Translations under genes and position numbers: made by a program
Source of the DNA: an uncultured Sphingobacteriales bacterium
GTDB taxonomy: Bacteria; Bacteroidota; Bacteroidia; Chitinophagales; Chitinophagaceae
Assembly (NCBI GenBank): GCA_937871285.1
Contig: CALMQS010000068.1
Coordinates: 1-64,000 of the forward strand
Direction: 5' to 3'
DNA: 64,000 nucleotides
Part shown: positions 1 to 64,000 of the stretch, piece by piece
Layout of the letters: each line of letters begins with the position of its first letter
Position numbering within the stretch: the stretch's first letter is position 1
The notes under the pieces: generated by a model
Told to the model about the DNA's origin: nothing
Databases searched by the model: none
The model's input: only the letters and a program-made list of their open reading frames with translations

Positions 1-776
1 ACCAGGAAATGATGTCGCAGCAGTTAACGGGTATTCAACAGCCTTCTTATATTGCTGCTTCCGCCAAATTGGGAACAGATGTTTTTGTTGGCGCTTTTGC
101 CTATATAGGCGAAAATGCGGAAATTGGGAACGGTGTTAAGCTTTATCCCCACAGCTTTGTTGGTGATAAGGTTAGCATTGGCGATCATTCCGTTATTCAT
201 TCTTCGGTGAGCATATATCATCACTGCCGGGTAGGAAAGCATGTTACCGTTCATGCCGGTGCGGTTATAGGGGGCGATGGCTTTGGCTTTGCCCCCCAGG
301 CAGACGGGAGCTTTACCAAAGTACCGCAAATTGGAAACGTGGTAATAGAAGACAACGTTGAAATTGGCGCCAATGCCACTATAGACCGCGCAACCATAGG
401 TTCAACCATAGTAAGGTCGGGCGCCAAGTTAGACAATCTCATACAGGTTGCGCATAACGTAGAAGTAGGACACAATACGGTAATCGCGGCACAGGCGGGC
501 GTAAGCGGCAGCACCAAGATAGGTAACAATGTTATGATAGGCGGGCAGGCAGGTATCGTAGGCCATATTACTATTGCGGATGGCGCCCGCATAAACGCTC
601 AAAGCGGGGTAAGCAAATCTATAAAGCAACCTAAAGCGGCGGTAACCGGGTCGCCGGCATATGATTATACCAGCACATTGCGCAGCCAGGCCATATCCCG
701 TAAACTACCGGATTTTGAGAAAAGGATCCAGGAACTGGAGTCGCTCGTAAAACAACTAATTGCGGAAAAAGTATAA
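1..776 (+). CDS. lpxD: UDP-3-O-acylglucosamine N-acyltransferase LpxD (3' part)
   Basis: LpxD transfers a 3-hydroxyacyl chain from ACP to the amino group of UDP-3-O-acyl-glucosamine, the third step of lipid A synthesis in the cytoplasm. The reading frame is open to the left edge, so the N-terminal part (roughly 90 residues, the uridine-binding domain) lies outside the window. About 255 visible residues are hexapeptide repeats of the left-handed beta-helix type (patterns such as [17 protein letters not shown]). The segment [12 protein letters not shown] holds the histidine that is catalytic in LpxD. The C-terminal helical tail ([18 protein letters not shown]) matches the trimer-forming helix of the family. 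It is followed by lpxC/fabZ and lpxA, the usual Bacteroidota order. The ATGs at 9 and 12 are internal codons, not starts. Confidence 0.93.
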
Positions 777-826
777 TATCTTCCCATATACACATGACAG
801 ATAACTTACTATACGCCGTTCATCCC

Positions 827-834
827 TATCTTTG
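827..834 (+). promoter_or_regulatory. TAnnTTTG -7 box before lpxC/fabZ
   Basis: TATCTTTG matches the Bacteroidota -7 consensus TAnnTTTG and lies 21 bases before the ATG at 856. No good TTG -33 element is visible at the expected spacing. The box argues against the in-frame TTG at 832 as start codon, since transcription would begin downstream of it. Confidence 0.4.
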
Positions 835-855
835 CCCGGTAACAAAAAGCGAATA

Positions 856-2259
856 ATGAACGCGAACTTTAATCCAGATAAACAGCATACACTTAAATCG
901 GCAGTCAGTATTTCGGGAACAGGTTTACACACAGGCATTAAAGTTGATATGATATTAAACCCCGCCAATGCGGGCTTTGGAATCCAGTTTCAACGTATTG
1001 ACCTGGCCGGACAGCCCATTATTAAAGCGGATTGCGACCTGGTTACTGATACTTCACGCGGAACAACGCTGGAAGACAAAGGTATTAAAGTAAGCACGGT
1101 AGAGCATATACTGGCAGCCCTGGTAGGCATGGGCATAGATAATTGTCTTGTGGAACTCAACGGACCGGAAATACCGATCATAGACGGAAGCTCGGCCCCC
1201 TTTGTTGAAATTATTGAAGAAGCAGGAATACTGGAGCAGGAAGCTACCAAATTGTGGTATACCATTGACAGCAATATTACCTATTATGATGAGGAGAAAC
1301 GGGTAGAAATGGTAGCGATGCCGGCTATCGGATATCAAATTACAACCCTTATTGATTTTAACAGTTCCGTTTTGGGAACGCAGCATGCCGGTCTGAAGCA
1401 CCTTAAAGACTTTAAAACAGAAATTGCTCCCTGCCGCACTTTCAGCTTCCTGCATGAACTGGAAATGTTGCTGGATAATAACCTCATAAAAGGCGGCGAT
1501 ATTAACAACGCGATCGTGATCGTAGACAGGCCGGTAAGTGAAGCAGAAATGGAACGCCTGGGCAAGGCTTTTGGCAGAAAGAAAATGGAGGTAAAAAGCG
1601 GCGGATACCTCAATAACCTTGAGCTCCGTTTTCCCAATGAACCCGCACGCCATAAACTGCTGGATATCATTGGCGACCTGGCGCTTATAGGCACACCTAT
1701 AAAAGCGCATATTATTGCCAACCGTCCGGGACATTCGTCTAACGTAAATTTTGCCAAAAAAATAAAGCAGCACATCAAAATAAACAAGCAAATGCTGGAT
1801 GTGCCTATATATGATCCCAACCAAACCCCCGTATATACCACTCAGCAAATTGAAAAAACACTCCCGCACCGTTACCCTTTCTTATTAGTAGACAAGATCA
1901 TTGAACTGACCGATACCAGAATCGTGGGAATAAAAAATGTGACATTCAACGAGCCCTTTTTTGTAGGGCATTTTCCGGGTAACCCCATAATGCCCGGTGT
2001 GCTGCAGATAGAAGCTCTGGCGCAAACCGGCGGTATCCTGGCTATTAATGCATTGCCTCCCGGAGAATATGATACTTATTTTGTTAAAATGGATAATGCC
2101 CGCTTTCGTCTCAAAGTAGTTCCGGGGGATACGATGATCCTCAAAATGGAGCTTAACGCCCCTATCCGCAGGGGAATGTGCGAAATGCAGGGAACCGTTT
2201 ACATCGGAAATAAAATTGCTACCGAGGCCACCTTAATGGCACAATTAGTGAAGCGTTAA
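856..2259 (+). CDS. lpxC/fabZ: Bifunctional UDP-3-O-acyl-GlcNAc deacetylase / 3-hydroxyacyl-ACP dehydratase (LpxC-FabZ fusion)
   Basis: A 467-residue fusion typical of Bacteroidota. The N-terminal two thirds is LpxC, the zinc deacetylase that commits precursors to lipid A; the C-terminal third is FabZ, which dehydrates 3-hydroxyacyl-ACP for fatty acid elongation. LpxC signs: E83-H84 in TVEHILAAL, H266 and D270 in RHKLLDIIGD (zinc ligands with H84), and H293 in PGHSS. FabZ signs: LPHRYPFLLVD near residue 336, catalytic H372 in GHFPGNPIMPG and E386 in LQIEALAQ. Joining the two activities couples the use of 3-hydroxyacyl-ACP by lipid A and phospholipid synthesis. The ATG at 856 is chosen because an in-frame TTG at 832 overlaps the predicted promoter box, and homology begins just after 856. 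Confidence 0.96.
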   Translation: MNANFNPDKQHTLKSAVSISGTGLHTGIKVDMILNPANAGFGIQFQRIDLAGQPIIKADCDLVTDTSRGTTLEDKGIKVSTVEHILAALVGMGIDNCLVELNGPEIPIIDGSSAPFVEIIEEAGILEQEATKLWYTIDSNITYYDEEKRVEMVAMPAIGYQITTLIDFNSSVLGTQHAGLKHLKDFKTEIAPCRTFSFLHELEMLLDNNLIKGGDINNAIVIVDRPVSEAEMERLGKAFGRKKMEVKSGGYLNNLELRFPNEPARHKLLDIIGDLALIGTPIKAHIIANRPGHSSNVNFAKKIKQHIKINKQMLDVPIYDPNQTPVYTTQQIEKTLPHRYPFLLVDKIIELTDTRIVGIKNVTFNEPFFVGHFPGNPIMPGVLQIEALAQTGGILAINALPPGEYDTYFVKMDNARFRLKVVPGDTMILKMELNAPIRRGMCEMQGTVYIGNKIATEATLMAQLVKR

Positions 2260-2292
2260 TGATGAATATTATCTTTTCCTTACTTTTGCTTT

Positions 2293-2319
2293 CGTCAGGA
2301 AAACTACCTGACGTTTTTT
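2293..2319 (+). terminator. Rho-independent terminator after lpxC/fabZ
   Basis: CGTCAGG (2293-2299), a 7-base loop, CCTGACG (2307-2313) and six T. It lies 33 bases after the lpxC/fabZ stop. A TAnnTTTG-like box TACTTTTG at 2281-2288 sits just before it, so transcription of lpxA may be partly separate from lpxC/fabZ, by read-through or by a promoter not seen. Confidence 0.75.
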
Positions 2320-2371
2320 GTATATATATGAAATGCTGCCTCAGAGAACACCAAATAAGAAATAATCATCA

Positions 2372-3178
2372 ATGATTCATCCCCACACATATATTCATCC
2401 CAACGCCAAACTGGCCACGAATGTAAAAGTTGACCCCTTTACGGTAATTCACCATAATGTAGAAGTTGGAGAAGGTACCTGGATTGGCAGCAATGTAACC
2501 ATTATGGAAGGTGCAAGAATTGGCAAAAACTGCCGCATCTTTCCCGGAGCGGTTATTTCCGCTATCCCTCAGGATCTGAAATTTGAAGGAGAATATTCTA
2601 TTGTTGAAGTGGGCGACAATACTACCATCCGCGAATTTGTTACCATTAACCGCGGTACCAAGGAAAGAGGTAAAACTACAGTGGGCGATAACTGCCTGAT
2701 ACAGGCTTACAGCCATATAGCCCACGACTGTTCTGTGGGCAATAACTGTATTATAACCAATAATACGCAAATGGCGGGGCATGTGGTAATGGGCGACTGG
2801 TCTATACTCGGCGGCATGTGCGCCGTGCACCAGTTCGTAAAAATCGGCGCTCATTCCTATATAGGCGGCGGATCACTGGTAGGCAAGGATGTGCCGCCCT
2901 ATATTAAAGCGGGTCGTCAGCCCCTTAGCTATGCCGGCGTAAATTCTATCGGGCTTAAACGCAGAGGCTTTACTATAGATAAGATCAATCATATATTAGA
3001 TATTTACAGAACGATTTATAATAAAGGCTTAAATACCTCTCAGGCAGTAGAAATCCTGGAAGAAGAGTTTCAGGCCACGGATGAAAGAGATGAGATCGTA
3101 ACTTTTATCCGCGAAAGCGGAAGGGGCATCATTAAACGCTACACTAAAAACAGCGTGGATGACGATATCGTTGACTAA
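2372..3178 (+). CDS. lpxA: Acyl-ACP--UDP-N-acetylglucosamine O-acyltransferase LpxA
   Basis: First enzyme of lipid A synthesis: it moves a 3-hydroxyacyl chain from ACP to the 3-OH of UDP-GlcNAc. The 268-residue length is normal. Residues 1-190 are hexapeptide repeats forming a left-handed beta-helix (IHPNAKLATNVKV onward). H118 in SHIAHDCSVG corresponds to the catalytic histidine (H125 in E. coli). The segment with Q67, D68 and K70 (AIPQDLKFEGE) matches the nucleotide-site loop of LpxA. The C-terminal helical domain (GLKRRGFTIDKINHI onward) is also typical. The ATG at 2372 directly precedes the first repeat. The 3' end overlaps the following ABC ATPase gene by 20 bases, suggesting translational coupling. 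Confidence 0.96.
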   Translation: MIHPHTYIHPNAKLATNVKVDPFTVIHHNVEVGEGTWIGSNVTIMEGARIGKNCRIFPGAVISAIPQDLKFEGEYSIVEVGDNTTIREFVTINRGTKERGKTTVGDNCLIQAYSHIAHDCSVGNNCIITNNTQMAGHVVMGDWSILGGMCAVHQFVKIGAHSYIGGGSLVGKDVPPYIKAGRQPLSYAGVNSIGLKRRGFTIDKINHILDIYRTIYNKGLNTSQAVEILEEEFQATDERDEIVTFIRESGRGIIKRYTKNSVDDDIVD

Positions 3179-3794
3179 TACAGGCAAAAGATTTAACAGG
3201 GACTGGATATTCCGGCATCTTAATTTTCAATTCTTCGCGGGCATGGCTTACGCTGTTACCGGACCAAACGGGTCGGGCAAATCCACGCTCCTGCAGGTAA
3301 TAGCAGGTGCGCTCTCTCCCAGCGAAGGGAAGATGGAATACCATGCAAAAAGTAATGAACAGCATAGTGGCAACCCCATTGATGCCGATAATATTTACCT
3401 GCACTTCTCTTTCGCTGCGCCTTACATAGAGCTTATAGAGGAGATGACCCTGCTGGAGTTCCTGCATTTCCATCAGCAGTTCAAGCGGCTGCTGGCATCG
3501 CCGGCCATCCCGGATATCATTAGTTTAATTGGTTTGGAAAAAGCCACCCATAAGCAAATCCGGTATTTTAGCAGTGGTATGAAGCAAAGGGTAAAGCTGG
3601 CTCAAGCTGTTTTTTCGGATGCGCCTGTTTTACTGTTAGATGAGCCCTGCACCAACTTAGATGCAGAAGGCGTTGCGCTTTACCAGCAGCTGATAACAAC
3701 ATATTGTAAAAACCGGCTCATTATTGTAAGCAGCAATGATGAAATGGAGTATACTTTCTGCAGTGAACAATTGAATATTAATAATTACAAATAA
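3159..3794 (+). CDS. Stand-alone ABC transporter ATPase, overlapping lpxA
   Basis: A 211-residue single ABC ATPase domain. Visible motifs: Walker A GPNGSGKST near residues 35-43, signature SSGMKQR near 138-144 and Walker B VLLLDEP near 157-163. No membrane segments and no permease gene are adjacent, so its partner must be encoded elsewhere. The usual Q-loop glutamine seems absent (segment HFSFAAPYIEL) and the switch histidine position reads SSND, so the catalytic surroundings differ from canonical exporters. It resembles CcmA/LPS-type ATPases in size. The start lies inside lpxA, fixing the two genes in one transcript; this suggests, but does not prove, an envelope role. The transported substrate is unknown. 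Confidence 0.8.
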   Translation: MTISLTNTGKRFNRDWIFRHLNFQFFAGMAYAVTGPNGSGKSTLLQVIAGALSPSEGKMEYHAKSNEQHSGNPIDADNIYLHFSFAAPYIELIEEMTLLEFLHFHQQFKRLLASPAIPDIISLIGLEKATHKQIRYFSSGMKQRVKLAQAVFSDAPVLLLDEPCTNLDAEGVALYQQLITTYCKNRLIIVSSNDEMEYTFCSEQLNINNYK

Positions 3795-3937
3795 AGGTTT
3801 TACGCAACGAACGCAAAGAAAACAATAAGGGATACATCGCCGCGCCGCTGCTTCACCGCTATCGCCGCGAGAAAAGTTTTGTCTGATTTGAAATATCTCC
3901 CCTGTACATTCCGGCAGTATTGAAATGTGATTTTTTT

Positions 3938-3945
3938 TAAATTTG
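3938..3945 (+). promoter_or_regulatory. TAnnTTTG -7 box before antiporter gene
   Basis: TAAATTTG lies 23 bases before the TTG start at 3969 in the 174-base gap after the ABC ATPase gene. A TTG at 3920-3922 is only 15 bases upstream, slightly short of the usual 17-23, so the -33 element is uncertain. Confidence 0.35.
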
Positions 3946-3968
3946 CCTAACTTTTAAATCAATACCGG

Positions 3969-5213
3969 TTGGAACTTTACTACTCGTTTTCTATTTTAAT
4001 TGTATTAGCTTCATTTTTTGCTTACCTGAACCTGAGGATATTAAAACTGCCTTCCACCATTGGCATTATGCTCATCGCCATTTTCGTTTCCCTCCTGATC
4101 AGGATAGTAGGCGCCAATGTTTTTCCTAATACCACACTTAGTTTTTTTAATCTTATATCTGAGTTTGATTTTACAGAAGTGCTTATGGGCGCCATGCTTA
4201 ATTTCCTGCTTTTTGCCGGGGCTATTCACGTAAACTTTGCCGATCTCCGGGAGCAGCGATGGCCCATATTCATTTTTTCCACGGTAAGTGTTATCATTTC
4301 CACTTTTGTGGTAGCCTTCCTCTTATATAATATAGCACCGCTTTTTCATGAAAATGTTCCTTTCATTTATTGCTTATTGTTTGGGGCTTTAATATCGCCT
4401 ACCGATCCTATCGCGGTGCTGGGTATTCTTAAGCAGGCAAAGGTTCCTAAAACCCTGGAAACGAAGATTGCGGGTGAATCGCTTTTTAATGACGGGGTAG
4501 CCGTTGTATTGTTTGCTGTTATTTTGCAGCTTACCAAAACCGATGCTATAGATATTTCTATTGGTTCCATTTCCTGGCTGCTGGCAAAAGAGGCGCTGGG
4601 TGGATTGCTATTAGGCGCACTGCTTGGCTTTGGAACCTCGGGCGCCATGAAAAGGATAGACGACTATAAAGTGTCGGTACTAATGACGCTTTCGGTAGTA
4701 ATGGGTGGATACCTTATTGCACATGCCCTCCATATTTCAGGACCGCTTACCATGGTTGCCGCAGGACTTATTATCGGGAATTACGGAAAGAAAGCAGCCA
4801 TGTCGTCAGAAACGAAAGATTACCTGAATAAGTTCTGGGAGCTGATAGATGAGATACTGAACGCTATATTATTCCTCTTTATCGGGTTTGAATTATTATT
4901 GATTCCCGATCTGGTTAGCCACCTCGCACTTGGCGTTATTGCTATCATTATTGTTCTGCTGGCCCGGCTGCTTTCCATTTGGATCCCTTACACTATAGTA
5001 CCATTTAAGAACAAGTTTCTTAAGGGCGCCCTCACTGTAATGGTATGGGGCGGGCTGCGTGGCGGCGTATCCATAGCGCTTGTTCTGTCGGTGGATAACG
5101 GGGAACACAAAAACTTATTACTGGAGATCACTTATTTCGTGGTCGTATTCTCCATTGTTGTACAGGGACTTACAGTGGGCAAAGTGGCTAAAAAAGCGCT
5201 GGCGGGTAACTGA
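3969..5213 (+). CDS. Na+/H+ antiporter, CPA1 (NhaP-like) family
   Basis: A 414-residue inner-membrane protein with 12 or so hydrophobic segments, expected to exchange protons for Na+ (or K+/Li+) in pH and salt homeostasis. Family marks: [12 protein letters not shown] near residue 142, [10 protein letters not shown] near 174 (the ND ion-binding pair of CPA1 proteins), and [15 protein letters not shown] near 359, a conserved late helix with arginine. No long cytoplasmic C-terminal regulatory domain is present, as in short NhaP-type proteins. The start is TTG at 3969; the next in-frame ATG would remove the first membrane helix, so the TTG is preferred. The gene is monocistronic and convergent with the alanine dehydrogenase gene. 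The ion preference cannot be read from sequence. Confidence 0.87.
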
Positions 5214-5235
5214 AACTAAAGGGGTTAAAACCCCG

Positions 5236-5275
5236 CACTTACCACTTACTACTTATCACTTACCACTTCTTCTCT
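5236..5275. repeat. Degenerate phrase repeat (CTTACCACTTACTACTTATC type)
   Basis: A short stretch built from variants of ACTTACCACTT, placed in the gap between two convergent genes. Similar low-complexity phrase repeats occur in several other gaps of this window. Confidence 0.5.
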
Positions 5276-6514
5276 TTATCTCCTGCTGGCTATCAGTAAA
5301 TTCAGATCGGTGTATTTTAAATTGAAGCGCTGGCTGAGGTAGATATTGGTTAGCGCGCCTTTAAACAGGTAGATGCCGCTGCGGATATTGAACTTATGCC
5401 ATACTAATTTCTCCAGTCCGCCCTCATCGCCTATTTCAAGCAATAATGGCATCAGCACATTGCTGATGGCCTGCGATGCGGTACGGGCAAAACCCGAAGG
5501 GATATTGGGTACACAATAATGAATAACACCGTGCTTAATAAATACCGGACTTTCATGTGAAGTGATCTCGGAAGTTTCAAAGCAGCCGCCGCGGTCAATA
5601 CATACATCCATGATCACGCTGCCCGGCCGCATAATAGATACCATTTCTTCCGTAGCTACAATAGGGGTACGCCCGCCAAAAGAAGATAAGGCGCCTACCG
5701 CCACATCGCATGTTTTTAGCTGCTTGGCTAAAATTTTGGGCTCTATAACGGAGGTCCACATTCTTACCCCTATATTGCCCTGCATGCGCTTGAGCTTATA
5801 AATATTATTATCAAACACTTTTACGCTGCTACCCATAGCCAGGGCAGTTCTTGCAGCATACTCTCCCACAATACCGGCGCCTATAATAACCACCTTGGTA
5901 GGAGGAATGCCCGAAATGCCACCCAGCAGCATTCCTTTGCCATTGTTGGCATTGCTTAAATAATTACCCGCCAGCAGCATTACAGCGCTGCCGGCAATTT
6001 CACTCATGCTTCGTACAATAGGATTATGCCCGGAATCGTCTTTAAAATTCTCAAACGATAAGGCGGTGATCCGCTTTTCCATCATACGCTGTAATATTTC
6101 CGTTTTCATTACAGGCAGGTGGATAGGGGATATGATCGTTTGATTATGCTTCAGCAGATCTACTTCTTCTTCATTCACCGGCGCCGACTTCATGATCAGG
6201 TCGCATTGAAACACCTCCCGCTTGTCGTATGCAATTTTAGCACCCGCATCGCTGTAATCCTTTTCAGAAAAATGTGCGCCTTCACCCGCACGATGCTCTA
6301 CCACCACCCGGTGACCGTTGTTCGTAAGTACGCTGATAGCATCAGGCGTTAATGCGATCCTGTTCTCCTGGAAAGAATTTTCCTTTGGAATCCCGATCAG
6401 CAACTGCGCTTCACGCGGCTTAATATCTAATGTTTCTTCTAAAGTTTCGTAATTAAACGAGGTACCTACAAATGGCTTTTCTGCCGGCATAAGCTGGATA
6501 GGTTTGAGCGACAA
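5276..6514 (-). CDS. ald: Alanine dehydrogenase
   Basis: A 412-residue NAD-dependent dehydrogenase expected to interconvert L-alanine with pyruvate plus ammonium. The N-terminal half starts with IGIPKENSFQENRIALTP, the alanine dehydrogenase/transhydrogenase N-domain with the lysine and arginine that hold pyruvate. A Rossmann motif GAGIVGEYAA (about residues 212-221) binds NAD. The segments SIMRPGSVIMDVCIDRGGC and HYCVPNIPSGFARTAS are typical of the family. It is longer than the ~370-residue Bacillus enzyme because of an N-terminal extension of about 35 residues, as usual in Bacteroidota. It lies 12 bases downstream of tsaE on the same strand, so the two are probably co-transcribed. Confidence 0.9.
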   Translation of the reverse strand: MSLKPIQLMPAEKPFVGTSFNYETLEETLDIKPREAQLLIGIPKENSFQENRIALTPDAISVLTNNGHRVVVEHRAGEGAHFSEKDYSDAGAKIAYDKREVFQCDLIMKSAPVNEEEVDLLKHNQTIISPIHLPVMKTEILQRMMEKRITALSFENFKDDSGHNPIVRSMSEIAGSAVMLLAGNYLSNANNGKGMLLGGISGIPPTKVVIIGAGIVGEYAARTALAMGSSVKVFDNNIYKLKRMQGNIGVRMWTSVIEPKILAKQLKTCDVAVGALSSFGGRTPIVATEEMVSIMRPGSVIMDVCIDRGGCFETSEITSHESPVFIKHGVIHYCVPNIPSGFARTASQAISNVLMPLLLEIGDEGGLEKLVWHKFNIRSGIYLFKGALTNIYLSQRFNLKYTDLNLLIASRR

Positions 6515-6526
6515 TTTACTAAATAT

Positions 6527-6958
6527 TTACCTGTGAAAATCAACTTTCAGCAAACGGGTAGTGGTATTTACAGGATGCAGGTAAACATCAACCCTGTTTT
6601 CGGGTAAAAGAGAAGGTATTTTCTCCGGCCACTCCACAAAACAGATATCACCCGAAAACAAACAATCTTCTATGCCGGCATTTATCGCTTCTTCTTCATC
6701 TTTTAGCCGGTACAGATCAATATGGAAGATGCGTTTGGGCATGCCGTCTTCCTTATAGGTATATTCATTGATCAGCGAAAAAGTAGGGCTGCTTACATGC
6801 CCTTCTACGCCTTTAGCGGCACATAATGCGGCAATAAAAGTAGTTTTCCCCGCTCCCATTTCACCATGAAAGGCAAATACCCTGTCATGCTCCTGCACCC
6901 GCTCCCAGAAGCAGTGGGCGCATGGCTGTATATTTTCTAATGTAACTGTTATCTCCAT
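6527..6958 (-). CDS. tsaE: tRNA threonylcarbamoyladenosine biosynthesis ATPase TsaE
   Basis: TsaE is the P-loop ATPase that acts with TsaB and TsaD to put the t6A modification on A37 of ANN-decoding tRNAs. The 143-residue protein has Walker A GEMGAGKTTF near residues 32-41, SSPTFSLINEY near 64-74 and HIDLYRLKDEEEA near 86-98, all hallmarks of TsaE. The closing part with FVEWPEKI is also typical. The start is placed at 6958 (MEITVTLEN). The frame continues upstream to an ATG at 7012, but that extension is encoded by a phrase repeat and has no resemblance to TsaE. It is followed closely by alanine dehydrogenase. Confidence 0.93.
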   Translation of the reverse strand: MEITVTLENIQPCAHCFWERVQEHDRVFAFHGEMGAGKTTFIAALCAAKGVEGHVSSPTFSLINEYTYKEDGMPKRIFHIDLYRLKDEEEAINAGIEDCLFSGDICFVEWPEKIPSLLPENRVDVYLHPVNTTTRLLKVDFHR

Positions 6959-6967
6959 AAACGATAT

Positions 6968-7040
6968 CTGAAACAGGGTTGCAGGTCGCAGGTTGCAGGA
7001 GCGAAGGCTCAACCTGAAACTTGTAACCTGAAACCTCCCC
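6968..7040. repeat. Phrase repeat of GGTTGCAGG / AACCTGAAAC type
   Basis: The gap holds a GGTTGCAGGTCGCAGGTTGC stretch (6979 on), then a spacer, then CAACCTGAAACTTGTAACC (7010 on). The halves are partly complementary and could fold back. Related phrases occur at 12729, 46591 and inside gltX at 62537. Confidence 0.55.
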
Positions 7041-7140
7041 TTGCCTCATTGTTGCAAAGATAATGGCCGTTTTGAGGCTTTACTGATACGGCGTTGCAAA
7101 GATATTTGCAATTGTAGTTATTCATCATTATACTGGTTGG

Positions 7141-7148
7141 TAATTTTG
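7141..7148 (+). promoter_or_regulatory. TAnnTTTG -7 box before copA, possible leaderless transcript
   Basis: TAATTTTG ends only four bases before the copA ATG at 7153. If this is the -7 box, transcription would start at or inside the start codon. A TTTG at 7105-7108 is 32 bases upstream, too far for a standard -33 element, so the assignment is tentative. Confidence 0.35.
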
Positions 7149-7152
7149 CAGC

Positions 7153-9279
7153 ATGGAAAAGATAAGATGGAAAGTTGAAGGCATGGACTGCTCCAATTGC
7201 GCGCTCACTATTCGCAGGTATCTGGAAAAAGAAGGCGTTCAGAACATCAGGGTAAATTTTGTTGATGGTGATGTGGCATTTGATGTAAACGGCAACAGTT
7301 CGGCGCAACAGATACAGAAAGGCATTGACGCCCTGGGTTATAAGGTAACCGGCACATTAGAAGCAGATAAAGCAGGTCTTCCTGTACAAAAAATGAATAT
7401 TCATTTAAAGTATACCCTCATTTGTTTGCCTTTTACAATAGTGTTGCTGTTGCACATGATACACGATTGGATAGGCTGGCACTGGCTGATGAATCCCTGG
7501 CTGCAGTTTGCGCTTTGCCTTCCCGTATATATTATCGGGATGTCTTATTTTGGTAAAAGCGCTGTTAAAAGCCTGCGCAATGGCATCCCTAATATGAACG
7601 TATTAATTGCCCTGGGCGCCACGGCGGCTTTTGCTTACAGCCTTACAGGAACATTCATGAATCTGGGAGAAGATTATCTTTTTTATGAAACTGCCGCCAC
7701 TATCATTACACTTGTATTTTTTGGCAATTATTTAGAAAGCGCATCCATTCAATCTACGCAAAAAGCATTGCAGAGTTTGGCAAAATCGCAAAAAACGGTG
7801 GCTAACATGATCGCGTTTGATGAGCATCACCAGGAAGTGATTATGCCTGTTGACAATAAAGATCTTCGCTCCGGCGACCTGATACTGATCAAAAGCGGCG
7901 AACTGGTGCCGGCCGACTGCAAAATCCTGTGGGGCAATGCCAGCGTAAATGAATCCATTATCACCGGCGAAAGCCTGCCACTTGAGAAACATGCAAAGGA
8001 TTTGCTTATCGGAGGCAGCATACTGGCAGACGGCACAGTGAAAGCCCAGGTTACCGCAGCGGCCGATGATTCAGCACTCGCTAACATTGTAAACCTGGTA
8101 AAACAGGCACAGGGTGAAAAACCTCCGGTACAACAAATGGCAGACAGGATCAGCGCCATATTTGTACCTGCAGTAATTGGGATTGCACTGCTTACTTTTA
8201 TTATCAACTATTTTGTGCTGCAGGATTTCACAGCTTCCTTAATGCGCAGCATTGCTGTGCTGGTTATCTCATGTCCCTGCGCATTAGGGCTGGCAACCCC
8301 CGCCGCTATTGCCGTAGGATTGGGTCGCGCCGCACGTAATGGGGTACTTTTCCGGAATGCTAAAAGTCTTGAACTTTTTAAAGATATCCGGCAGGTGGTA
8401 TTTGATAAAACCGGAACGCTCACTACAGGTGAATTAACAATTGATCGGTTCCAAACAACAAATAATACCATCTCTGAAGAAGAACTAAAAAGAATTACAT
8501 ACTCACTCGAAAAATATTCCAATCACCCTATTGCAAAAAGCATTGCCACCGCCTGGAAAATCAAAAATGAGATACGATGGGCTAAAATAGAAGAAATAAA
8601 AGGTATGGGAATAAAAGCAACCAGCAAAGAGGGCGATGAATATTGGGCCGGTTCTTACAAAATGGCCGCAGCACTTACTACTAACAATACACATAACGTA
8701 TACATCATAAAAAATAATGCGTTGATCGGATGGATAGATGTAAAAGATGATATACGTCCGGAAGCCAGAAGTGTTGTAACCTACCTGCACAAAAAAGGAA
8801 TCACCACTTATCTTTTAAGCGGCGACAGTAAAGTTAAATGCGAGCAACTGGCCCGGGAGCTTGGTATTGATAAAGTAATGGCAGAACAAACACCCGAACA
8901 AAAATTAGCGATAGTGGAATCACTTTCCCGGCGGGCGCCTACCGCCATGGTGGGCGATGGTATTAATGATGCGCCGGCACTTGCAAAAGCAACCATCGGC
9001 ATTTCGTTAAGCGATGCATCGCAAATTGCCATTCAAACAGCCGATGTGGTACTCATGAATCAGGGATTGAAGAACCTGCCCTTATCATTGGGCTTAGGTA
9101 AGCATACTTTCATTACTATAAGGCAAAATTTGTTCTGGGCATTTTGCTATAACGTGGTGGCCATACCGGTAGCAGCAGTAGGTTTGCTTAATCCTATGTT
9201 CGGCGCGCTGGCAATGGGGCTCAGCGATGTGGTGCTCGGTATTAATTCGGGAAGATTGTTTGTGAAGAAAGTGACATGA
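7153..9279 (+). CDS. copA: Heavy-metal (Cu+-type) translocating P1B ATPase
   Basis: A 708-residue inner-membrane pump expected to export Cu+ from the cytoplasm. It has one N-terminal HMA domain with GMDCSNC (C13, C16), eight expected membrane helices, TGES at 271-274 (actuator), SCPC at 373-376 (membrane metal site of Cu+/Ag+ pumps), phosphorylated D418 in DKTGTLT, SNHPIAKS (the HP motif of P1B pumps) near 456, and GDGINDAPAL near 596. The CPC motif fits copper better than zinc pumps, although single-HMA pumps can carry Ag+ too. It stands alone; no copper chaperone or CueR/CopY-type regulator is adjacent. The ATG lies just after a TAnnTTTG box. Confidence 0.9.
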   Translation: MEKIRWKVEGMDCSNCALTIRRYLEKEGVQNIRVNFVDGDVAFDVNGNSSAQQIQKGIDALGYKVTGTLEADKAGLPVQKMNIHLKYTLICLPFTIVLLLHMIHDWIGWHWLMNPWLQFALCLPVYIIGMSYFGKSAVKSLRNGIPNMNVLIALGATAAFAYSLTGTFMNLGEDYLFYETAATIITLVFFGNYLESASIQSTQKALQSLAKSQKTVANMIAFDEHHQEVIMPVDNKDLRSGDLILIKSGELVPADCKILWGNASVNESIITGESLPLEKHAKDLLIGGSILADGTVKAQVTAAADDSALANIVNLVKQAQGEKPPVQQMADRISAIFVPAVIGIALLTFIINYFVLQDFTASLMRSIAVLVISCPCALGLATPAAIAVGLGRAARNGVLFRNAKSLELFKDIRQVVFDKTGTLTTGELTIDRFQTTNNTISEEELKRITYSLEKYSNHPIAKSIATAWKIKNEIRWAKIEEIKGMGIKATSKEGDEYWAGSYKMAAALTTNNTHNVYIIKNNALIGWIDVKDDIRPEARSVVTYLHKKGITTYLLSGDSKVKCEQLARELGIDKVMAEQTPEQKLAIVESLSRRAPTAMVGDGINDAPALAKATIGISLSDASQIAIQTADVVLMNQGLKNLPLSLGLGKHTFITIRQNLFWAFCYNVVAIPVAAVGLLNPMFGALAMGLSDVVLGINSGRLFVKKVT

Positions 9280-9509
9280 GCGTGTGGCGATCAGGTGTTA
9301 GGTGTCAGCGATGAAGCGATAACTACTAATGATAGGATGAATACTTCTTCTTTGTACTGCCCATAGTTCATAGCTCATTGTCTCCACTGGTAATACAAAC
9401 CCACCCGTTTACACCGTGTTTTTGCTTTACACGTGATACCTCTTTCCCCCGGAAATCTATTCTTTTAGTACATTTATCTCCGGTTAGTAAACATATATAC
9501 GTTCGTTTT

Positions 9510-10412
9510 ATGGAATTCATAGACTATTATAAGATACTGGGACTGGATAAAACCGCCAGCACAGAACAAATAAAAAAAGCATACCGGAAATTAGCGCGTC
9601 AATATCACCCTGATCTTAATCCTAACGATAAGGATGCGAATAAAAAATTTCAACAGATCAATGAAGCCAATGAAGTGCTGAGCGATCCTGAAAAAAGAAA
9701 AAAATACGATCAGTACGGTCAAAACTGGCAGCACGCAGAAGCTTATGAAAAAGCCAAACAGTCGCAACAAACCGCAGGAGGTACCGCCTACAGTACCTAT
9801 GGAGGGAGTGAAGCATTTGGCGATGATTTTTCATCAGGTGATTTTTCCGATTTTTTTACTTCCATGTTTGGAGGAAGTTCCCGCGGCGGCCAGAGCCAGG
9901 TAAAATTCAGAGGACAGGATTATAACGCTGAGCTGCAAATCAGTTTAAGAGAAGCCTATACAACGCACCAGCGCATTTTTACGATCAACGAAAAAAATAT
10001 CCGCATTACCATCCCTGCCGGCATTGCCAACGGACAAACCATTAAGCTGAAGGGGCATGGAGGTGCCGGCGTAAACGGGGGACCGGCCGGCGATCTGTAC
10101 ATAACACTCACTATAGCGGAAGACCCTGTTTTTAAAAGGCTTGGCGATGACCTGTACACCACCGTGGAGCTTGATCTGTATACCGCTGTGCTGGGTGGCG
10201 AAAAAACAATAGATACCCTTGATGGCAAAGTAAAAGTGAAAGTGCCCCCTGAAACACAAAATGGCGCCAAAACAAGGTTAAAAGGAAAAGGCTTCCCGGT
10301 ATACAAGAAAGAAGGCATATACGGCGATCTCATAATAACATGGCTTATCAAACTGCCCGTTAACCTTACGGAAAAACAAAAAGCCCTGTTCAGGGAACTG
10401 TCTCAATCTTAA
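9510..10412 (+). CDS. cbpA: DnaJ-class co-chaperone, CbpA-like
   Basis: A 300-residue J-protein that would stimulate DnaK ATP hydrolysis. The J domain occupies residues 1-70 with HPD at 33-35; then comes a Gly/Ser/Phe-rich linker (about 90-130), and two DnaJ C-terminal beta domains (NAELQISLREAY near 145; DLYTTVELDLYTAVLGGEK near 225). The Cys-rich zinc finger of DnaJ is missing, which makes it CbpA-like rather than DnaJ. The start at 9510 (MEFIDYYKILGL) is chosen because the in-frame sequence back to 9378 is unlike a J protein. A cbpM-type gene follows after 19 bases, supporting the assignment. Confidence 0.92.
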   Translation: MEFIDYYKILGLDKTASTEQIKKAYRKLARQYHPDLNPNDKDANKKFQQINEANEVLSDPEKRKKYDQYGQNWQHAEAYEKAKQSQQTAGGTAYSTYGGSEAFGDDFSSGDFSDFFTSMFGGSSRGGQSQVKFRGQDYNAELQISLREAYTTHQRIFTINEKNIRITIPAGIANGQTIKLKGHGGAGVNGGPAGDLYITLTIAEDPVFKRLGDDLYTTVELDLYTAVLGGEKTIDTLDGKVKVKVPPETQNGAKTRLKGKGFPVYKKEGIYGDLIITWLIKLPVNLTEKQKALFRELSQS

Positions 10413-10431
10413 TTAATTAAATTCATCAACG

Positions 10432-10719
10432 ATGCCCAATACGGAAGAACTGATCACTCCTGAAGCATGTTGCGCACATTACCATATAGAGCTCACCTTT
10501 ATACAATCGCTGAGTGAGTATGGTCTCATAGAAATCATCTCTGTTGAGGAAAAACAGTTCATACACAACGAGCAGTTGCGCGGGCTGGAAAAATTCATAC
10601 GGCTGCATTATGAGCTGGGTATAAATATGGAAGGTATTGACGCGATTGCGCACCTGCTGCGTAAAATGGAAAACATGCAGGAAGAGATCACCCTGCTGAA
10701 AAATAAACTCCAGCTATGA
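10432..10719 (+). CDS. cbpM: CbpM-like chaperone modulator (MerR-type helical)
   Basis: A 95-residue mostly helical protein. E. coli CbpM binds the J domain of CbpA and blocks its action on DnaK; the same role is inferred here from size, position right after cbpA, and resemblance to MerR-like fold proteins (LITPEACCAHYHIELTFIQS at the start, a C-terminal coiled-coil helix EEITLLKNKLQL). Its stop codon overlaps the next gene's ATG by four bases (ATGA), suggesting translational coupling to a gene that has no obvious link to chaperones. Confidence 0.75.
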   Translation: MPNTEELITPEACCAHYHIELTFIQSLSEYGLIEIISVEEKQFIHNEQLRGLEKFIRLHYELGINMEGIDAIAHLLRKMENMQEEITLLKNKLQL

Positions 10720-11891
10720 AAAAAACGGTTTCTCTTTTCGTCCTGACCCTTTTTGTCCGTTTTGTTTTTTCGCAGTCGCCGGTAATGGAAGCGGCGCTCA
10801 TCTTTCCTCTGCAGGAAAAACATGTTCATGGCAGCACACTGGTAGCATTGTCCAATGGCGATTTTCTTACCGCATGGTTTTACGGAAGCGGCGAAAGAAG
10901 CGCGGATGATGTAAAGATCATGGGCGCACGGCTGAAGAAAGGACAAAAGAAATGGAGCGATCCTTTTTTACTCGCCGATACGCCCGGGCTTCCGGATTGC
11001 AATCCCGTATTGTTTTTAAACAAAAAAGGTACATTGTTTTTAGTATGGATTGCCGTGCAGGCCAACCGCTGGGAGTATTCGATACTGCGGTATAAAACAT
11101 CTGCCGATTACCTTAAGCCCGGGGCGCCGGTATGGAGCTGGCAGGATAATATTTTACTTAAACCCGGCGATGCTTTTGCCAAAGAAACGGAAGCTAAATT
11201 CAAACAAATGCCTCGTTTACGGCATGGCTGGGCCGAATATGCGCCCAAATATGATGACATGATCATTGAGGCGAGCAAAGATCCCCGCAAACGCAGCATA
11301 GGATGGATGACCCGCATTAAACCATTGATTACCGGCAATGGAAGGATATTGCTTCCATTGTATTCAGACGGATTTAATATGTCGCTGGCAGCCATTTCCG
11401 ATGATGATGGTGAAACCTGGCGCCCCGGTCTGCCCATCGTAGGCAGGGGACCTATTCAACCCGCGCTGGCACAAAAAAAAGACGGTACTATTGTAGCGTT
11501 TATGCGTGACAGTGGTGATTCACCCACGCGCGTACATACCAGCCGGTCGGCTGATGAAGGCGAAAGCTGGACGCCAAGTATAAAAACGGAAATACCCAAT
11601 ACCGCCAGCGTGGAAATTTGTGTGCTGGCAGATGGTAAATGGGCCTTTTTGGGAAATGATGTTGATGATGGCAGATATATACTCAGTCTTTATATATCAA
11701 GCGATGAAGGCGAAACCTGGAAATGGAAAACGAAAATCGAGGATCATCCAAAAGAAAATGGCAGGTATTCTTATCCGTCACTTATACAGGCAGAGGACGG
11801 GTTATTGCATATGACCTATTCTTTTCACAAAAACAATAAGGAAAAGTCTATTAAGTATGTTGTGGTTGATCCTCAAAAAATAACGAAATAA
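10716..11891 (+). CDS. Secreted sialidase-like (BNR/Asp-box) beta-propeller protein
   Basis: A 391-residue protein with a signal peptide (MKKTVSLFVLTLFVRFVFSQ). Three Asp-box motifs are visible: SDDDGETW near residue 228, SADEGESW near 277 and SSDEGETW near 328, which mark six-bladed sialidase-type propellers. RIP-like and other sialidase arginines are not clear enough to claim catalytic activity; proteins of this type in Bacteroidota are often annotated as exo-alpha-sialidase. It probably works in the periplasm or outside the cell on a glycan. It overlaps cbpM by four bases and is followed after 9 bases by an HpcH-type aldolase, and then by an oxidoreductase, which suggests sugar or sugar-acid catabolism. 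Confidence 0.75.
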   Translation: MKKTVSLFVLTLFVRFVFSQSPVMEAALIFPLQEKHVHGSTLVALSNGDFLTAWFYGSGERSADDVKIMGARLKKGQKKWSDPFLLADTPGLPDCNPVLFLNKKGTLFLVWIAVQANRWEYSILRYKTSADYLKPGAPVWSWQDNILLKPGDAFAKETEAKFKQMPRLRHGWAEYAPKYDDMIIEASKDPRKRSIGWMTRIKPLITGNGRILLPLYSDGFNMSLAAISDDDGETWRPGLPIVGRGPIQPALAQKKDGTIVAFMRDSGDSPTRVHTSRSADEGESWTPSIKTEIPNTASVEICVLADGKWAFLGNDVDDGRYILSLYISSDEGETWKWKTKIEDHPKENGRYSYPSLIQAEDGLLHMTYSFHKNNKEKSIKYVVVDPQKITK

Positions 11892-11900
11892 GATACGCAT

Positions 11901-12716
11901 ATGGGTATGTTAGAAAAATTAAAAAACGGGCAAAATGTTTACGGCACCTGTTTCACTTCAACAGCGCCGGGCTGGCCGCTGGTTTTTAAAAAGGCGGGGC
12001 TTGATTTCGCCTTTATAGATACGGAGCATACCGCGCTGAACCGCGCCGACATGGCAAAGATGTGCCAGATCATACAGGCATACGGCATAACGCCCATCGT
12101 ACGCATTCCCTCTCCCGATCCCTACTTAGCCTGCCAGTGTATTGATGGCGGCGCCAAAGGCGTTATTGCTCCTTACTTGGAATCGGTAGAACAGATCAGG
12201 GAATTAGCGGGAGCCACAAAGCTTCGCCCGCTGAAGGGAGAAGTATTACAAAAGGTATTAAAAGGAGAGCAGGTATTATCTGCTGAAATGAAAGCTTATT
12301 TAGACAATTACAATAAGGGAAATATATGCATCGCTAATATTGAAAGCGTGCCGGCAATGAATAAGCTGGATGATTTATTAAGCGTGCCCGGATTAGATGG
12401 CGTATTTATCGGGCCGCACGACCTGTCTATCAGCCTCGGCATACCCGAGCAATACGATCATCCTGAATTTGAAAAAGCAGTTAAACATATCATTCATACC
12501 ACAAGAAGCAAAGGACTGTCTATCGCTATTCATTTTTCCCTTGAGCCCGAACGCCAGGCAAAATGGGTAAAGGAAGGCGTAAACATTGTGGTGCACAGTA
12601 CCGACATTGCGTTGTTCAGTCAAAAGCTCAATGCCGATATAAGCGCGATAAAAAAAGCGGTTGGCGACGTAACAGAGGGTAATACCCCGGCACAGGAAGA
12701 AGTACCTGTAGTGTAA
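11901..12716 (+). CDS. HpcH/HpaI family class II pyruvate aldolase
   Basis: A 271-residue cytoplasmic TIM-barrel enzyme of the HpcH/HpaI family, which splits 2-keto-3-deoxy acids (or related 4-hydroxy-2-keto acids) into pyruvate or a similar keto acid plus an aldehyde, with a divalent metal. Visible residues: H43 in FIDTEHTALNR (general base region), GAKGVIAPYLES near 84-95, E148 in IANIES and D174 in GPHDLSISLG (metal ligands by family comparison). An insertion rich in Lys and Glu near residues 105-138 is unusual in length for the family. The substrate is not deducible; the neighbouring oxidoreductase and sialidase-like gene suggest a sugar-derived acid. Confidence 0.83.
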   Translation: MGMLEKLKNGQNVYGTCFTSTAPGWPLVFKKAGLDFAFIDTEHTALNRADMAKMCQIIQAYGITPIVRIPSPDPYLACQCIDGGAKGVIAPYLESVEQIRELAGATKLRPLKGEVLQKVLKGEQVLSAEMKAYLDNYNKGNICIANIESVPAMNKLDDLLSVPGLDGVFIGPHDLSISLGIPEQYDHPEFEKAVKHIIHTTRSKGLSIAIHFSLEPERQAKWVKEGVNIVVHSTDIALFSQKLNADISAIKKAVGDVTEGNTPAQEEVPVV

Positions 12717-12728
12717 GATGGAAGAAAA

Positions 12729-12755
12729 ACAGGTTACAGGTTGCAGGTTACAGGG
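12729..12755. repeat. Phrase repeat of GGTTACAGGTTGCAGGTTAC type
   Basis: A clean copy of the alternating GGTTACAGG / GGTTGCAGG phrase in the gap between the aldolase and oxidoreductase genes. The same phrase, diverged, occurs at 6979, 46591 (reverse) and within gltX at 62537. Confidence 0.6.
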
Positions 12756-12812
12756 AGGAAACGGTATGGTTCTTTCCCTTTTCACTTTATTTTATATCTC
12801 TAACACATACAT

Positions 12813-13796
12813 ATGCAGGAAATACAATGGGGGATGATAGGTTGCGGAAATGTAACCGAAAAAAAGAGCGGCGCGCCGGCCATCAATAAAGTACCACATT
12901 CAAAATTAGTAGCCGTAATGGCGCGGAAAATAGAAAAGGCTGAGGATTACGCACAACGGCATGGTGTAGCCAAATGGTACGATAACGTAGATGACCTGAT
13001 TAACGACCCTGATGTGAATGCCGTATATATTGCCACTCCGCCCGATGTGCATCCTGAATATGCTGCAAAAGCTATGCGGGCGGGTAAGCCGGTATATGTT
13101 GAAAAGCCTATGGCGCGGAACTTCGCCGAATGTGAAGCCATGAACCAGGTGAGCCGCGAAACAGGCGTACCGCTTTATGTTGCTTACTACCGGCGTACCC
13201 TACCCTATTTTGTGCAGTTAAAAGAGCTGATTGACGCAAAAGTGATAGGTGATATCCGGTGCATTATTATTGCATTGCACTGGCAGCCTTACAGTGAGGA
13301 AGTGGGAGAAAATGCACAGCCCCGCTGGCGTGTTTTCCCGGATACCTCCGGCGGCGGCCATTTTCACGACCTCGCTTCGCACCAGTTCGATTTCCTGGAA
13401 TATGCGTTTGGCCCAGTGAAATATGCAAAAGGTATAGCGCGCAACCAGGCCGGCTTATACAAAGCCGATGATATAGTAATGGCCAATTTTGAATTTGAAT
13501 CAGGGATATTAGGAACCGGTAGCTGGTGTTATACGGTTAACAAAGAACAACGTATTGATCAGTCGCAGCTCATTGGCTCAAAAGGAAAGATCAGCTTTTC
13601 GTTTTTTGAAAGCAGTAAAATAGTGGTAGAAACGCCGGAAGGAGCAGTGGAATATGATGTTCCTTATCCGCCCCATGTGCAGCAACCCCTGCTGGAAACG
13701 ATTGTAAAGGAGCTGAGAGGTGAAGGCAAATGCCCCAGTACCGGCGAAACCGGCGCAAGAGCCAATTTAATTATGGATTGGGTTACTGCTAAATGA
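12813..13796 (+). CDS. Gfo/Idh/MocA family oxidoreductase
   Basis: A 327-residue NAD(P)-dependent sugar or polyol dehydrogenase. The N-terminal Rossmann fold shows MIGCGNV near residue 8-14; VEKPMARN with E97-K98-P99 is the family signature, K98 being the catalytic lysine. The C-terminal alpha/beta domain contains GGHFHDLASHQFDFLEY, whose Asp and His residues are typical of the active site. It is expected to oxidise or epimerise a sugar derivative in the cytoplasm. It is 96 bases after the aldolase gene on the same strand, with a phrase repeat between, and may belong to the same catabolic group. The particular substrate cannot be told. Confidence 0.85.
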   Translation: MQEIQWGMIGCGNVTEKKSGAPAINKVPHSKLVAVMARKIEKAEDYAQRHGVAKWYDNVDDLINDPDVNAVYIATPPDVHPEYAAKAMRAGKPVYVEKPMARNFAECEAMNQVSRETGVPLYVAYYRRTLPYFVQLKELIDAKVIGDIRCIIIALHWQPYSEEVGENAQPRWRVFPDTSGGGHFHDLASHQFDFLEYAFGPVKYAKGIARNQAGLYKADDIVMANFEFESGILGTGSWCYTVNKEQRIDQSQLIGSKGKISFSFFESSKIVVETPEGAVEYDVPYPPHVQQPLLETIVKELRGEGKCPSTGETGARANLIMDWVTAK

Positions 13797-13977
13797 TAAA
13801 GTAATTCACTGCGTGGCTATATTTAAACACATAGCCAGATAGGCGCACATAGGTTTAATCTTCTATTACTCTTTAGCATGTGATTTTTCTCTCTATTGTG
13901 TTCCTATATTTCTATTGTGCCATGTGTTTTGGTATTTTTTCAACGCAGAATTATTGTCGCCCTTTGCGAAGCCCGGG

Positions 13978-16398
13978 CTATTTCCTCATCAGCCAAACCT
14001 CCGTTACCTGCGATCCCCGCTGTCCCTCGCCGCATGTCCAGGTAAAGGTTACCTGCCCGCCGGCTGTAACTGCTTTTGGAATATCAAATTCGTATACAGG
14101 CTTTTCACCCGTTTGTATAAAATCATGAATAACGATATTGCCGTTAGCTACCAGCTTTTGCTTCGACCGGAACCTACCGGTATAGGTCATGCGCATTTTA
14201 TAAGCGGCTGTTGTATCTAAGTTATCATACCTGATCTTCAGCGGCGTATCGTATAAAGTATTGATCTGGCTCATCCATGCCCCTGGTGTGGTTTGCCCCG
14301 AAAAGCCCTGCGACCGTACTTCATGCACCCATTCTTCTCCTATAATTCCTACGCCAAAACTTATTCTCGGCGATTGCAGGCTGCCGGGGTCTTGTTCCCG
14401 GGTCTTATCTGCCACTATCCTGTATTTGCTTTGCACCGATCCAAAATGATCATAAAATCCGCCGGGTCCGGGGTCGGTCCGGCGCAGCATTTCGCTTATC
14501 TTGTTCAGCCGCTCCGTATCATCTTCTATCTTCTCCAGTACGGCAAGCTGATCCAGCAGCCAGGGTGCATCGTTGAGGGGTATATCTATATTGTCTATAA
14601 AATTTCCCCTGCCGGGCATTGCGCCGTGCTTTTCAATGGTAAGCTGCGCACCAATACTACTGAACAATGAATCGGCAAGTACCATACATCTTTCTTTCCA
14701 TGCCTTTGCCACAGGCTCTTCCACGGCCTTTTCCAGTATCATCCTGGCCTGCAAAATAGCTAACGATGAGGTTTCGGCAGTTGCGCTTTCCAGGGTTTCC
14801 TTTGCCTGTTCCTCCAATGCCTTTTCATATATTAAACGGCGTTGTATATAAGCATCATAATATGCTCTTAACAGGCACATCTGGAACCGGAAGTTCTTTA
14901 CCAGTTCCGGTGTGGCCTTGCTTTCTATTTGCTGCCATTGCCGCAGGGTTTGCTCTACTTTTTCATTGGTAAGCAATGCGCCTCTCAGGTTTGTCTCAAG
15001 ATTCATAATACCCTGTGCCGCCGCTTCCGTAATATCAGCATCCATAAACAAACGGCTGTAATCGCGCAATGTTTCTATTACCGGCTTTTGCGGATCCCAG
15101 TCCTGGTCGCTCCATATAAATTTATTCACATCATCATTCGTTCCTTCCGAATAGCTGATGCTGCCTGAAGCATAGGATGCAAGCAGGTTATGAATATGCT
15201 TTTCGTCTTCCGGCCGGGGGTTCACACATTCTCTCCCTAACGTCATCGCATAGGCTACGTCCCAGTCGAGTACCGGGTACTGGCAGCTCAGGCTATGGGT
15301 GATATCGGGATATCGCCTGATGGGAATGTTGTCATTGACCAGTTGCCTGAGCTCAGGAAGCGGTATTTTAACCCAGGGTCCGAAAACAACGCCTCCCAGC
15401 CAGGGGTAGCCGCTGTTTACATGCCTGAAAAAGTCATCGAACCATTTTTGGCTGGGGCGAAATACCTGCGGCGAAACCCATATTTTAGCATTGGGATGAA
15501 ACTGCTGTAACGCCACGGCTACCTTCCCCAGCCAGTTAAAAAGCACCTCCGGCTCCAGGTCGCCCGGATCACCGCCAGGAACAAATACGTGATCTAATTT
15601 CGGCAATGCGGCAAACACTTCTATCCGCTCCTGCATTTCTTTTTTGAGGGAATCGCGATTGGTATAATCAGGCCCCATATTGGGATACCACATCCACACA
15701 TCTAAGTTGTACGACCGGGCAATCTTTGATTGCTCTACCATCATTTTTGCCGATGGAAGCTGCATATGCACACTGCTGTCATCATCATCTGTGCGGGGTG
15801 GCATAATTTCAATGCTGTTGGCGCCAAACAGGACCAGGTCGCGGATATACTGATCGAATTGCTTTACAGAAAAAGCATCATACGAATTGGTTTTGGGCCG
15901 GTAGCCCAACTGGTGGCCGCGGATGGGATACCTGGGAGCGGTTGACAGCACAAGGTTTTCCGGTATCAGCAACGTTCCGGGGCGCATATCGGCTTTTCTC
16001 AACAATCGTCCCACGCCGTACAACACACTTCGGGCGTCCTTAGCCGTTATGATTACTGCATTTTGTTCCTTCATTACTGCCAGCCGAAAGCCTTCATTGC
16101 CCGGTGCCGCTATGGTTCCCAGCACAGCCCTTACTGTTTTTGGCAGCTTAGCGTCACGGTCATCGGTAAGAACGTAAATAACCGGCTGTCCTTCATCCGG
16201 CTGCTTTGTCACAACAGGAAGCAATAACTGCGTTCTTTTTTCAATTTCTTCCCGCAATACCTGAACGGGCTTATCGAGCGGTATTTTTTTATCACTGCTC
16301 ACCCATATAACAGCTTTAGAAAGATCAATATGCTGCGCATAAGCGGATACTACGGCCAGCATAAAAATAAAACAGGCAATTGGCTTTACATATTTCAT
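13978..16398 (-). CDS. Secreted glycoside hydrolase-like protein with GH20/GH67-type N-terminal domain
   Basis: An 806-residue protein with a signal peptide (MKYVKPIACFIFMLAVVSAYAQ). Residues ~25-150 resemble the alpha/beta domain that precedes the barrel in GH20 hexosaminidases and GH67 glucuronidases (GFRLAVMKEQNAVIITAKDA, then SVLYGVGRLL). Residues ~155-450 look like a TIM barrel with acidic and aromatic surface residues (IEIMPPRTDDDD, VWMWYPNMGP, HVFVPGGDPGDLEPE). A helical region and a C-terminal beta domain ending in TWTCGEGQRG follow. No family-specific catalytic pair was identified, so substrate and activity are open. It faces the sialidase-like, aldolase and oxidoreductase genes convergently and may act on the same glycan. 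Confidence 0.65.
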   Translation of the reverse strand: MKYVKPIACFIFMLAVVSAYAQHIDLSKAVIWVSSDKKIPLDKPVQVLREEIEKRTQLLLPVVTKQPDEGQPVIYVLTDDRDAKLPKTVRAVLGTIAAPGNEGFRLAVMKEQNAVIITAKDARSVLYGVGRLLRKADMRPGTLLIPENLVLSTAPRYPIRGHQLGYRPKTNSYDAFSVKQFDQYIRDLVLFGANSIEIMPPRTDDDDSSVHMQLPSAKMMVEQSKIARSYNLDVWMWYPNMGPDYTNRDSLKKEMQERIEVFAALPKLDHVFVPGGDPGDLEPEVLFNWLGKVAVALQQFHPNAKIWVSPQVFRPSQKWFDDFFRHVNSGYPWLGGVVFGPWVKIPLPELRQLVNDNIPIRRYPDITHSLSCQYPVLDWDVAYAMTLGRECVNPRPEDEKHIHNLLASYASGSISYSEGTNDDVNKFIWSDQDWDPQKPVIETLRDYSRLFMDADITEAAAQGIMNLETNLRGALLTNEKVEQTLRQWQQIESKATPELVKNFRFQMCLLRAYYDAYIQRRLIYEKALEEQAKETLESATAETSSLAILQARMILEKAVEEPVAKAWKERCMVLADSLFSSIGAQLTIEKHGAMPGRGNFIDNIDIPLNDAPWLLDQLAVLEKIEDDTERLNKISEMLRRTDPGPGGFYDHFGSVQSKYRIVADKTREQDPGSLQSPRISFGVGIIGEEWVHEVRSQGFSGQTTPGAWMSQINTLYDTPLKIRYDNLDTTAAYKMRMTYTGRFRSKQKLVANGNIVIHDFIQTGEKPVYEFDIPKAVTAGGQVTFTWTCGEGQRGSQVTEVWLMRK

Positions 16399-16703
16399 AA
16401 CAGCGTTCGGGGTTTAAGGAGATCAGAACTATTTACAAGTATATTTAAAATATCATTATTATGCTTACAGAGCAGTCAAAACTTATTCTATACTCTTTTA
16501 CCGTTTTCTTTATGATCCTTTGTCAACACTGTATAATTTGTTTCAGCATATGCCTTTCACTGCTTTTTTGCCAAATACAGGTTTCAGAGAATAAAACAAA
16601 TATTTCCGGCTTTCATTGCCCAACAAAAAACATAATAGTACGTTAATTACTCAGTATCAACATCCTTTTTAAATAAATTTGCGGGACTTACAGCCACAAA
16701 AGC
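16399..16703. other. 305-base gap between divergent genes
   Basis: AT-rich stretch between the divergent hydrolase-like and thioredoxin-like genes. A TAnnTTTG box (TAAATTTG, 16674-16681) lies 22 bases before the ATG at 16704. No RNA gene, repeat or convincing small reading frame was seen in the rest. Confidence 0.5.
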
Positions 16704-18131
16704 ATGAAGACCTTTTTTTTAGCTTGTATATTTCTTTTGGCCGCAATGCGCGGCTTTACCCAAAACGGCTACCAGATAAAGGTAACCCTTAAACCATTTA
16801 CCAATGGTTATCTCTATCTCGGGCACCACTTTGGAAGTAAGCAATATATTATTGATTCCGTTGCCATCAACAGCAATAGTGAAGTTGTTTTTTCGGGAAA
16901 AGAAAAGCTGTTCGGCGGCGTCTATATGGTCATCTATCCCCAAAAAAATGGCTGGTTTGAAATACTGGTAGATAAACAACAACATTTTTCGGTAACGGCA
17001 GATACGACCGACATTATTGGAAAAATGCAGTTTACCAATTCATCCGACAACCAGTTATTCCAGTCGTATCAGAAAATAGCGCAGGAAAAAGGCAAAGCCA
17101 TTGCTTTATTGCAAAAGCAGTTAAAGGAAGATCCTGCCGGTTCCGATTCCGTTAAAACAAGGTCGGCAATTACTGCACTGAATGCGGAGATGCAGCAATA
17201 CCGTGAACAATTCATACAAGCGCACCCCGCGCATTTGCTCACTGCTATTTTTCATATTTTGCAGGAACCTAAAGTACCCGATGCGGCTCAGCATCCCGGT
17301 GGTAAATACGATTCGGCTTTTGCCTATCAGTACTACAAACAGCATTACTGGGATGGCGTGTCGTTTGCTGATGAACGCCTGGTACGCACGCCGGTTTTTG
17401 AGCCTAAGTTGCAACGATATTTCAGCAATGTGCTGCTGCAGCAGCCGGATACGCTCAGCAAAGCAGCCAACAAAATCTTAGACGCTTCCATTAGCAATAA
17501 AGAGATGTTCAAATTTATACTGTCTGCCCTTACAGAAAAATATATCAATCCTACCTACATGGGACAGGATGCAGTATTCGTTAATCTTTTTGAAAGGTAC
17601 TATGCCCCGGGCAAAGCAGACTACTGGCTTAACGACAAGTATAGAAAAGCAGTTTTTGACCGTGCGTATAGTGTAATGGCTAACCTTATTGGTGAAAAAG
17701 CTGCTGATATGAATATGGTAGACAGCTCCGGTAAAGCTGCACCGTTGTATGGTATTAAGGCGCCGTATATTGTTATTTGCTTCTGGGATCCTACCTGCGG
17801 GCATTGCCAGACGGAAGTGCCGCAGTTAGATTCGCTCTTTCAACATAAATGGAAAAAGCAGGGTGTTCAAATGTACGGGGTAATGACAGACGGCGGAAAG
17901 GAAGCCTGGCTGAAATTCATTAGGGAACACCAGCTCAGAGGCTGGACGCACGTATACCAGTTGCCCGCCGTAAAAGAAGCGGAATACGCGGCAAATAAAC
18001 CAGGGTATAAACAATTGTATGATGTGTACCAAACACCGGTATTATACCTGTTAGATAAGGATAAAAACATCATTGCCAAAAAATTAAATCACGATCAATT
18101 AGATGAGCTGCTGCAGGTAAAGCTGAAGTAG
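16704..18131 (+). CDS. Secreted thioredoxin-like protein (DUF4369/DUF5106 plus TlpA-type domain)
   Basis: A 475-residue periplasmic protein with a signal peptide (MKTFFLACIFLLAAMRGFTQ). Residues ~22-120 form the DUF4369-like beta domain common in Bacteroidota (GYQIKVTLKPFTNGYLYLG); the middle part is helical, DUF5106-like. The C-terminal ~130 residues form a thioredoxin fold with C365-G-H-C368 (DPTCGHC), placed after the strand YIVICFW. CGHC is the motif found in oxidising or isomerase-type members (PDI-like), differing from the CGPC of the next gene. It is probably a thiol-disulphide protein of the envelope. A TAnnTTTG box precedes it. It forms a tandem with the following, shorter paralogue. 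Confidence 0.8.
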   Translation: MKTFFLACIFLLAAMRGFTQNGYQIKVTLKPFTNGYLYLGHHFGSKQYIIDSVAINSNSEVVFSGKEKLFGGVYMVIYPQKNGWFEILVDKQQHFSVTADTTDIIGKMQFTNSSDNQLFQSYQKIAQEKGKAIALLQKQLKEDPAGSDSVKTRSAITALNAEMQQYREQFIQAHPAHLLTAIFHILQEPKVPDAAQHPGGKYDSAFAYQYYKQHYWDGVSFADERLVRTPVFEPKLQRYFSNVLLQQPDTLSKAANKILDASISNKEMFKFILSALTEKYINPTYMGQDAVFVNLFERYYAPGKADYWLNDKYRKAVFDRAYSVMANLIGEKAADMNMVDSSGKAAPLYGIKAPYIVICFWDPTCGHCQTEVPQLDSLFQHKWKKQGVQMYGVMTDGGKEAWLKFIREHQLRGWTHVYQLPAVKEAEYAANKPGYKQLYDVYQTPVLYLLDKDKNIIAKKLNHDQLDELLQVKLK

Positions 18132-18294
18132 GAAGCATGTGCTAATTTGAAAATTTTAAAATGAAGCAGAACGGTAAGATTGTTGCAAGTTGCAGGGTAC
18201 AAGGAGAAGCATTTAGCACCAAATAAATTTTAACTCCGAAGCCAAATGCAACTATAAACAGTAAACCACAAACAATAAACTTCTTACTTTTTTC

Positions 18295-19449
18295 ATGAAA
18301 CCAATTATACTTTTTCTATTCATCCTGGCGCCTTTTTTTATTGCGGCCCAAACCAATACGGGCAGCAGGTTTACCTTATCAGGAAAGCTTAAAAAGATGA
18401 AGAATACCGCTGCGTGGGTATACCTGTATTACGTGGCGGATAATAACAGGATTGCCGATAGCGCACAGGTAGAAAAAAACAGGTACCGGTTCACAGGCAA
18501 TATCAGTGAGCCTGTGTTATCACGCTTAAGCGTAAAATACAAACAAGGGATAACCGGTGAAGCGGCAACCGTAAATATAGAAAAGAATCTGGCAACGCTT
18601 TTTTTATCCTCCGGCAGGCTTAAGGTAACAAGCGTAGATTCTTTTTCCAATATCCGGGTAAAAGGATCTGCTGCGCATACAGACTATAAAAAACTGGAGT
18701 TGCTGACCCGGCCGTTTAACGACACGATGCAGGCCTTGTCTGCTGCTTATAACCAATACCGTAATGATGGCAATGCCACCCGGATGAAACAGATTGAAGA
18801 CCAGGCGGCCATCCTCGAAAAGGGTATTAAAAATGATTTTCAGTCATTTATCAGTACACACCCGGCATCGCCGGTATCGCTGCTCCTGTTGCAGCAATAT
18901 GCCGGCAATGATATCAATTTTAGTGAGATTGAACCCTTATTTAACCAACTTTCCGCGGCAGTAAAAGCATATCCTTCCGCAATACAGTTTAAAGAAAGGC
19001 TGGATATGGCCAAAAGAACCAGCATCGGGCAAATGGCAACCGACTTTACACAGAACGACACCCTGGGCAACCCGGTAAGCCTTTCCTCCCTGAGGGGAAA
19101 ATACCTGCTGGTTGATTTCTGGGCAAGCTGGTGCGGTCCCTGCCGGATGGAAAACCCTAACGTGGTAAACGCCTTTAATGCTTATAAGAATAAAGGTTTT
19201 TTTGTATTAGGCGTTTCGCTCGACAAGCCGGGGGCTAAAGCTGCCTGGCTGAAAGCCATTCATGATGATAACCTTACCTGGACGCACGTAAGCGACCTGC
19301 AGTTCTGGAATAATGCCGCGGCCCAATTATATGGCATCCAGTCTATACCTCAAAACCTGCTGCTCGACCCCACAGGTAAGATCATTGGCAAAAATTTAAG
19401 GGGGCAGGACCTGCACAATAAGCTGGAGGAAGTGCTGGGAGGGAAATGA
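18295..19449 (+). CDS. TlpA-family thioredoxin with DUF4369 domain
   Basis: A 384-residue periplasmic protein: signal peptide (MKPIILFLFILAPFFIAAQ), DUF4369 beta domain at ~22-120, a helical linker at ~125-235, and an AhpC/TSA-thioredoxin domain with W279-C280-G-P-C283 in WASWCGPCRMENP. Such proteins reduce disulphides in the periplasm, for example in cytochrome c maturation or cysteine repair. The cis-proline segment SIPQNLLLDPTG follows as expected. The gap to the preceding paralogue (163 bases) contains phrase repeats near 18181 and 18247 (AACTATAAACAGTAAACC type), so the two may be transcribed separately. Confidence 0.86.
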   Translation: MKPIILFLFILAPFFIAAQTNTGSRFTLSGKLKKMKNTAAWVYLYYVADNNRIADSAQVEKNRYRFTGNISEPVLSRLSVKYKQGITGEAATVNIEKNLATLFLSSGRLKVTSVDSFSNIRVKGSAAHTDYKKLELLTRPFNDTMQALSAAYNQYRNDGNATRMKQIEDQAAILEKGIKNDFQSFISTHPASPVSLLLLQQYAGNDINFSEIEPLFNQLSAAVKAYPSAIQFKERLDMAKRTSIGQMATDFTQNDTLGNPVSLSSLRGKYLLVDFWASWCGPCRMENPNVVNAFNAYKNKGFFVLGVSLDKPGAKAAWLKAIHDDNLTWTHVSDLQFWNNAAAQLYGIQSIPQNLLLDPTGKIIGKNLRGQDLHNKLEEVLGGK

Positions 19450-19477
19450 GTTGGGGAATGTGAAAATGAGGAAACTT

Positions 19478-19506
19478 CAAACCTGCCAAGCCGGCCTACA
19501 GGTTTG
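19478..19506. repeat. Hairpin between convergent genes
   Basis: CAAACCTG (19478-19485) pairs perfectly with CAGGTTTG (19499-19506) around a 13-base loop containing CCGGCC. No T-run follows on either strand. It resembles the AACCTGnCAGG repeat family seen at 39115; a terminator function is possible but weakly supported. Confidence 0.4.
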
Positions 19507-19536
19507 GTTCTTGTTATTTGTCTCTTAGCGCACTTT

Positions 19537-20193
19537 TTAGATACTGGTCTTTGGCGCTATATGCTTCTGATAATACTTACAAACCGGCCGCAGTCCGCAT
19601 ATATCGCATTTCGGATTGCGGGCAACACAAATATACCGGCCATGCAGTATTAACCAGTGGTGCGCTTTATGGATCATTTCGGTTGGAATATTTTTGATGA
19701 GCTGCCTTTCTGCAGCCAGGGGTGTTTTTGCATTATGGGTTAACCCGATCCGTGCGGCAACCCTGAAAACATGCGTATCAACAGCCATATTGGGCTGCTG
19801 ATCTATAACAGAAGTAATTACATTGGCCGTTTTTCTTCCAACACCGGGTAATTGTATGAGTTCCTCAACGGTTAATGGCACTTCGCCGGCAAATTTTTCC
19901 ATTAGCATATTGGCCATGCCAATGAGGTGCCTGGTTTTATTGTTGGGATAAGAAATACTTTTAATGTAAGGAAAAAGTTCATCAAAACCTGCTTTTGCAA
20001 GCTGCCCGGGACCGGGGTATTTTTCGAAGAGGGCAGGGGTGGTAAGGTTAACTCTTTTGTCGGTACATTGGGCAGATAAGATTACCGCTACCAAAAGCTG
20101 GTAAGGATTATCATATATCAATTCTGTTTCTGCATTGGGTGCATGCTGGCGGAACCAGTTCAGCGTATAGGCATACCTTTCTTTTTGTGTCAT
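19537..20193 (-). CDS. nth: Endonuclease III (DNA glycosylase/AP lyase)
   Basis: A 218-residue base-excision repair enzyme removing oxidised pyrimidines. The helix-hairpin-helix LPGVGRKTAN contains catalytic K121; D139 in AVDTHVFR is the second catalytic residue, matching K120/D138 of E. coli. The 4Fe-4S cluster ligands C189, C196, C199 and C205 are present with the C-x6-C-x2-C-x5-C spacing. Length and order are standard. It is transcribed convergently with the preceding thioredoxin gene and lies downstream of a small unknown gene on the same strand (50-base gap). Confidence 0.95.
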   Translation of the reverse strand: MTQKERYAYTLNWFRQHAPNAETELIYDNPYQLLVAVILSAQCTDKRVNLTTPALFEKYPGPGQLAKAGFDELFPYIKSISYPNNKTRHLIGMANMLMEKFAGEVPLTVEELIQLPGVGRKTANVITSVIDQQPNMAVDTHVFRVAARIGLTHNAKTPLAAERQLIKNIPTEMIHKAHHWLILHGRYICVARNPKCDICGLRPVCKYYQKHIAPKTSI

Positions 20194-20243
20194 TGGAAAT
20201 TTTCCTGATAACCCAAAAATAAGCTAAGTGGCTGAAAAACAAA

Positions 20244-20477
20244 TTAATGTTGTTCAACTTCTTTACTAATGCCGGCATAGCGGAGCAGTGACTGTATTAC
20301 AGAAGGACGTGGAGACTGGTGGATCGTATTGAGCCCTTCTATAGCCCTTTTAAGCACCTCGAACTTCTCACGTAAGGTCCAGTCTGTCTCCAAAGCAAGC
20401 TGTATAGCAGCAGTTTCTTCGGCTGAGGTTTCTTTGTAAAGGAATCGTATCATGTTTTCAGGTGTATAAATATCCAT
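20244..20477 (-). CDS. Small helical protein of unknown function
   Basis: A 77-residue acidic protein, predicted all-helical (MDIYTPENMIRFLYKETSAE at the start). The beginning looks like the cytoplasmic helical segment of short anti-sigma proteins (motif LYKETSAEE... with a following repeated acidic helix), but it has no membrane segment, so it is not a standard FecR-type factor. Upstream are 177 bases without a gene on this strand; downstream lies nth. I do not recognise a family with certainty. Confidence 0.6.
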   Translation of the reverse strand: MDIYTPENMIRFLYKETSAEETAAIQLALETDWTLREKFEVLKRAIEGLNTIHQSPRPSVIQSLLRYAGISKEVEQH

Positions 20478-20654
20478 GCGCCATTCATTTTTGAATTCAC
20501 AATAATCTCAATTATACGGTTCTTAGGATATTCAGATATCAATACGGATTAATGGTGTTCTCTGGGTGTTTGTCAACGGGTGGGAATAAAGTTGCTTCTT
20601 ATTAAACGGGGCGGGGGAAGAGATATTGTGAAAAAGCACAAAAGTTTAGTAAAA

Positions 20655-20951
20655 TTATTTTTCGTCTATAATAAATACGTCTTCATTATCTCTTTTCATC
20701 AAATATTTTTCTCTTGCCGCTTTTTCTAAAGAGGCGGGGTCATTATCCAGCTCAGAAAGCTCCTTTCGCATGGCTTCAATCTGCTCCGTATAATAAGCCT
20801 TTCCCTTTTCCAACTGTTTCAGTTCGCCTGTTCTTTCCATCTGCACAAACAGGTCATTATGATCGAAGAAAACCAGCCATACCGTAAATACCAGCAGGGT
20901 AAGTCCGTACTTGTTTTTTAACCACGCGGGTATGTGCTTGATGTACTTCAT
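20655..20951 (-). CDS. Septum formation initiator FtsB/DivIC-like
   Basis: A 98-residue bitopic protein: a short basic N-terminus, one membrane helix at about 15-30 (YGLTLLVFTVWLVFFD), then a coiled coil (LKQLEKGKAYYTEQIEAMRKEL) and a C-terminal segment with AAREKYLMKRDNEDVFII. This build is that of FtsB/DivIC, which joins FtsL and FtsQ/DivIB in the divisome, with the coiled coil in the periplasm. The motif EKAAREKYLMKRDNED resembles the ARE-x-LGM-x-KPGE stretch typical of the family. Adjacent upstream to enolase, an arrangement common also outside Bacteroidota (eno-ftsB). Confidence 0.87.
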   Translation of the reverse strand: MKYIKHIPAWLKNKYGLTLLVFTVWLVFFDHNDLFVQMERTGELKQLEKGKAYYTEQIEAMRKELSELDNDPASLEKAAREKYLMKRDNEDVFIIDEK

Positions 20952-21002
20952 GATCTGTAAGCGATATCAGGTGTCAGGTATGAGGTGTCGGGCATACCAA
21001 CC

Positions 21003-22337
<1,335 letters not shown>

Positions 22338-22365
22338 TCAATTTTGGTTGCAAAACAAAGTGCGG

Positions 22366-23283
22366 TTATTGTTCATTTTTGCCTGTTAATTCCTTAAATA
22401 CCGTTTCTAAGCTTTGGCTTTCGCTTTGCATAGCAATGATATCGAGGTCGTGCTGCAGGGCCAATTCCCTTAATTGCCTGCGAAGGAGTTCAGGATTGTT
22501 TGCCGAGAACTGGTATTTTGTATCCGACAGCATTTGCACCTGTGCCGGCTCAAAGGTGGGAATAAATATCCCGGGTGGTACATTATGGGCAAACTCAACC
22601 CGTATGCGCTGCATGTTTCCTTTGCCGGCCTGCAGGCCGGCCACCGTATCGTCTGCCACCAGCTCTCCTTTATTGATAATGATAACCCTGCTGCATACGG
22701 CTTCTACTTCCTGTAATATATGTGAAGAAAAAAGAACGGTTTTATTTTCACCCTGCTGCCTTATTACTTCTCTTATTTCCACAATCTGGTTCGGGTCGAG
22801 GCCGGTGGTAGGCTCATCGAGGATAAGCACTTCAGGATCATAGATCAGGGCAGCGGCTAATCCTACCCTTTGCTTATACCCTTTTGAAAGCTGCCCTACT
22901 TTTTTTTGCTGCTCGGGGCCTAATCCTACCATTTCAATGGCATGATTAATGGCCGCTCTTTTATTAGTAAGCCCGTGCACCCCGGCAATGAATCCGAGGT
23001 ATTCTCTTATATACATATCATAATATAAGGGATTGGATTCGGGCAGGTACCCGATCTTCTTTTTTATTGCTAAAGGATAGCTGGCAACGTTGAGATCGCA
23101 AACTATAGCTTCACCGGAGGTTGGCTTAAGATAGCCGGTCAGCATCTTCATGGTGGTAGATTTACCCGCACCATTGGGTCCTAAAAAACCAACGATCTCT
23201 CCCTTGTTTACAGAAAACGAGATATCGTTCACCGCCTTTTGCTCACCGTAAACTTTATGCAGATTTTTTACCCGGATTGACAT
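22366..23283 (-). CDS. gldA: GldA-like ABC transporter ATPase
   Basis: A 305-residue ABC ATPase: Walker A GPNGAGKST near 35-43, GYLPESNPLYYDMYIREYL after it (glutamate at the Q-loop, common in the NatA/GldA subgroup), signature LSKGYKQR near 135 and Walker B VLILDEPTTGLDPNQ near 155, switch histidine in FSSHILQEVE. A C-terminal ~80-residue regulatory extension is present. Length and motifs match GldA, the ATPase of the GldAFG transporter needed for gliding in some Bacteroidota. No gldF or gldG genes are adjacent, so the assignment to gliding is a family-based inference; it may be another ABC-2 export ATPase. Confidence 0.75.
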   Translation of the reverse strand: MSIRVKNLHKVYGEQKAVNDISFSVNKGEIVGFLGPNGAGKSTTMKMLTGYLKPTSGEAIVCDLNVASYPLAIKKKIGYLPESNPLYYDMYIREYLGFIAGVHGLTNKRAAINHAIEMVGLGPEQQKKVGQLSKGYKQRVGLAAALIYDPEVLILDEPTTGLDPNQIVEIREVIRQQGENKTVLFSSHILQEVEAVCSRVIIINKGELVADDTVAGLQAGKGNMQRIRVEFAHNVPPGIFIPTFEPAQVQMLSDTKYQFSANNPELLRRQLRELALQHDLDIIAMQSESQSLETVFKELTGKNEQ

Positions 23284-23306
23284 GCAACAAAAATAAGCAC
23301 TCCTTT

Positions 23307-23534
23307 TTACATTTGTCTTTTATACTCTTCTTTCCAGGCATACCACCCAAATATGCATAAACCGATAGCAATAGGTATAAATACAATAACAAATACGCCC
23401 CATTGTACTTTAGTATCTGTTACAGGATGCAGTGCAATTTGATGCAGGGCCGTTTTAATAAGATAAAACATAGACAACGGAGCCATCAGCATCCATATAA
23501 GCCCCATCCATTTCCGTAACCGGTTCATCATCAT
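23307..23534 (-). CDS. Small two-helix membrane protein
   Basis: A 75-residue protein with two hydrophobic segments (GLIWMLMAPLSMFYLI near 11-26, and VFVIVFIPIAIGLCIFGWYA near 47-66) and a positively charged tail (KEEYKRQM). It lies 50 bases downstream of the MHS transporter on the same strand and may be co-expressed with it. In Bacteroidota, small proteins of this layout often accompany MFS or acetate-related transporters, but I cannot name a family; function unknown. Confidence 0.7.
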   Translation of the reverse strand: MMMNRLRKWMGLIWMLMAPLSMFYLIKTALHQIALHPVTDTKVQWGVFVIVFIPIAIGLCIFGWYAWKEEYKRQM

Positions 23535-23584
23535 GTTAGTTGCTTAAGCTGTGAAGGTATTTTATATATAATGGTTTTGTTTGT

Positions 23585-25120
23585 TTAGTCACTTACATCA
23601 GGATCCGCTTTATTACTGATATACACCATCCCGATAATAAGGCACACAAAAGAAATGATGATGGGATACATCAATCCTACCAGCTTATCTCCCGTGTTTA
23701 TTGTAGTTAATAATAAAGCAATGAAAGGTGTTAGCCCGCCAAACACGCCATTACCGATATGATAAGGCAGCGACATGGAGGTATAGCGGATACGCGTGGG
23801 AAACATCTCCACTAAAAAGGCGGCTATGGGTCCGTATACCATCGTAACAAAAATGACCTGCACAAATATGAGGAACACAAATTTCCAGTAAACCGTTGTT
23901 GACAGTTTCTTCTCTGTATAAACAGGCGCAGCATCCGCCACGGGTTTTGATGCCCCCACAAAAACCGTATCCCTGCTTTTTTGCGTATAGGCGAAACCAT
24001 CGGCAAAGGTTTTTACCATGCTGGTAGTAGTGATGGTTTGTTCGTTGATCTCATCCGTATGAATAACAGGTTCGCTTACGCTTACAGGCGTTTGCGTTTG
24101 ATACGTGGTAATATCGGAAAGATCAAGGAATTGCTGGTAAATGGGCCTGTAAAAGATAATGGCCAGGAACATACCCGCCATCATGATCCATTTTCTTCCC
24201 ACCTTATCGCTCCATGATCCAAACACCACAAAAAACGGAGTAGCGAAAAGGATAGCCCATATCAGCATCGTTCGTGATTGCTCAAAATCTACTTTACAAA
24301 CGGTTTCAATAAAGCTTTGCGCGTAAAACTGGCCGGTATACCACACCACACCCTGTCCCATGGTGGCGCCAAACAAAGCCAGTAAAACCATTTTAAGATT
24401 GGTTTTGTGTCCAAAACTTTCCTTAAGCGGGTTAACCGACACCTTCCCTTCCGATTTGAGCCGGGAGAACAGGGGCGATTCATTCATCTTTAAACGGATA
24501 TAAATAGAAACCCCCACGAGAACAATGGAAACCAAAAATGGTATACGCCAGCCCCAGTCATTAAATTTTTGAATAGAAACATTGATATCACTGTCTAACC
24601 CGTGCCGCACCAGCAGTATTACACCCAGCGAAACAAAGAGCCCTAATGTAGCCGTGGTTTGTATCCATGATGTATAATAGCCCCGTTTACCGGGCGGCGC
24701 ATGTTCGGCAACGTAAGTAGCCGCGCCGCCATATTCGCCGCCTAAGGCCAGCCCCTGCAGCAGGCGGAGCAACAGCACAATAACCGGAGCTGCAAAGCCA
24801 ATGCTTTCATAAGAGGGTACCAGCCCTATGGCAAAAGTAGAGCCGCCCATAATGATAAGCGTAAGCAGAAAGGTGTATTTGCGCCCAACCAGGTCGCCCA
24901 GCCGCCCAAATACCAAAGCGCCGAAAGGCCGTACAATAAAGCCCGCCGCAAAAGTAGCCAGGGTAGATAGTAACGCGGCCGTTGGATTGGTTTGAGGAAA
25001 AAACTGCGTGGCAATTACCGTAGCCAGGCTGCCAAAAATATAAAAATCGTACCATTCAATGAGCGTTCCAACCGAAGAAGCGCCGATAACTTTCCAGATA
25101 CCTTTGGGGGATGTTGACAT
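23585..25120 (-). CDS. MFS transporter, MHS (metabolite:H+ symporter) type
   Basis: A 511-residue inner-membrane transporter. The N-terminus GTLIEWYDFYIFG and GRLGDLVGRKYT, then LLRLLQGLALGGEYGGAATYV, are typical of the MHS subfamily (ProP, KgtP, ShiA), which imports carboxylates or osmolytes with protons. About 12 helices are expected. A hydrophilic insert of about 75 residues (331-407), rich in Thr and Ser, interrupts the second half after GRKWIMMAGMFLAII; it probably faces the periplasm or the cytoplasm as an extra loop. The gene is divergent from acetyl-CoA synthetase, which suggests acetate or a related monocarboxylate as substrate, but this is contextual. Confidence 0.82.
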   Translation of the reverse strand: MSTSPKGIWKVIGASSVGTLIEWYDFYIFGSLATVIATQFFPQTNPTAALLSTLATFAAGFIVRPFGALVFGRLGDLVGRKYTFLLTLIIMGGSTFAIGLVPSYESIGFAAPVIVLLLRLLQGLALGGEYGGAATYVAEHAPPGKRGYYTSWIQTTATLGLFVSLGVILLVRHGLDSDINVSIQKFNDWGWRIPFLVSIVLVGVSIYIRLKMNESPLFSRLKSEGKVSVNPLKESFGHKTNLKMVLLALFGATMGQGVVWYTGQFYAQSFIETVCKVDFEQSRTMLIWAILFATPFFVVFGSWSDKVGRKWIMMAGMFLAIIFYRPIYQQFLDLSDITTYQTQTPVSVSEPVIHTDEINEQTITTTSMVKTFADGFAYTQKSRDTVFVGASKPVADAAPVYTEKKLSTTVYWKFVFLIFVQVIFVTMVYGPIAAFLVEMFPTRIRYTSMSLPYHIGNGVFGGLTPFIALLLTTINTGDKLVGLMYPIIISFVCLIIGMVYISNKADPDVSD

Positions 25121-25387
25121 TATACGCAGGCAAATTAGGGGATGAATATACTAAACCTGAAGTTGCGGGCAAAAGGAAAATTGAGCATATGCCTTTTAAT
25201 AACCATTGTTAGTTGCAACGGCACTACCGGTAACGGATGCCCTATAATGTGCTGATTGTATGGGGAAACCTGCTGCTATAACTCCGGAGAACGGTAGTGA
25301 AAGAGAAAATTTATTGCAGGTCATGTATATTCAACTGAATGTGGTTAATTTAGCCCTTCCGAATATGAACTAAAATTGCATCGCTAT

Positions 25388-27319
25388 ATGTCTTACCCCT
25401 ATCAGTTAAAAAGCATTGAAGCTTACAGGGCAGCTTACAAAAAAAGTGTTGAAGATCCCGAATCCTTTTGGACGGGAATTGCTGAAAATTTTACATGGAG
25501 AAAAAAGTGGGATAAAGTACTGAACTGGAATTTTAAAGATCCCAAAATAGAATGGTTTGCAGGTGGTAAATTAAATATCACTGAAAATTGTTTAGACCGC
25601 CACCTGGAAACCCTCGGCGACAAGCCCGCCATTATCTGGGAATCTAACGATCCGGAAGAAAGAACCAGGGTGGTTACATATGAAAGGCTCCACAAAAGGG
25701 TATGCCAGTTTGCCCAGGTGCTCAAAAACAATGGCATAAAAAAAGGCGACCGGGTTTGTATTTATATGGGCATGATACCCGAGCTGGCTTACGCGGTATT
25801 GGCCTGCGCAAGGATCGGCGCTATCCATAGCGTGATCTTCGGCGGCTTTTCTGCCCGCAGCATTGCCGACAGGCTGGAGGATACCAGATCGGAATGTATC
25901 GTTACCTGCGATGGCGCTTACCGGGGCGGAAAAGATATACCTTTAAAAAGCGTGATTGATGACGCGCTGGTAGGAAATAACCTCGTAAAAAAAGTAATTG
26001 TATATACCCGTACCAGGATCCCCGTTAGCATGATAAAAGGCCGCGATGTGTGGTGGGAAGATGAAATGCTGAAAGTAACAGATACCCTGCCTGTAGAAAG
26101 TTTTGGCGATGCGGAAGTGATGGATGCCGAAGATCCCCTGTTTATTTTGTATACCTCCGGCAGCACCGGCAAGCCCAAAGGCGTGGTGCATACTACCGCC
26201 GGTTATATGGTATGGACCAACTACACTTTTGTAAATACTTTCCAGTACCAGCCCGGACAGGTGCATTTTTGTACAGCGGATATCGGCTGGATTACCGGGC
26301 ATAGCTATATTCTTTACGGGCCGTTAAGCGCCGGCGCCACCAGTTTGATGTTTGAAGGTATCCCCACCTGGCCCGATGCCGGCAGGTTTTGGGATATTGT
26401 TGATAAATACAAGGTAGATATTTTATATACTGCGCCTACGGCTATCCGCAGTTTAATGGGCTTTGGGCTAGACCCGTTAAAAGACAAAGACCTTTCTTCA
26501 TTAAAAGTACTGGGGTCGGTTGGCGAACCCATTAATGAAGAGGCCTGGAACTGGTATAATGAGCATGTAGGAAAAAAACGCTGCCCTATTGTAGATACCT
26601 GGTGGCAAACCGAAAATGGCGGCATATTAATTTCCAATCTCGCCGGAGTAACGCCCGCCCGGCCTTCCTGGGCTACGCTGCCATTGCCGGGTGTACAGCC
26701 AGTGCTGGTTGATGAGAATGGAAAAGAAGTAACCCAAAAAGATGAAGAAGGTTTTTATAAAGGCAATTTATGCATGAAAGCCCCCTGGCCGGGAATGCTG
26801 AGAACAACCTATGGCGACCATGAACGCTGCCGCACCACCTATTTTGCGGCTTATCCCAACTTATATTTCACCGGTGATGGCGCCTTAAAAGATGAAGAAG
26901 GCAATTATCGTATAACCGGCAGGGTAGATGATGTACTGAATGTTAGCGGCCACCGTATTGGAACCGCTGAAGTGGAAAACGCTATTAATATGCATGCCAG
27001 TGTGGTAGAAAGCGCGGTGGTGGGTTACCCGCATCCCATCAAAGGGCTCGGCATTTACGCCTACGTAATCGTAACCGGTTTTCACGGAGACGAGGAAAGA
27101 ACCCGGCAGGATATCATTCAAACCGTTTCGCGGCTTATTGGCCCTATTGCCAAACCCGATAAAATACAATTTGTAACCGGCCTGCCCAAAACGCGCAGCG
27201 GCAAGATCATGCGGCGTATTTTACGGAAAATAGCAGAAGGTGAGCTGGATAAAGTAGGCGATACTTCCACCCTGCTTGACCCTGCGGTGGTGGATGGTAT
27301 TAAAGCAGGAAAATTATAA
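25388..27319 (+). CDS. acs: Acetyl-CoA synthetase
   Basis: A 643-residue AMP-forming ligase that converts acetate, ATP and CoA into acetyl-CoA. Motifs: YTSGSTGKPKGVVHTT (the A3 P-loop), WWQTENGG (A5), YFTGDGALKDEEGNYRITGR (A7/A8 hinge region) and PKTRSGKIMRRILRK (A10) with the lysine that is acetylated in enzymes regulated by Pat/CobB. The first usable ATG is at 25388; an in-frame TTG 12 bases upstream is less likely. Upstream, the 267-base gap to the divergent transporter has no clear TAnnTTTG box; TAAAATTG at 25371 is close to consensus. Divergent pairing with the transporter suggests acetate uptake and activation. Confidence 0.95.
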   Translation: MSYPYQLKSIEAYRAAYKKSVEDPESFWTGIAENFTWRKKWDKVLNWNFKDPKIEWFAGGKLNITENCLDRHLETLGDKPAIIWESNDPEERTRVVTYERLHKRVCQFAQVLKNNGIKKGDRVCIYMGMIPELAYAVLACARIGAIHSVIFGGFSARSIADRLEDTRSECIVTCDGAYRGGKDIPLKSVIDDALVGNNLVKKVIVYTRTRIPVSMIKGRDVWWEDEMLKVTDTLPVESFGDAEVMDAEDPLFILYTSGSTGKPKGVVHTTAGYMVWTNYTFVNTFQYQPGQVHFCTADIGWITGHSYILYGPLSAGATSLMFEGIPTWPDAGRFWDIVDKYKVDILYTAPTAIRSLMGFGLDPLKDKDLSSLKVLGSVGEPINEEAWNWYNEHVGKKRCPIVDTWWQTENGGILISNLAGVTPARPSWATLPLPGVQPVLVDENGKEVTQKDEEGFYKGNLCMKAPWPGMLRTTYGDHERCRTTYFAAYPNLYFTGDGALKDEEGNYRITGRVDDVLNVSGHRIGTAEVENAINMHASVVESAVVGYPHPIKGLGIYAYVIVTGFHGDEERTRQDIIQTVSRLIGPIAKPDKIQFVTGLPKTRSGKIMRRILRKIAEGELDKVGDTSTLLDPAVVDGIKAGKL

Positions 27320-27341
27320 GCAGCAAATGATGCAGTACCGT

Positions 27342-28418
27342 TTAATGCTTTGAAGGGTCGGGTATCCATGCTTCGTCAATGGGGGCAGGCGTTATTACCC
27401 GCGGTACAAATTTGCGATCTATCAGCTCATCCATCGGGATGTTTTTTGTGAGCAGCTTTAACTTTATTCCCTGGTCCTGTATTTGCTGCAGGTCTTCATC
27501 TGTAGGCGTAAGTTCCAGGTAGCTTACCCGCCTGGGGTCGGAGGTTAATACATAGTTCAATACCTTTTCATCCTGCCTGAAATAGGGAGACGCAAGTTTG
27601 GCGGCTTCTGCCCGGTGTGTTTCGGCCCATGCGCCCGATTCCGCTATACCTCTTACCAGATCTTCTACCACACCCGGGTTTTGCCGTATCAGGTCTTCGT
27701 GCACTACCAGCGCACAGGAAATGAAGTTGGGCCAAATGTCGCGGGCATAGTATAAAACCCTTCCTATTCCATCTAATTCGGCTTTGGCACAAAACGGCTC
27801 GCCTACAATAAAGGCGTCAATGGCACCCGAAGCAAGTGAAGTAGGCATATCGGGCGGCGGCAATATTATAAATTCAATATCGTTGGGCTGCATACCAAAA
27901 TCCTCCATCAGCTTGTGTATTACAAAATGCTGGTTACTGTAGAGGCTTGGTATTGCCATTTTCTTTCCTCTCAAATCTTTCAGGCTTCTTGCTTTGCTGT
28001 TTTTCGCTACAATCAGCTCTGTGCCATCTCTATGTCCGAGGTAGCAAATCTTCACCGGCACACCCTGCTCCCTAAGTTTCATGGCCAGCGGAACGATCAT
28101 AAAAGTAGCCTGTACCTGTTTGGCTTCCAGCGCGCTTACTACTGTGGGAAAATCAGAAAAAACTCTTGAATTAAAATTGGTGTTGGTTTGCGTGGTTTTA
28201 GAAGCAAAATCTGTAACCGGGCAGGTAAGATGACAGGTAACCGGCAGGTAACCCACTGTTAGCTCGCGGGTAGCTTTTTTGTTAATTCCTTCATGTATAA
28301 CATCTCTTGCAGAAGCTGCGCCGTTTTTTTTCCAGGGTTTATAACGCAGCAAGGCCAGGGTTGTTAAAACAACCACTACACCCAGTATCAATTTGCTAAA
28401 AGTAAATTTATTCGCCAT
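27342..28418 (-). CDS. ABC substrate-binding protein, NrtA/SsuA/TauA-like, membrane-anchored
   Basis: A 358-residue binding protein of the NMT1/NrtA/SsuA group that would capture an anion-like ligand (sulfonate, nitrate, taurine or other) in the periplasm. An N-terminal hydrophobic helix (about 9-24) without a lipobox suggests an uncleaved anchor. A motif VTCHLTCPVTDF with C62 and C66 lies right after the first beta strand, where the ligand-binding loop of such proteins begins; C-x3-C here is unusual and may hold a metal or a thiol ligand. The rest (GTELIVAKNSKARSLKDLRG, SLASGAIDAFIVGEPFC) is typical of NMT1-type proteins. It follows the ATPase and permease genes but has its own promoter. Confidence 0.8.
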   Translation of the reverse strand: MANKFTFSKLILGVVVVLTTLALLRYKPWKKNGAASARDVIHEGINKKATRELTVGYLPVTCHLTCPVTDFASKTTQTNTNFNSRVFSDFPTVVSALEAKQVQATFMIVPLAMKLREQGVPVKICYLGHRDGTELIVAKNSKARSLKDLRGKKMAIPSLYSNQHFVIHKLMEDFGMQPNDIEFIILPPPDMPTSLASGAIDAFIVGEPFCAKAELDGIGRVLYYARDIWPNFISCALVVHEDLIRQNPGVVEDLVRGIAESGAWAETHRAEAAKLASPYFRQDEKVLNYVLTSDPRRVSYLELTPTDEDLQQIQDQGIKLKLLTKNIPMDELIDRKFVPRVITPAPIDEAWIPDPSKH

Positions 28419-28435
28419 CCGGTTTTCTGTGAACT

Positions 28436-28465
28436 CAAATTTAGTTTAATTATTTTTGTGGCCAA
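28436..28465 (-). promoter_or_regulatory. Promoter of the substrate-binding protein gene (TTG-N19-TAnnTTTG)
   Basis: On the minus strand TTG (28465-28463), 19 bases, then TAAATTTG (28443-28436), 17 bases before the ATG at 28418. This is the full Bacteroidota -33/-7 pattern and the best-matching promoter in the window. It would allow extra transcription of the binding protein relative to the upstream ATPase and permease. Confidence 0.6.
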
Positions 28466-28564
28466 TGGCAATTTGATGCTCTGTACCGGGATGGGTACCT
28501 TACAGCAGTTTTTATTTTCTATTCAGCAACGCCGTTCACAATGCAAAGCAGGCGTGTTGTATTG

Positions 28565-29284
28565 CTACAGCCCCAATATGTGTAATATTTCCTTCATGGC
28601 TTCAATAACTGAGTTGTCCGTAAGGGCTCTCGGGCGTGCTGTATGGATCAGCAATTCCCTGCAAATGGTTGCCGGGCGGCTGGACAATACCAGAACTCTG
28701 TCTGCCAATTGTGCGGCTTCTTCAATGTCGTGGGTTACAAAAACAACGGTACGCGGGCGCTGCTTTAAAATTCTTACCAGCTCCGAGCGCATCCGCAGCC
28801 TTGTTTGATAATCCAGGGCAGAAAAAGGTTCATCCATTAATAAAATATCCGACTGACCGGCCAGGGCTCTCGCCAGTTCCACGCGCTGGCGCATTCCTCC
28901 CGATAGTTCATGCGGGTAATGACCTTCAAAACCCTCCAGGTGAATCAATTCCACCAGTTCTTTCTTTTCCTTTTTGCGCTGTGAAATATCATCAATCGTT
29001 TGTAAACCCATCTCTATATTTTCCTCCACGGTGAGCCAGGGAAAAAGCCCGTCTTGCTGGTATACCGTTCGTATAATACCTGTTCTGTGCACCGTGCCGG
29101 AAACAGGTTGTATATAACCGGAGAGCAGGTTCAATATTGTTGTTTTGCCACAACCGGAAGGACCCACCAGCATAACCACCTCACCGGCATTCACCTGTAA
29201 GCTCAGTTGGTTCAATACCCCGGTAGCGCCATATCTGTGCGACACGTTTTGTAATACCAGGCTTACATTGTTTTTACCGCTCAT
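28565..29284 (-). CDS. ABC transporter ATPase, SsuB/TauB/NrtD-like
   Basis: A 239-residue cytoplasmic ATPase: Walker A GPSGCGKTT near 38-46, signature LSGGMRQRVELARAL near 125-139, Walker B ILLMDEPFSALD near 147-158 and switch histidine in VFVTHDIEEA. It matches the ATPases of taurine, sulfonate and nitrate importers. It overlaps the permease gene by 11 bases and is 146 bases upstream of the substrate-binding protein gene; all three are on the minus strand, making a complete importer. The ligand is not known. Confidence 0.88.
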   Translation of the reverse strand: MSGKNNVSLVLQNVSHRYGATGVLNQLSLQVNAGEVVMLVGPSGCGKTTILNLLSGYIQPVSGTVHRTGIIRTVYQQDGLFPWLTVEENIEMGLQTIDDISQRKKEKKELVELIHLEGFEGHYPHELSGGMRQRVELARALAGQSDILLMDEPFSALDYQTRLRMRSELVRILKQRPRTVVFVTHDIEEAAQLADRVLVLSSRPATICRELLIHTARPRALTDNSVIEAMKEILHILGL

Positions 29285-30062
29285 ATCCCCATCTTACGTT
29301 TGGAAGTTTAGTTAATTGGTACAGCAACCTGTCTATACCCATGCCCAGTACGCCAATCACTATCATATAACATACCGCCGAGTCAAGCCGTAATCCGTTC
29401 CTGGCTTCCCAGATACCATAGCCCAGGCCATCCTGGCAGCCTACCATTTCCGCTGCTACAATTACTATCCACGAAATTCCGTAGCTCACGCGCAGTGCGG
29501 TTATTACCTGTGGCAGAACAGAAGGAAAGATAACTTTTGTGAGCAAATTACGGCCGGTATAATTATAATCTTTCGCTACCCTGAAATAAATACTTGGTAT
29601 AGTGGCTACGGCAGACATGGTAGCCAGTGCCAACGGGAAAAACGTGGCCATAAATATCAGGAATACTGCCGGTTTATCGCCAATATGGAACCAGAGTATG
29701 GCAAAGGGTATCCATGCCAGGGGAGATAAGAAACGGAAGAAATTCAGCATGGGTACAAAAGCCTTCCTGGCATACAAATGTTGACCCAGCCATAACCCCA
29801 ATGGGAGACCCAATGCTGCCGATAGTACAAAACCAATTGCCACCCGCCACAGGGAAGCAATGATATCATTTATTAAACGCCCGGCCAGGAACTCTTCCTT
29901 AAAGCTTTTTATTACGGCTGCGGGCGATGGCATTGCATATGCCGGAAAGAGATCAATATAAGAGGCAAGAGCCCATAATAATATTACAGTTGCCAGTACG
30001 ATAACTGGTAATAAAATGTGGATTGCTTTTTTTTTACGGATTGCCTTTTCCGCGTTTATCAT
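29274..30062 (-). CDS. ABC transporter permease, SsuC/TauC/NrtB-like
   Basis: A 262-residue inner-membrane permease with about six helices. The binding-protein-dependent transport signature is visible around residues 150-215 (STIYFRVAKDYNYTGRNLL-type coupling region). Other marks are FFRFLSPLAWIPFAILWF and EMVGCQDGLGYGIWEA, characteristic of the SsuC/TauC/NrtB group. First gene of the three-gene importer; the 209-base gap upstream to the acyl-CoA dehydrogenase gene holds no other gene and no exact promoter box. Confidence 0.87.
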   Translation of the reverse strand: MINAEKAIRKKKAIHILLPVIVLATVILLWALASYIDLFPAYAMPSPAAVIKSFKEEFLAGRLINDIIASLWRVAIGFVLSAALGLPLGLWLGQHLYARKAFVPMLNFFRFLSPLAWIPFAILWFHIGDKPAVFLIFMATFFPLALATMSAVATIPSIYFRVAKDYNYTGRNLLTKVIFPSVLPQVITALRVSYGISWIVIVAAEMVGCQDGLGYGIWEARNGLRLDSAVCYMIVIGVLGMGIDRLLYQLTKLPNVRWGYER

Positions 30063-30271
30063 AAATATCCTGATTTAGGTGCAATGGTCAATTTCCTAAA
30101 GCTGAAAATAAGCAGAATATACGAATATGCACCAGGAATGCCCTGAGCAAACAATGGGTTGCAACAAAAGCTGTCTGAAAATGACAGGTACACCCTTAAG
30201 TAATAGAATAGAAGCATAGAGATTGCAAAAGCGCATTCTCTTCTCCACTGCAATATTTATTGGTTAATTGC

Positions 30272-32110
30272 TCAGGACAAAGCGTATTTATTATCTGCAA
30301 TCAGCTTATCCGCTATACGTCTCCTGGCATCTTTGCTGTTAAAAGGTTCCGCTTTGGTAAAGCGTTTTACGCCCAGCAGCATCATGCGCTGCTCATCTCC
30401 TTCGGCAAATGCGTTTATGGCATCGCGACCGCTTTTGTTTACCCTGTCGGCAGTATCGTACAGGTATGTTTTAGCGATATCCATGTATAGTGCAGCAGCC
30501 GGCTCACCCTGCTTACCCGCTATTTTGACGGCTCTTAACAATGCGCTCTCGGCATGAAAAACGTTAATCGCCATATCAGCAATGTTCATCAGGATCTCCT
30601 GTTCGCTTTCAATTTTCATCATCAGCTTTTGCACGGCAGCGCCGGCTACCATCAAAATCGCTTTTTTCATACTGGCAATCAGCTTCAGCTCTTTTGCAAA
30701 ATCGCCATCATCACTACTGCCAAAATCAGGAATGCTCATCAGCTCTTTTTGTACCGCTGTAGCGGGGCCCATCAGATCCAGCCTTCCCTTCATTGCCCGC
30801 TTCAATACCATATCTACCGTGAGTAAACGGTTTATTTCATTTGTTCCTTCAAAAATGCGGTTGATGCGGCTGTCGCGGTAAGCCCTTGATATAATATATT
30901 CAGCGCTGAACCCGTTACCGCCGTGTATCTGAACGCCTTCATCCACTACAAAATCCAGCGCTTCACTGCCAAACACCTTAAGCATCGCGCATTCTATGGC
31001 ATATTCTTCCGCGCCTGCCAGCAGGGCTTCGCTGAAAGGTTTTCCTTCCTGCACTAATTCCTGTTCTTTGTCGTCAATCCATTTTGCCGTTCTGTACAAT
31101 GCGCTTTCGGCTACCCATATGCGTATAGCCATTTCCGCCATCTTGTGCTTCATAGCGCCAAACTGCGCTATAGGCTGCTTAAATTGTTCGCGGGTATTAG
31201 CATATTGTATGGCGGTAGTTGCGGCTCCCTTTGCTCCACCCAGCGCTGCGGCGCATAATTTTAAGCGGCCGATATTCAGGATATTAAAAGCAATGATATG
31301 CCCTTTGCCAATTTCGCCCAGTACATTTTCTGCCGGCACTTTTGCATCCTGGAAATAAAGCTGAACAGTGGAAGAACCTTTGATGCCCATTTTATGCTCC
31401 TCAGGTCCCTGTGTAAATCCTTCGGTATCACGGTTTACTATAAACGCCGTAAATCCTGCCTTGCCGCCTGCCTGTCCGGTAGGCAGGGCAGGCAGGTTAT
31501 CGCCATCCACTTTAGCGAATACGGTATACACATCGGCAAAGCCGCCGTTGGTGATCCAGCATTTTTGCCCGTTTAGTAAATAATATTTACCATCACTGCT
31601 CAATTTGGCCGAAGTTTTGGCGCTAAGCGCGTCGCTGCCGCTATTAGGTTCCGTTAGTCCGTAAGATCCCTTCCATTCGCCGCTTGTTAGCTTAGGGATG
31701 TATTTTTCTTTTTGCGCGGGTGTTCCAAAATATAGTATAGGTAAAGTGCCGATACCCGTATGCGCGGCTATGGCCACAGAAAATGAAAAGCCGCTGCCCA
31801 GCCCCTCATTTACCAGGGTGGAGGTAACAAAATCTTTCCCTAATCCACCGTACTCCTCGGGTATGGACACACCCAGCAAGCCCTGTTCCCCTGCTTTGTC
31901 TAACAGGGAAGGCATTAAGCCCGGTTCCAGTTCATCAATACGCTCAATAATGGGAAGCACTTCGGTGGAAACAAAAGAGGTGCACATTTCCATGATCATC
32001 TTTTGTTCCTCGCTGAAATCTTCAGGTGTAAAAATGTCTCCCGGCTGGCTTTCCCTGATGATCCATTCACCACCTTTGAATACAGCAGGGGCTGGTGCTA
32101 CAGTGCTCAT
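30272..32110 (-). CDS. Acyl-CoA dehydrogenase
   Basis: A 612-residue flavoenzyme oxidising an acyl-CoA to the enoyl-CoA, with FAD and ETF as expected partners. The core carries YGLTEPNSGSDA (FAD-contact region), GQKCWITNGG, IHGGNGFSAEYIISRAYRDSR and IFEGTNEINR. It has a ~200-residue C-terminal extension, as in the long VLCAD-like or Bacteroidota enzymes. Between KVDGD and KAGFTAFIV about 11 extra residues (LPALPTGQAG around 206-215) are encoded by a GC-rich palindromic repeat, an unusual in-frame insertion. It lies 39 bases downstream of a MarR regulator, likely in one transcript, hence probably controlled by it. The chain-length preference is unknown. Confidence 0.87.
   Translation of the reverse strand: MSTVAPAPAVFKGGEWIIRESQPGDIFTPEDFSEEQKMIMEMCTSFVSTEVLPIIERIDELEPGLMPSLLDKAGEQGLLGVSIPEEYGGLGKDFVTSTLVNEGLGSGFSFSVAIAAHTGIGTLPILYFGTPAQKEKYIPKLTSGEWKGSYGLTEPNSGSDALSAKTSAKLSSDGKYYLLNGQKCWITNGGFADVYTVFAKVDGDNLPALPTGQAGGKAGFTAFIVNRDTEGFTQGPEEHKMGIKGSSTVQLYFQDAKVPAENVLGEIGKGHIIAFNILNIGRLKLCAAALGGAKGAATTAIQYANTREQFKQPIAQFGAMKHKMAEMAIRIWVAESALYRTAKWIDDKEQELVQEGKPFSEALLAGAEEYAIECAMLKVFGSEALDFVVDEGVQIHGGNGFSAEYIISRAYRDSRINRIFEGTNEINRLLTVDMVLKRAMKGRLDLMGPATAVQKELMSIPDFGSSDDGDFAKELKLIASMKKAILMVAGAAVQKLMMKIESEQEILMNIADMAINVFHAESALLRAVKIAGKQGEPAAALYMDIAKTYLYDTADRVNKSGRDAINAFAEGDEQRMMLLGVKRFTKAEPFNSKDARRRIADKLIADNKYALS
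31467..31497. repeat. GC-rich palindromic repeat inside acyl-CoA dehydrogenase gene
   Basis: CCTGCCT (31467-31473), loop GTCCGGT, AGGCAGG (31481-31487), then another GCAGGCAGG. It keeps the reading frame and encodes LPALPTGQAG on the minus strand at a spot where acyl-CoA dehydrogenases normally run straight into the next beta strand. GC content is clearly above that of the flanking coding sequence. Confidence 0.6.
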
Positions 32111-32149
32111 ACGTTAAATTTTTTATGTTAAGCAATAATGAATATTTTC

Positions 32150-32590
32150 TTATTTCAGATTATCGTACACTCTTTGTAAAACAGACTTGCATATTTCTAT
32201 CTCTTCGGCAGATACAGCAATGAGCGCTTCATTAAGCGTTTGATTGGCCATATCCATCGTTTGATCCCTGAGTACGGCAGCGGTTTCACTTAAATAGATA
32301 CGATTGATGCGCCGGTCTTCCAGCGAAGCCACCCGTTTTACCAATTGCTGTTTTTCCAGATTATCTACCAGCCGTGTAATGCTGGGCTTATCCCTGAACG
32401 TGGCGCTGCATAATTCCTGCTGGCTGAGCCCGTCCTGCTTCCATAAATGATATAGAACGCTCCATTGCTCAATAGTAATATCTATGCCGTGCTGTTTAAA
32501 ATTTTTTTGCAGCCGCCTTGCAATAGCCGTGGAAGCCACGCCTGTTATAAAACTGTATAATTCGCCTCTTTTAAATTGGTTGCCGGACAT
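32150..32590 (-). CDS. MarR-family transcriptional regulator
   Basis: A 146-residue winged-helix regulator. The recognition region reads LSQQELCSATFRDKPSITRL, followed by VDNLEKQQLVKRVASLEDRRINRIYLSE, the wing with the typical DRR motif; helices at both ends would form the dimer interface. It precedes the acyl-CoA dehydrogenase gene by 39 bases on the same strand. A perfect inverted repeat lies between its predicted -7 box and start codon, so it probably represses its own operon and is released by a ligand, perhaps an acyl-CoA or aromatic acid (inference). Confidence 0.9.
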   Translation of the reverse strand: MSGNQFKRGELYSFITGVASTAIARRLQKNFKQHGIDITIEQWSVLYHLWKQDGLSQQELCSATFRDKPSITRLVDNLEKQQLVKRVASLEDRRINRIYLSETAAVLRDQTMDMANQTLNEALIAVSAEEIEICKSVLQRVYDNLK

Positions 32591-32594
32591 ATAG

Positions 32595-32620
32595 TTAGTT
32601 ATGCAACTAATTCAAAGCTA
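32595..32620 (-). promoter_or_regulatory. MarR operator overlapping predicted -7 box
   Basis: TTAGTT (32595-32600), ATGC, AACTAA (32605-32610) is a perfect inverted repeat four bases upstream of the marR-type ATG. On the minus strand TAGCTTTG (32620-32613) matches TAnnTTTG directly upstream of it. Transcription would therefore begin inside the palindrome, the layout expected for autorepression. Confidence 0.6.
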
Positions 32621-32813
32621 TGTATTCTTACTGAATTATCTTCTCGTTTTTTGACATTATTGATCTAAGGTTTGATTTAAAATATAATATGTGTTAAAGC
32701 ATTAACAGATTTTTTTCAAATTATTTAACATTATTTTATGGATCACTAAATATTTCCAATAACTTTATATGATCTACAACACACTATTATTTTATTACTA
32801 AAACTACTGTTTT

Positions 32814-35800
32814 ATGGGAGTATCCTGTTTATTGGGATGGCAAATGGCCATACTCAGAAGCTCTTGCCAGGCTATCAAAAGAAGTTTTTTTACACTTTTA
32901 TTCATTTGTTTTATTTCACCTCAATTATTTTCACAAAGCCGGGTAGTTACCGGGAAAGTTACCGATGATGTTGGCGCTCCTGTTGCTAATGTAACCGTGG
33001 CTGAAAAAGGAACCAACCAGGTTGTGCTAACCAATGAAGAAGGAAATTTTTCCATTACGGTTACCAGATCCAATGCTATTTTGGTATTTAGCTCGGTGGG
33101 CTATGAAACAGTTGAGCAATCAGCAGGCAATGGCGCTGTTGTAAATATCAGACTAAAGCAATCTGTTGGCGGATTGGAAGAAGTAGTAGTAACAGCATTG
33201 GGCATCAGGCGGGAGAAAAAAGCACTGACCTATGCGGCCCAAACCGTTAATGGTGATGAATTGCGAAAGGCAGCCAACACAAACTTTGTGGACGCCCTTA
33301 GCGGCAAAGCAGCGGGTCTTGATATCAAGATCAATGCTTCAGGACCCGGTGGTTCTACCAAAGCCGTGCTAAGAGGAAACAAATCCCTACTCGGCTTTAG
33401 CGAAGCGCTTTATGTAATTGACGGTATCCCAATGGTCAATAATAAGACTGGTCAGCCCGGATCTTACGGCGGCACTGATGGTGGTGATGGTCTTTCTACT
33501 ATCAATCCTGCAGACATTGAAAGTGTCAGTATACTGCGTGGCGCTAATGCTTCTATCCTCTATGGCAGCCAGGGTGCCAATGGCGTGATCCTGATTACCA
33601 CAAAAAAAGGAAGGTCAGGAAAGGTTTCGATAGACTTTAACTCCAGCACTATTTTCGATAAAGTAGCAAACCTTCCCAACTTTCAGTATCGTTACGGGTC
33701 AACAGGCGGAGACTACAGTTGGGTGTATCCAAAAATGAAAACTGCTACCGAACCCGGATTTGTGAATACAGATCTGATCAATATGTCAAAATCGCCGGTT
33801 CAAAATATTACATCAGACAATTATCAAAAGGATTATATAGATGATTTCTTCCGGGTGGGCGGTACCTACACCAATTCGGTAGCTATACACGGAGGCACTG
33901 ATAAAACAACAGTGTATTTTTCATATGCCAATACCGCAGCAACCGGTGTAATGCCAACAAATACTTATATGAAGAATAATTTTGCGTTTAATCAAAGCAC
34001 AAAATTACTGAACGACAAAATGGTCATAAGTTCAAATGTAATGCTCTCCTCAGAAAAATCAAAAAACCGGCCGGGTGCAGGTTATTATAACAACCCGCTT
34101 ACCGGTCTGTTCTTATTTGGAAGAGACAGGGATTTCAACTACTACAAAAACAACTACCAGGTATTTGACAGTACCAGAAACCTGTATAAAATGAACTGGT
34201 ATTCTACCGAAGAAAAACAAAACAACCCCTTTTGGGAGCTTAATAATGACCCCAAAGTTGCGACTTCCAAACGCGTTATTGCAAGCGTGAAACTATCCTA
34301 TCAACTCGCTGACGATCTTAAGTTTGAAGTCAGGGGAAATATTGACTACAATGCTATTCAAAGAGACTATCGCTATGCTGCAGCCGGCAACTCGGTAAGT
34401 GTGAGTCCCAATGGCACCTGGTCTTATACCAAATATACAGACCAGTCTATTTATACCGATGGTATCCTGACCTATAATAAAAATTTCGGCAACTTTAGCC
34501 TTGCCGCATTAGCCGGACTGGCTTACCAGAAGAATACATTCAATGATGGTATGAATGTGGGTAATGGTACAAACCCATTACAATATCCTAACTTTTTTAC
34601 GTTTGCCAATATTCCCAATAACGTAATGTTTAATAAAACGATTAACAAGACAACCAAACAGGGCGCATTCGCAAACGCAACCATAGGATTTAAAGACTTT
34701 GTATTTCTTGACCTTGCCGCTCGTAATGACTGGGCTTCTACGCTGGCGCTTACCGGTAATGAGTCCTACCTGTATCCTTCTATAGGAGCAAGCGCTATAA
34801 TCAGCCAGATGGTTAATCTGCCTAAAGCAATTTCGTTCTTTAAATTACGGGCTTCCCTTAGCCAGACAGCAAATGAAGTACCTTTCAACGTGGTAAATCC
34901 CTGGAATTCAATTGGCGGAACAGGCAACCTGTCAACCGGCGTTGGAAGTATCAACAGGAATACGCAGGTACCTTTTACTAACCTGAAACCTGAAAAAATT
35001 GTAGGCAGCGAATATGGTACCGAAATACGCTTCCTGAATAACAGGCTCGGATTGGATTTTACGCTTTATAAGGATGTAAGCACCAACCAGTTTCTTACTT
35101 TAGCAGCGCCTTCAGGCTCAGGGTACACAATCTATTATATCAATGCGGGAAAGATCGTCAACAATGGATTTGAGCTTTCGGTGAACGCTGAACCCGTTCG
35201 CGGAGCCAATTTCAGTTGGAGCACTTCTGTTAACAGCTCACAAAATAAGAATAAAATCGTTGAGCTGATTGCTTCTAATCCCGATTACCAGGTAGGTGGC
35301 GATGATGAAGGTTTTGCATCTATTATCAAAGCCGGTGGTTCATTCAACGATGTATACATTTATAAATTTGCAAGAGATGATAAAGGTCAGATTATACTGA
35401 CCGATAAGGAGGACGCAGCCCCTGTTCCAACAAAAGCCGCTAAACAGGAAAAAGTGGGTAATGTAAACCCTGATTTCCTGCTGGGGTGGAACAACAATTT
35501 TACATTCCATAATTTCTTTGCCGGCATATTGATCAATGGAAAATTTGGCGGGGTCGCTTTTTCTAAAACAGAAGCATTTCTCGATTCTTACGGCGTAAGC
35601 GAAAGAAGCGCCGAGGCAAGAGATCTGGGATATGTACCCATCCAGGCTGTTATGGGATCCACCGCAGTAACAAAACTTGACCCGGCAACATATTATTCGG
35701 CCATTGGCGACAGAAATAAAATTATGGAGCCTTACATATATTCAAGAACGAATGTGCGCTTAGGTCAATTGGTATTGGGCTATACCTTCCGGTCTAAAAA

Positions 35801-35984
35801 CGCCAATCCTGTTTTCAAAGACGCTTCCATTTCCTTGATCGGAAGAAATTTGTTTTTCTTCTACAAAAAGGCTCCGTATGATCCTGAGCAGGCCATGAGC
35901 ACAAACAACTCTATGCAATCAAATGATGTATTTAGTTTGCCCGCAACGAGACAGCTTGGCTTTAATGTGAAATTTACATTCTAA
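32814..35984 (+). CDS. SusC-like TonB-dependent outer-membrane receptor (first pair)
   Basis: A 1056-residue outer-membrane transporter. A signal peptide near residues 20-41 (FFTLLFICFISPQLFSQ) is followed by a carboxypeptidase-regulatory-like beta domain (VTGKVTDDVGAPVANVTV), the TonB-box-type linker EEVVVTALGI near 124-133, a plug domain (LYVIDGIPM, ILRGANASILYGSQGANG) and a 22-strand barrel ending in FNVKFTF, with the terminal phenylalanine needed for BAM assembly. No STN signalling domain is present, so it is not expected to signal to a FecR protein. The partner susD-like gene begins 1 base after the stop codon region. The start could also be the ATG at 32844 (MAILRSSCQAIKRSF). Substrate unknown. 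Confidence 0.92.
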   Translation: MGVSCLLGWQMAILRSSCQAIKRSFFTLLFICFISPQLFSQSRVVTGKVTDDVGAPVANVTVAEKGTNQVVLTNEEGNFSITVTRSNAILVFSSVGYETVEQSAGNGAVVNIRLKQSVGGLEEVVVTALGIRREKKALTYAAQTVNGDELRKAANTNFVDALSGKAAGLDIKINASGPGGSTKAVLRGNKSLLGFSEALYVIDGIPMVNNKTGQPGSYGGTDGGDGLSTINPADIESVSILRGANASILYGSQGANGVILITTKKGRSGKVSIDFNSSTIFDKVANLPNFQYRYGSTGGDYSWVYPKMKTATEPGFVNTDLINMSKSPVQNITSDNYQKDYIDDFFRVGGTYTNSVAIHGGTDKTTVYFSYANTAATGVMPTNTYMKNNFAFNQSTKLLNDKMVISSNVMLSSEKSKNRPGAGYYNNPLTGLFLFGRDRDFNYYKNNYQVFDSTRNLYKMNWYSTEEKQNNPFWELNNDPKVATSKRVIASVKLSYQLADDLKFEVRGNIDYNAIQRDYRYAAAGNSVSVSPNGTWSYTKYTDQSIYTDGILTYNKNFGNFSLAALAGLAYQKNTFNDGMNVGNGTNPLQYPNFFTFANIPNNVMFNKTINKTTKQGAFANATIGFKDFVFLDLAARNDWASTLALTGNESYLYPSIGASAIISQMVNLPKAISFFKLRASLSQTANEVPFNVVNPWNSIGGTGNLSTGVGSINRNTQVPFTNLKPEKIVGSEYGTEIRFLNNRLGLDFTLYKDVSTNQFLTLAAPSGSGYTIYYINAGKIVNNGFELSVNAEPVRGANFSWSTSVNSSQNKNKIVELIASNPDYQVGGDDEGFASIIKAGGSFNDVYIYKFARDDKGQIILTDKEDAAPVPTKAAKQEKVGNVNPDFLLGWNNNFTFHNFFAGILINGKFGGVAFSKTEAFLDSYGVSERSAEARDLGYVPIQAVMGSTAVTKLDPATYYSAIGDRNKIMEPYIYSRTNVRLGQLVLGYTFRSKNANPVFKDASISLIGRNLFFFYKKAPYDPEQAMSTNNSMQSNDVFSLPATRQLGFNVKFTF

Positions 35985-35985
35985 A

Positions 35986-37578
35986 ATGGTTAAACTAATC
36001 AATATGAAATATTTAGTTATTGGAGTAGCATACCTGATTATATTCAGTTCTTGCACTAAAAGTTTTGAAAGCATCAATCAGAACCCGAACCAAATATCAG
36101 ATGAGTTGCTGAAACAGGATTTTAACCTGGTAGGGTCTCCTTTTTCGGGGATGATCTTCAACCTGAACGGTCACCAGATTGAAGAAGACCTGTGTTATGA
36201 CAATTGGATGGGGTTCATGGGCACCCCCACGGATTTTGTGGGCAATGTAAATAATACTACCTATTATATCCGATGGAACTCCTATTGGGGCCGCATATAT
36301 GGCAGCATCATGTCGCCTGCAAAACAGGTTACTCAACTGGCAGAAGATAATAACCTGCCGCTTTTTGCAACCTGGGCTAAACTCATCCGTATTATAGGGA
36401 TATCGAAGCTGACAGCCATTCACGGCCCGGTCATTTATACTAATTATGGCAGTACCGAGGCTTCTATTCTTTACGATAAAGAATCAGACCTGTATCCTTT
36501 ATTCTTTAAGCAACTGGATACTATACAAGCCGATTTTGCAGCTAACCGCGATTACCCGGGTTTTAAAAAATTTGATCCTACTTTGTATGCAGGAAGCCTC
36601 TCCAAATGGATGAAGGTGGTTAATTCGCTTAGGTTAAGGCTGGCCATTCGCATATCAAAAGTAAGTCCTGACATGGCAAAAACAGAAGGAGAAAAGGCTT
36701 TGAGCGACCCTGCCGGTTTAATAGAGAGTAATGGAGACAATTTTACAAACTCACTTTTGGGGAACATTATGCCGGTAGCCCAGATCTGCTATCAGTGGGA
36801 TGATACCCGTATGGGCGGAGTGATGGAATCGTTTATGGTTGGTTTAGGCGATGGCAGAATATCAAAATACTATGCACCTGTAACCGACCTTTCTTTGGTT
36901 GCCGACCATCCGTTGGTGCCTTATAAAGGGGTCCGCAATGGCGCTTACATTAACGCAAAAGCGGACCATGTTCCTTTCTCCAAAGTGTCTGATGATTTTA
37001 ACAAGGTTCAAACCAGAAGAGACATTACGGCTGCAGAAGTGCTGTTTCTTAAGGCAGAAGCCGGTTTAAGAGGCTGGTCCGGCGCCGGCGACCCCAAGGA
37101 AAATTACGAAAATGGCATAAAGCAATCCTTTGCTGACTGGGGTGCCAGTGGTGTAGATGCTTACCTGGCAAACAGTACAGGCAAGCCAATTAATTATGTG
37201 GATCCGATTGATTCCCGCAATAGCTTTACGGCTGTCTCCACCATTACGGTAGCCTGGAACAATGCCGATAACAATGAGTTGAAGCTGGAAAAGATCCTTA
37301 CGCAAAAATATCTTGCTGCCTTTACTCAAACGCTGGAAGCATGGGTAGATTTCAGGAGAACAGGGTATCCTAAAATACCACATGTTGCCAAGAACGACAG
37401 CAATGATGACTGGGGTATTATTCCTGCCAATCAGTGGATCAAAAGAATGCCATTTGTTAATGGTGAAAGAACCGGTAATGCCGCTGCTGTAGCAGACGCT
37501 GTAACAAAAATGGGACCGGGAGCTAAAGATGATATCGCTACCCGTTTATGGTGGGATACCGGTGGTCCGAACTTTTAA
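35986..37578 (+). CDS. SusD-like outer-membrane lipoprotein (SusD-like_2 type)
   Basis: A 530-residue surface lipoprotein, partner of the SusC-like receptor just upstream. The signal peptide ends in a lipobox IIFSSC with Cys23 (Cys17 if the ATG at 36004 is the start). The helical, TPR-like body shows NSLRLRLAIRISKVSPDMA and EVLFLKAEAGLRGW, typical of the SusD-like_2 group, whose members bind oligosaccharides or other nutrients and lid the SusC barrel. It differs from the RagB/SusD-type protein of the second pair in this window. It is followed by a strong terminator and is convergent with the GH30 gene. Confidence 0.88.
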   Translation: MVKLINMKYLVIGVAYLIIFSSCTKSFESINQNPNQISDELLKQDFNLVGSPFSGMIFNLNGHQIEEDLCYDNWMGFMGTPTDFVGNVNNTTYYIRWNSYWGRIYGSIMSPAKQVTQLAEDNNLPLFATWAKLIRIIGISKLTAIHGPVIYTNYGSTEASILYDKESDLYPLFFKQLDTIQADFAANRDYPGFKKFDPTLYAGSLSKWMKVVNSLRLRLAIRISKVSPDMAKTEGEKALSDPAGLIESNGDNFTNSLLGNIMPVAQICYQWDDTRMGGVMESFMVGLGDGRISKYYAPVTDLSLVADHPLVPYKGVRNGAYINAKADHVPFSKVSDDFNKVQTRRDITAAEVLFLKAEAGLRGWSGAGDPKENYENGIKQSFADWGASGVDAYLANSTGKPINYVDPIDSRNSFTAVSTITVAWNNADNNELKLEKILTQKYLAAFTQTLEAWVDFRRTGYPKIPHVAKNDSNDDWGIIPANQWIKRMPFVNGERTGNAAAVADAVTKMGPGAKDDIATRLWWDTGGPNF

Positions 37579-37600
37579 TTTTATATTTAGTCAATTAATA

Positions 37601-37635
37601 AAAAAGGCTGTCTAACTTTTTGGACAGCCTTTTTT
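37601..37635 (+). terminator. Rho-independent terminator after SusC/D pair 1
   Basis: AAAAGGCTGTC (37602-37612) pairs with GACAGCCTTTT (37623-37633) around a 10-base loop, and is followed by T. A-run and T-run on both sides make it bidirectional, serving also the convergent GH30 gene that ends at 37658. Confidence 0.85.
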
Positions 37636-37657
37636 ATTACGAACCTTTTAATAAATA

Positions 37658-39085
37658 CTACCAAACATACGTTGCCACCGCACCGCCGTTTAGCATAGCA
37701 GAAGCCTGTTTGTTATTATATTTTATAGTAAATGACCGGGGCTGGTCTGTTTCATTTAAAACGATCAGCACTGTTTTTCCATCTGTATTTTTAAAAGCCA
37801 CATTGGGTAATGCACTAAGCTGGCCAGACGCGATGCGAACAGCACCCGGCCGAACGAATTTTGACGCATGGGCAATAATATAATAAGCAGGATTTCGTGT
37901 AACCATATTTCCTTCTATGGTAAGTGCGCCCAAACATTGGGTGCAGCCACCGGGCGTATGGGGTTCAAGGTTAGTATTGGCAGCCAGGTTCCATTCTAAG
38001 GCCACGCGGCACCAGTTGCGCATAGCGCCGATAATTACATTTTTAATGTGCCAGTTGAGATCGCCTTTTATATTGCCCGGTGCGCCTATCCACTGCTCCG
38101 TAAAGTAAAGATGCTTATCCGGGTACGCGTTATGCAGCTGCGCTAAAGTATCAATATTGCCACCGTACAAATGAAAGGCGGCGCCATCCACATATTGCGC
38201 GGCATCGGCATCCTTATAAATCGTAGCCGGGTAATCGGGCCGGTCGGCATTGTGGTCGTACACGATAATTTTAGTGTTAATACCAGCCGCTTTAAATGCA
38301 GGACCGAGGCTTTGCTTTATGAAAGCGGCCTGCTCTTCTGCCTGCATCAGCAGGCTGGGGTTATTACCCGGGTGCAACGGCTCATTCTGCACTGTAACAG
38401 CATCAATGGCTATACCCTCGGCCTTCATTGCCTCAATATATTTCACAAAATATTTCGCGTAGGCATTATAATACGCCGGTTTCAGGCTCCCCCCAACTGT
38501 ATTATTATTGGTTTTCATCCACGTGGGGGGCGACCATGGGGAGCCCAGTATTTTAATAGCAGGATTGATGGCCAGTATTTCTTTTAATACCGGGATGAGA
38601 TGCACCTGGTCGGGCGCAATGCTGAATTTTTCCATTTGCTCATCTGTTTGTCCAGCAGGCAGATCATCATAGGAAAACACCCGGTCATCCAAATCGGAAG
38701 CGCCGATGCTTACGCGCAGGTAGCTAACACCAATATTATTACCATCTGTTGCAAATAGTTCCTTTAATAAGGTGGCACGGCCTGCAGCATCCATATTATG
38801 GAGATGCATGGCGCTTCCTCCCGTTAAAGTATAACCGAAGCCGTCAATGGTTTGAAAGGTTTTTGAATCATCCACATCAATAACCGCGTTTACATCCGGT
38901 ATGTTATCTGCAAATAACAAGGCCGCCGGCTGTTCTTTAAACAACACACCGGCATCGGGGTCGGTAAGCCAAACGGCGGCTTCAGCTTTTAAGGTGTCTG
39001 CATCTCCGTTACGTTCACCGGGATTTGTTTTGCAGCCTGCTGCTGTTATCAATAACAGCAGGGCTGACAGAAAGTGCTTCGGCAT
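37658..39085 (-). CDS. Glycoside hydrolase family 30 lipoprotein
   Basis: A 475-residue surface or periplasmic lipoprotein (lipobox LITAAGC, Cys18). The (beta/alpha)8 domain shows TIDGFGYTLTGGSA near 79-92, GSPWSPPTWMK near 181-191, acid/base E235 in VTVQNEP and nucleophile E330 in YFTEQW; a C-terminal beta domain follows. GH30 covers beta-1,6-glucanases, glucosylceramidases and others; the sequence fits the GH30 group with glucosidase/beta-1,6-glucanase activity more than xylanases, but this is a judgement. It is the last gene of the sigma-FecR-SusC-SusD-GH30 series on the minus strand, so it is likely induced by the substrate of that locus. Confidence 0.87.
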   Translation of the reverse strand: MPKHFLSALLLLITAAGCKTNPGERNGDADTLKAEAAVWLTDPDAGVLFKEQPAALLFADNIPDVNAVIDVDDSKTFQTIDGFGYTLTGGSAMHLHNMDAAGRATLLKELFATDGNNIGVSYLRVSIGASDLDDRVFSYDDLPAGQTDEQMEKFSIAPDQVHLIPVLKEILAINPAIKILGSPWSPPTWMKTNNNTVGGSLKPAYYNAYAKYFVKYIEAMKAEGIAIDAVTVQNEPLHPGNNPSLLMQAEEQAAFIKQSLGPAFKAAGINTKIIVYDHNADRPDYPATIYKDADAAQYVDGAAFHLYGGNIDTLAQLHNAYPDKHLYFTEQWIGAPGNIKGDLNWHIKNVIIGAMRNWCRVALEWNLAANTNLEPHTPGGCTQCLGALTIEGNMVTRNPAYYIIAHASKFVRPGAVRIASGQLSALPNVAFKNTDGKTVLIVLNETDQPRSFTIKYNNKQASAMLNGGAVATYVW

Positions 39086-39114
39086 ATATGCATATCTTTA
39101 ATAATCAACAATAA

Positions 39115-39161
39115 AACCTGTCAGGTCTGCCAGGCATGGGACCTTGCAGACCTGGCAGGTT
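39115..39161. repeat. AACCTGTCAGGTCTGCCAGG inverted repeat
   Basis: Arms at 39115-39134 and 39142-39161 match at 18 of 20 positions around a 7-base loop. The right arm touches the stop codon of the susD-like gene. On the minus strand it is followed by TTTTATTG, so it could attenuate transcription into GH30. The sequence resembles a repeat family widely scattered in Bacteroidota genomes (general knowledge). Confidence 0.65.
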
Positions 39162-40644
39162 AATAGCCCGGGTTTTGCGTAAGCCTGGGGTTACGGTCTA
39201 TTTCATTCTGGGGCACAGGAAACAACAACCGGAATTCCTGTATCGGGTAATTGAGCGGTTCGTTGTTTGCTTTTTTTGCATTTTGCATTACCGCAAGCGT
39301 TCGGCCGGTTCTTTGCAGGTCAAACCAGCGGTAGCCTTCAAATGCCAGCTCTAATTGTCTTTCCTTTTCAATAGCCAGCCTGAGATCGGCCTGCGTGGCA
39401 GCAGTTGTGCTGGCTAACCCTACCCTGTTCCTGATCTTATTCAAATAAAACGGTGCACCGGAAGCATCATCCAACTGGTTAAGCTCGGTTAATGCCTCTG
39501 CTTTTAGCAAAAGTATATCGGCAAAACGGTAAATAATAAAATTACTTACATCTCCGCCGCGTACTTTATTGATCAGGGGGAGGTTATTCATCGGCCAATA
39601 CGGGTCAACCCATTGTCCCGAATAATCCACCCATTGTATTGAACTGCTGAAGCGTACATCATCACCTTCTGCTTCAAAAGCCCTCACCAGGTCGTGTGAA
39701 GGCGTGTTGAACTTCGGCCAGCCGCCACCGATATACATGTCTTTTATCCATAGCCCGTAGGTTCCGCTTCCCCACCCTTCATAGGTGATTTCCCAAATAG
39801 ACTCCGCTGAATTTTTATGCTGCCCGTCAAATAAATAATCGTAATCAGGGAGTAAAGCATAGCCGTCTGCAATAACAGCATCACAATACTGGTTCACTTT
39901 ATCCCAGTCGTGCGGCTCAACAGTGGCATATACTTTAGCCAGCAGGGTATTCACCATTCCCTTGCCTATAATTTGTTTAAGCGGCGTTTGGCTGGTAGGG
40001 CGCACGCTGGCAAGCGCAAATTCCAGGTCAACGATAATGCTGTCGTACACAACGGCCATAGGCGACCGGGGTATGGCAACCGATTCAAAGATGGTTTTGG
40101 TATTGGTGGTTACAATAGGCTGCAATATCAGCGGCACATCTCCCCACAAACGTACCAGGTCAAAATAATTAATGGCCCTTAAAGCCCTCGCTTCTCCCAG
40201 TATCTGGTTCCTTCTTTCGGGGGTTAAAGCCGCATCGGTAGCCCTGGATACTTTATCAATGGTTTCATTCAGCTTACCAATGGAAGTATATAACCGGCTC
40301 CAGTTCCTTTCTACATTTCCATTTAAAGAATTAGTAGTAAACAGGTCTATGGCATGGTTGGCCGGGTTATCACTGCCTGCGTAGGCATTATCAGCCATGG
40401 CATCGCCGTTGGTGGTGCGGTCAAAAGCCCAGTATTCTTCACCATCCCAATACATATCGTTATACGCTCCACTTAATAGCTGTTCAGCTTCCGTTGCGGT
40501 AATGCTTCCTCCTGCATTGGGATCATCAATGGTTGAAGCGTCAATTTCGCCGATGGGTTTTTTGTCAAGCACTTTACTGCAACCGGTAATGAACAAAGCC
40601 GTTATCACCAGCAGGCAGCTACAATTTATTAATTTCTTTTTCAT
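39160..40644 (-). CDS. RagB/SusD family outer-membrane lipoprotein
   Basis: A 494-residue lipoprotein, partner of the STN-type SusC upstream. Signal peptide MKKKLINCSCLLVITALFITGC with Cys22 as lipid-bearing residue. The body shows the RagB/SusD pattern: AEQLLSGAYNDMYWDG, ARALRAINYFDLVRLWGDVP near 160, FADILLLKAEALTELN near 380, and EFRLLFPVPQNEIDRNPRLTQ close to the end. The start at 40644 is chosen over an in-frame ATG at 40698 because the signal peptide begins here. It is separated by 58 bases from the SusC gene and by 74 bases (with an inverted repeat) from GH30. Confidence 0.94.
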   Translation of the reverse strand: MKKKLINCSCLLVITALFITGCSKVLDKKPIGEIDASTIDDPNAGGSITATEAEQLLSGAYNDMYWDGEEYWAFDRTTNGDAMADNAYAGSDNPANHAIDLFTTNSLNGNVERNWSRLYTSIGKLNETIDKVSRATDAALTPERRNQILGEARALRAINYFDLVRLWGDVPLILQPIVTTNTKTIFESVAIPRSPMAVVYDSIIVDLEFALASVRPTSQTPLKQIIGKGMVNTLLAKVYATVEPHDWDKVNQYCDAVIADGYALLPDYDYLFDGQHKNSAESIWEITYEGWGSGTYGLWIKDMYIGGGWPKFNTPSHDLVRAFEAEGDDVRFSSSIQWVDYSGQWVDPYWPMNNLPLINKVRGGDVSNFIIYRFADILLLKAEALTELNQLDDASGAPFYLNKIRNRVGLASTTAATQADLRLAIEKERQLELAFEGYRWFDLQRTGRTLAVMQNAKKANNEPLNYPIQEFRLLFPVPQNEIDRNPRLTQNPGY

Positions 40645-40702
40645 CGTTATTTTTTTAAATAATTGCTGCAAACAATTATTATTAAAGAATAGGATCATGC
40701 TG

Positions 40703-43700
40703 TTAGAATGTTACGTTCAGACCTATAATAAATGCCTTAGACTGCGGATAGGCGCCATAATCAATGCCCTGCGCAATATTCTTTACATTGCTGTTGCCGT
40801 CATTTCCATACGTGCTTACTTCCGGATCGAAGCCGGTGTACTGGGTAAAGGTTAAAACATTCTGACCCGTTACATACAACGAAGCATTGCTGATGGACAT
40901 TCGCCTGAGAAAATCACTGTTGAACCGGTAGGACAGTGTAATGGCTTTCAAACGCAGGTAAGAACCATCTTCTAAGAAACGGCTTGAGATATAAGTGTTG
41001 GCCACATCGTTGCGGATAGCCCTGGGCACATCCGTGATATTGCCCGGGTTCTGCCACCTGTTTAATGTTACTGTTGTTTGATTACGCGAATCATACATAC
41101 CCTCTGTTTCTATCCTTGCCCCGTTAAACAGGCTGTTGCCCTGTGAACCCTGGAAGAAAACAGACAGATCAATATTTTTAAAACTCACCGTATTGGTCAT
41201 ACCATAAATAAAGTCGGGCTGCGCGTTTCCGATAAAAGTACGGTCGCCGGGGTTGATCTCTCCGTTCTTATCCCTGTCTTCATACTGTACATTACCGGTT
41301 TGCGGATCAATGCCGGTTGCTACATATCCATAAAAAGATCCCAGCGGATAACCCGCTTTCACTAAGGAAGCATTACCCCGCTGGTAAATATCGCCCGAAG
41401 GGATCTGCACATTCGGATCATCGCCCAGATTCAGCACCTTATTGCGGTTGAAACCCATATTAAAATCCGTATTCCAGTTCCAGCTTTTACCTTTTATATT
41501 TTGGGTGGAGATATTAAATTCAAATCCCCTGTTCTCCATATCGCCCACGTTCAGTGAAATATAATCCAGCCCTGAAGTATTGGGGATAGGCATCCGCACC
41601 AGCACATCTTTTGTTTTCTTCCGGTACCAGTCTGCAGTAACCGCTATACGGGAATCCAAGAATGTTATATCCAGCCCTATGTTTACAGAAGTTGTTTTTT
41701 CCCAGGTTAGGCTTGGGTTAGCAAAGTTTACCAGCGTAAGGTCGCCGGTAACCGGGTTCTTATAATACCGTTTCATGTAATCATAATTGCCAATACCTTC
41801 CTGGTTGCCATTCATACCCCATCCTGCTCGCAATTTTAGCTCCTGTATATTGTTTACGTTCTCAAAAAAGCGTTCCGAAGATATGCGCCATCCTGCCGAG
41901 AATGAGGGAAATATGCCTGTTCTGTTATTTTCAGGAAATTTGGAAGAAGCATCTGCACGGAGATTACCTGTAAAAAGATAACGGTTATCGTATTCATAAG
42001 TTATACGCGCAATACCCGACACCAATCCCCATTCCGTTGCATACCCCGATGTATCGGGCTTGTTGCGTGCATGTTCCAGGATGTAATCAATGCCTTTGGC
42101 GGCGGTATCGCGGCCGAACTTGCCTGTATTGATGCTGGCAGGGTCATAGCGGGAGGTTTGGGTGGTAAAGCCGGCCATTGCCGAAAAGTTATGCAGCCCC
42201 AGCCGTTTGGTATAGGTAAGCGTTTGTTCCGTAAGCCAAACCGTTTCCTTCGATTTGGTACGCCCGGCTGTACCTTCCTGCTGGCGGCCATAGATCGTTA
42301 AAAAAGGATCGAGGATATTATAGCTATATCCATCTGTATAATCCAGCCCAAGCAATGATTTGAACGTTAGCCCGGGCATCAGCCTCACTTCCGCGCTGAA
42401 GTTTCCCAGGAACCGGTTGTCTCTGTTCCGCGACTTTGATCCCTCAATGGCGCCCAGCGGGTTTTCCCAACCCGAGTTCGGATTAATACCGATCGTGCCG
42501 TCGGGCGCATATTTGGGAACGGTGAATGGCGTTGTAAGCGCAGATAATACCACACCGCCTCTCGAGGAACTGGCATTATCGGTTACATCCCTGCTTACCG
42601 CGTTGGAAAAACTCAGGTTGGTGGAAAGTGTTAACCACGAAGTTGTTTTGTGGGTTAAATTGGCTCTTCCGGTGAACCGTTTAAAATAGGCGGGTTTGAT
42701 CATCCCCGTTTGATCCATATAACCCAGCGAGAAATATTGCTTTAACTTATCGGTACCACCCGAAAGCGACAACTGGTAATTTTGTTCCACACCCGTACGA
42801 AAAACCTCATCGGGCCAATTCACATTATTGGCGGCTACCACCTCATCTGTAATGATATTGTCGTCATAGGCTTCATTGATCAGCGCCTGGTATTGCTTTC
42901 CGTTTAATACATCTAATGTATTGGTGGGTTTGGAAAAGCCTACATACGTATTTAGTCCCAGCTTCATTTTTTTGCCGCTTCCCTTTTTAGTAGTAATCAA
43001 TACCACCCCGTTAGCTGCTCTTGCACCATAGATTGCTGCCGAAGAAGCGTCTTTGAGGATAGACATGGTTTCAATATCCGTTGGGTTAATGGAGCTGATG
43101 TCGGTAGTGGGTACCCCATCTACTACATATAAAGGATCATTGCCGGCACTGATCGAATTGGCGCCGCGTATGCGAACCGTCATGCCCGCACCGGGTTTGC
43201 CCGAAGGCTGCACTACCTGCACCCCCGCTGCCTTTCCCTGGATGGCCTGGGCGGCATTTATTACAGGGCGGTCGGCTATGTCTTTGGCAGATACGGTAGA
43301 AACCGCTCCCGTTATATTTTTTTTGGTCTGGCTTCCATATCCCACCACTATAATCTGGTCTAATTGCTTGTCTGAAGGCGTTAACTGCACATCAACCACA
43401 TTCCTGCCTTTTATTTCAACTTCCAGGTCATTATGCCCGATATAGGAAAACACCAGCACCGCATTTTCTTCAGCCGTAACAGCATATGTACCGTTATTAT
43501 CGGTAGCGGTTCCCGTTGTGGTATTTTTTACCTGAACGGTAACACCCGCCAACGCTTCTCCGCTGCCCCCGGTTACTTTTCCGGTAATACGTATGGGCTG
43601 GTTTGGCCTGTTACCCGCCAGTACCACTACAAGATTATTATCCAATAGCCTGTACGTAAGATCGGTATTTGAAAATAAAACGCCCAGTGTTTCCGCAAGG

Positions 43701-43975
43701 GAGGCATTCACAACCCGGATGTCAATTTTTTTCTTCAGGTCTGCCAGGTCATAATTGTATAAGAACCTGAACTGTCCTTCTTTTTCAATTTTGTGAATGG
43801 CTTTGCTGATCGCTGTTTTTTGAAGGTTAAGCGTAATGTTCCCCTGGCTGTACACTTTAGCCTGTATGTGGCTAAAGCTCAGTATGATCAGCAAAAAAGA
43901 CAGCTTCATAACGATCAGGAATTTAATAAAAGAGGTAACCGTTGCACGGCTTCGCAGCAGTTTGTTTTTTTTCAT
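40703..43975 (-). CDS. SusC-like TonB-dependent receptor with STN signalling domain
   Basis: A 1090-residue outer-membrane receptor. After a signal peptide (about 20-44) comes an STN domain (ITLNLQKTAISKAIHKIEKE to NNLVVVL, about 47-120), which contacts the periplasmic part of a FecR protein. Then follow a carboxypeptidase-regulatory-like domain (RITGKVTGGSGEALAGVTV), a TonB-box-type segment (QIIVVGYGSQ), the plug (LYVVDGVPTTDISSINPTDI) and the barrel ending in AFIIGLNVTF. The gene follows fecR (121-base gap) and precedes its susD partner. The expected role is uptake of the oligosaccharide made at the surface and signalling of its presence to the sigma factor. Confidence 0.95.
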   Translation of the reverse strand: MKKNKLLRSRATVTSFIKFLIVMKLSFLLIILSFSHIQAKVYSQGNITLNLQKTAISKAIHKIEKEGQFRFLYNYDLADLKKKIDIRVVNASLAETLGVLFSNTDLTYRLLDNNLVVVLAGNRPNQPIRITGKVTGGSGEALAGVTVQVKNTTTGTATDNNGTYAVTAEENAVLVFSYIGHNDLEVEIKGRNVVDVQLTPSDKQLDQIIVVGYGSQTKKNITGAVSTVSAKDIADRPVINAAQAIQGKAAGVQVVQPSGKPGAGMTVRIRGANSISAGNDPLYVVDGVPTTDISSINPTDIETMSILKDASSAAIYGARAANGVVLITTKKGSGKKMKLGLNTYVGFSKPTNTLDVLNGKQYQALINEAYDDNIITDEVVAANNVNWPDEVFRTGVEQNYQLSLSGGTDKLKQYFSLGYMDQTGMIKPAYFKRFTGRANLTHKTTSWLTLSTNLSFSNAVSRDVTDNASSSRGGVVLSALTTPFTVPKYAPDGTIGINPNSGWENPLGAIEGSKSRNRDNRFLGNFSAEVRLMPGLTFKSLLGLDYTDGYSYNILDPFLTIYGRQQEGTAGRTKSKETVWLTEQTLTYTKRLGLHNFSAMAGFTTQTSRYDPASINTGKFGRDTAAKGIDYILEHARNKPDTSGYATEWGLVSGIARITYEYDNRYLFTGNLRADASSKFPENNRTGIFPSFSAGWRISSERFFENVNNIQELKLRAGWGMNGNQEGIGNYDYMKRYYKNPVTGDLTLVNFANPSLTWEKTTSVNIGLDITFLDSRIAVTADWYRKKTKDVLVRMPIPNTSGLDYISLNVGDMENRGFEFNISTQNIKGKSWNWNTDFNMGFNRNKVLNLGDDPNVQIPSGDIYQRGNASLVKAGYPLGSFYGYVATGIDPQTGNVQYEDRDKNGEINPGDRTFIGNAQPDFIYGMTNTVSFKNIDLSVFFQGSQGNSLFNGARIETEGMYDSRNQTTVTLNRWQNPGNITDVPRAIRNDVANTYISSRFLEDGSYLRLKAITLSYRFNSDFLRRMSISNASLYVTGQNVLTFTQYTGFDPEVSTYGNDGNSNVKNIAQGIDYGAYPQSKAFIIGLNVTF

Positions 43976-44096
43976 ACATTTATGCTTTAAGGTTAATAAA
44001 TAAGAAACCTTACCACATGCCAGTGCGTATAAGCGTTTCTGTATTACCCGGGCGGGGAATGTTAGCGCATTTCCCGTTCTTTGTTTTTAAAAAAGA

Positions 44097-45233
44097 TCAG
44101 TTCCTGTATATTTCTATTTCATTGTGATTGATTTTAAATTGAAAACTATTGGTGAGTTGCAGCGCCAGCAAGGCCTGTTGTATGGTTTCGTGCTCAAAAA
44201 TGCCCTTAAACCGGTAATGGAGTAAATTTTCATCCCGGATATTGATCTTTACATCGTACCATCTTTCCATTTTATCGGCCAGTTGCCTGAAAGTGTCGCC
44301 CTCAAAAATGAGCTTGTTATAGATCCACGAAGTTTCAGCTATCAGGCTATCGGCCTTGTTTTGGGGCAATGCGGCTACAGCAATATCACGCTCCGCTGTA
44401 TAAGCTTTCTTTTTATCCCTGCTATTGGCAGTGCCCGGCTGCGGCAGTGTATTTTTTACTTCTTTGCTGAACACCAGCTTTTCGTTGGGATGAAGAATGA
44501 TGCCGGGAGAAGGATCATTTTTACGCATTACTTCAATCATACCCCTGATCAGGGTAGCTTCAATTATAGCATCTGCAGGGTACGATTTTACATTGAAAGC
44601 AGTGCCCAGCACCTTAACATCAATTCCGGAAGTATGTACTATAAACGGCCGGCTGCTGTCTTTTACTACGTCAAAAAAGGCTTCCCCTTCCAGCAGCACT
44701 TCACGACTGCTGCTTTTAAAGCTGCTTTTGTAAGTAAGCCTGCTATCCGCATTCAGCCATACTTTGGTTCCGTCCGGCAGGATCATGGTTTTTCTGCTGC
44801 CTTTTTTAGCCACTACTTCGCTCATCATGGCATCATGCGTGCTGGTTTTTATCTCTTCTTTCAGATAAAAAGCATAGATCCATGTTAGCCCGCCAATAAT
44901 AAGCACCGCGGCAGCGGCGTATATCCATCGTTTCCATTGTTTGCGCGGAGTTTCGGCATAGTGGTATGCTTCCTGTACTACTTCCTGCTTCTCTGTACTT
45001 TCGCCCGGATGAGCGGAGGAATATAGAATACGTTTAAACATTTCCTGCGAATGTTTATCACTTATTGGAAACTCAGCGGACCCCTGTTCCCAGTATGCAG
45101 CAAGCATCTCGTATATATATACGTCATTAAAATGTTCTCCCAAAAACTCATGAAGTTCACGCAGCTCATCGTTTGTTGCCTCTCCTGCCAGTTTACGTGC
45201 TATCAATAAGTATAAGCGATCGTTTTGTTGCAT
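44097..45233 (-). CDS. FecR-family anti-sigma factor
   Basis: A 378-residue inner-membrane protein. The N-terminal helical part (1-95) would bind the ECF sigma factor in the cytoplasm; one membrane helix spans about 103-123 (WIYAAAAVLIIGGLTWIYAF); the periplasmic FecR domain begins with VVAKKGSRKTMILPDGTKVWLNADS near 140 and is followed by a DUF4974-type domain near the C-terminus (LIFEGDTFRQLADKMERWYDV, DENLLHYRFKGIFEHETIQQ), which matches the STN-like fold. It sits between the sigma gene and the STN-type SusC, completing the surface signalling chain. Confidence 0.95.
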   Translation of the reverse strand: MQQNDRLYLLIARKLAGEATNDELRELHEFLGEHFNDVYIYEMLAAYWEQGSAEFPISDKHSQEMFKRILYSSAHPGESTEKQEVVQEAYHYAETPRKQWKRWIYAAAAVLIIGGLTWIYAFYLKEEIKTSTHDAMMSEVVAKKGSRKTMILPDGTKVWLNADSRLTYKSSFKSSSREVLLEGEAFFDVVKDSSRPFIVHTSGIDVKVLGTAFNVKSYPADAIIEATLIRGMIEVMRKNDPSPGIILHPNEKLVFSKEVKNTLPQPGTANSRDKKKAYTAERDIAVAALPQNKADSLIAETSWIYNKLIFEGDTFRQLADKMERWYDVKINIRDENLLHYRFKGIFEHETIQQALLALQLTNSFQFKINHNEIEIYRN

Positions 45234-45339
45234 GAAATAATAGCTGTGGTTAATAAAAAAGACAGTTAAATGAAGTACATCTACTAAAGGAACAAAATAA
45301 ATTTTCCGGGAAGCAAAATGGCGGCCTATCCCTGCGGGA

Positions 45340-45945
45340 TTATTCTTTAGATTTCAATCCCCCGGAGGAAGCAATGGGGAAATCAATATCTGAGCGAAGC
45401 CGGGTCATTATTTTTTTAACGGCAATTGCCATCTGCGCATCAATTGTATTGATAGAAATATTAAGGATATCGGCCACTTCCCTGTATTTCAGCTTATCTT
45501 CTCTTACCAGCTTAAAAATTATTTTACAACGGGGAGGAAGCGCTTCCACGGCACGCTGGATCTTTTTATATAGCTCAGCAGTGATCATCAATGTTTCAGG
45601 AGAGTTGATTTCCGCTACTTCAATATCAATATGATCAAAAGGCTGTGTAATGTTTTCTTTGGCCTTTTTAGCGAGGAAATTGAGCGACGTGTTTTTTGTA
45701 GCCGTATATAAATACACTTTAATATTACGTATATCAGTAAAATTTTTCCGGGTCTTCCATATTTTTATAAATACGTCTTCTACAACTTCTTCCGCAGCTT
45801 CTTTGGTTTTTACAATAGCAAAAGCAAAGTGATACAGTTTCTTATAGAAGCAGTCGTACAGTTTTTTAAATGACTGCTCATTGCCGGCAGCAATCTGGTG
45901 CATTAACTGCACAGGTACATTTGTAATATCACTACGGCTATCCAT
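45340..45945 (-). CDS. ECF-type RNA polymerase sigma-70 factor
   Basis: A 201-residue extracytoplasmic-function sigma factor. Region 2 is seen in FKKLYDCFYKKLYHFAFAIVK and AAEEVVEDVFIKIWKTRK; region 4 in EALPPRCKIIFKLVREDKLKYREVADILNISINTIDAQM with the helix-turn-helix. The tail ends FPIASSGGLKSKE. First gene of the sigma-FecR-SusC-SusD-GH30 series; the gap to fecR is 106 bases. It is expected to be held inactive by the FecR protein until the SusC receptor binds ligand. No obvious TAnnTTTG box is present upstream. Confidence 0.94.
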   Translation of the reverse strand: MDSRSDITNVPVQLMHQIAAGNEQSFKKLYDCFYKKLYHFAFAIVKTKEAAEEVVEDVFIKIWKTRKNFTDIRNIKVYLYTATKNTSLNFLAKKAKENITQPFDHIDIEVAEINSPETLMITAELYKKIQRAVEALPPRCKIIFKLVREDKLKYREVADILNISINTIDAQMAIAVKKIMTRLRSDIDFPIASSGGLKSKE

Positions 45946-46076
45946 AAAAGCAATCTCCTGAATCAGGCAAACAATGATAAAGCATTATACCCAAATGACA
46001 AGATACCCGGTATATATGCTGCGTATGCGTAAGTTACAGAAAAAAGCGCTGTATGGGATAAATGGGGTGCCCATTG

Positions 46077-46415
46077 CTACCGGGTGTTCAGCTTATCATT
46101 TTGTTTATGCCTTTGCGCATCGCGAAGCGTTTTCTTTTCGAAATTCTTTTGCAGGGCTGCGGTTAAGTTCACCCCTGTTTGGTTGGCCAGGCAGAGCAAA
46201 ACCCATAATACATCGGCCATTTCATCACCCAGGTCCTTTCCTTTATCGCTATCTTTAAACGACTGTTCTCCATATGAGCGCACCATCAATCTTGATAGTT
46301 CTCCTACCTCTTCCATTAAGATTCCCAGGTTGGTGAGCTCGCCAAAATAGCGTACCCCCGTTGTTTTTATCCAGTCGTCTACCTGTTGCTGGGCCTGCTG
46401 CAATGTTATTTCCAT
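46077..46415 (-). CDS. MazG-like nucleotide pyrophosphohydrolase
   Basis: A 112-residue all-helical enzyme of the MazG/NTP-PPase superfamily, which hydrolyses (d)NTPs to monophosphates for pool cleaning. The metal-binding pattern appears as EEVGELSRLM near 37-46 and DLGDEMADVLWVLLCLAN near 64-81. The tail is rich in Lys and Arg. The start at 46415 (MEITLQQAQ) is preferred over the upstream ATG at 46436. It is a single-domain form, as is common in Bacteroidota. It lies alone between the sigma gene and a gap with repeats. Confidence 0.86.
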   Translation of the reverse strand: MEITLQQAQQQVDDWIKTTGVRYFGELTNLGILMEEVGELSRLMVRSYGEQSFKDSDKGKDLGDEMADVLWVLLCLANQTGVNLTAALQKNFEKKTLRDAQRHKQNDKLNTR

Positions 46416-46436
46416 AAAGGATTTATTAAAGATCAA

Positions 46437-46672
46437 AGATATGCCTCACCCTCACCCTCTTTCCCTCTCCCCGAGCGGCGAGGGACGGTGCTTAATAATA
46501 ACACCAGGCATAGGTCCTTCCATTTCAACTATTGAACAAGGCTGTAACTGATACTATAAACCACAAATCATAAACCCAACATTGAAACGGACCCTGGAAC
46601 CTGTAACCTGCAACCCGGATCAATCTCAAATCTACTCATGTTACAAACTATAAACCACAAACCATAAACTTT
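46437..46672. repeat. Gap filled with several phrase repeats
   Basis: The 236-base gap holds CCTCACCCTCACCCTC (46443 on) with a small GC-rich hairpin CCCCGAGCGGCGAGGG, then ATAAACCACAAATCATAAAC (46556 on), GGAACCTGTAACCTGCAACC (46596 on), and ACTATAAACCACAAACCATA (46648 on). No gene is seen. Each phrase has relatives elsewhere in the window. Confidence 0.55.
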
Positions 46673-49168
46673 CTAAAACACCACCCGGAAACTCCCAAAT
46701 ATGCCAAAACGTTCAAAGGTTTTTTCGGGCAAAGGCCGCGGCAATACTTTCCAGATAAAATCGAGCCGGAATACCTTAAAAATATTATCCACTCCTGTTC
46801 CTATTTCCATATAGGGCTTTCCGTTAAGACTTTTAAACTCATTGCCGTTGTTGCCAAAATTATAATTTTTGTTGGATTGGCTTAAATCGCCCCAAAACAC
46901 TTTAGCGCCCCAAAACTGTCTGAATTTCAGCATCCGGGTTAAAGGGATAAAACGAAACAATCCATTTCCAATATTGTGCTCTACATTAATGCCCGCATAC
47001 CAGTCTGTCAGATATTCGTAACGGCTCATCATGTTAAAAGCATATTTGTTATAATACCATAAATTATTTCCCGGCGGAATTTCAAGCAGGGTATAAGGCA
47101 GCGTACCAAATACTTTGCCGGCATAAGCGTTATAATAAATACTGCCGTACGGCGCTATCTTTTTATAATCCGATACGCTGCCGCCAACCTTATGATAATT
47201 ATAGCTGCTCCCGAATACGCCGGATATTCCTTTAGAGTAATGCGCTTCCACAATAGGATAATCACTGCCAATGCTGATCCGGTAAAAATTGCCATCGAGG
47301 AATTTTTCAAGATAAGCGAACCGGAGTTTTATTCCCATTTCAAAGCTGTTCAACGCCTCACCCCCGTTGGTAACAGGAAAACTATCTTTTACAGGAAGAT
47401 TCGACAAAGGAGTAGACCGCCTGCGCAAACCATTAAGCGTAACCGAAAAACCACTGTTCCATTCCTTAAAATATTCCAGCTTTTCCTGCTCTATTTTTAT
47501 ATACCTGAGCGGCACATTGGGCTTTCGTAAGGCGATCGCAAATAAATTATCACTTCCCACCTCGTCATAATACACCTGCCCGTTATCAATATCGTTAATA
47601 AAGGAGCCCATTAATGTGGAGCGGGGCGATTTATTGAACAGGTATAAACCCTGTAACCTTCCTTTCCATTTTTGATCGGAAAAGCCATAAGCCAGGTAAC
47701 CGGTGAGGTATATCTTTTTATTAAACCCGGTATTGGTTCCCAGGTCAAAACGCAGCCTCAGTCCTTCATACGCGTTGGCGGTTATCCAGTTATACCAGGG
47801 ACCAATTTCGTAATTGCCTACATTTTTATACCCCGTGCCAATAAAGTATACCAGGTCGGTAAACCGCTGGAAGCTGGGCATTTCCATAAGGGTATCAATC
47901 ATCTTATAAATACCCTTTTCCGTTTTGGTTAGTGCTTCGTGCCGGGCATCATGCCAGTATGCATCAGAATGTTTGGATGCAGAATCGGATATTACTACTT
48001 CCTCCCGCAGCTTATTTTTCTCCAGCTCTGCAGCAACGGATGTATCATTGATGACAATATTCCGGTAGGTGCTGGTTTTTCGTCCGATAAAATTCAGGCG
48101 GTTCTTATCTAAGAAAATAAAATCTGCTATAAATTTATCTTTCGCCAGGAACCACACGGAATCGTTGATGAGCTGGTATTCCTGAACAAGATCAAGCTTT
48201 TCAACAAAATTCAGATTGGCCAGCTCCGAAACGCGGAGATTCATTTTCATTACGGCATACGATGAGTCGGCAATCCACGCGTCACCGATAAAGGTATTCT
48301 CACCTTTATGCTTTGGCATAAACACAAAATGGAAAAAGCGCCTTCCCCCTATATATTGCGTATCCGGAACGGTATAACGATAGTAAGCGGAACCATAATC
48401 GCTGATGGGGCTGACAAAGTCCTTATCAAAAACCGGTATAAAGTTTTTATATACATTTACGTTCTGGTACATACCGCCAAGCATTTTACTAATGCTCGGG
48501 TTATTAAATCCCATCGTTTTAACCGCTTTAAATACCTCCCTTGTTCTTTGCGGCTTTCTTTGATAATAATAATCCGACAGCGATTCAGTTAAATAGAGCG
48601 GCAGTATGGGCTTGCTTTCGCTTGTGGAGTCAATGTTTTTATAAATAACCGATTTAAATGGCTTCAGTAACGGGAACCTGATCAGCTTGTTATTGGCGGC
48701 ATCGTTCAGGTCGGCTTCCAGTTTATTATATAGCTCATAAGAGAAATTATCAAACCGCGACCGGTCGTTAAACGGTTTATGCTGCACTATTTTACGCCAC
48801 ATGATCATTCCTTTGCCGATCTTGCTTTTTATGATCACTTCTGCATTGCTCTTTCCTCTTTCCATTTCAATGATCACCTGTATTTCTTCCAGCGTGGTAT
48901 CTATAGGTAAAGCATAATCTTCAAAGCCAACAAAAGTAACCATAAGGGTATCGGAAGGCCAATGGGAGAGGGTAAAGGAAAAGTTGCCGGCGGAGTCGCT
49001 CAGGGCGCCGATGGTAGTGTTTTTGAATTCGAGCGATGCAAAAGGTATCCGCTCTTCACTATGCGCATCCTGGATATGCCCCGATAGCTTTTTAACCTGT
49101 GCCGCAGCACTGAATGAAAAAACAGTTGAGAATACTATGCTACTAATAATCAGCCTTTTCCAGCCCAT
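46673..49168 (-). CDS. Outer-membrane DUF5686 protein with carboxypeptidase-regulatory-like domain
   Basis: An 831-residue protein. Signal peptide MGWKRLIISSIVFSTVFSFS..AAAQ; then a CarboxypepD_reg-like beta domain (LSGHIQDAHSEERIPFASLE, about 28-110) as in SusC-type receptors, then a long DUF5686 region (KIVQHKPFNDRSRFDNFSYE onward) which ends in predicted beta strands and a terminal aromatic-rich FGIFGSFRVVF, consistent with an outer-membrane barrel. Function unknown; proteins of this type are abundant in Bacteroidota. The start at 49168 is chosen over the ATG at 49207 because it starts the signal peptide. Confidence 0.82.
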   Translation of the reverse strand: MGWKRLIISSIVFSTVFSFSAAAQVKKLSGHIQDAHSEERIPFASLEFKNTTIGALSDSAGNFSFTLSHWPSDTLMVTFVGFEDYALPIDTTLEEIQVIIEMERGKSNAEVIIKSKIGKGMIMWRKIVQHKPFNDRSRFDNFSYELYNKLEADLNDAANNKLIRFPLLKPFKSVIYKNIDSTSESKPILPLYLTESLSDYYYQRKPQRTREVFKAVKTMGFNNPSISKMLGGMYQNVNVYKNFIPVFDKDFVSPISDYGSAYYRYTVPDTQYIGGRRFFHFVFMPKHKGENTFIGDAWIADSSYAVMKMNLRVSELANLNFVEKLDLVQEYQLINDSVWFLAKDKFIADFIFLDKNRLNFIGRKTSTYRNIVINDTSVAAELEKNKLREEVVISDSASKHSDAYWHDARHEALTKTEKGIYKMIDTLMEMPSFQRFTDLVYFIGTGYKNVGNYEIGPWYNWITANAYEGLRLRFDLGTNTGFNKKIYLTGYLAYGFSDQKWKGRLQGLYLFNKSPRSTLMGSFINDIDNGQVYYDEVGSDNLFAIALRKPNVPLRYIKIEQEKLEYFKEWNSGFSVTLNGLRRRSTPLSNLPVKDSFPVTNGGEALNSFEMGIKLRFAYLEKFLDGNFYRISIGSDYPIVEAHYSKGISGVFGSSYNYHKVGGSVSDYKKIAPYGSIYYNAYAGKVFGTLPYTLLEIPPGNNLWYYNKYAFNMMSRYEYLTDWYAGINVEHNIGNGLFRFIPLTRMLKFRQFWGAKVFWGDLSQSNKNYNFGNNGNEFKSLNGKPYMEIGTGVDNIFKVFRLDFIWKVLPRPLPEKTFERFGIFGSFRVVF

Positions 49169-49368
49169 ACACGCAAAAGTAAACACACTGCAAGGTATAA
49201 CGTACAATAGTTTTATAATATTGGGATTGTGTTAAGAAGCTTCTTTTTCTAAAAGCGTATTATATAAACGAATAAGCATTCAGCATTTTTAAAACAGGAG
49301 CGCTATTGCGTTGCAAACGTTGCCTGGTACCCATGCTCTGTTCCCCAAATCAAATAAGTATAAAAAAG

Positions 49369-49410
49369 TTTGCAGATATCAGTTTTTAATATTTACTTTG
49401 AAATTCAAAG
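49369..49410 (+). promoter_or_regulatory. Promoter with palindromic operator, copy 1
   Basis: TTTG (49369-49372), 21 bases, TACTTTG (49394-49400; one base short of TAnnTTTG), overlapped by the perfect palindrome CTTTGAAATTCAAAG (49396-49410) seven bases before the ATG at 49418. The same palindrome precedes creD. It would cover the transcription start and so suits a repressor. Confidence 0.6.
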
Positions 49411-49417
49411 CACTTTT

Positions 49418-50056
49418 ATGGAGCAAGAACATCCGGCATTAGACGCATTAAAAGATATTAAACAAATGATGGAACGCAGCAGCCGTTTTATCAGCCTGAG
49501 CGGATTAAGCGGCGTGGCTGCAGGTATTTGTGCGCTCACCGGGGCCTGGTTTGCTTACCAGGTTATTTCAGGCAACAACCCCGTATATAAAGAAAGCTAT
49601 GATTATGGTAGCCTTACGCTCGGTAATATCATGAAATATAAACTCCCTGCCATTGCTTTGCTAACATTAGGTTCGGCCATCTTAACGGCCTTCTTGTTTA
49701 CTTACATAAAAAGTAAAAAAAGCAACACGCCGATCTGGGGCACTACCTCCAAAAGATTGATACTGAATTTTTGCATCCCTTTATTTGCCGGAGGCGTATT
49801 TTTACTGCGCATGACGGAATTGGGGTATTTTGAGATGATCGCCCCGGGATGCCTTTTGTTTTATGGCATAGCCCTGGTAAATGCCGGTAAGTATACTTTG
49901 GGTGAAGTGCGGTATTTGGGATATGGGCAAATTGTATTAGGATTGATTGGTTGCTGGTTCCCCGCGCTTGGCTTATTTTTCTGGACCCTCGGATTTGGTG
50001 CATTGCATATTCTATATGGTTCATTGATGTGGTGGAAATATGATAAAAAAAGATAA
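49418..50056 (+). CDS. Multi-pass membrane protein of unknown function
   Basis: A 212-residue protein: a cytoplasmic start (MEQEHPALDALKDIKQMMER) then about six hydrophobic segments (GVAAGICALTGAWFAY near 34, KLPAIALLTLGSAILTAFLF near 77, FCIPLFAGGVFLLRMTE near 118 and others), ending WWKYDKKR. No catalytic motif is visible. It lies 48 bases upstream of a winged-helix regulator gene and carries the same operator as creD, so the three genes form a probable regulon. An in-frame TTG at 49370 would put the start upstream of the promoter and is rejected. Confidence 0.72.
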   Translation: MEQEHPALDALKDIKQMMERSSRFISLSGLSGVAAGICALTGAWFAYQVISGNNPVYKESYDYGSLTLGNIMKYKLPAIALLTLGSAILTAFLFTYIKSKKSNTPIWGTTSKRLILNFCIPLFAGGVFLLRMTELGYFEMIAPGCLLFYGIALVNAGKYTLGEVRYLGYGQIVLGLIGCWFPALGLFFWTLGFGALHILYGSLMWWKYDKKR

Positions 50057-50104
50057 AAGATGCAGAGCTTGCTTTGTTCTGCTTCCTGTTTGTAAAAAAA
50101 TGGC

Positions 50105-50404
50105 ATGAAAAATCCGATAGGAAATTTAAATAAAATATTTGACAGCCGTATACGGTTGGGTATTATGAGCTCACTTATGGTAAATGAGGAGGTAAGCTTT
50201 AACCAGTTAAAAGAAATCATAGCTGTTACCGATGGCAACCTCGCATCACATTTAAAAACGCTGGAGGATAATGGATTCATTAAAGTGCAAAAAGGATTTA
50301 TCGGGCGTAAAACCAATACTACCTATGCGGTTACCAAAGCCGGGGAACAAGCATTTAAACAACACTTAGATGCACTCGGGGAGATGATCAGGCTAATGAA
50401 GTAA
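50105..50404 (+). CDS. Winged-helix transcriptional regulator (ArsR/MarR-like)
   Basis: A 99-residue DNA-binding protein without a ligand domain. Helices with FDSRIRLGIMSSLMVNEEVS, recognition helix region AVTDGNLASHLKTLEDNGFI, then a wing with KGFIGRKTNTTYAVTKAG; this is the compact winged-helix type (HTH_27-like) often found next to CreD or similar membrane proteins in Bacteroidota. It lies between the operator-controlled membrane-protein gene and creD, so it is the natural candidate to bind the CTTTGAAWTTCAAAG palindromes (inference). No effector-binding cysteines or histidines stand out. Confidence 0.85.
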   Translation: MKNPIGNLNKIFDSRIRLGIMSSLMVNEEVSFNQLKEIIAVTDGNLASHLKTLEDNGFIKVQKGFIGRKTNTTYAVTKAGEQAFKQHLDALGEMIRLMK

Positions 50405-50420
50405 ATTTTTTTTCACCATA

Positions 50421-50439
50421 TACTTTGAATTTCAAAGTA
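50421..50439 (+). promoter_or_regulatory. Palindromic operator, copy 2, before creD
   Basis: TACTTTGAATTTCAAAGTA is a perfect 9+1+9 palindrome, sharing its 15-base core (CTTTGAA-T-TTCAAAG) with the site at 49396-49410; only the central base differs. It contains TACTTTG, close to the -7 consensus, and lies 17 bases before the creD ATG at 50457. Confidence 0.65.
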
Positions 50440-50456
50440 CTTTTAAAAATTAAAAT

Positions 50457-51782
50457 ATGGACACAACAAGCGCACTCCATTTTTTGTCGGCCCAGCGGCT
50501 TACCATTAAAGGCATTATTGTAGCCTTCCTCATCCTGTTTATGCTTATACCGGCAATATTCATCATGAACCTGGTAAGCGAAAGAGCGGACCGGCAGCAG
50601 GCCGTTGCTAAGGAAGTAAGTTCCAGGTGGGCTACTAATCAAACCTTTACCGGCCCTTTACTGGTAATACCTTACAGGGAAAGCGTTAAAACAGACGATG
50701 GAAAAACAACCGTTTATAAAAAGTATGCTTACTTTTTACCGGATCTGCTAAAAATAAACGGGGAACTGCAACCACAAATAAGACACCGGAGCATATACGA
50801 TATCGTTGTATACAGAACAGATATGCAGGTAGAAGGCCATTTTAGCCCCGTGTCAACTCAACTATTGAATATACCAGAAGAAGATTTACAGTTGCATGAA
50901 GCCTTTGTTTGCATAGGGTTAACTGATTTCAGAGGTATTGAAGATCAGCTCAGCCTTTTATGGAATGAGACCAGCGCTGTTTTTAACGCGGGCATGCCGG
51001 ATGACCGTATCATTAAAAACGGGTTGCACACGCCTGTTGCAATAGGTTATGATGATCTTACAAGATCAAATACTTTTAAGCTGCAATTGCATTTACGGGG
51101 TTCCGAAAATTTGTCTTTCACACCTGTGGGCAAAACCACAAATGTTAATATTACTTCTGCATGGACCAATCCTTCTTTTGATGGCAGTTTTTTGCCTGTA
51201 CATACCCCGGAAATTAACGACAACGGTTTTAGCGCCGGATGGAAGGTGCAGCATTTGAACAGGAGCTACCCACAAAGCTGGAAAGATGGCAATTACAATG
51301 TAGCGGATTCTAAGTTTGGCATTACCCTTTTACAGCCGGTTGACTCTTATGCAAAAACAATGCGTTCCGTTAAATACGCCATCCTTTTTATTGCGCTCAC
51401 CTTTGGCCTGTATTTCTTTCTTGAAGTGTTGCAAAAACGAACCGTGCATCCCATACAGTATGTGCTGGTAGGACTGGCATTAAGTATTTTCTATACTTTG
51501 CTGCTTTCTATTTCCGAATACACCGCATTTAATATCGCGTATAGCATAGCGGCTTCGGCAACAGTTGCGCTCATTACACTTTATACGAAAAGCATATTTC
51601 ATCAATGGAAAATTGCGGCGCTGTTTGGCGCTTTGCTTACCGTACTTTATACCTTTATTTTTGTATTGCTGCAACTCCGGGATGGCGCTTTGCTTTTTGG
51701 GAGCATAGGCTTATTTATATTACTGGCTGCAGCCATGTACTATTCGCGAAAAATAAACTGGTATGGGCAGCTAAACCAATAA
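50457..51782 (+). CDS. creD: Inner-membrane protein CreD
   Basis: A 441-residue inner-membrane protein of the CreD family. One membrane helix near 17-37 (TIKGIIVAFLILFMLIPAIF), a periplasmic beta-rich domain (RWATNQTFTGPLLVIPYRES onward to ~300), then five to six helices in the C-terminal third (KYAILFIALTFGLYFFLE, TLLLSISEYTAFNIAY). In E. coli, CreD belongs to the CreBC regulon and affects colicin tolerance and envelope integrity; in Bacteroidota it is often next to a winged-helix regulator, as here. It has its own copy of the palindromic operator and a strong terminator overlapping its stop codon. Confidence 0.92.
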   Translation: MDTTSALHFLSAQRLTIKGIIVAFLILFMLIPAIFIMNLVSERADRQQAVAKEVSSRWATNQTFTGPLLVIPYRESVKTDDGKTTVYKKYAYFLPDLLKINGELQPQIRHRSIYDIVVYRTDMQVEGHFSPVSTQLLNIPEEDLQLHEAFVCIGLTDFRGIEDQLSLLWNETSAVFNAGMPDDRIIKNGLHTPVAIGYDDLTRSNTFKLQLHLRGSENLSFTPVGKTTNVNITSAWTNPSFDGSFLPVHTPEINDNGFSAGWKVQHLNRSYPQSWKDGNYNVADSKFGITLLQPVDSYAKTMRSVKYAILFIALTFGLYFFLEVLQKRTVHPIQYVLVGLALSIFYTLLLSISEYTAFNIAYSIAASATVALITLYTKSIFHQWKIAALFGALLTVLYTFIFVLLQLRDGALLFGSIGLFILLAAAMYYSRKINWYGQLNQ

Positions 51783-51813
51783 GGTCTAAAAGACCTTATT
51801 GGTTTAGCTTTTT
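51770..51813 (+). terminator. Terminator with perfect 17-bp stem after creD
   Basis: Arms 51770-51786 and 51792-51808 are perfectly complementary around TAAAA, followed by five T. The left arm includes the last codons and stop of creD, and the T-run overlaps the stop codon of the convergent gene. Very compact gene ends. Confidence 0.85.
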
Positions 51814-54800
51814 AAAAATCCAGCCCCAGAGAAAAGTACCATACCGGCCTGCCATTAAAGAACCCGCTCATGGGCCAGCCGGCATCCACGCGGAGAAAAT
51901 AGCCCAGCAAAGTACTTCTCAAGCCGAAACCATAGCCCCCAACAAAGGGGCCTACACCATCACCTTTAAAAGTGACCTGTACCGTTCTATCATTATTCAC
52001 ATAGGATATGTAGGGACGGGTCATTTTGTTATAAGCACCGTCCCAGGCAGTACCCAGGTCAATGAACTGCACCAACTGGAAGTTTCGTAAAAAAGCATTG
52101 TTTATAGGCCGGCTCAGCAAAGTAGTAAACACCGGCAGGCGAAATTCGCTGTTGATCACAACCGCGTTATTGCCATTGGCCGCATTTTGCCTGTATCCTC
52201 GGAGATTTACCGCTAACGACTGGTATGCATAGGTTTGATTGGATGCGGGCTTGTTGGCATCATTGAACTTGGGAGCGATCCAGCTATCCGTGCCACCCAG
52301 GTAATATAATATCTTCTGGCTGCCCCATGAAATATCCACGGCGCCTCTTCCCGCCCATATAAAATTGCGGTAAATAGGATAGTAATACCGGATATCGGTG
52401 CCTACATTAAAAGTAAACTTGCCCTGCTTGTTTTTGGTAAGATCGGTATTAATGTCGGTATATATTTTATACCGCAGCCCGTTCCAGATATTCAATGCCG
52501 GGTTAATGCTGTTGTCATGCACATATTCAAAATGAGTAAGCAGCGAATTTTTAACCGTATCGCCAATGGCCAGGGCCGGGGGATAATTAACAAAGGTTTT
52601 GATAGCTACCCTGTCTGTCCGCAGCGCAACATGCGCACGCAGGCTTCTTACTTTATCCCATGGGTAAGAAACATTAACCTGGTAGATACTGGAAAATAAT
52701 TTATTCGGCAAAGCGCTCAGGGGGAAGTCATCCTGCTTATAAAACGGGTAATCGGTTACAGTAGAACGATAGTACGTAAGACCCCAGTCTAACCGCCTGC
52801 GCATATTATAAAAGCTGAACAGCACATCTTTATCATCAAGGTTCAGCCCCAGCCGGAAGCCACCAATAAATTTGATGTCTTCAAAAAGATCGGAGACCCC
52901 AATCCTTACAATACCGTTTAAATTTGAGTTGCCATTCGTAAGATATATAGGCCCGCCGCCACCGCCATAAGGCTGCCAGCGGGTCATTAATACGGAATTA
53001 TTGAAGCCCGAAACAGAATATTCCGTTGCAAACTTCAGCCTGTAATCGTATAATTTAGCCTGAGAAAGCGTTGTTTCTTCCACCGGCTGGTCATTGGCAT
53101 CAAATACTCTTCCCTGAATGGTACTATCCGGCTCATCACTTTCAAATTCGCTTTGAAAAACATTCCCCTGTCTTTGGGTGGTATCAACCGTTACCGGCTG
53201 GTAAATGGTAGCCGCACCTTTCACTATCTTATCCTGCTCCATCACTTTTTTCATATATTCCGTAGGCCGCACATTGATGTTTCTTCTTTTGAGCGCATCA
53301 TCATTTACTTTGAGCTTGTATAATAATTTCAGATCACCTTCCTGCCGTACTTCAGATACCTGTCCGCCATCACCCGCTATTCTTGTTTCCTGTAAGCCGC
53401 TTTGGTAATTGGTGATCGGAAAGGCATAAGCCGAATCGGTGGTAACTGCCATATAGCCTATTGAATCGGGCTCGTTTTTGTTCCACACCTGAAGTGTAGA
53501 GTCTAATTCAGCATTTTCGGGATTGCGTAACAGCTCATCTCCGATCCTGTATATGGTATCCACTCCGGCCTTGCGGGTAGTAAAGAATCCCGCATACCGG
53601 TTGGCAATTCCCATTTCATCATTTACAAATGTAAAATGGTTGGTATTATACTGCATCGGGTAACGTGCGTTGCCGTATTTTACATGGGTGAGCTGTGAAA
53701 TTTGCCTGAATTCAGTTCTGTTCCAGTTATCAACTAAAAAAATATTGTACGGATTGTTGGATGGCAAAGCCGTATCGCTGTTAACGGCATTGCCCGACGG
53801 GCGGTTGGACGAAAAAATGATACCTGTTCTGTTGGGAAAAGCTACAAAAGAAGGATCAAGGTCGTCATACACATCATTCGTAATCTGTTCCAGTGTTTGT
53901 TCGTTAATTTTATATACGAAAATATCGGAGTAACCATTTTTTACGGCGCTGAATAAAAGGGTATTCTGATCCAGCATATATTTTACATCAATCACCTGGT
54001 CAAATTCCTGAGGTAGCTCCTGCTTAAATGTTTTGAGCCGGGTTGTAAGGTCAAAAACAAACATTCTAAGCTTATTCCTTTCACTGTATACTACTACCAG
54101 CTTCGAACCTTTGGGGTCCCAGGCCAGTTGGGGATAGTTGGGATTGATCTCATTTTGATTATCGAGCACGCCCGACTTCAGTAAAATCTTTCTTTTAAAT
54201 CCAAAATCTTCCAGTTCAATGCGATAGATTCCTTTTTTAAACCGTACCACGGCATAAGTGCTGTTGCGCGGGTTGGGATTAGCCTGGAACCGGTAATAAT
54301 CCAGGTTCCTGTTCACTTCTTCTATAGCCACAACGCTTCCTTTGGGAGCGTTACGCCTTCCTCTCAGATCTTTATAGTATTTGTCGGACTCTTTTTCCAT
54401 GAACTCGTTCAATACTTCCTTAAATTTTTTCTTGGTTACTTTTAAGCTGGCCGAGTTCAGGCTTTTATATATTCTTGCCAGGTAAAGAAAATAAGTAACA
54501 TTGTCTTTCCGGTAATTATCCGCTATAAAGCGCCAGAAAGCATGCCCGGCAAGTTCTGGCTTATCAAATGCAAACTGGTAAAAGGTTCTGTAATTACCCG
54601 AAAGCAGGGCAGATTTTAACTGGTCGTCCAGACCGGGGTTCCAGTTTTCGGCGGCGTACATGATGTATCCTTCGGTTAGCCATTTAGGTAAGTCAAGCAG
54701 GGCCTGGTTACTGGCAAACTCACCGAGGTCGTCGCCAAACAATAAGTTTTCAAGCAAAACCTTAGCTATTCCCTGCCTGATCTGGTTTTTTAAGCTTTCG

Positions 54801-55216
54801 TGATCGCCATTAAAATAAACGATCATTTTATTATTTACAAACTTGGTAACGCCGCCTGTATTCTGCCAGTCAATACCCAACCCGATATTAGATTGCTGCA
54901 GGTCGTTAAAATTATTATATGCAACAATATTAATACGGCGCTGGGAACCATACTCCACAAAATCCTCGAGCCCCGGCAGTTCTTTTTCTGCTAATTGTGC
55001 CGCATATTTTCCAAGTGCCAACCCGTTCTGACTAAAATATACATTAAAGTTCCTGGTTTGATAATACCGCCATTTCATTTTTTCGTATTGCACCCTGTTT
55101 TTTCCAAATTCCACCGCATTTACCTGGGCGAATGCCTTCTGCCGCATCATGAATGAAAGCGTAATCCATATTAAACATCCAATGTAATACCGTAGCCTGT
55201 TCCGTAAGATTCCCAT
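51812..55216 (-). CDS. Large TolB-like propeller protein with degenerate peptidase-like N-domain and C-terminal barrel
   Basis: A 1134-residue secreted protein (signal peptide MGILRNRLRYYIGCLIWITL...AFAQ). Residues ~45-195 resemble a gluzincin peptidase domain: strands like RRINIVAYNNFND and a segment ending LDLPKWLTEGYIMYAAE, where peptidases keep the third zinc ligand; but the HExxH helix is replaced by QIRQGIAKVLLEN, so it is probably inactive. Residues ~330-560 are TolB/WD40-like blades (YPQLAWDPKGSKLVVVYSER, DPSFVAFPNRTGIIFSSNRP). The last ~400 residues read as outer-membrane beta strands ending in WYFSLGLDF. Upstream ATGs at 55228 and 55261 are possible but less fitting. Function unknown. 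Confidence 0.75.
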   Translation of the reverse strand: MGILRNRLRYYIGCLIWITLSFMMRQKAFAQVNAVEFGKNRVQYEKMKWRYYQTRNFNVYFSQNGLALGKYAAQLAEKELPGLEDFVEYGSQRRINIVAYNNFNDLQQSNIGLGIDWQNTGGVTKFVNNKMIVYFNGDHESLKNQIRQGIAKVLLENLLFGDDLGEFASNQALLDLPKWLTEGYIMYAAENWNPGLDDQLKSALLSGNYRTFYQFAFDKPELAGHAFWRFIADNYRKDNVTYFLYLARIYKSLNSASLKVTKKKFKEVLNEFMEKESDKYYKDLRGRRNAPKGSVVAIEEVNRNLDYYRFQANPNPRNSTYAVVRFKKGIYRIELEDFGFKRKILLKSGVLDNQNEINPNYPQLAWDPKGSKLVVVYSERNKLRMFVFDLTTRLKTFKQELPQEFDQVIDVKYMLDQNTLLFSAVKNGYSDIFVYKINEQTLEQITNDVYDDLDPSFVAFPNRTGIIFSSNRPSGNAVNSDTALPSNNPYNIFLVDNWNRTEFRQISQLTHVKYGNARYPMQYNTNHFTFVNDEMGIANRYAGFFTTRKAGVDTIYRIGDELLRNPENAELDSTLQVWNKNEPDSIGYMAVTTDSAYAFPITNYQSGLQETRIAGDGGQVSEVRQEGDLKLLYKLKVNDDALKRRNINVRPTEYMKKVMEQDKIVKGAATIYQPVTVDTTQRQGNVFQSEFESDEPDSTIQGRVFDANDQPVEETTLSQAKLYDYRLKFATEYSVSGFNNSVLMTRWQPYGGGGGPIYLTNGNSNLNGIVRIGVSDLFEDIKFIGGFRLGLNLDDKDVLFSFYNMRRRLDWGLTYYRSTVTDYPFYKQDDFPLSALPNKLFSSIYQVNVSYPWDKVRSLRAHVALRTDRVAIKTFVNYPPALAIGDTVKNSLLTHFEYVHDNSINPALNIWNGLRYKIYTDINTDLTKNKQGKFTFNVGTDIRYYYPIYRNFIWAGRGAVDISWGSQKILYYLGGTDSWIAPKFNDANKPASNQTYAYQSLAVNLRGYRQNAANGNNAVVINSEFRLPVFTTLLSRPINNAFLRNFQLVQFIDLGTAWDGAYNKMTRPYISYVNNDRTVQVTFKGDGVGPFVGGYGFGLRSTLLGYFLRVDAGWPMSGFFNGRPVWYFSLGLDF

Positions 55217-55270
55217 AATTTCGTACATTCTTATATTAAAATTAGCGTTTTTAAGGTACAAAAAAACATT

Positions 55271-55912
55271 ATGCTCGCTGTTAAAGTTTTCATATTTAGC
55301 CCGGTGCAGGAGAATACCTACCTGCTTTACAATGAACAGAAAGAATGTATGATTATTGACCCCGGATGTTATTATGACGAAGAACGGGAAGAACTGTCAT
55401 CATTCATAGCGCATAAAGCTTTAACGCCTAAGTTACTGTTAAACACCCACTGTCATCTTGATCATGTTTTCGGCAACAAATGGGTTGCAGAAAAGTACGG
55501 ATTAAAACTTCACCTTCATGAAAAAGAAAAGCCGGTATTAGACTATGCCCCTGCCTCCGGATTAATGTGGAACCTGCCTTTTGATAATTATAAAGGTGAC
55601 GTAATATACTTACGGGAAAATGATACCGTAGCGTTGGGCGCCGATATGCTTGAAGTTTTGTTTACGCCCGGGCATTCACCGGGCAGCATTGCTTTTTATT
55701 GTAAGCAGCAACAGTTTGTTATTGGCGGTGATGTATTGTTCAGGATGAGTGTTGGGCGAACAGATTTGCCGGGCGGAAACCAGGATACCCTGCTCAACAG
55801 CATACGCACCAAGCTTTTTGTTTTGCCCGATGAAACCATTGTATATCCCGGTCATGGAGAACATACTACCATTGGGTTTGAAAAAAAGCATAACCCGTAT
55901 GCGGGAATTTGA
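55271..55912 (+). CDS. MBL-fold metallo-hydrolase, glyoxalase II-like
   Basis: A 213-residue cytoplasmic metallo-beta-lactamase-fold enzyme. The metal-binding motif THCHLDH holds H60, H62, D64 and H65; further ligands lie in FTPGHSPGS and GGDVLFRMSVGRTD, and PGHGEHTTIGFEK supplies the last histidine. The signature fits hydroxyacylglutathione-hydrolase-like or similar thioester hydrolases; it is shorter than full GloB (about 250 residues) by lack of the C-terminal substrate domain, so the true substrate is open. It is divergent from the TolB-like gene with 54 bases between starts. Confidence 0.88.
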   Translation: MLAVKVFIFSPVQENTYLLYNEQKECMIIDPGCYYDEEREELSSFIAHKALTPKLLLNTHCHLDHVFGNKWVAEKYGLKLHLHEKEKPVLDYAPASGLMWNLPFDNYKGDVIYLRENDTVALGADMLEVLFTPGHSPGSIAFYCKQQQFVIGGDVLFRMSVGRTDLPGGNQDTLLNSIRTKLFVLPDETIVYPGHGEHTTIGFEKKHNPYAGI

Positions 55913-55924
55913 AGAACTATCAGG

Positions 55925-56145
55925 TTCAGGCTTAAGAATTTGAAATTTGAGATCTTAGATTTGAGATGTATGCAGGTTACATGTTTTCAAGTTGCATGTT
56001 TCAGGTTTTCCGGCTTCGGATTTAATATTTGAATTTTATTTGGTTCTTGTGATTTGCTTTTTGGTGCTTTGGATTCCCTTCGGATTTCGAAATTCCTGCT
56101 TCGGATTTGAAATTAGAAATTACATTTGTTTCTTGTTCTTTTGCA
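55925..56145. repeat. AT-rich phrase repeats in the gap after the MBL gene
   Basis: Variants of TTTGAAATTTGAGATCTTAG, then GCAGGTTACATGTTTTCAAG, and repeated CTTCGGATTTGAAAT/ GGATTTCGAAATT. No gene or clear terminator is found. They look like degenerate relatives of the phrase repeats elsewhere, here AT-rich. Confidence 0.4.
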
Positions 56146-56156
56146 TCCTCTCCCCT

Positions 56157-58346
56157 TCACTCTATACTTCCCATTTGCCGGGTATATGCTTTAATAAATA
56201 AAGCGCCCAGGTTTTTATAAGGCGGTATATAATTATCGAATCGCTCTTTGGCATCGCCTGTTGGGAACTGGGCGGCCAGGTCTTTCCATATAGGCAGCCA
56301 TTCAATATCTTTTCCTTCTTTCAGGTCGTCGTTGATGGCTTTAAGAATGGGTTCATTAATAATTCTTGTGCCTACTTCCTTTGAAGAAATAATATGCGCG
56401 TCGGGACATGTTTTCAGCACATCGTCTAAGTTATGAAACCCGCCACAGGAGCCTAATATAACTATTTTAGAGGAAGGGGGGAGGTTACGGATCGTAGATC
56501 CTACCCAGTAACTGTGTCCGCGGTGTATGGTTATTCCGGGTTCAAGATTGTTTTTTTCCAGGTACTGCCGCAAACGCGTTTGGGCAATGGAGTCTAATCC
56601 CTTTTCATAATCTAACGGGAGATTCGCATAAATGAAAACCGGTTTTCCTTTGGTTGATTTTATTTCCACCCATTCGGCATTGCGCTTTACTTTCCATTCG
56701 GCGCCCGTAAACATCGTCATAAAATTGGCGTAGGATTCTTTACCGTCCTGGTCTCCGTAAAAGAAAACCTGTTGTACGATCCGGCCGCTGTCATCCAAAA
56801 GATCTTTATAATTCACCCGGTATACAGGCGGTATGTTCAGCTTTGCGGAAACATCTATGCTGCTGTCCTCCGATGACTGGAAAATAATTTGTAAAATATC
56901 ATAGATAGCGATAGCCCTTTTTTCGTGTTTATCCCTGGCCTGCAGCAGGTTCTTTTCAATTTCCTGGTCTATCAGCTTTTTTACCAGCGGGTTTTTTATG
57001 CTCCCGTACGAATCGGCCACATCCACCGCGTCTTCAAGGGTGCCGCTTTTTTCGAGTCCTCTTACAAAAGCCATCATTAAACGCTGCGAATTACTGTCGG
57101 GCATGGTTTGCAGAAATTCATCTAACTTATTATAACCGGCGGCCAGCCTGATGAACTTCTTAAAGCGGTCGAACCTAACGCTCATCAGTAAGCTATCACC
57201 AGAAGGAACAGCCATGCGTTGCATCATGCGGTTAAATATTCCTTTATAGCTGGAAGTATACATCACATCTTCTCCCAGCACAATCAGGTAATACAACTCC
57301 TGTGGGGTGAGCGGGTCAGTAATTTTAAATCTTGCATTATCAGGCAGGTCGTGCAGGGCGTTCACCTGGTCTATAAATACATTTTTAGCCCTATCCTGCA
57401 GTTTAAACAATAATTTATCGTAAGCCAGCGGAGTATCTTTTTTGATGAGCCTTTCCGCATAACCAATCTGTGTTTTCACCAGCAACCGGTAATACAGCAG
57501 GTTATCATCCATGGCATTAAATATATCGGGCATGGTTAGGCGCCCGTGCACAATTTCGTCAAGAAAGGGATAATATTGCTGCCCGCTTTTACTGCTGGCA
57601 ATAGCCACTATCGCCTTAACAAGCGAATCGTTATTTCTCCTGATCAGGCGGCCTGCCTGGGTACGCGTGGCTGCGGCGTAATCGTACAGCTGGTTGGGAT
57701 TCCGGTACGCTGCCACCCTTACAAGACTGTCTGCAAAAGGAACGCTATAGTACTGCTCCAGCATGGCCAGCGTTTTATCAGGATTTTTCTGACAGAACTT
57801 CCTGAACAAAATGACCCGCGACGCCTCAAATCCCTGGTTCTCATACATCGCGCTTCCGCTGCCATTAATATTGATGTTGCCTACTTCGTAAGAGGCGTTT
57901 TCAACAATAGAGCGGATATCCTGGTTTTTGATATCCGCCGCCATCAGGGCTTTATAGTTTTCCAGTAGCTCCTGTGCAAGTACGGCATTAAAGGTTTTGG
58001 TACGCCAGCCGGCATTGAATCCCCGGAGAAGATTTTCCAGTCCGCTCAGGTATTTAACTTTTAGCCTGTGATCGAGCCGGGTACCTGATTCTATGGAATC
58101 TTTCAAAATATTTACCTCTTTTATTAATGCATTGGTAACTAATGTATTAATAGCCTTATTGGCTGAAGCATTAACCCATTCACCGTTTCCGCCGTTAAAA
58201 CGGAGGGCAAGCTGTTGCTCTTTCTCAATATTTTCATGATAACGAACCCGGGCTATATCAACTTTCTTTTTTAAAGTATCAATATGGGCGTTTGCAGCTT
58301 CAGAAAAGAGAAATAGTAATAGGAGTATAGATATCGTCTTATACAT
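56157..58346 (-). CDS. Secreted protein with C-terminal clan CD (caspase-like) His/Cys pair
   Basis: A 729-residue protein with a signal peptide (MYKTISILLLLFLFSEAANA). Residues ~20-480 are almost wholly helical, without recognised domains. The last ~220 residues are an alpha/beta region: QVFFYGDQDGKESYANFM, PVFIYANLPLD, then ITIHRGHSYWV with H611 and IVILGSCGG with C634. A His after a strand followed 23 residues later by a Cys after the next strand is the arrangement of clan CD peptidases (caspases, gingipains, CHAT). It could be a secreted cysteine peptidase or an inactive relative; family not identified. The start at 58346 is chosen for the signal peptide; an in-frame ATG at 58421 exists. 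It lies alone, divergent from the two-component genes. Confidence 0.7.
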   Translation of the reverse strand: MYKTISILLLLFLFSEAANAHIDTLKKKVDIARVRYHENIEKEQQLALRFNGGNGEWVNASANKAINTLVTNALIKEVNILKDSIESGTRLDHRLKVKYLSGLENLLRGFNAGWRTKTFNAVLAQELLENYKALMAADIKNQDIRSIVENASYEVGNININGSGSAMYENQGFEASRVILFRKFCQKNPDKTLAMLEQYYSVPFADSLVRVAAYRNPNQLYDYAAATRTQAGRLIRRNNDSLVKAIVAIASSKSGQQYYPFLDEIVHGRLTMPDIFNAMDDNLLYYRLLVKTQIGYAERLIKKDTPLAYDKLLFKLQDRAKNVFIDQVNALHDLPDNARFKITDPLTPQELYYLIVLGEDVMYTSSYKGIFNRMMQRMAVPSGDSLLMSVRFDRFKKFIRLAAGYNKLDEFLQTMPDSNSQRLMMAFVRGLEKSGTLEDAVDVADSYGSIKNPLVKKLIDQEIEKNLLQARDKHEKRAIAIYDILQIIFQSSEDSSIDVSAKLNIPPVYRVNYKDLLDDSGRIVQQVFFYGDQDGKESYANFMTMFTGAEWKVKRNAEWVEIKSTKGKPVFIYANLPLDYEKGLDSIAQTRLRQYLEKNNLEPGITIHRGHSYWVGSTIRNLPPSSKIVILGSCGGFHNLDDVLKTCPDAHIISSKEVGTRIINEPILKAINDDLKEGKDIEWLPIWKDLAAQFPTGDAKERFDNYIPPYKNLGALFIKAYTRQMGSIE

Positions 58347-58542
58347 ATAATATTGAACTGCTACAAAATTAAGGATAATAGCTGAAGGAGGCTTGTTGCC
58401 CTGGTTCCGAACAAAAAGCACTTATTTAAGGCCACCAGTACCTCTACCACCTAACGTTAACCAAGAGAATTTAGTGCCAAACCCCGGAAATGGATTAACA
58501 ATTTCATAATCCGGGCTTTTAGGTGGGTATACCCGCCGGGAT

Positions 58543-58550
58543 TATTTTTG
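58543..58550 (+). promoter_or_regulatory. TAnnTTTG -7 box before response-regulator gene
   Basis: TATTTTTG lies 16 bases before the ATG at 58567. A TTTTAGG stretch at the -33 position is not a match to TTG, so only the -7 part is supported. Confidence 0.4.
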
Positions 58551-58566
58551 CGTAAACATATTGTTA

Positions 58567-59247
58567 ATGGATCAGAAAGGGAAGAAAATACTGATTGCTG
58601 ATGATGAACCGGATATACTGGAAATTATCAGCTACAACCTGGGAAAGGAAGGATATGAAACCATTACGGCAAAGGACGGAGAGGAGTCCCTTCACAAAGC
58701 AAAGCTTTTTAAACCCGATTTGATTGTGCTGGATGTTATGATGCCCAATAAGAACGGCATGGAGGTTTGTAAAACACTGCGGTCATTACCCGCCTTCCAT
58801 GATACCCTTATTATATTTCTTACGGCTTTAAATGATGAACTATCGCATATCAGGGGGCTGGAGTATGGCGCAGACGATTATATAAGCAAACCGGTAAGTC
58901 CTAAAGTATTGGTTTCCAAGGTAAACGCCCTGTTCAGAAGGGTTCAGAAACCTGAAAATGATAAAATTTTGCAGGTGGGAAATATTACTATTGATCCCGT
59001 AAAATTCATTGTTCTTGTTGATGAAAGGGAGGTAACATTAGCCAAAAAAGAATTCGAGCTGCTTCACCTGCTGGCTACCAAACCGGGAAGGGTATTCCTC
59101 CGCAATGAAATCTTAAGCCAGATATGGGGAACGGAAGTAATTGTAGGCGACAGAACAATTGATGTGCACATCAGGAAGATACGCCAGAAACTGGGCATAG
59201 ATTGCATTACTACCGTAAAAGGAGTAGGGTATAAGATTGTAATTTAA
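58567..59247 (+). CDS. OmpR/PhoB-family response regulator
   Basis: A 226-residue two-component regulator. The receiver domain has D12, D13, phospho-acceptor D56 (DLIVLDVMMP) and K108 in DYISKPV. The C-terminal winged helix shows LAKKEFELLHLLATKPGRVF and VGDRTIDVHIRKIRQKLG, typical of PhoB/OmpR types. It precedes a PhoR-like histidine kinase gene on the same strand by 142 bases. The ATG at 58567 follows an in-frame TTG at 58561 that is less likely. Phosphate control is one possibility; there is no pst or phoU gene in the window to support it. Confidence 0.93.
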   Translation: MDQKGKKILIADDEPDILEIISYNLGKEGYETITAKDGEESLHKAKLFKPDLIVLDVMMPNKNGMEVCKTLRSLPAFHDTLIIFLTALNDELSHIRGLEYGADDYISKPVSPKVLVSKVNALFRRVQKPENDKILQVGNITIDPVKFIVLVDEREVTLAKKEFELLHLLATKPGRVFLRNEILSQIWGTEVIVGDRTIDVHIRKIRQKLGIDCITTVKGVGYKIVI

Positions 59248-59389
59248 AAAAGGTATAAACTGCCAACCCACCCCCGCCCCGGAACCGTATATTATTTTTT
59301 GCCGGCTGCACATAATAAGGTATATTAAGCAGCACCTCCGGAATAAAACGGGGGAATGCTGCCATCTGATACCATAATAATTATACAGT

Positions 59390-60439
59390 ATGCTCACTAC
59401 AAAAAATATATCTCCCCGCCAGTTGGCGGGTTTTACGGCTTTCTTTATCGCACTTCCGGTTGCCGCCGGCATATTTTTCCTGAAGCCCTTATGGTGGGTG
59501 TTTTTACTGGCTTTTGCCATCATTATGAGCGGAAGCTATGCGCTCATATTATATACGCTTCAGCGGTTCATTTACCGGAAAATAAAACTCATATATAAAT
59601 TCATTTATCAAACAAAAGCCAGTAAAAGAGAGGAGTTCTATTACAAAAGCCTCCTTCCCCAAAAAAGCATAGATGAAGTAAGCGCGGATGTAGAAAAATG
59701 GGCCGAACAAAAGAAAAAGGAAATAGAGGTATTAAAAGCAAATGAAGCTTTCCGTAAGGAGTTTTTGCAAAATTTTTCGCATGAGTTAAAAACGCCCATT
59801 TTTGCCATACAGGGATATATAGAAACCTTATTGGCCGGCGCTATTGAAAACCCGGAGGTAAGCACAAAATTTCTTAGCAACGCATCCAAGAATACTACCC
59901 GGTTAGTAAACCTGCTGAGCGACCTGGACGCCATTACGAAATTAGAGAGTGGTGAGCAAATATTGTATAAAGAGAATTTTGTAGTGCAGGATCTGATACG
60001 TGAGGTGTTTGATTCACTTTCATTACTGGCTGCTAAAAGGGATGTTAAACTGGCCATAAAGAAAGGCTGCGAAACACCCATCACCGTTTTTGCCGATAAA
60101 GAAAAGATAAGACAGGTGTTTATTAATCTTACAGACAATGCTATCAAATATGGCAAATCAAGCGGTAATGTAACGGCCAGCGCCTATATAACAGATGAAA
60201 AGCACGTGCTGGTAGAGGTTAGTGATGACGGTATTGGCATCAGCGAAGAACATATTCCGCGTATAGCTGAAAGATTTTACCGGACAGATGCGGCCAGAAG
60301 CAGAAAGGAAGGAGGAAGCGGGCTGGGACTGGCTATTTGCAAACATATTATTGAAGCGCACGGACAAAGTATCCATATCCGGAGCAAACCGGATGTAGGT
60401 ACTACTTTCGGTTTTACTTTGAATGCAAAAAAAGACTAA
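59390..60439 (+). CDS. Sensor histidine kinase, PhoR-like
   Basis: A 349-residue inner-membrane kinase. Two hydrophobic helices near 11-31 and 34-56 (PLWWVFLLAFAIIMSGSYAL) are separated by only a few residues, so there is almost no periplasmic sensing domain. Then a linker coiled coil, the H-box FSHELKTPIFAIQGYIE with H131, N-box NLTDNAIKYGKSSG, G1 VSDDGIGIS, F-box ERFYRTDAARSR and G2 GGSGLGLAICKHI. No PAS or HAMP domain is evident. Likely partner of the response regulator just upstream. Lack of a sensor domain suggests it senses through membrane helices or partner proteins. Confidence 0.92.
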   Translation: MLTTKNISPRQLAGFTAFFIALPVAAGIFFLKPLWWVFLLAFAIIMSGSYALILYTLQRFIYRKIKLIYKFIYQTKASKREEFYYKSLLPQKSIDEVSADVEKWAEQKKKEIEVLKANEAFRKEFLQNFSHELKTPIFAIQGYIETLLAGAIENPEVSTKFLSNASKNTTRLVNLLSDLDAITKLESGEQILYKENFVVQDLIREVFDSLSLLAAKRDVKLAIKKGCETPITVFADKEKIRQVFINLTDNAIKYGKSSGNVTASAYITDEKHVLVEVSDDGIGISEEHIPRIAERFYRTDAARSRKEGGSGLGLAICKHIIEAHGQSIHIRSKPDVGTTFGFTLNAKKD

Positions 60440-60582
60440 TACCGGGAAAGAAAATCAAATCAGGTAAAAGAGCCATGTGAAATTACGTGCATTACCGTAA
60501 AAATACGGCGTAAAGGCTTGACAGGCCTCATTTTAAACATGAAAAATCTTGCAAAAATCAAAAAACATTGTAATTTAGTCCT

Positions 60583-60655
60583 AGTTTTCATAGGGTACGG
60601 ATTAAAAACGGGCCAGGGTTTCCACCCAGGCCCAATTTAATAATATGTTTTTTTC
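60583..60655 (+). ncRNA. Possible small RNA between convergent genes
   Basis: A TTG (60549-60551) and a TAATTTAG box (60571-60578; one mismatch to TAnnTTTG) are 19 bases apart, which would start a transcript near 60583. It would pass a strong hairpin (60610-60633) and reach a run of seven T at 60648. The T-run is 14 bases after the hairpin, which is not standard, so the call is weak. Confidence 0.22.
60604..60633 (-). terminator. Terminator of the polysaccharide deacetylase gene
   Basis: GGGCCAGGGT (60610-60619) and ACCCAGGCCC (60624-60633) form a stem with one mismatch and a 4-base loop. On the minus strand it is followed directly by GTTTTTAAT, as expected for a terminator of the gene ending at 60686; the T-run on the plus strand is too distant. 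Confidence 0.6.
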
Positions 60656-60685
60656 TGATCTGTCTTTCTTCTGAAAACAAGGTTT

Positions 60686-61315
60686 TTACAAATTAATTTT
60701 CTCAAACCTGTATCCTTGTTCTGCAAAATGTATTAATACTTTCGGTAATGCATAGGCTAAGTTTGTCCATGCTTTTTCACTGTCGTGAAAAACAACAATG
60801 CTGCCCGGCTTAGCGCCCAATATTACATTTTTTAAACAGGTTTCGGGTGTAACCTGCGTATCAAAATCCGCGCTCAGTACCGACCACATAATTACCTGCA
60901 TTTGAAAAGCATTCCTCACATGTTTGATCTGCCATTTGGATATTTTTCCATAGGGTGGTCTGAATAAAGAAGAATCAATATATTCCCTTGCGGCGGTAAT
61001 ATCTTTCAGATAAGCCAGGTCATTCGTTTTCCATCCGTTCTTATGATTAAATGTATGGTTTCCGGTGCTGTGTCCTTCATTTAAAATCCGTCGGTATATA
61101 TCAGTATGCTCTGCCACATTTTTGCCAATGCAAAAAAAAGTGGCTTTTGCATTGTGCTTCTTTAATTCATCCAATACAAAAGGGGTGGCCTGCGGATGGG
61201 GACCGTCATCAAAAGTGAGGTATATTACCTTTTCATTTTTATTGGGCGGCATTTCCCATACACATGCCGGGTACAGCTTTTTCAACCACCACTGTGGTTT
61301 AATTAAATAAAACAT
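60686..61315 (-). CDS. Polysaccharide deacetylase (NodB domain)
   Basis: A 209-residue carbohydrate esterase family 4-type enzyme. Motif 1 TFDDGPH (D36, D37), motif 2 GNHTFNH (H87, H91; metal ligands with D37), motif 3 RPPYG near 119-123, and later motifs with SADFD (D150) and VVFHDSEKA (H177). It would remove N-acetyl groups from a chitooligosaccharide or peptidoglycan. The short hydrophobic stretch at the start is not a clear signal peptide, so the location (cytoplasm or membrane-associated) is unsettled. It is convergent with the histidine kinase gene and followed by a hairpin terminator. Confidence 0.9.
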   Translation of the reverse strand: MFYLIKPQWWLKKLYPACVWEMPPNKNEKVIYLTFDDGPHPQATPFVLDELKKHNAKATFFCIGKNVAEHTDIYRRILNEGHSTGNHTFNHKNGWKTNDLAYLKDITAAREYIDSSLFRPPYGKISKWQIKHVRNAFQMQVIMWSVLSADFDTQVTPETCLKNVILGAKPGSIVVFHDSEKAWTNLAYALPKVLIHFAEQGYRFEKINL

Positions 61316-61454
61316 CAGCTGATTTTTATAGAATTAATCCGTTTACTATCCATTTTGCCACAGTCTTACATCATTGATTTATCCATTGCTTTTTCTATAG
61401 CACTCAAAAGAAGGCTAAGGTAATTGTATTCCAGCAAGATTGATTTATCCGTCT

Positions 61455-61462
61455 TACTTTTG
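61455..61462 (+). promoter_or_regulatory. TAnnTTTG -7 box before gltX, possible leaderless transcript
   Basis: TACTTTTG ends five bases before the gltX ATG at 61468. With a transcription start about seven bases after the box the mRNA would have no 5' leader. No TTG is at the right distance upstream. Confidence 0.35.
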
Positions 61463-61467
61463 CGTTT

Positions 61468-63012
61468 ATGCCAGCAACAAAAAAAGTACGGGTACGATTT
61501 GCGCCAAGTCCTACCGGGGGACTGCACCTGGGCGGTGTAAGAACTGTTTTGTATAACTACCTGTTTGCAAAGCAGCACCAGGGAGATTTTATACTGCGTA
61601 TTGAAGATACCGACCAGAGCCGCTATGTGCCCGGAGCGGAGGAATATATTTTCAATTGTTTGAAATGGACAGGGCTGGAGCCTGATGAAAGCCCCATCCA
61701 TGGCGGGGATTACGGGCCTTACCGGCAAAGTGAAAGAAAAACCCAATACAGGCAGTATGCCGAACAGTTAGTAAAGAACGGATATGCCTACTACGCATTT
61801 GACACGCCTGAAGCGCTGGAAAAAATGCGGATGGATTTTAAAACGGATCAGAATCCTTCCCCGCAATACGATCATACCGTACGGCCTGCCATGCGCAACT
61901 CCCTTACCCTGCCGGAAGGCGAAGTAAAAAAATTATTAGATGAAAATACCAGGCATGTGATACGCATTAAAATGCCGGAAAATGAAACGGTGAGCTTTAC
62001 CGACATGATCCGTGGTGAAGTAAGTTTTAATACTTCGGTGGTGGATGATAAGGTATTGCTAAAAGCAGATGGCATGCCCACCTATCACCTGGCGGTGGTG
62101 GTGGACGATTACCTGATGCAGATCAGCCATGTTTTCAGGGGAGAAGAATGGCTGCCCAGCGCTCCCGTGCATATTTTGCTATGGAAATATTTATTTGGCC
62201 CGGATGCTATGCCGCAATGGGCGCACCTGCCGTTAATACTGGGGCCACACGGAAAGCTCAGTAAAAGGGATGGCGCTAAATATGGCTTCCCGGTTTTTGC
62301 CATGACCTGGAACGACCCCAAAACCAATGAGCTTACGGAAGGGTTTAAGGAAAAAGGATTTTTGCCCGAAGCGTTCATTAACCTGCTGGCTGTATTGGGC
62401 TGGAACGATGGCACGGAGCAGGAAATATTTACCAAAGCGGAACTGGTTGAAAAATTTTCTATAGAAAGAGTACACAGCGGCGGCGCGAAATTCGATTATG
62501 AAAAAGCGAAATGGTTCAATCATGAATGGATAAAGAAGTTACAGGTTACAGGTTACGAGTTACAGGTGAAGGAGCTATTGGAAAATAAGGGCATAGCCAT
62601 AACAAACCAGGCGCAATTTATACAGGTATTGGAATTGGTGAAAGAACGCTGCGTTTTATTAACCGATTTTGTGGAGCAGGCTGGTTTCTTTTTTAAGGCG
62701 CCCGAAAAATATGATGTAGACGCCGTAAAACCAAAATGGAATGAAGCCAAACAGGTGTTCTTCGCTGAACTGATCCGCAGCTTTGAATTAAACAGCAACT
62801 GGAATGCGCATGACTTAGAAACCGGCTTTAAAGAAATGGCGGCAGCGCATCAGATCAAACCCGGCGAACTGCTGCTGCCGCTGCGTATTATGCTGGTAGG
62901 CGGCAAATTTGGACCGGGTGTGTTTCATATTGCTGAGCTGTTGGGCAAGGAAGAAACGGTTGCAAGGATAAAACATTTTCTGGCATTGTTAGGTGAGAAA
63001 AAGGAAGAATAG
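61468..63012 (+). CDS. gltX: Glutamyl-tRNA synthetase
   Basis: A 514-residue class I aminoacyl-tRNA synthetase charging tRNA-Glu (and perhaps tRNA-Gln). HIGH-type motif HLGG at 20-23 in PSPTGGLHLGG, and KMSKS-type motif KLSKRDG near 264-270. The catalytic domain is followed by the anticodon-binding helical domain, ending FLALLGEKKEE. Residues about 358-369 (LQVTGYELQV) have the composition of a phrase repeat and are encoded by one (see 62537-62569); they sit at the join of the catalytic and anticodon domains, where length varies in the family. The sequence is otherwise intact and presumably active. The gene is monocistronic. Confidence 0.95.
   Translation: MPATKKVRVRFAPSPTGGLHLGGVRTVLYNYLFAKQHQGDFILRIEDTDQSRYVPGAEEYIFNCLKWTGLEPDESPIHGGDYGPYRQSERKTQYRQYAEQLVKNGYAYYAFDTPEALEKMRMDFKTDQNPSPQYDHTVRPAMRNSLTLPEGEVKKLLDENTRHVIRIKMPENETVSFTDMIRGEVSFNTSVVDDKVLLKADGMPTYHLAVVVDDYLMQISHVFRGEEWLPSAPVHILLWKYLFGPDAMPQWAHLPLILGPHGKLSKRDGAKYGFPVFAMTWNDPKTNELTEGFKEKGFLPEAFINLLAVLGWNDGTEQEIFTKAELVEKFSIERVHSGGAKFDYEKAKWFNHEWIKKLQVTGYELQVKELLENKGIAITNQAQFIQVLELVKERCVLLTDFVEQAGFFFKAPEKYDVDAVKPKWNEAKQVFFAELIRSFELNSNWNAHDLETGFKEMAAAHQIKPGELLLPLRIMLVGGKFGPGVFHIAELLGKEETVARIKHFLALLGEKKEE
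62537..62569 (+). repeat. Phrase repeat within gltX
   Basis: Coding bases containing GTTACAGGTTACAGGTTACG and then AGTTACAGG: a direct copy type of the intergenic phrase repeats at 6979 and 12729, here kept in frame inside gltX and read as LQVTGYELQV. Confidence 0.65.
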
Positions 63013-63175
63013 CAGATACCGGCCGATGAAAGGCACTGACTTTTAAGCTAAATAACAGGTTCGTGGGACATAGGGGCTGGTGGGACACAGAAGATGCGGA
63101 AAGTCGCCGGTGTTATCGGTGTCCCCCGATATGAGGGGCTACTGCTTAAAATAAACATGCTTCTAAATAATTTTA

Positions 63176-63195
63176 GACAGCATCTACACGCTGTC
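63176..63195 (-). terminator. Possible hairpin terminator after the 74-residue gene
   Basis: GACAGC (63176-63181) and GCTGTC (63190-63195) pair perfectly around 8 bases, overlapping the stop codon of the minus-strand gene ending at 63194. On the minus strand it is followed by TAAAATTATTTAG, only weakly T-rich. Confidence 0.35.
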
Positions 63196-63418
63196 ATTCG
63201 GTTCCGTAATGTTCACGTTGAATAGCAGCTACGATTTCCTTATCTGTAACCGTACTAAAATCAGCCTCAGCAGTTACGGATTTCCACTCTTCTTCCAATT
63301 CCTTTCTGAACAGTTTTATATAAGCCAACTTCAATTCTACTTCATCCATATAGCGGAGCTTATCCACAATCAGGGCAAAAACAGAAGGTTCCTGCCTGGC
63401 GGCCTGCTTCGTTTTCAT
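63194..63418 (-). CDS. Small protein of unknown function
   Basis: A 74-residue predicted helical protein (MKTKQAARQEPSVFALIVDK at the start), charged and without membrane segments, ending AAIQREHYGTE. It has an ATG start after a 27-base gap downstream of a KilA-N remnant. In size and placement it recalls a toxin-antitoxin or regulatory partner, but I recognise no family and there is no second intact gene beside it. Confidence 0.55.
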   Translation of the reverse strand: MKTKQAARQEPSVFALIVDKLRYMDEVELKLAYIKLFRKELEEEWKSVTAEADFSTVTDKEIVAAIQREHYGTE

Positions 63419-63445
63419 ACACAGCGTTTGTATTTAATATACAAA

Positions 63446-63777
63446 TTAGTTACAGGGTTGTAATGCCGGAAGAAAAGCTGCAAGCATTGGTTTGTAGTAG
63501 TAATAATTCAAAAGCTTCAGCACAAAACCCGGCAGTCCACCGTTCATTTTAAAGTGGTCAAATTTGACCACTTTAAAACCGGGGTTATATAATTGCTCCC
63601 ATGTGCCCAAAAATTCAAGCGTGGATCTGCCACGTATCCAGTTTTTAATAATATCCGCTGCCTGGGACTCACCCTCTCTGGTTTTGGCAATATCGGTTAA
63701 ACAAATACAATCATCTTCTCCTGAAGTGATCACGGCAATATCAATGTCCTGTACTTTAATGATGGATGTTTTTTCAT
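63446..63777 (-). pseudogene. KilA-N domain gene, frameshifted at start and truncated
   Basis: Minus-strand frame from 63733 to 63446 encodes CICLTDIAKTREGESQAADI, then KNWIRGRSTLEFLGTWEQL and FKVVKFDHFKMNGGLPGFVL, which are typical of KilA-N proteins (phage-linked DNA-binding). No ATG is in this frame upstream. An ATG at 63777-63775 is followed by six A; a seventh A would put the ATG in frame and give MKKTSIIKVQDIDIA, a normal start of the family. So the gene looks disrupted by loss of one A (or a sequencing slip). After KLLNYYYYKPM the reading departs from the family and stops, leaving about 110 of the usual ~280 residues. Probable remnant; programmed slippage is possible. Confidence 0.6.
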
Positions 63778-63888
63778 AGTGCTTTTTATAGTATTAGCAA
63801 TTCGCATCTGAATATATAGAATCATTATTGCTTAACATATTTCCCGGCTAAAAAATGGACTAATGAATATTCTGAGGTTGCCGGAGCA

Positions 63889-63971
63889 AGCCCGAAGGGC
63901 TTACATTTGAATAGCCCCGGGTGTAACCCGGGGTAAAAGGCGGAGAAAATGCCACAACCCTGAAAGGGTTG
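63889..63971. repeat. Cluster of three small hairpins
   Basis: AAGCCC-GAA-GGGCTT (63889-63903), CCCCGGGT-GTA-ACCCGGGG (63915-63933) and CAACCCT-GAA-AGGGTTG (63955-63971). Each has a perfect stem and a three-base loop. The second and third are typical of a repeat family common between genes in Bacteroidota. The element may continue past the window end. Confidence 0.6.
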
Positions 63972-64000
63972 AATGGAACAGTTTAAAGCAGGTATTTCTC

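Follow-up and report, generated by a model that had tools for sequence, protein, structure and literature searches.

Within the window, the whole 64,000-nucleotide stretch of DNA that was analysed, the minus strand from 56157 to 58346 is a single open frame of 729 residues plus a stop, beginning at an ATG at 58346 and ending at a stop codon at 56157-56159; the plus strand of the same interval is non-coding, with many stops. The translation suggests an exported protein that combines an alpha-solenoid with a caspase fold. An earlier note, made from the letters of the sequence, had called a 729-residue protein with a signal peptide, and both parts of that claim hold: the frame is exact, and the N-terminus is a canonical Sec signal peptide (residues 1-20, MYKTISILLLLFLFSEAANA, 58287-58346, minus strand), recognised by sequence, hydropathy and family comparison, with an AxA-type site predicted to be cut before H. 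The N-terminus contains no lipobox, and equivalent hydrophobic N-termini are present in nearly all homologues. No further membrane-like segment stands out in the protein (the highest 19-residue hydropathy is 0.73), so the simplest reading of its sequence is a soluble exported protein, most likely periplasmic.

Gene neighbourhood and the divergent two-component system

The same note had placed the gene next to envelope genes, which is only partly right judging from the Pfam calls of the neighbours: a metallo-beta-lactamase-fold hydrolase, a large protein without a Pfam match, CreD, a response regulator, a histidine kinase and a polysaccharide deacetylase. The product of the minus-strand gene at 51812-55261, 1149 residues with no Pfam match, looks like a TolB-type propeller with an outer-membrane barrel after it, and in several genera this gene is kept beside the metallo-beta-lactamase-fold gene.

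The divergent neighbour (58561-59247, plus strand) encodes an OmpR/PhoB-type response regulator, identified by Pfam Response_reg and Trans_reg_C and by conservation of the neighbour, whose likely true start is the ATG at 58567. The histidine kinase gene lies at 59390-60439 on the plus strand (Pfam HisKA and HATPase_c). As read from sequence, its product crosses the membrane with two segments; the periplasmic loop is nearly missing, at only a few residues, so the kinase itself lacks a periplasmic sensor domain. The divergent intergenic region that the 729-residue frame shares with the regulator spans 58347-58566. It holds two boxes of the form TAnnTTTG, which we take to be the Bacteroidota -7 promoter consensus, one for the protease-like gene (58364-58371, minus strand) and one for the regulator (58543-58550, plus strand). 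A further element, TTATGAAATTGTTAA (58495-58509, minus strand), recurs in the same intergenic region in many genera and may be a site for regulator binding. It has a single exact copy in this genome, and on that ground a regulon defined by it was rejected.

The divergent arrangement with the regulator was found at 74 loci, some of them repeat fetches, which yielded 55 distinct intergenic sequences; at many of these loci the protein corresponding to ours is only 40-49% identical. Exceptions include second copies of the gene, other families of the order, and some Chitinophagaceae genomes in which a glyA-like gene adjoins it. A homologue of the kinase was present in 11 of the 11 genomes checked. 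The kinase is also found in two Chitinophagaceae genomes that lack the gene, and in places where the two stand apart, so that an obligate pairing with the two-component system was rejected. The link to this core response regulator-kinase pair is common, not obligatory, and co-regulation of the gene and the regulator is plausible.

Predicted fold and conserved residues

The full-length AlphaFold2 model, run with 43 sequences, has a mean pLDDT of 90.7 (92.4 for the catalytic domain alone). Helices extend from residue 31 to 502, in keeping with the long helical N-terminal region described in the earlier note. From the model and from conservation we delimit a predicted alpha-solenoid at residues 31-504 (56835-58256, minus strand), the best conserved part of which is a patch from N329 to S365 (NxLH ... 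YTSS). The alpha/beta part starts at about residue 505, and the model, VIA-align and conservation together outline a C-terminal caspase-haemoglobinase-like domain at residues 505-729 (56160-56834, minus strand). This domain is predicted to begin with a strand (523-529), a helix (533-544), three strands (551-555, 559-564 and 570-575) and a helix (584-598). Next come a strand (605-609) followed by H611, a helix (612-620) and a strand (628-631) followed by C634, and it ends with a helix (636-646), a strand (651-655), a helix (661-676) and the C-terminal helix (713-726).

Clan CD peptidases carry the dyad where core strands 3 and 4 end on their C-terminal side, and a Gly stands beside the His (PMC4357240). 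In the predicted secondary structure the His and then the Cys each follow consecutive strands, which directly precede H611 and C634, so the strand-His, strand-Cys pattern first proposed from the sequence is reproduced by the model. The Gly is also in place: G610, directly before H611, is present in 54/54 aligned homologues.

The caspase-haemoglobinase fold is defined by a strand order of 2-1-3-4 with three helices. The succession of elements along the predicted chain fits it, and clan CD structures reach Z 8.2-9.5, with GTPases tying. When the full model was compared with known structures by VIA, separase 5mz6 came first (Z 9.5, 157 residues aligned, 3.5 A), in company with separase 5fby (Z 8.8), DdvA 8rot (Z 8.6, 155 residues), C11 iotapain 6nag (Z 8.5, 185 aligned, 4.5 A) and Csx29 (8.3 and 8.2). 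Small GTPases are interleaved with these at Z 8-8.9, about level with clan CD, but align mostly 120-155 residues against 143-187 for the clan CD entries. The isolated domain gives a similar picture, with C11 iotapain (Z 8.5, 183 residues) tying with GTPases that align fewer residues. Foldseek alone puts small GTPases above clan CD; they come first when the isolated domain is the query and rank high with the full model. Gingipain and caspase structures do not appear among the structural matches listed. Because GTPases score about equally, the fold is supportive rather than decisive, and it is the motifs and their conservation that decide. The earlier note would have given up its proposal had the predicted fold been unrelated to caspase-haemoglobinase; the order of elements instead fits that fold, with the similarity to small GTPases about equally strong.

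H611 (56514-56516) lies in the motif HRGHSY (residues 608-613, 56508-56525, minus strand) and C634 (56445-56447) in GSCGG (residues 632-636, 56439-56453, minus strand), both exactly where that first reading had put them, and conservation among homologues marks them as the predicted catalytic His and Cys. C634 is present in 54/54 aligned homologues and H611 in 53/54, a pattern far beyond chance; among 98 distinct complete homologues of a wider set, the counts are 98/98 for the Cys and 97/98 for the His. All 95 sequences that match the full motif pattern, out of these 98, have a His-Cys spacing of 23 residues. The residues flanking the dyad are among the best conserved positions, and the positions invariant in the 54 aligned homologues are HRG (608-610), S612, GSCG (632-635), N664, W683, W687, Y706 and P709. 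In three sequences of the wider set, two of them from one gene, S633 is replaced by Asp or Gly and the Cys is retained, so the Cys is held more strictly than its neighbour. A third motif, D532-x-D534-G535 (56742-56753, minus strand), sits in the loop that joins the domain's first strand to its first helix and is conserved in Chitinophagales and Azospirillum; it is a possible S1-pocket or metal site. The only loss of the catalytic His that was seen is in a long paralogue of 935 residues (L050, 962-3766), which has HRGYS instead of HRGHS. The genome concerned also has a second, intact copy, of which this paralogue is a possible pseudo-protease partner.

Family membership, spread and long paralogues

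Scans with Pfam, NCBIfam and PADLOC and a sequence search of the PDB returned nothing credible for the 729-residue protein, and a few homologues received sporadic EF-hand scores in the Pfam scan (best E-values 0.007-0.3). CHAT (PF12770) matched neither the protein nor any of 50 catalytic domains; two true CHAT genes lie elsewhere in the same genome. Separase C50 (PF03568) matched neither the protein nor anything else in its genome, the curated C11 model (PF03415) did not match the protein, and gingipain C25 and caspase C14 were both absent from the whole-Pfam scans. Profile-profile comparison with locally built CHAT and C11 alignments did no better than with control families, a test that lacks power, since CHAT against C11 was just as weak in it. 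The C-terminal beta-sandwich sorting domain of type IX secretion is absent, the C-terminus being predicted as helical (H713-726). Viral contigs and phages yielded no relatives, and no description of the solenoid-caspase family was found in open-licence papers.

By the curated models, then, this looks like an unnamed clan CD family outside CHAT, C11, C14, C25 and C50. The earlier note had likened the pattern to gingipain, CHAT and metacaspases and had offered a new secreted peptidase family or an inactive relative as the outcome. Since no known family model matches, a new family fits better than any of those three, and sequence, conservation and predicted fold are in line with it; an inactive relative is disfavoured because the dyad is invariant.

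At least one homologue was found by protein search in 40 of 58 related genomes. Among genomes sampled from the order, 83/85 of those from Chitinophagaceae carry the gene, against 46/213 from other families, and such retention in Chitinophagaceae indicates that it is under selection. Searches of 395 genomes of the phylum with full-length and catalytic-domain profiles gave credible matches confined to Chitinophagaceae. The family is thus near-universal in Chitinophagaceae and scattered through the remainder of the order, and no member was seen in the other Bacteroidota sampled.

Relatives annotated “hypothetical protein” are carried by four plasmids of Azospirillum (L165-L168), an alphaproteobacterial genus and so from another phylum. 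Against the Chitinophagales profile these relatives give E-values of 1e-44 to 2e-54 (on a scale of ten million sequences); their identity is 26-31% in the catalytic domain and drops to 17-19% in the solenoid. HRGHSY and GSCG are intact in these relatives, and D532, D534 and G535 are also retained. The concern that His and Cys might not be conserved in homologues, raised when the dyad was first proposed, is thus answered by a dyad kept across two phyla. The Azospirillum occurrence suggests horizontal transfer or patchy sampling. On three of the four plasmids, ethanolamine ammonia-lyase genes are found close by and a LysE-family transporter follows directly after the gene. In L167 (5381-7597) and L168 (5573-7597) a short in-frame tandem repeat, GETPTRSGI / GETPARGT, separates the solenoid from the catalytic domain.

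In several other families of the order a paralogue of about 930-1220 residues stands in tandem with the gene, and the long paralogues read here contain the helical module about twice and then one catalytic domain. The helical module is duplicated in L044 (930-4184) and L045 (2974-6213), and L046 (1892-4924) and L050 have an extra helical region, each with one catalytic domain; these four paralogues measure about 935-1085 residues, and several of them stand in tandem with a copy of normal length.

A proposed envelope protease, its alternatives and its closest relatives

We hypothesize that the protein is an exported cysteine endopeptidase from a clan CD family that has no name so far. Its layout would be that of separase or Csx29, with a helical solenoid at the N-terminus and a caspase-haemoglobinase domain at the C-terminus, in which the dyad H611/C634 carries out a solenoid-guided cleavage in the envelope, and we hold this reading, taken as a whole, to be probable. 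Sec would export the protein, and its signal peptide would be cleaved off. The catalytic dyad would then be formed by H611 and C634, where two adjacent central strands end, and would attack one or a few peptide bonds. The solenoid, with its conserved patch N329-S365, would probably recognise a specific envelope protein as substrate, keep the active site silent before a partner binds, or do both, in the manner of the helical arms of separase and Csx29. In known solenoid-caspase proteins, the helical part binds partners or substrates and switches the dyad. In Csx29, an allosteric chain leads from the TPR domain to the C658/H615 dyad (PMC10028731). By analogy with such proteins, limited cuts in an envelope protein would be expected. 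The two acidic residues of the first loop, D532 and D534, would point to a basic P1; however, K656 argues against one, and the two acids could instead bind a metal.

An extension of this hypothesis, in which the exported separase-like protease is the envelope-side input of the adjacent two-component system and the regulator controls both promoters, strikes us as improbable. In that reading the protease would cut or bind an envelope partner and so set the activity of a kinase that has almost no periplasmic loop.

Other readings start from the same data. The caspase fold might be a binding module fused to the solenoid, a non-catalytic pseudo-protease scaffold comparable to CHAT1 of Csx29, itself a protein that contains a pseudo-caspase domain (PMC10028731). 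The HRGYS of L050 is consistent with this, in that His loss is tolerated in one duplicate. Pseudo-enzymes normally lose catalytic and flanking residues first, whereas here the Cys (98/98), the His (97/98) and their flanking residues are among the most conserved, and we consider a scaffold unlikely. Likewise an outside chance is a clan CD transpeptidase or ligase of the periplasm, with a genuine dyad that serves chiefly for joining and less for cutting. Bacteroidota already use a sortase-like mechanism in their envelope, according to one study (PMC4560394). Clan CD includes transpeptidases, and the conservation within the family fits hydrolysis and transfer alike. PorU, presumably the sortase-like enzyme of that study, is a C25 relative acting as a sortase, and legumain ligases likewise join. 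However, Azospirillum also carries the family, which is therefore not tied to a Bacteroidota-only substrate, and the analysis turned up neither a substrate tag nor a sorting signal.

The top rank of small GTPases for the isolated domain in Foldseek, together with the tied VIA Z scores, could be taken to mean a secreted small-GTPase-like alpha/beta domain unrelated to cysteine peptidases, whose His and Cys might, for example, bind a metal. This reading was rejected on Walker A and export grounds, and we regard it as very improbable. The Walker A motif GxxxxGK[ST] is absent, GDQDGK being one residue short and K536 not conserved, and GTP is not expected where an exported protein resides. GTPases have nothing that corresponds to the invariant HRGHS and GSCG at the strand ends, and the best structural matches include clan CD entries, which align more residues. 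The invariant dyad, the Gly beside the His and the lack of Walker A speak for clan CD. We are probably dealing with a real but undescribed family of envelope proteases.

The separase-type architecture, in which a helical arm controls a caspase domain, has been described in chromosome segregation and in a CRISPR system, in both cases inside the cell. That nearly all Chitinophagaceae keep an exported family of this kind suggests that the bacterial envelope has a site-specific proteolytic step, one that none of the database models searched names. The motif pair HRGHSY and GSCGG, with 23 residues from His to Cys, provides a handle for annotation, and H611 and C634 are two candidate residues for mutation.

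Among known systems, separase (C50) gives the best structural Z and shares the helical N-terminal arm, the C-terminal caspase-like domain and a short His-Cys spacing, about 26 in separase and near the 23 of this family. Separase is eukaryotic and cytoplasmic or nuclear, whereas the 729-residue protein is exported, smaller and without a PF03568 match. Csx29, the TPR-CHAT protein of Craspase, likewise has helical repeats that regulate a terminal caspase domain with the dyad H615/C658 (PMC10028731), but it is cytoplasmic and CRISPR-bound, with an extra pseudo-CHAT domain and a His-Cys spacing of 43; our protein has no PADLOC match. The C11 clostripain-like peptidases (iotapain, PmC11) are secreted clan CD enzymes of Bacteroidota with Z 7.9-8.5 over 183-187 aligned residues, and the three strands between the first two helices of our domain fit the PmC11 sheet (PMC4357240). 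However, they have no large solenoid, and the spacing in PmC11 is 46 (H133/C179). The C-terminal part of DdvA, a Myxococcus transmembrane anti-sigma factor, aligns to the caspase-like domain in the structural comparison; DdvA is membrane-bound and has no sequence match to our protein. Gingipain (C25) differs in its spacing of 33, its C-terminal Ig domain and its type IX secretion signal, none of which the 729-residue protein has. It is nevertheless, like the protein proposed here, an exported clan CD protein of Bacteroidota with a Gly-flanked His and an acid in the first loop or helix, which in gingipain binds P1 (PMC4357240).
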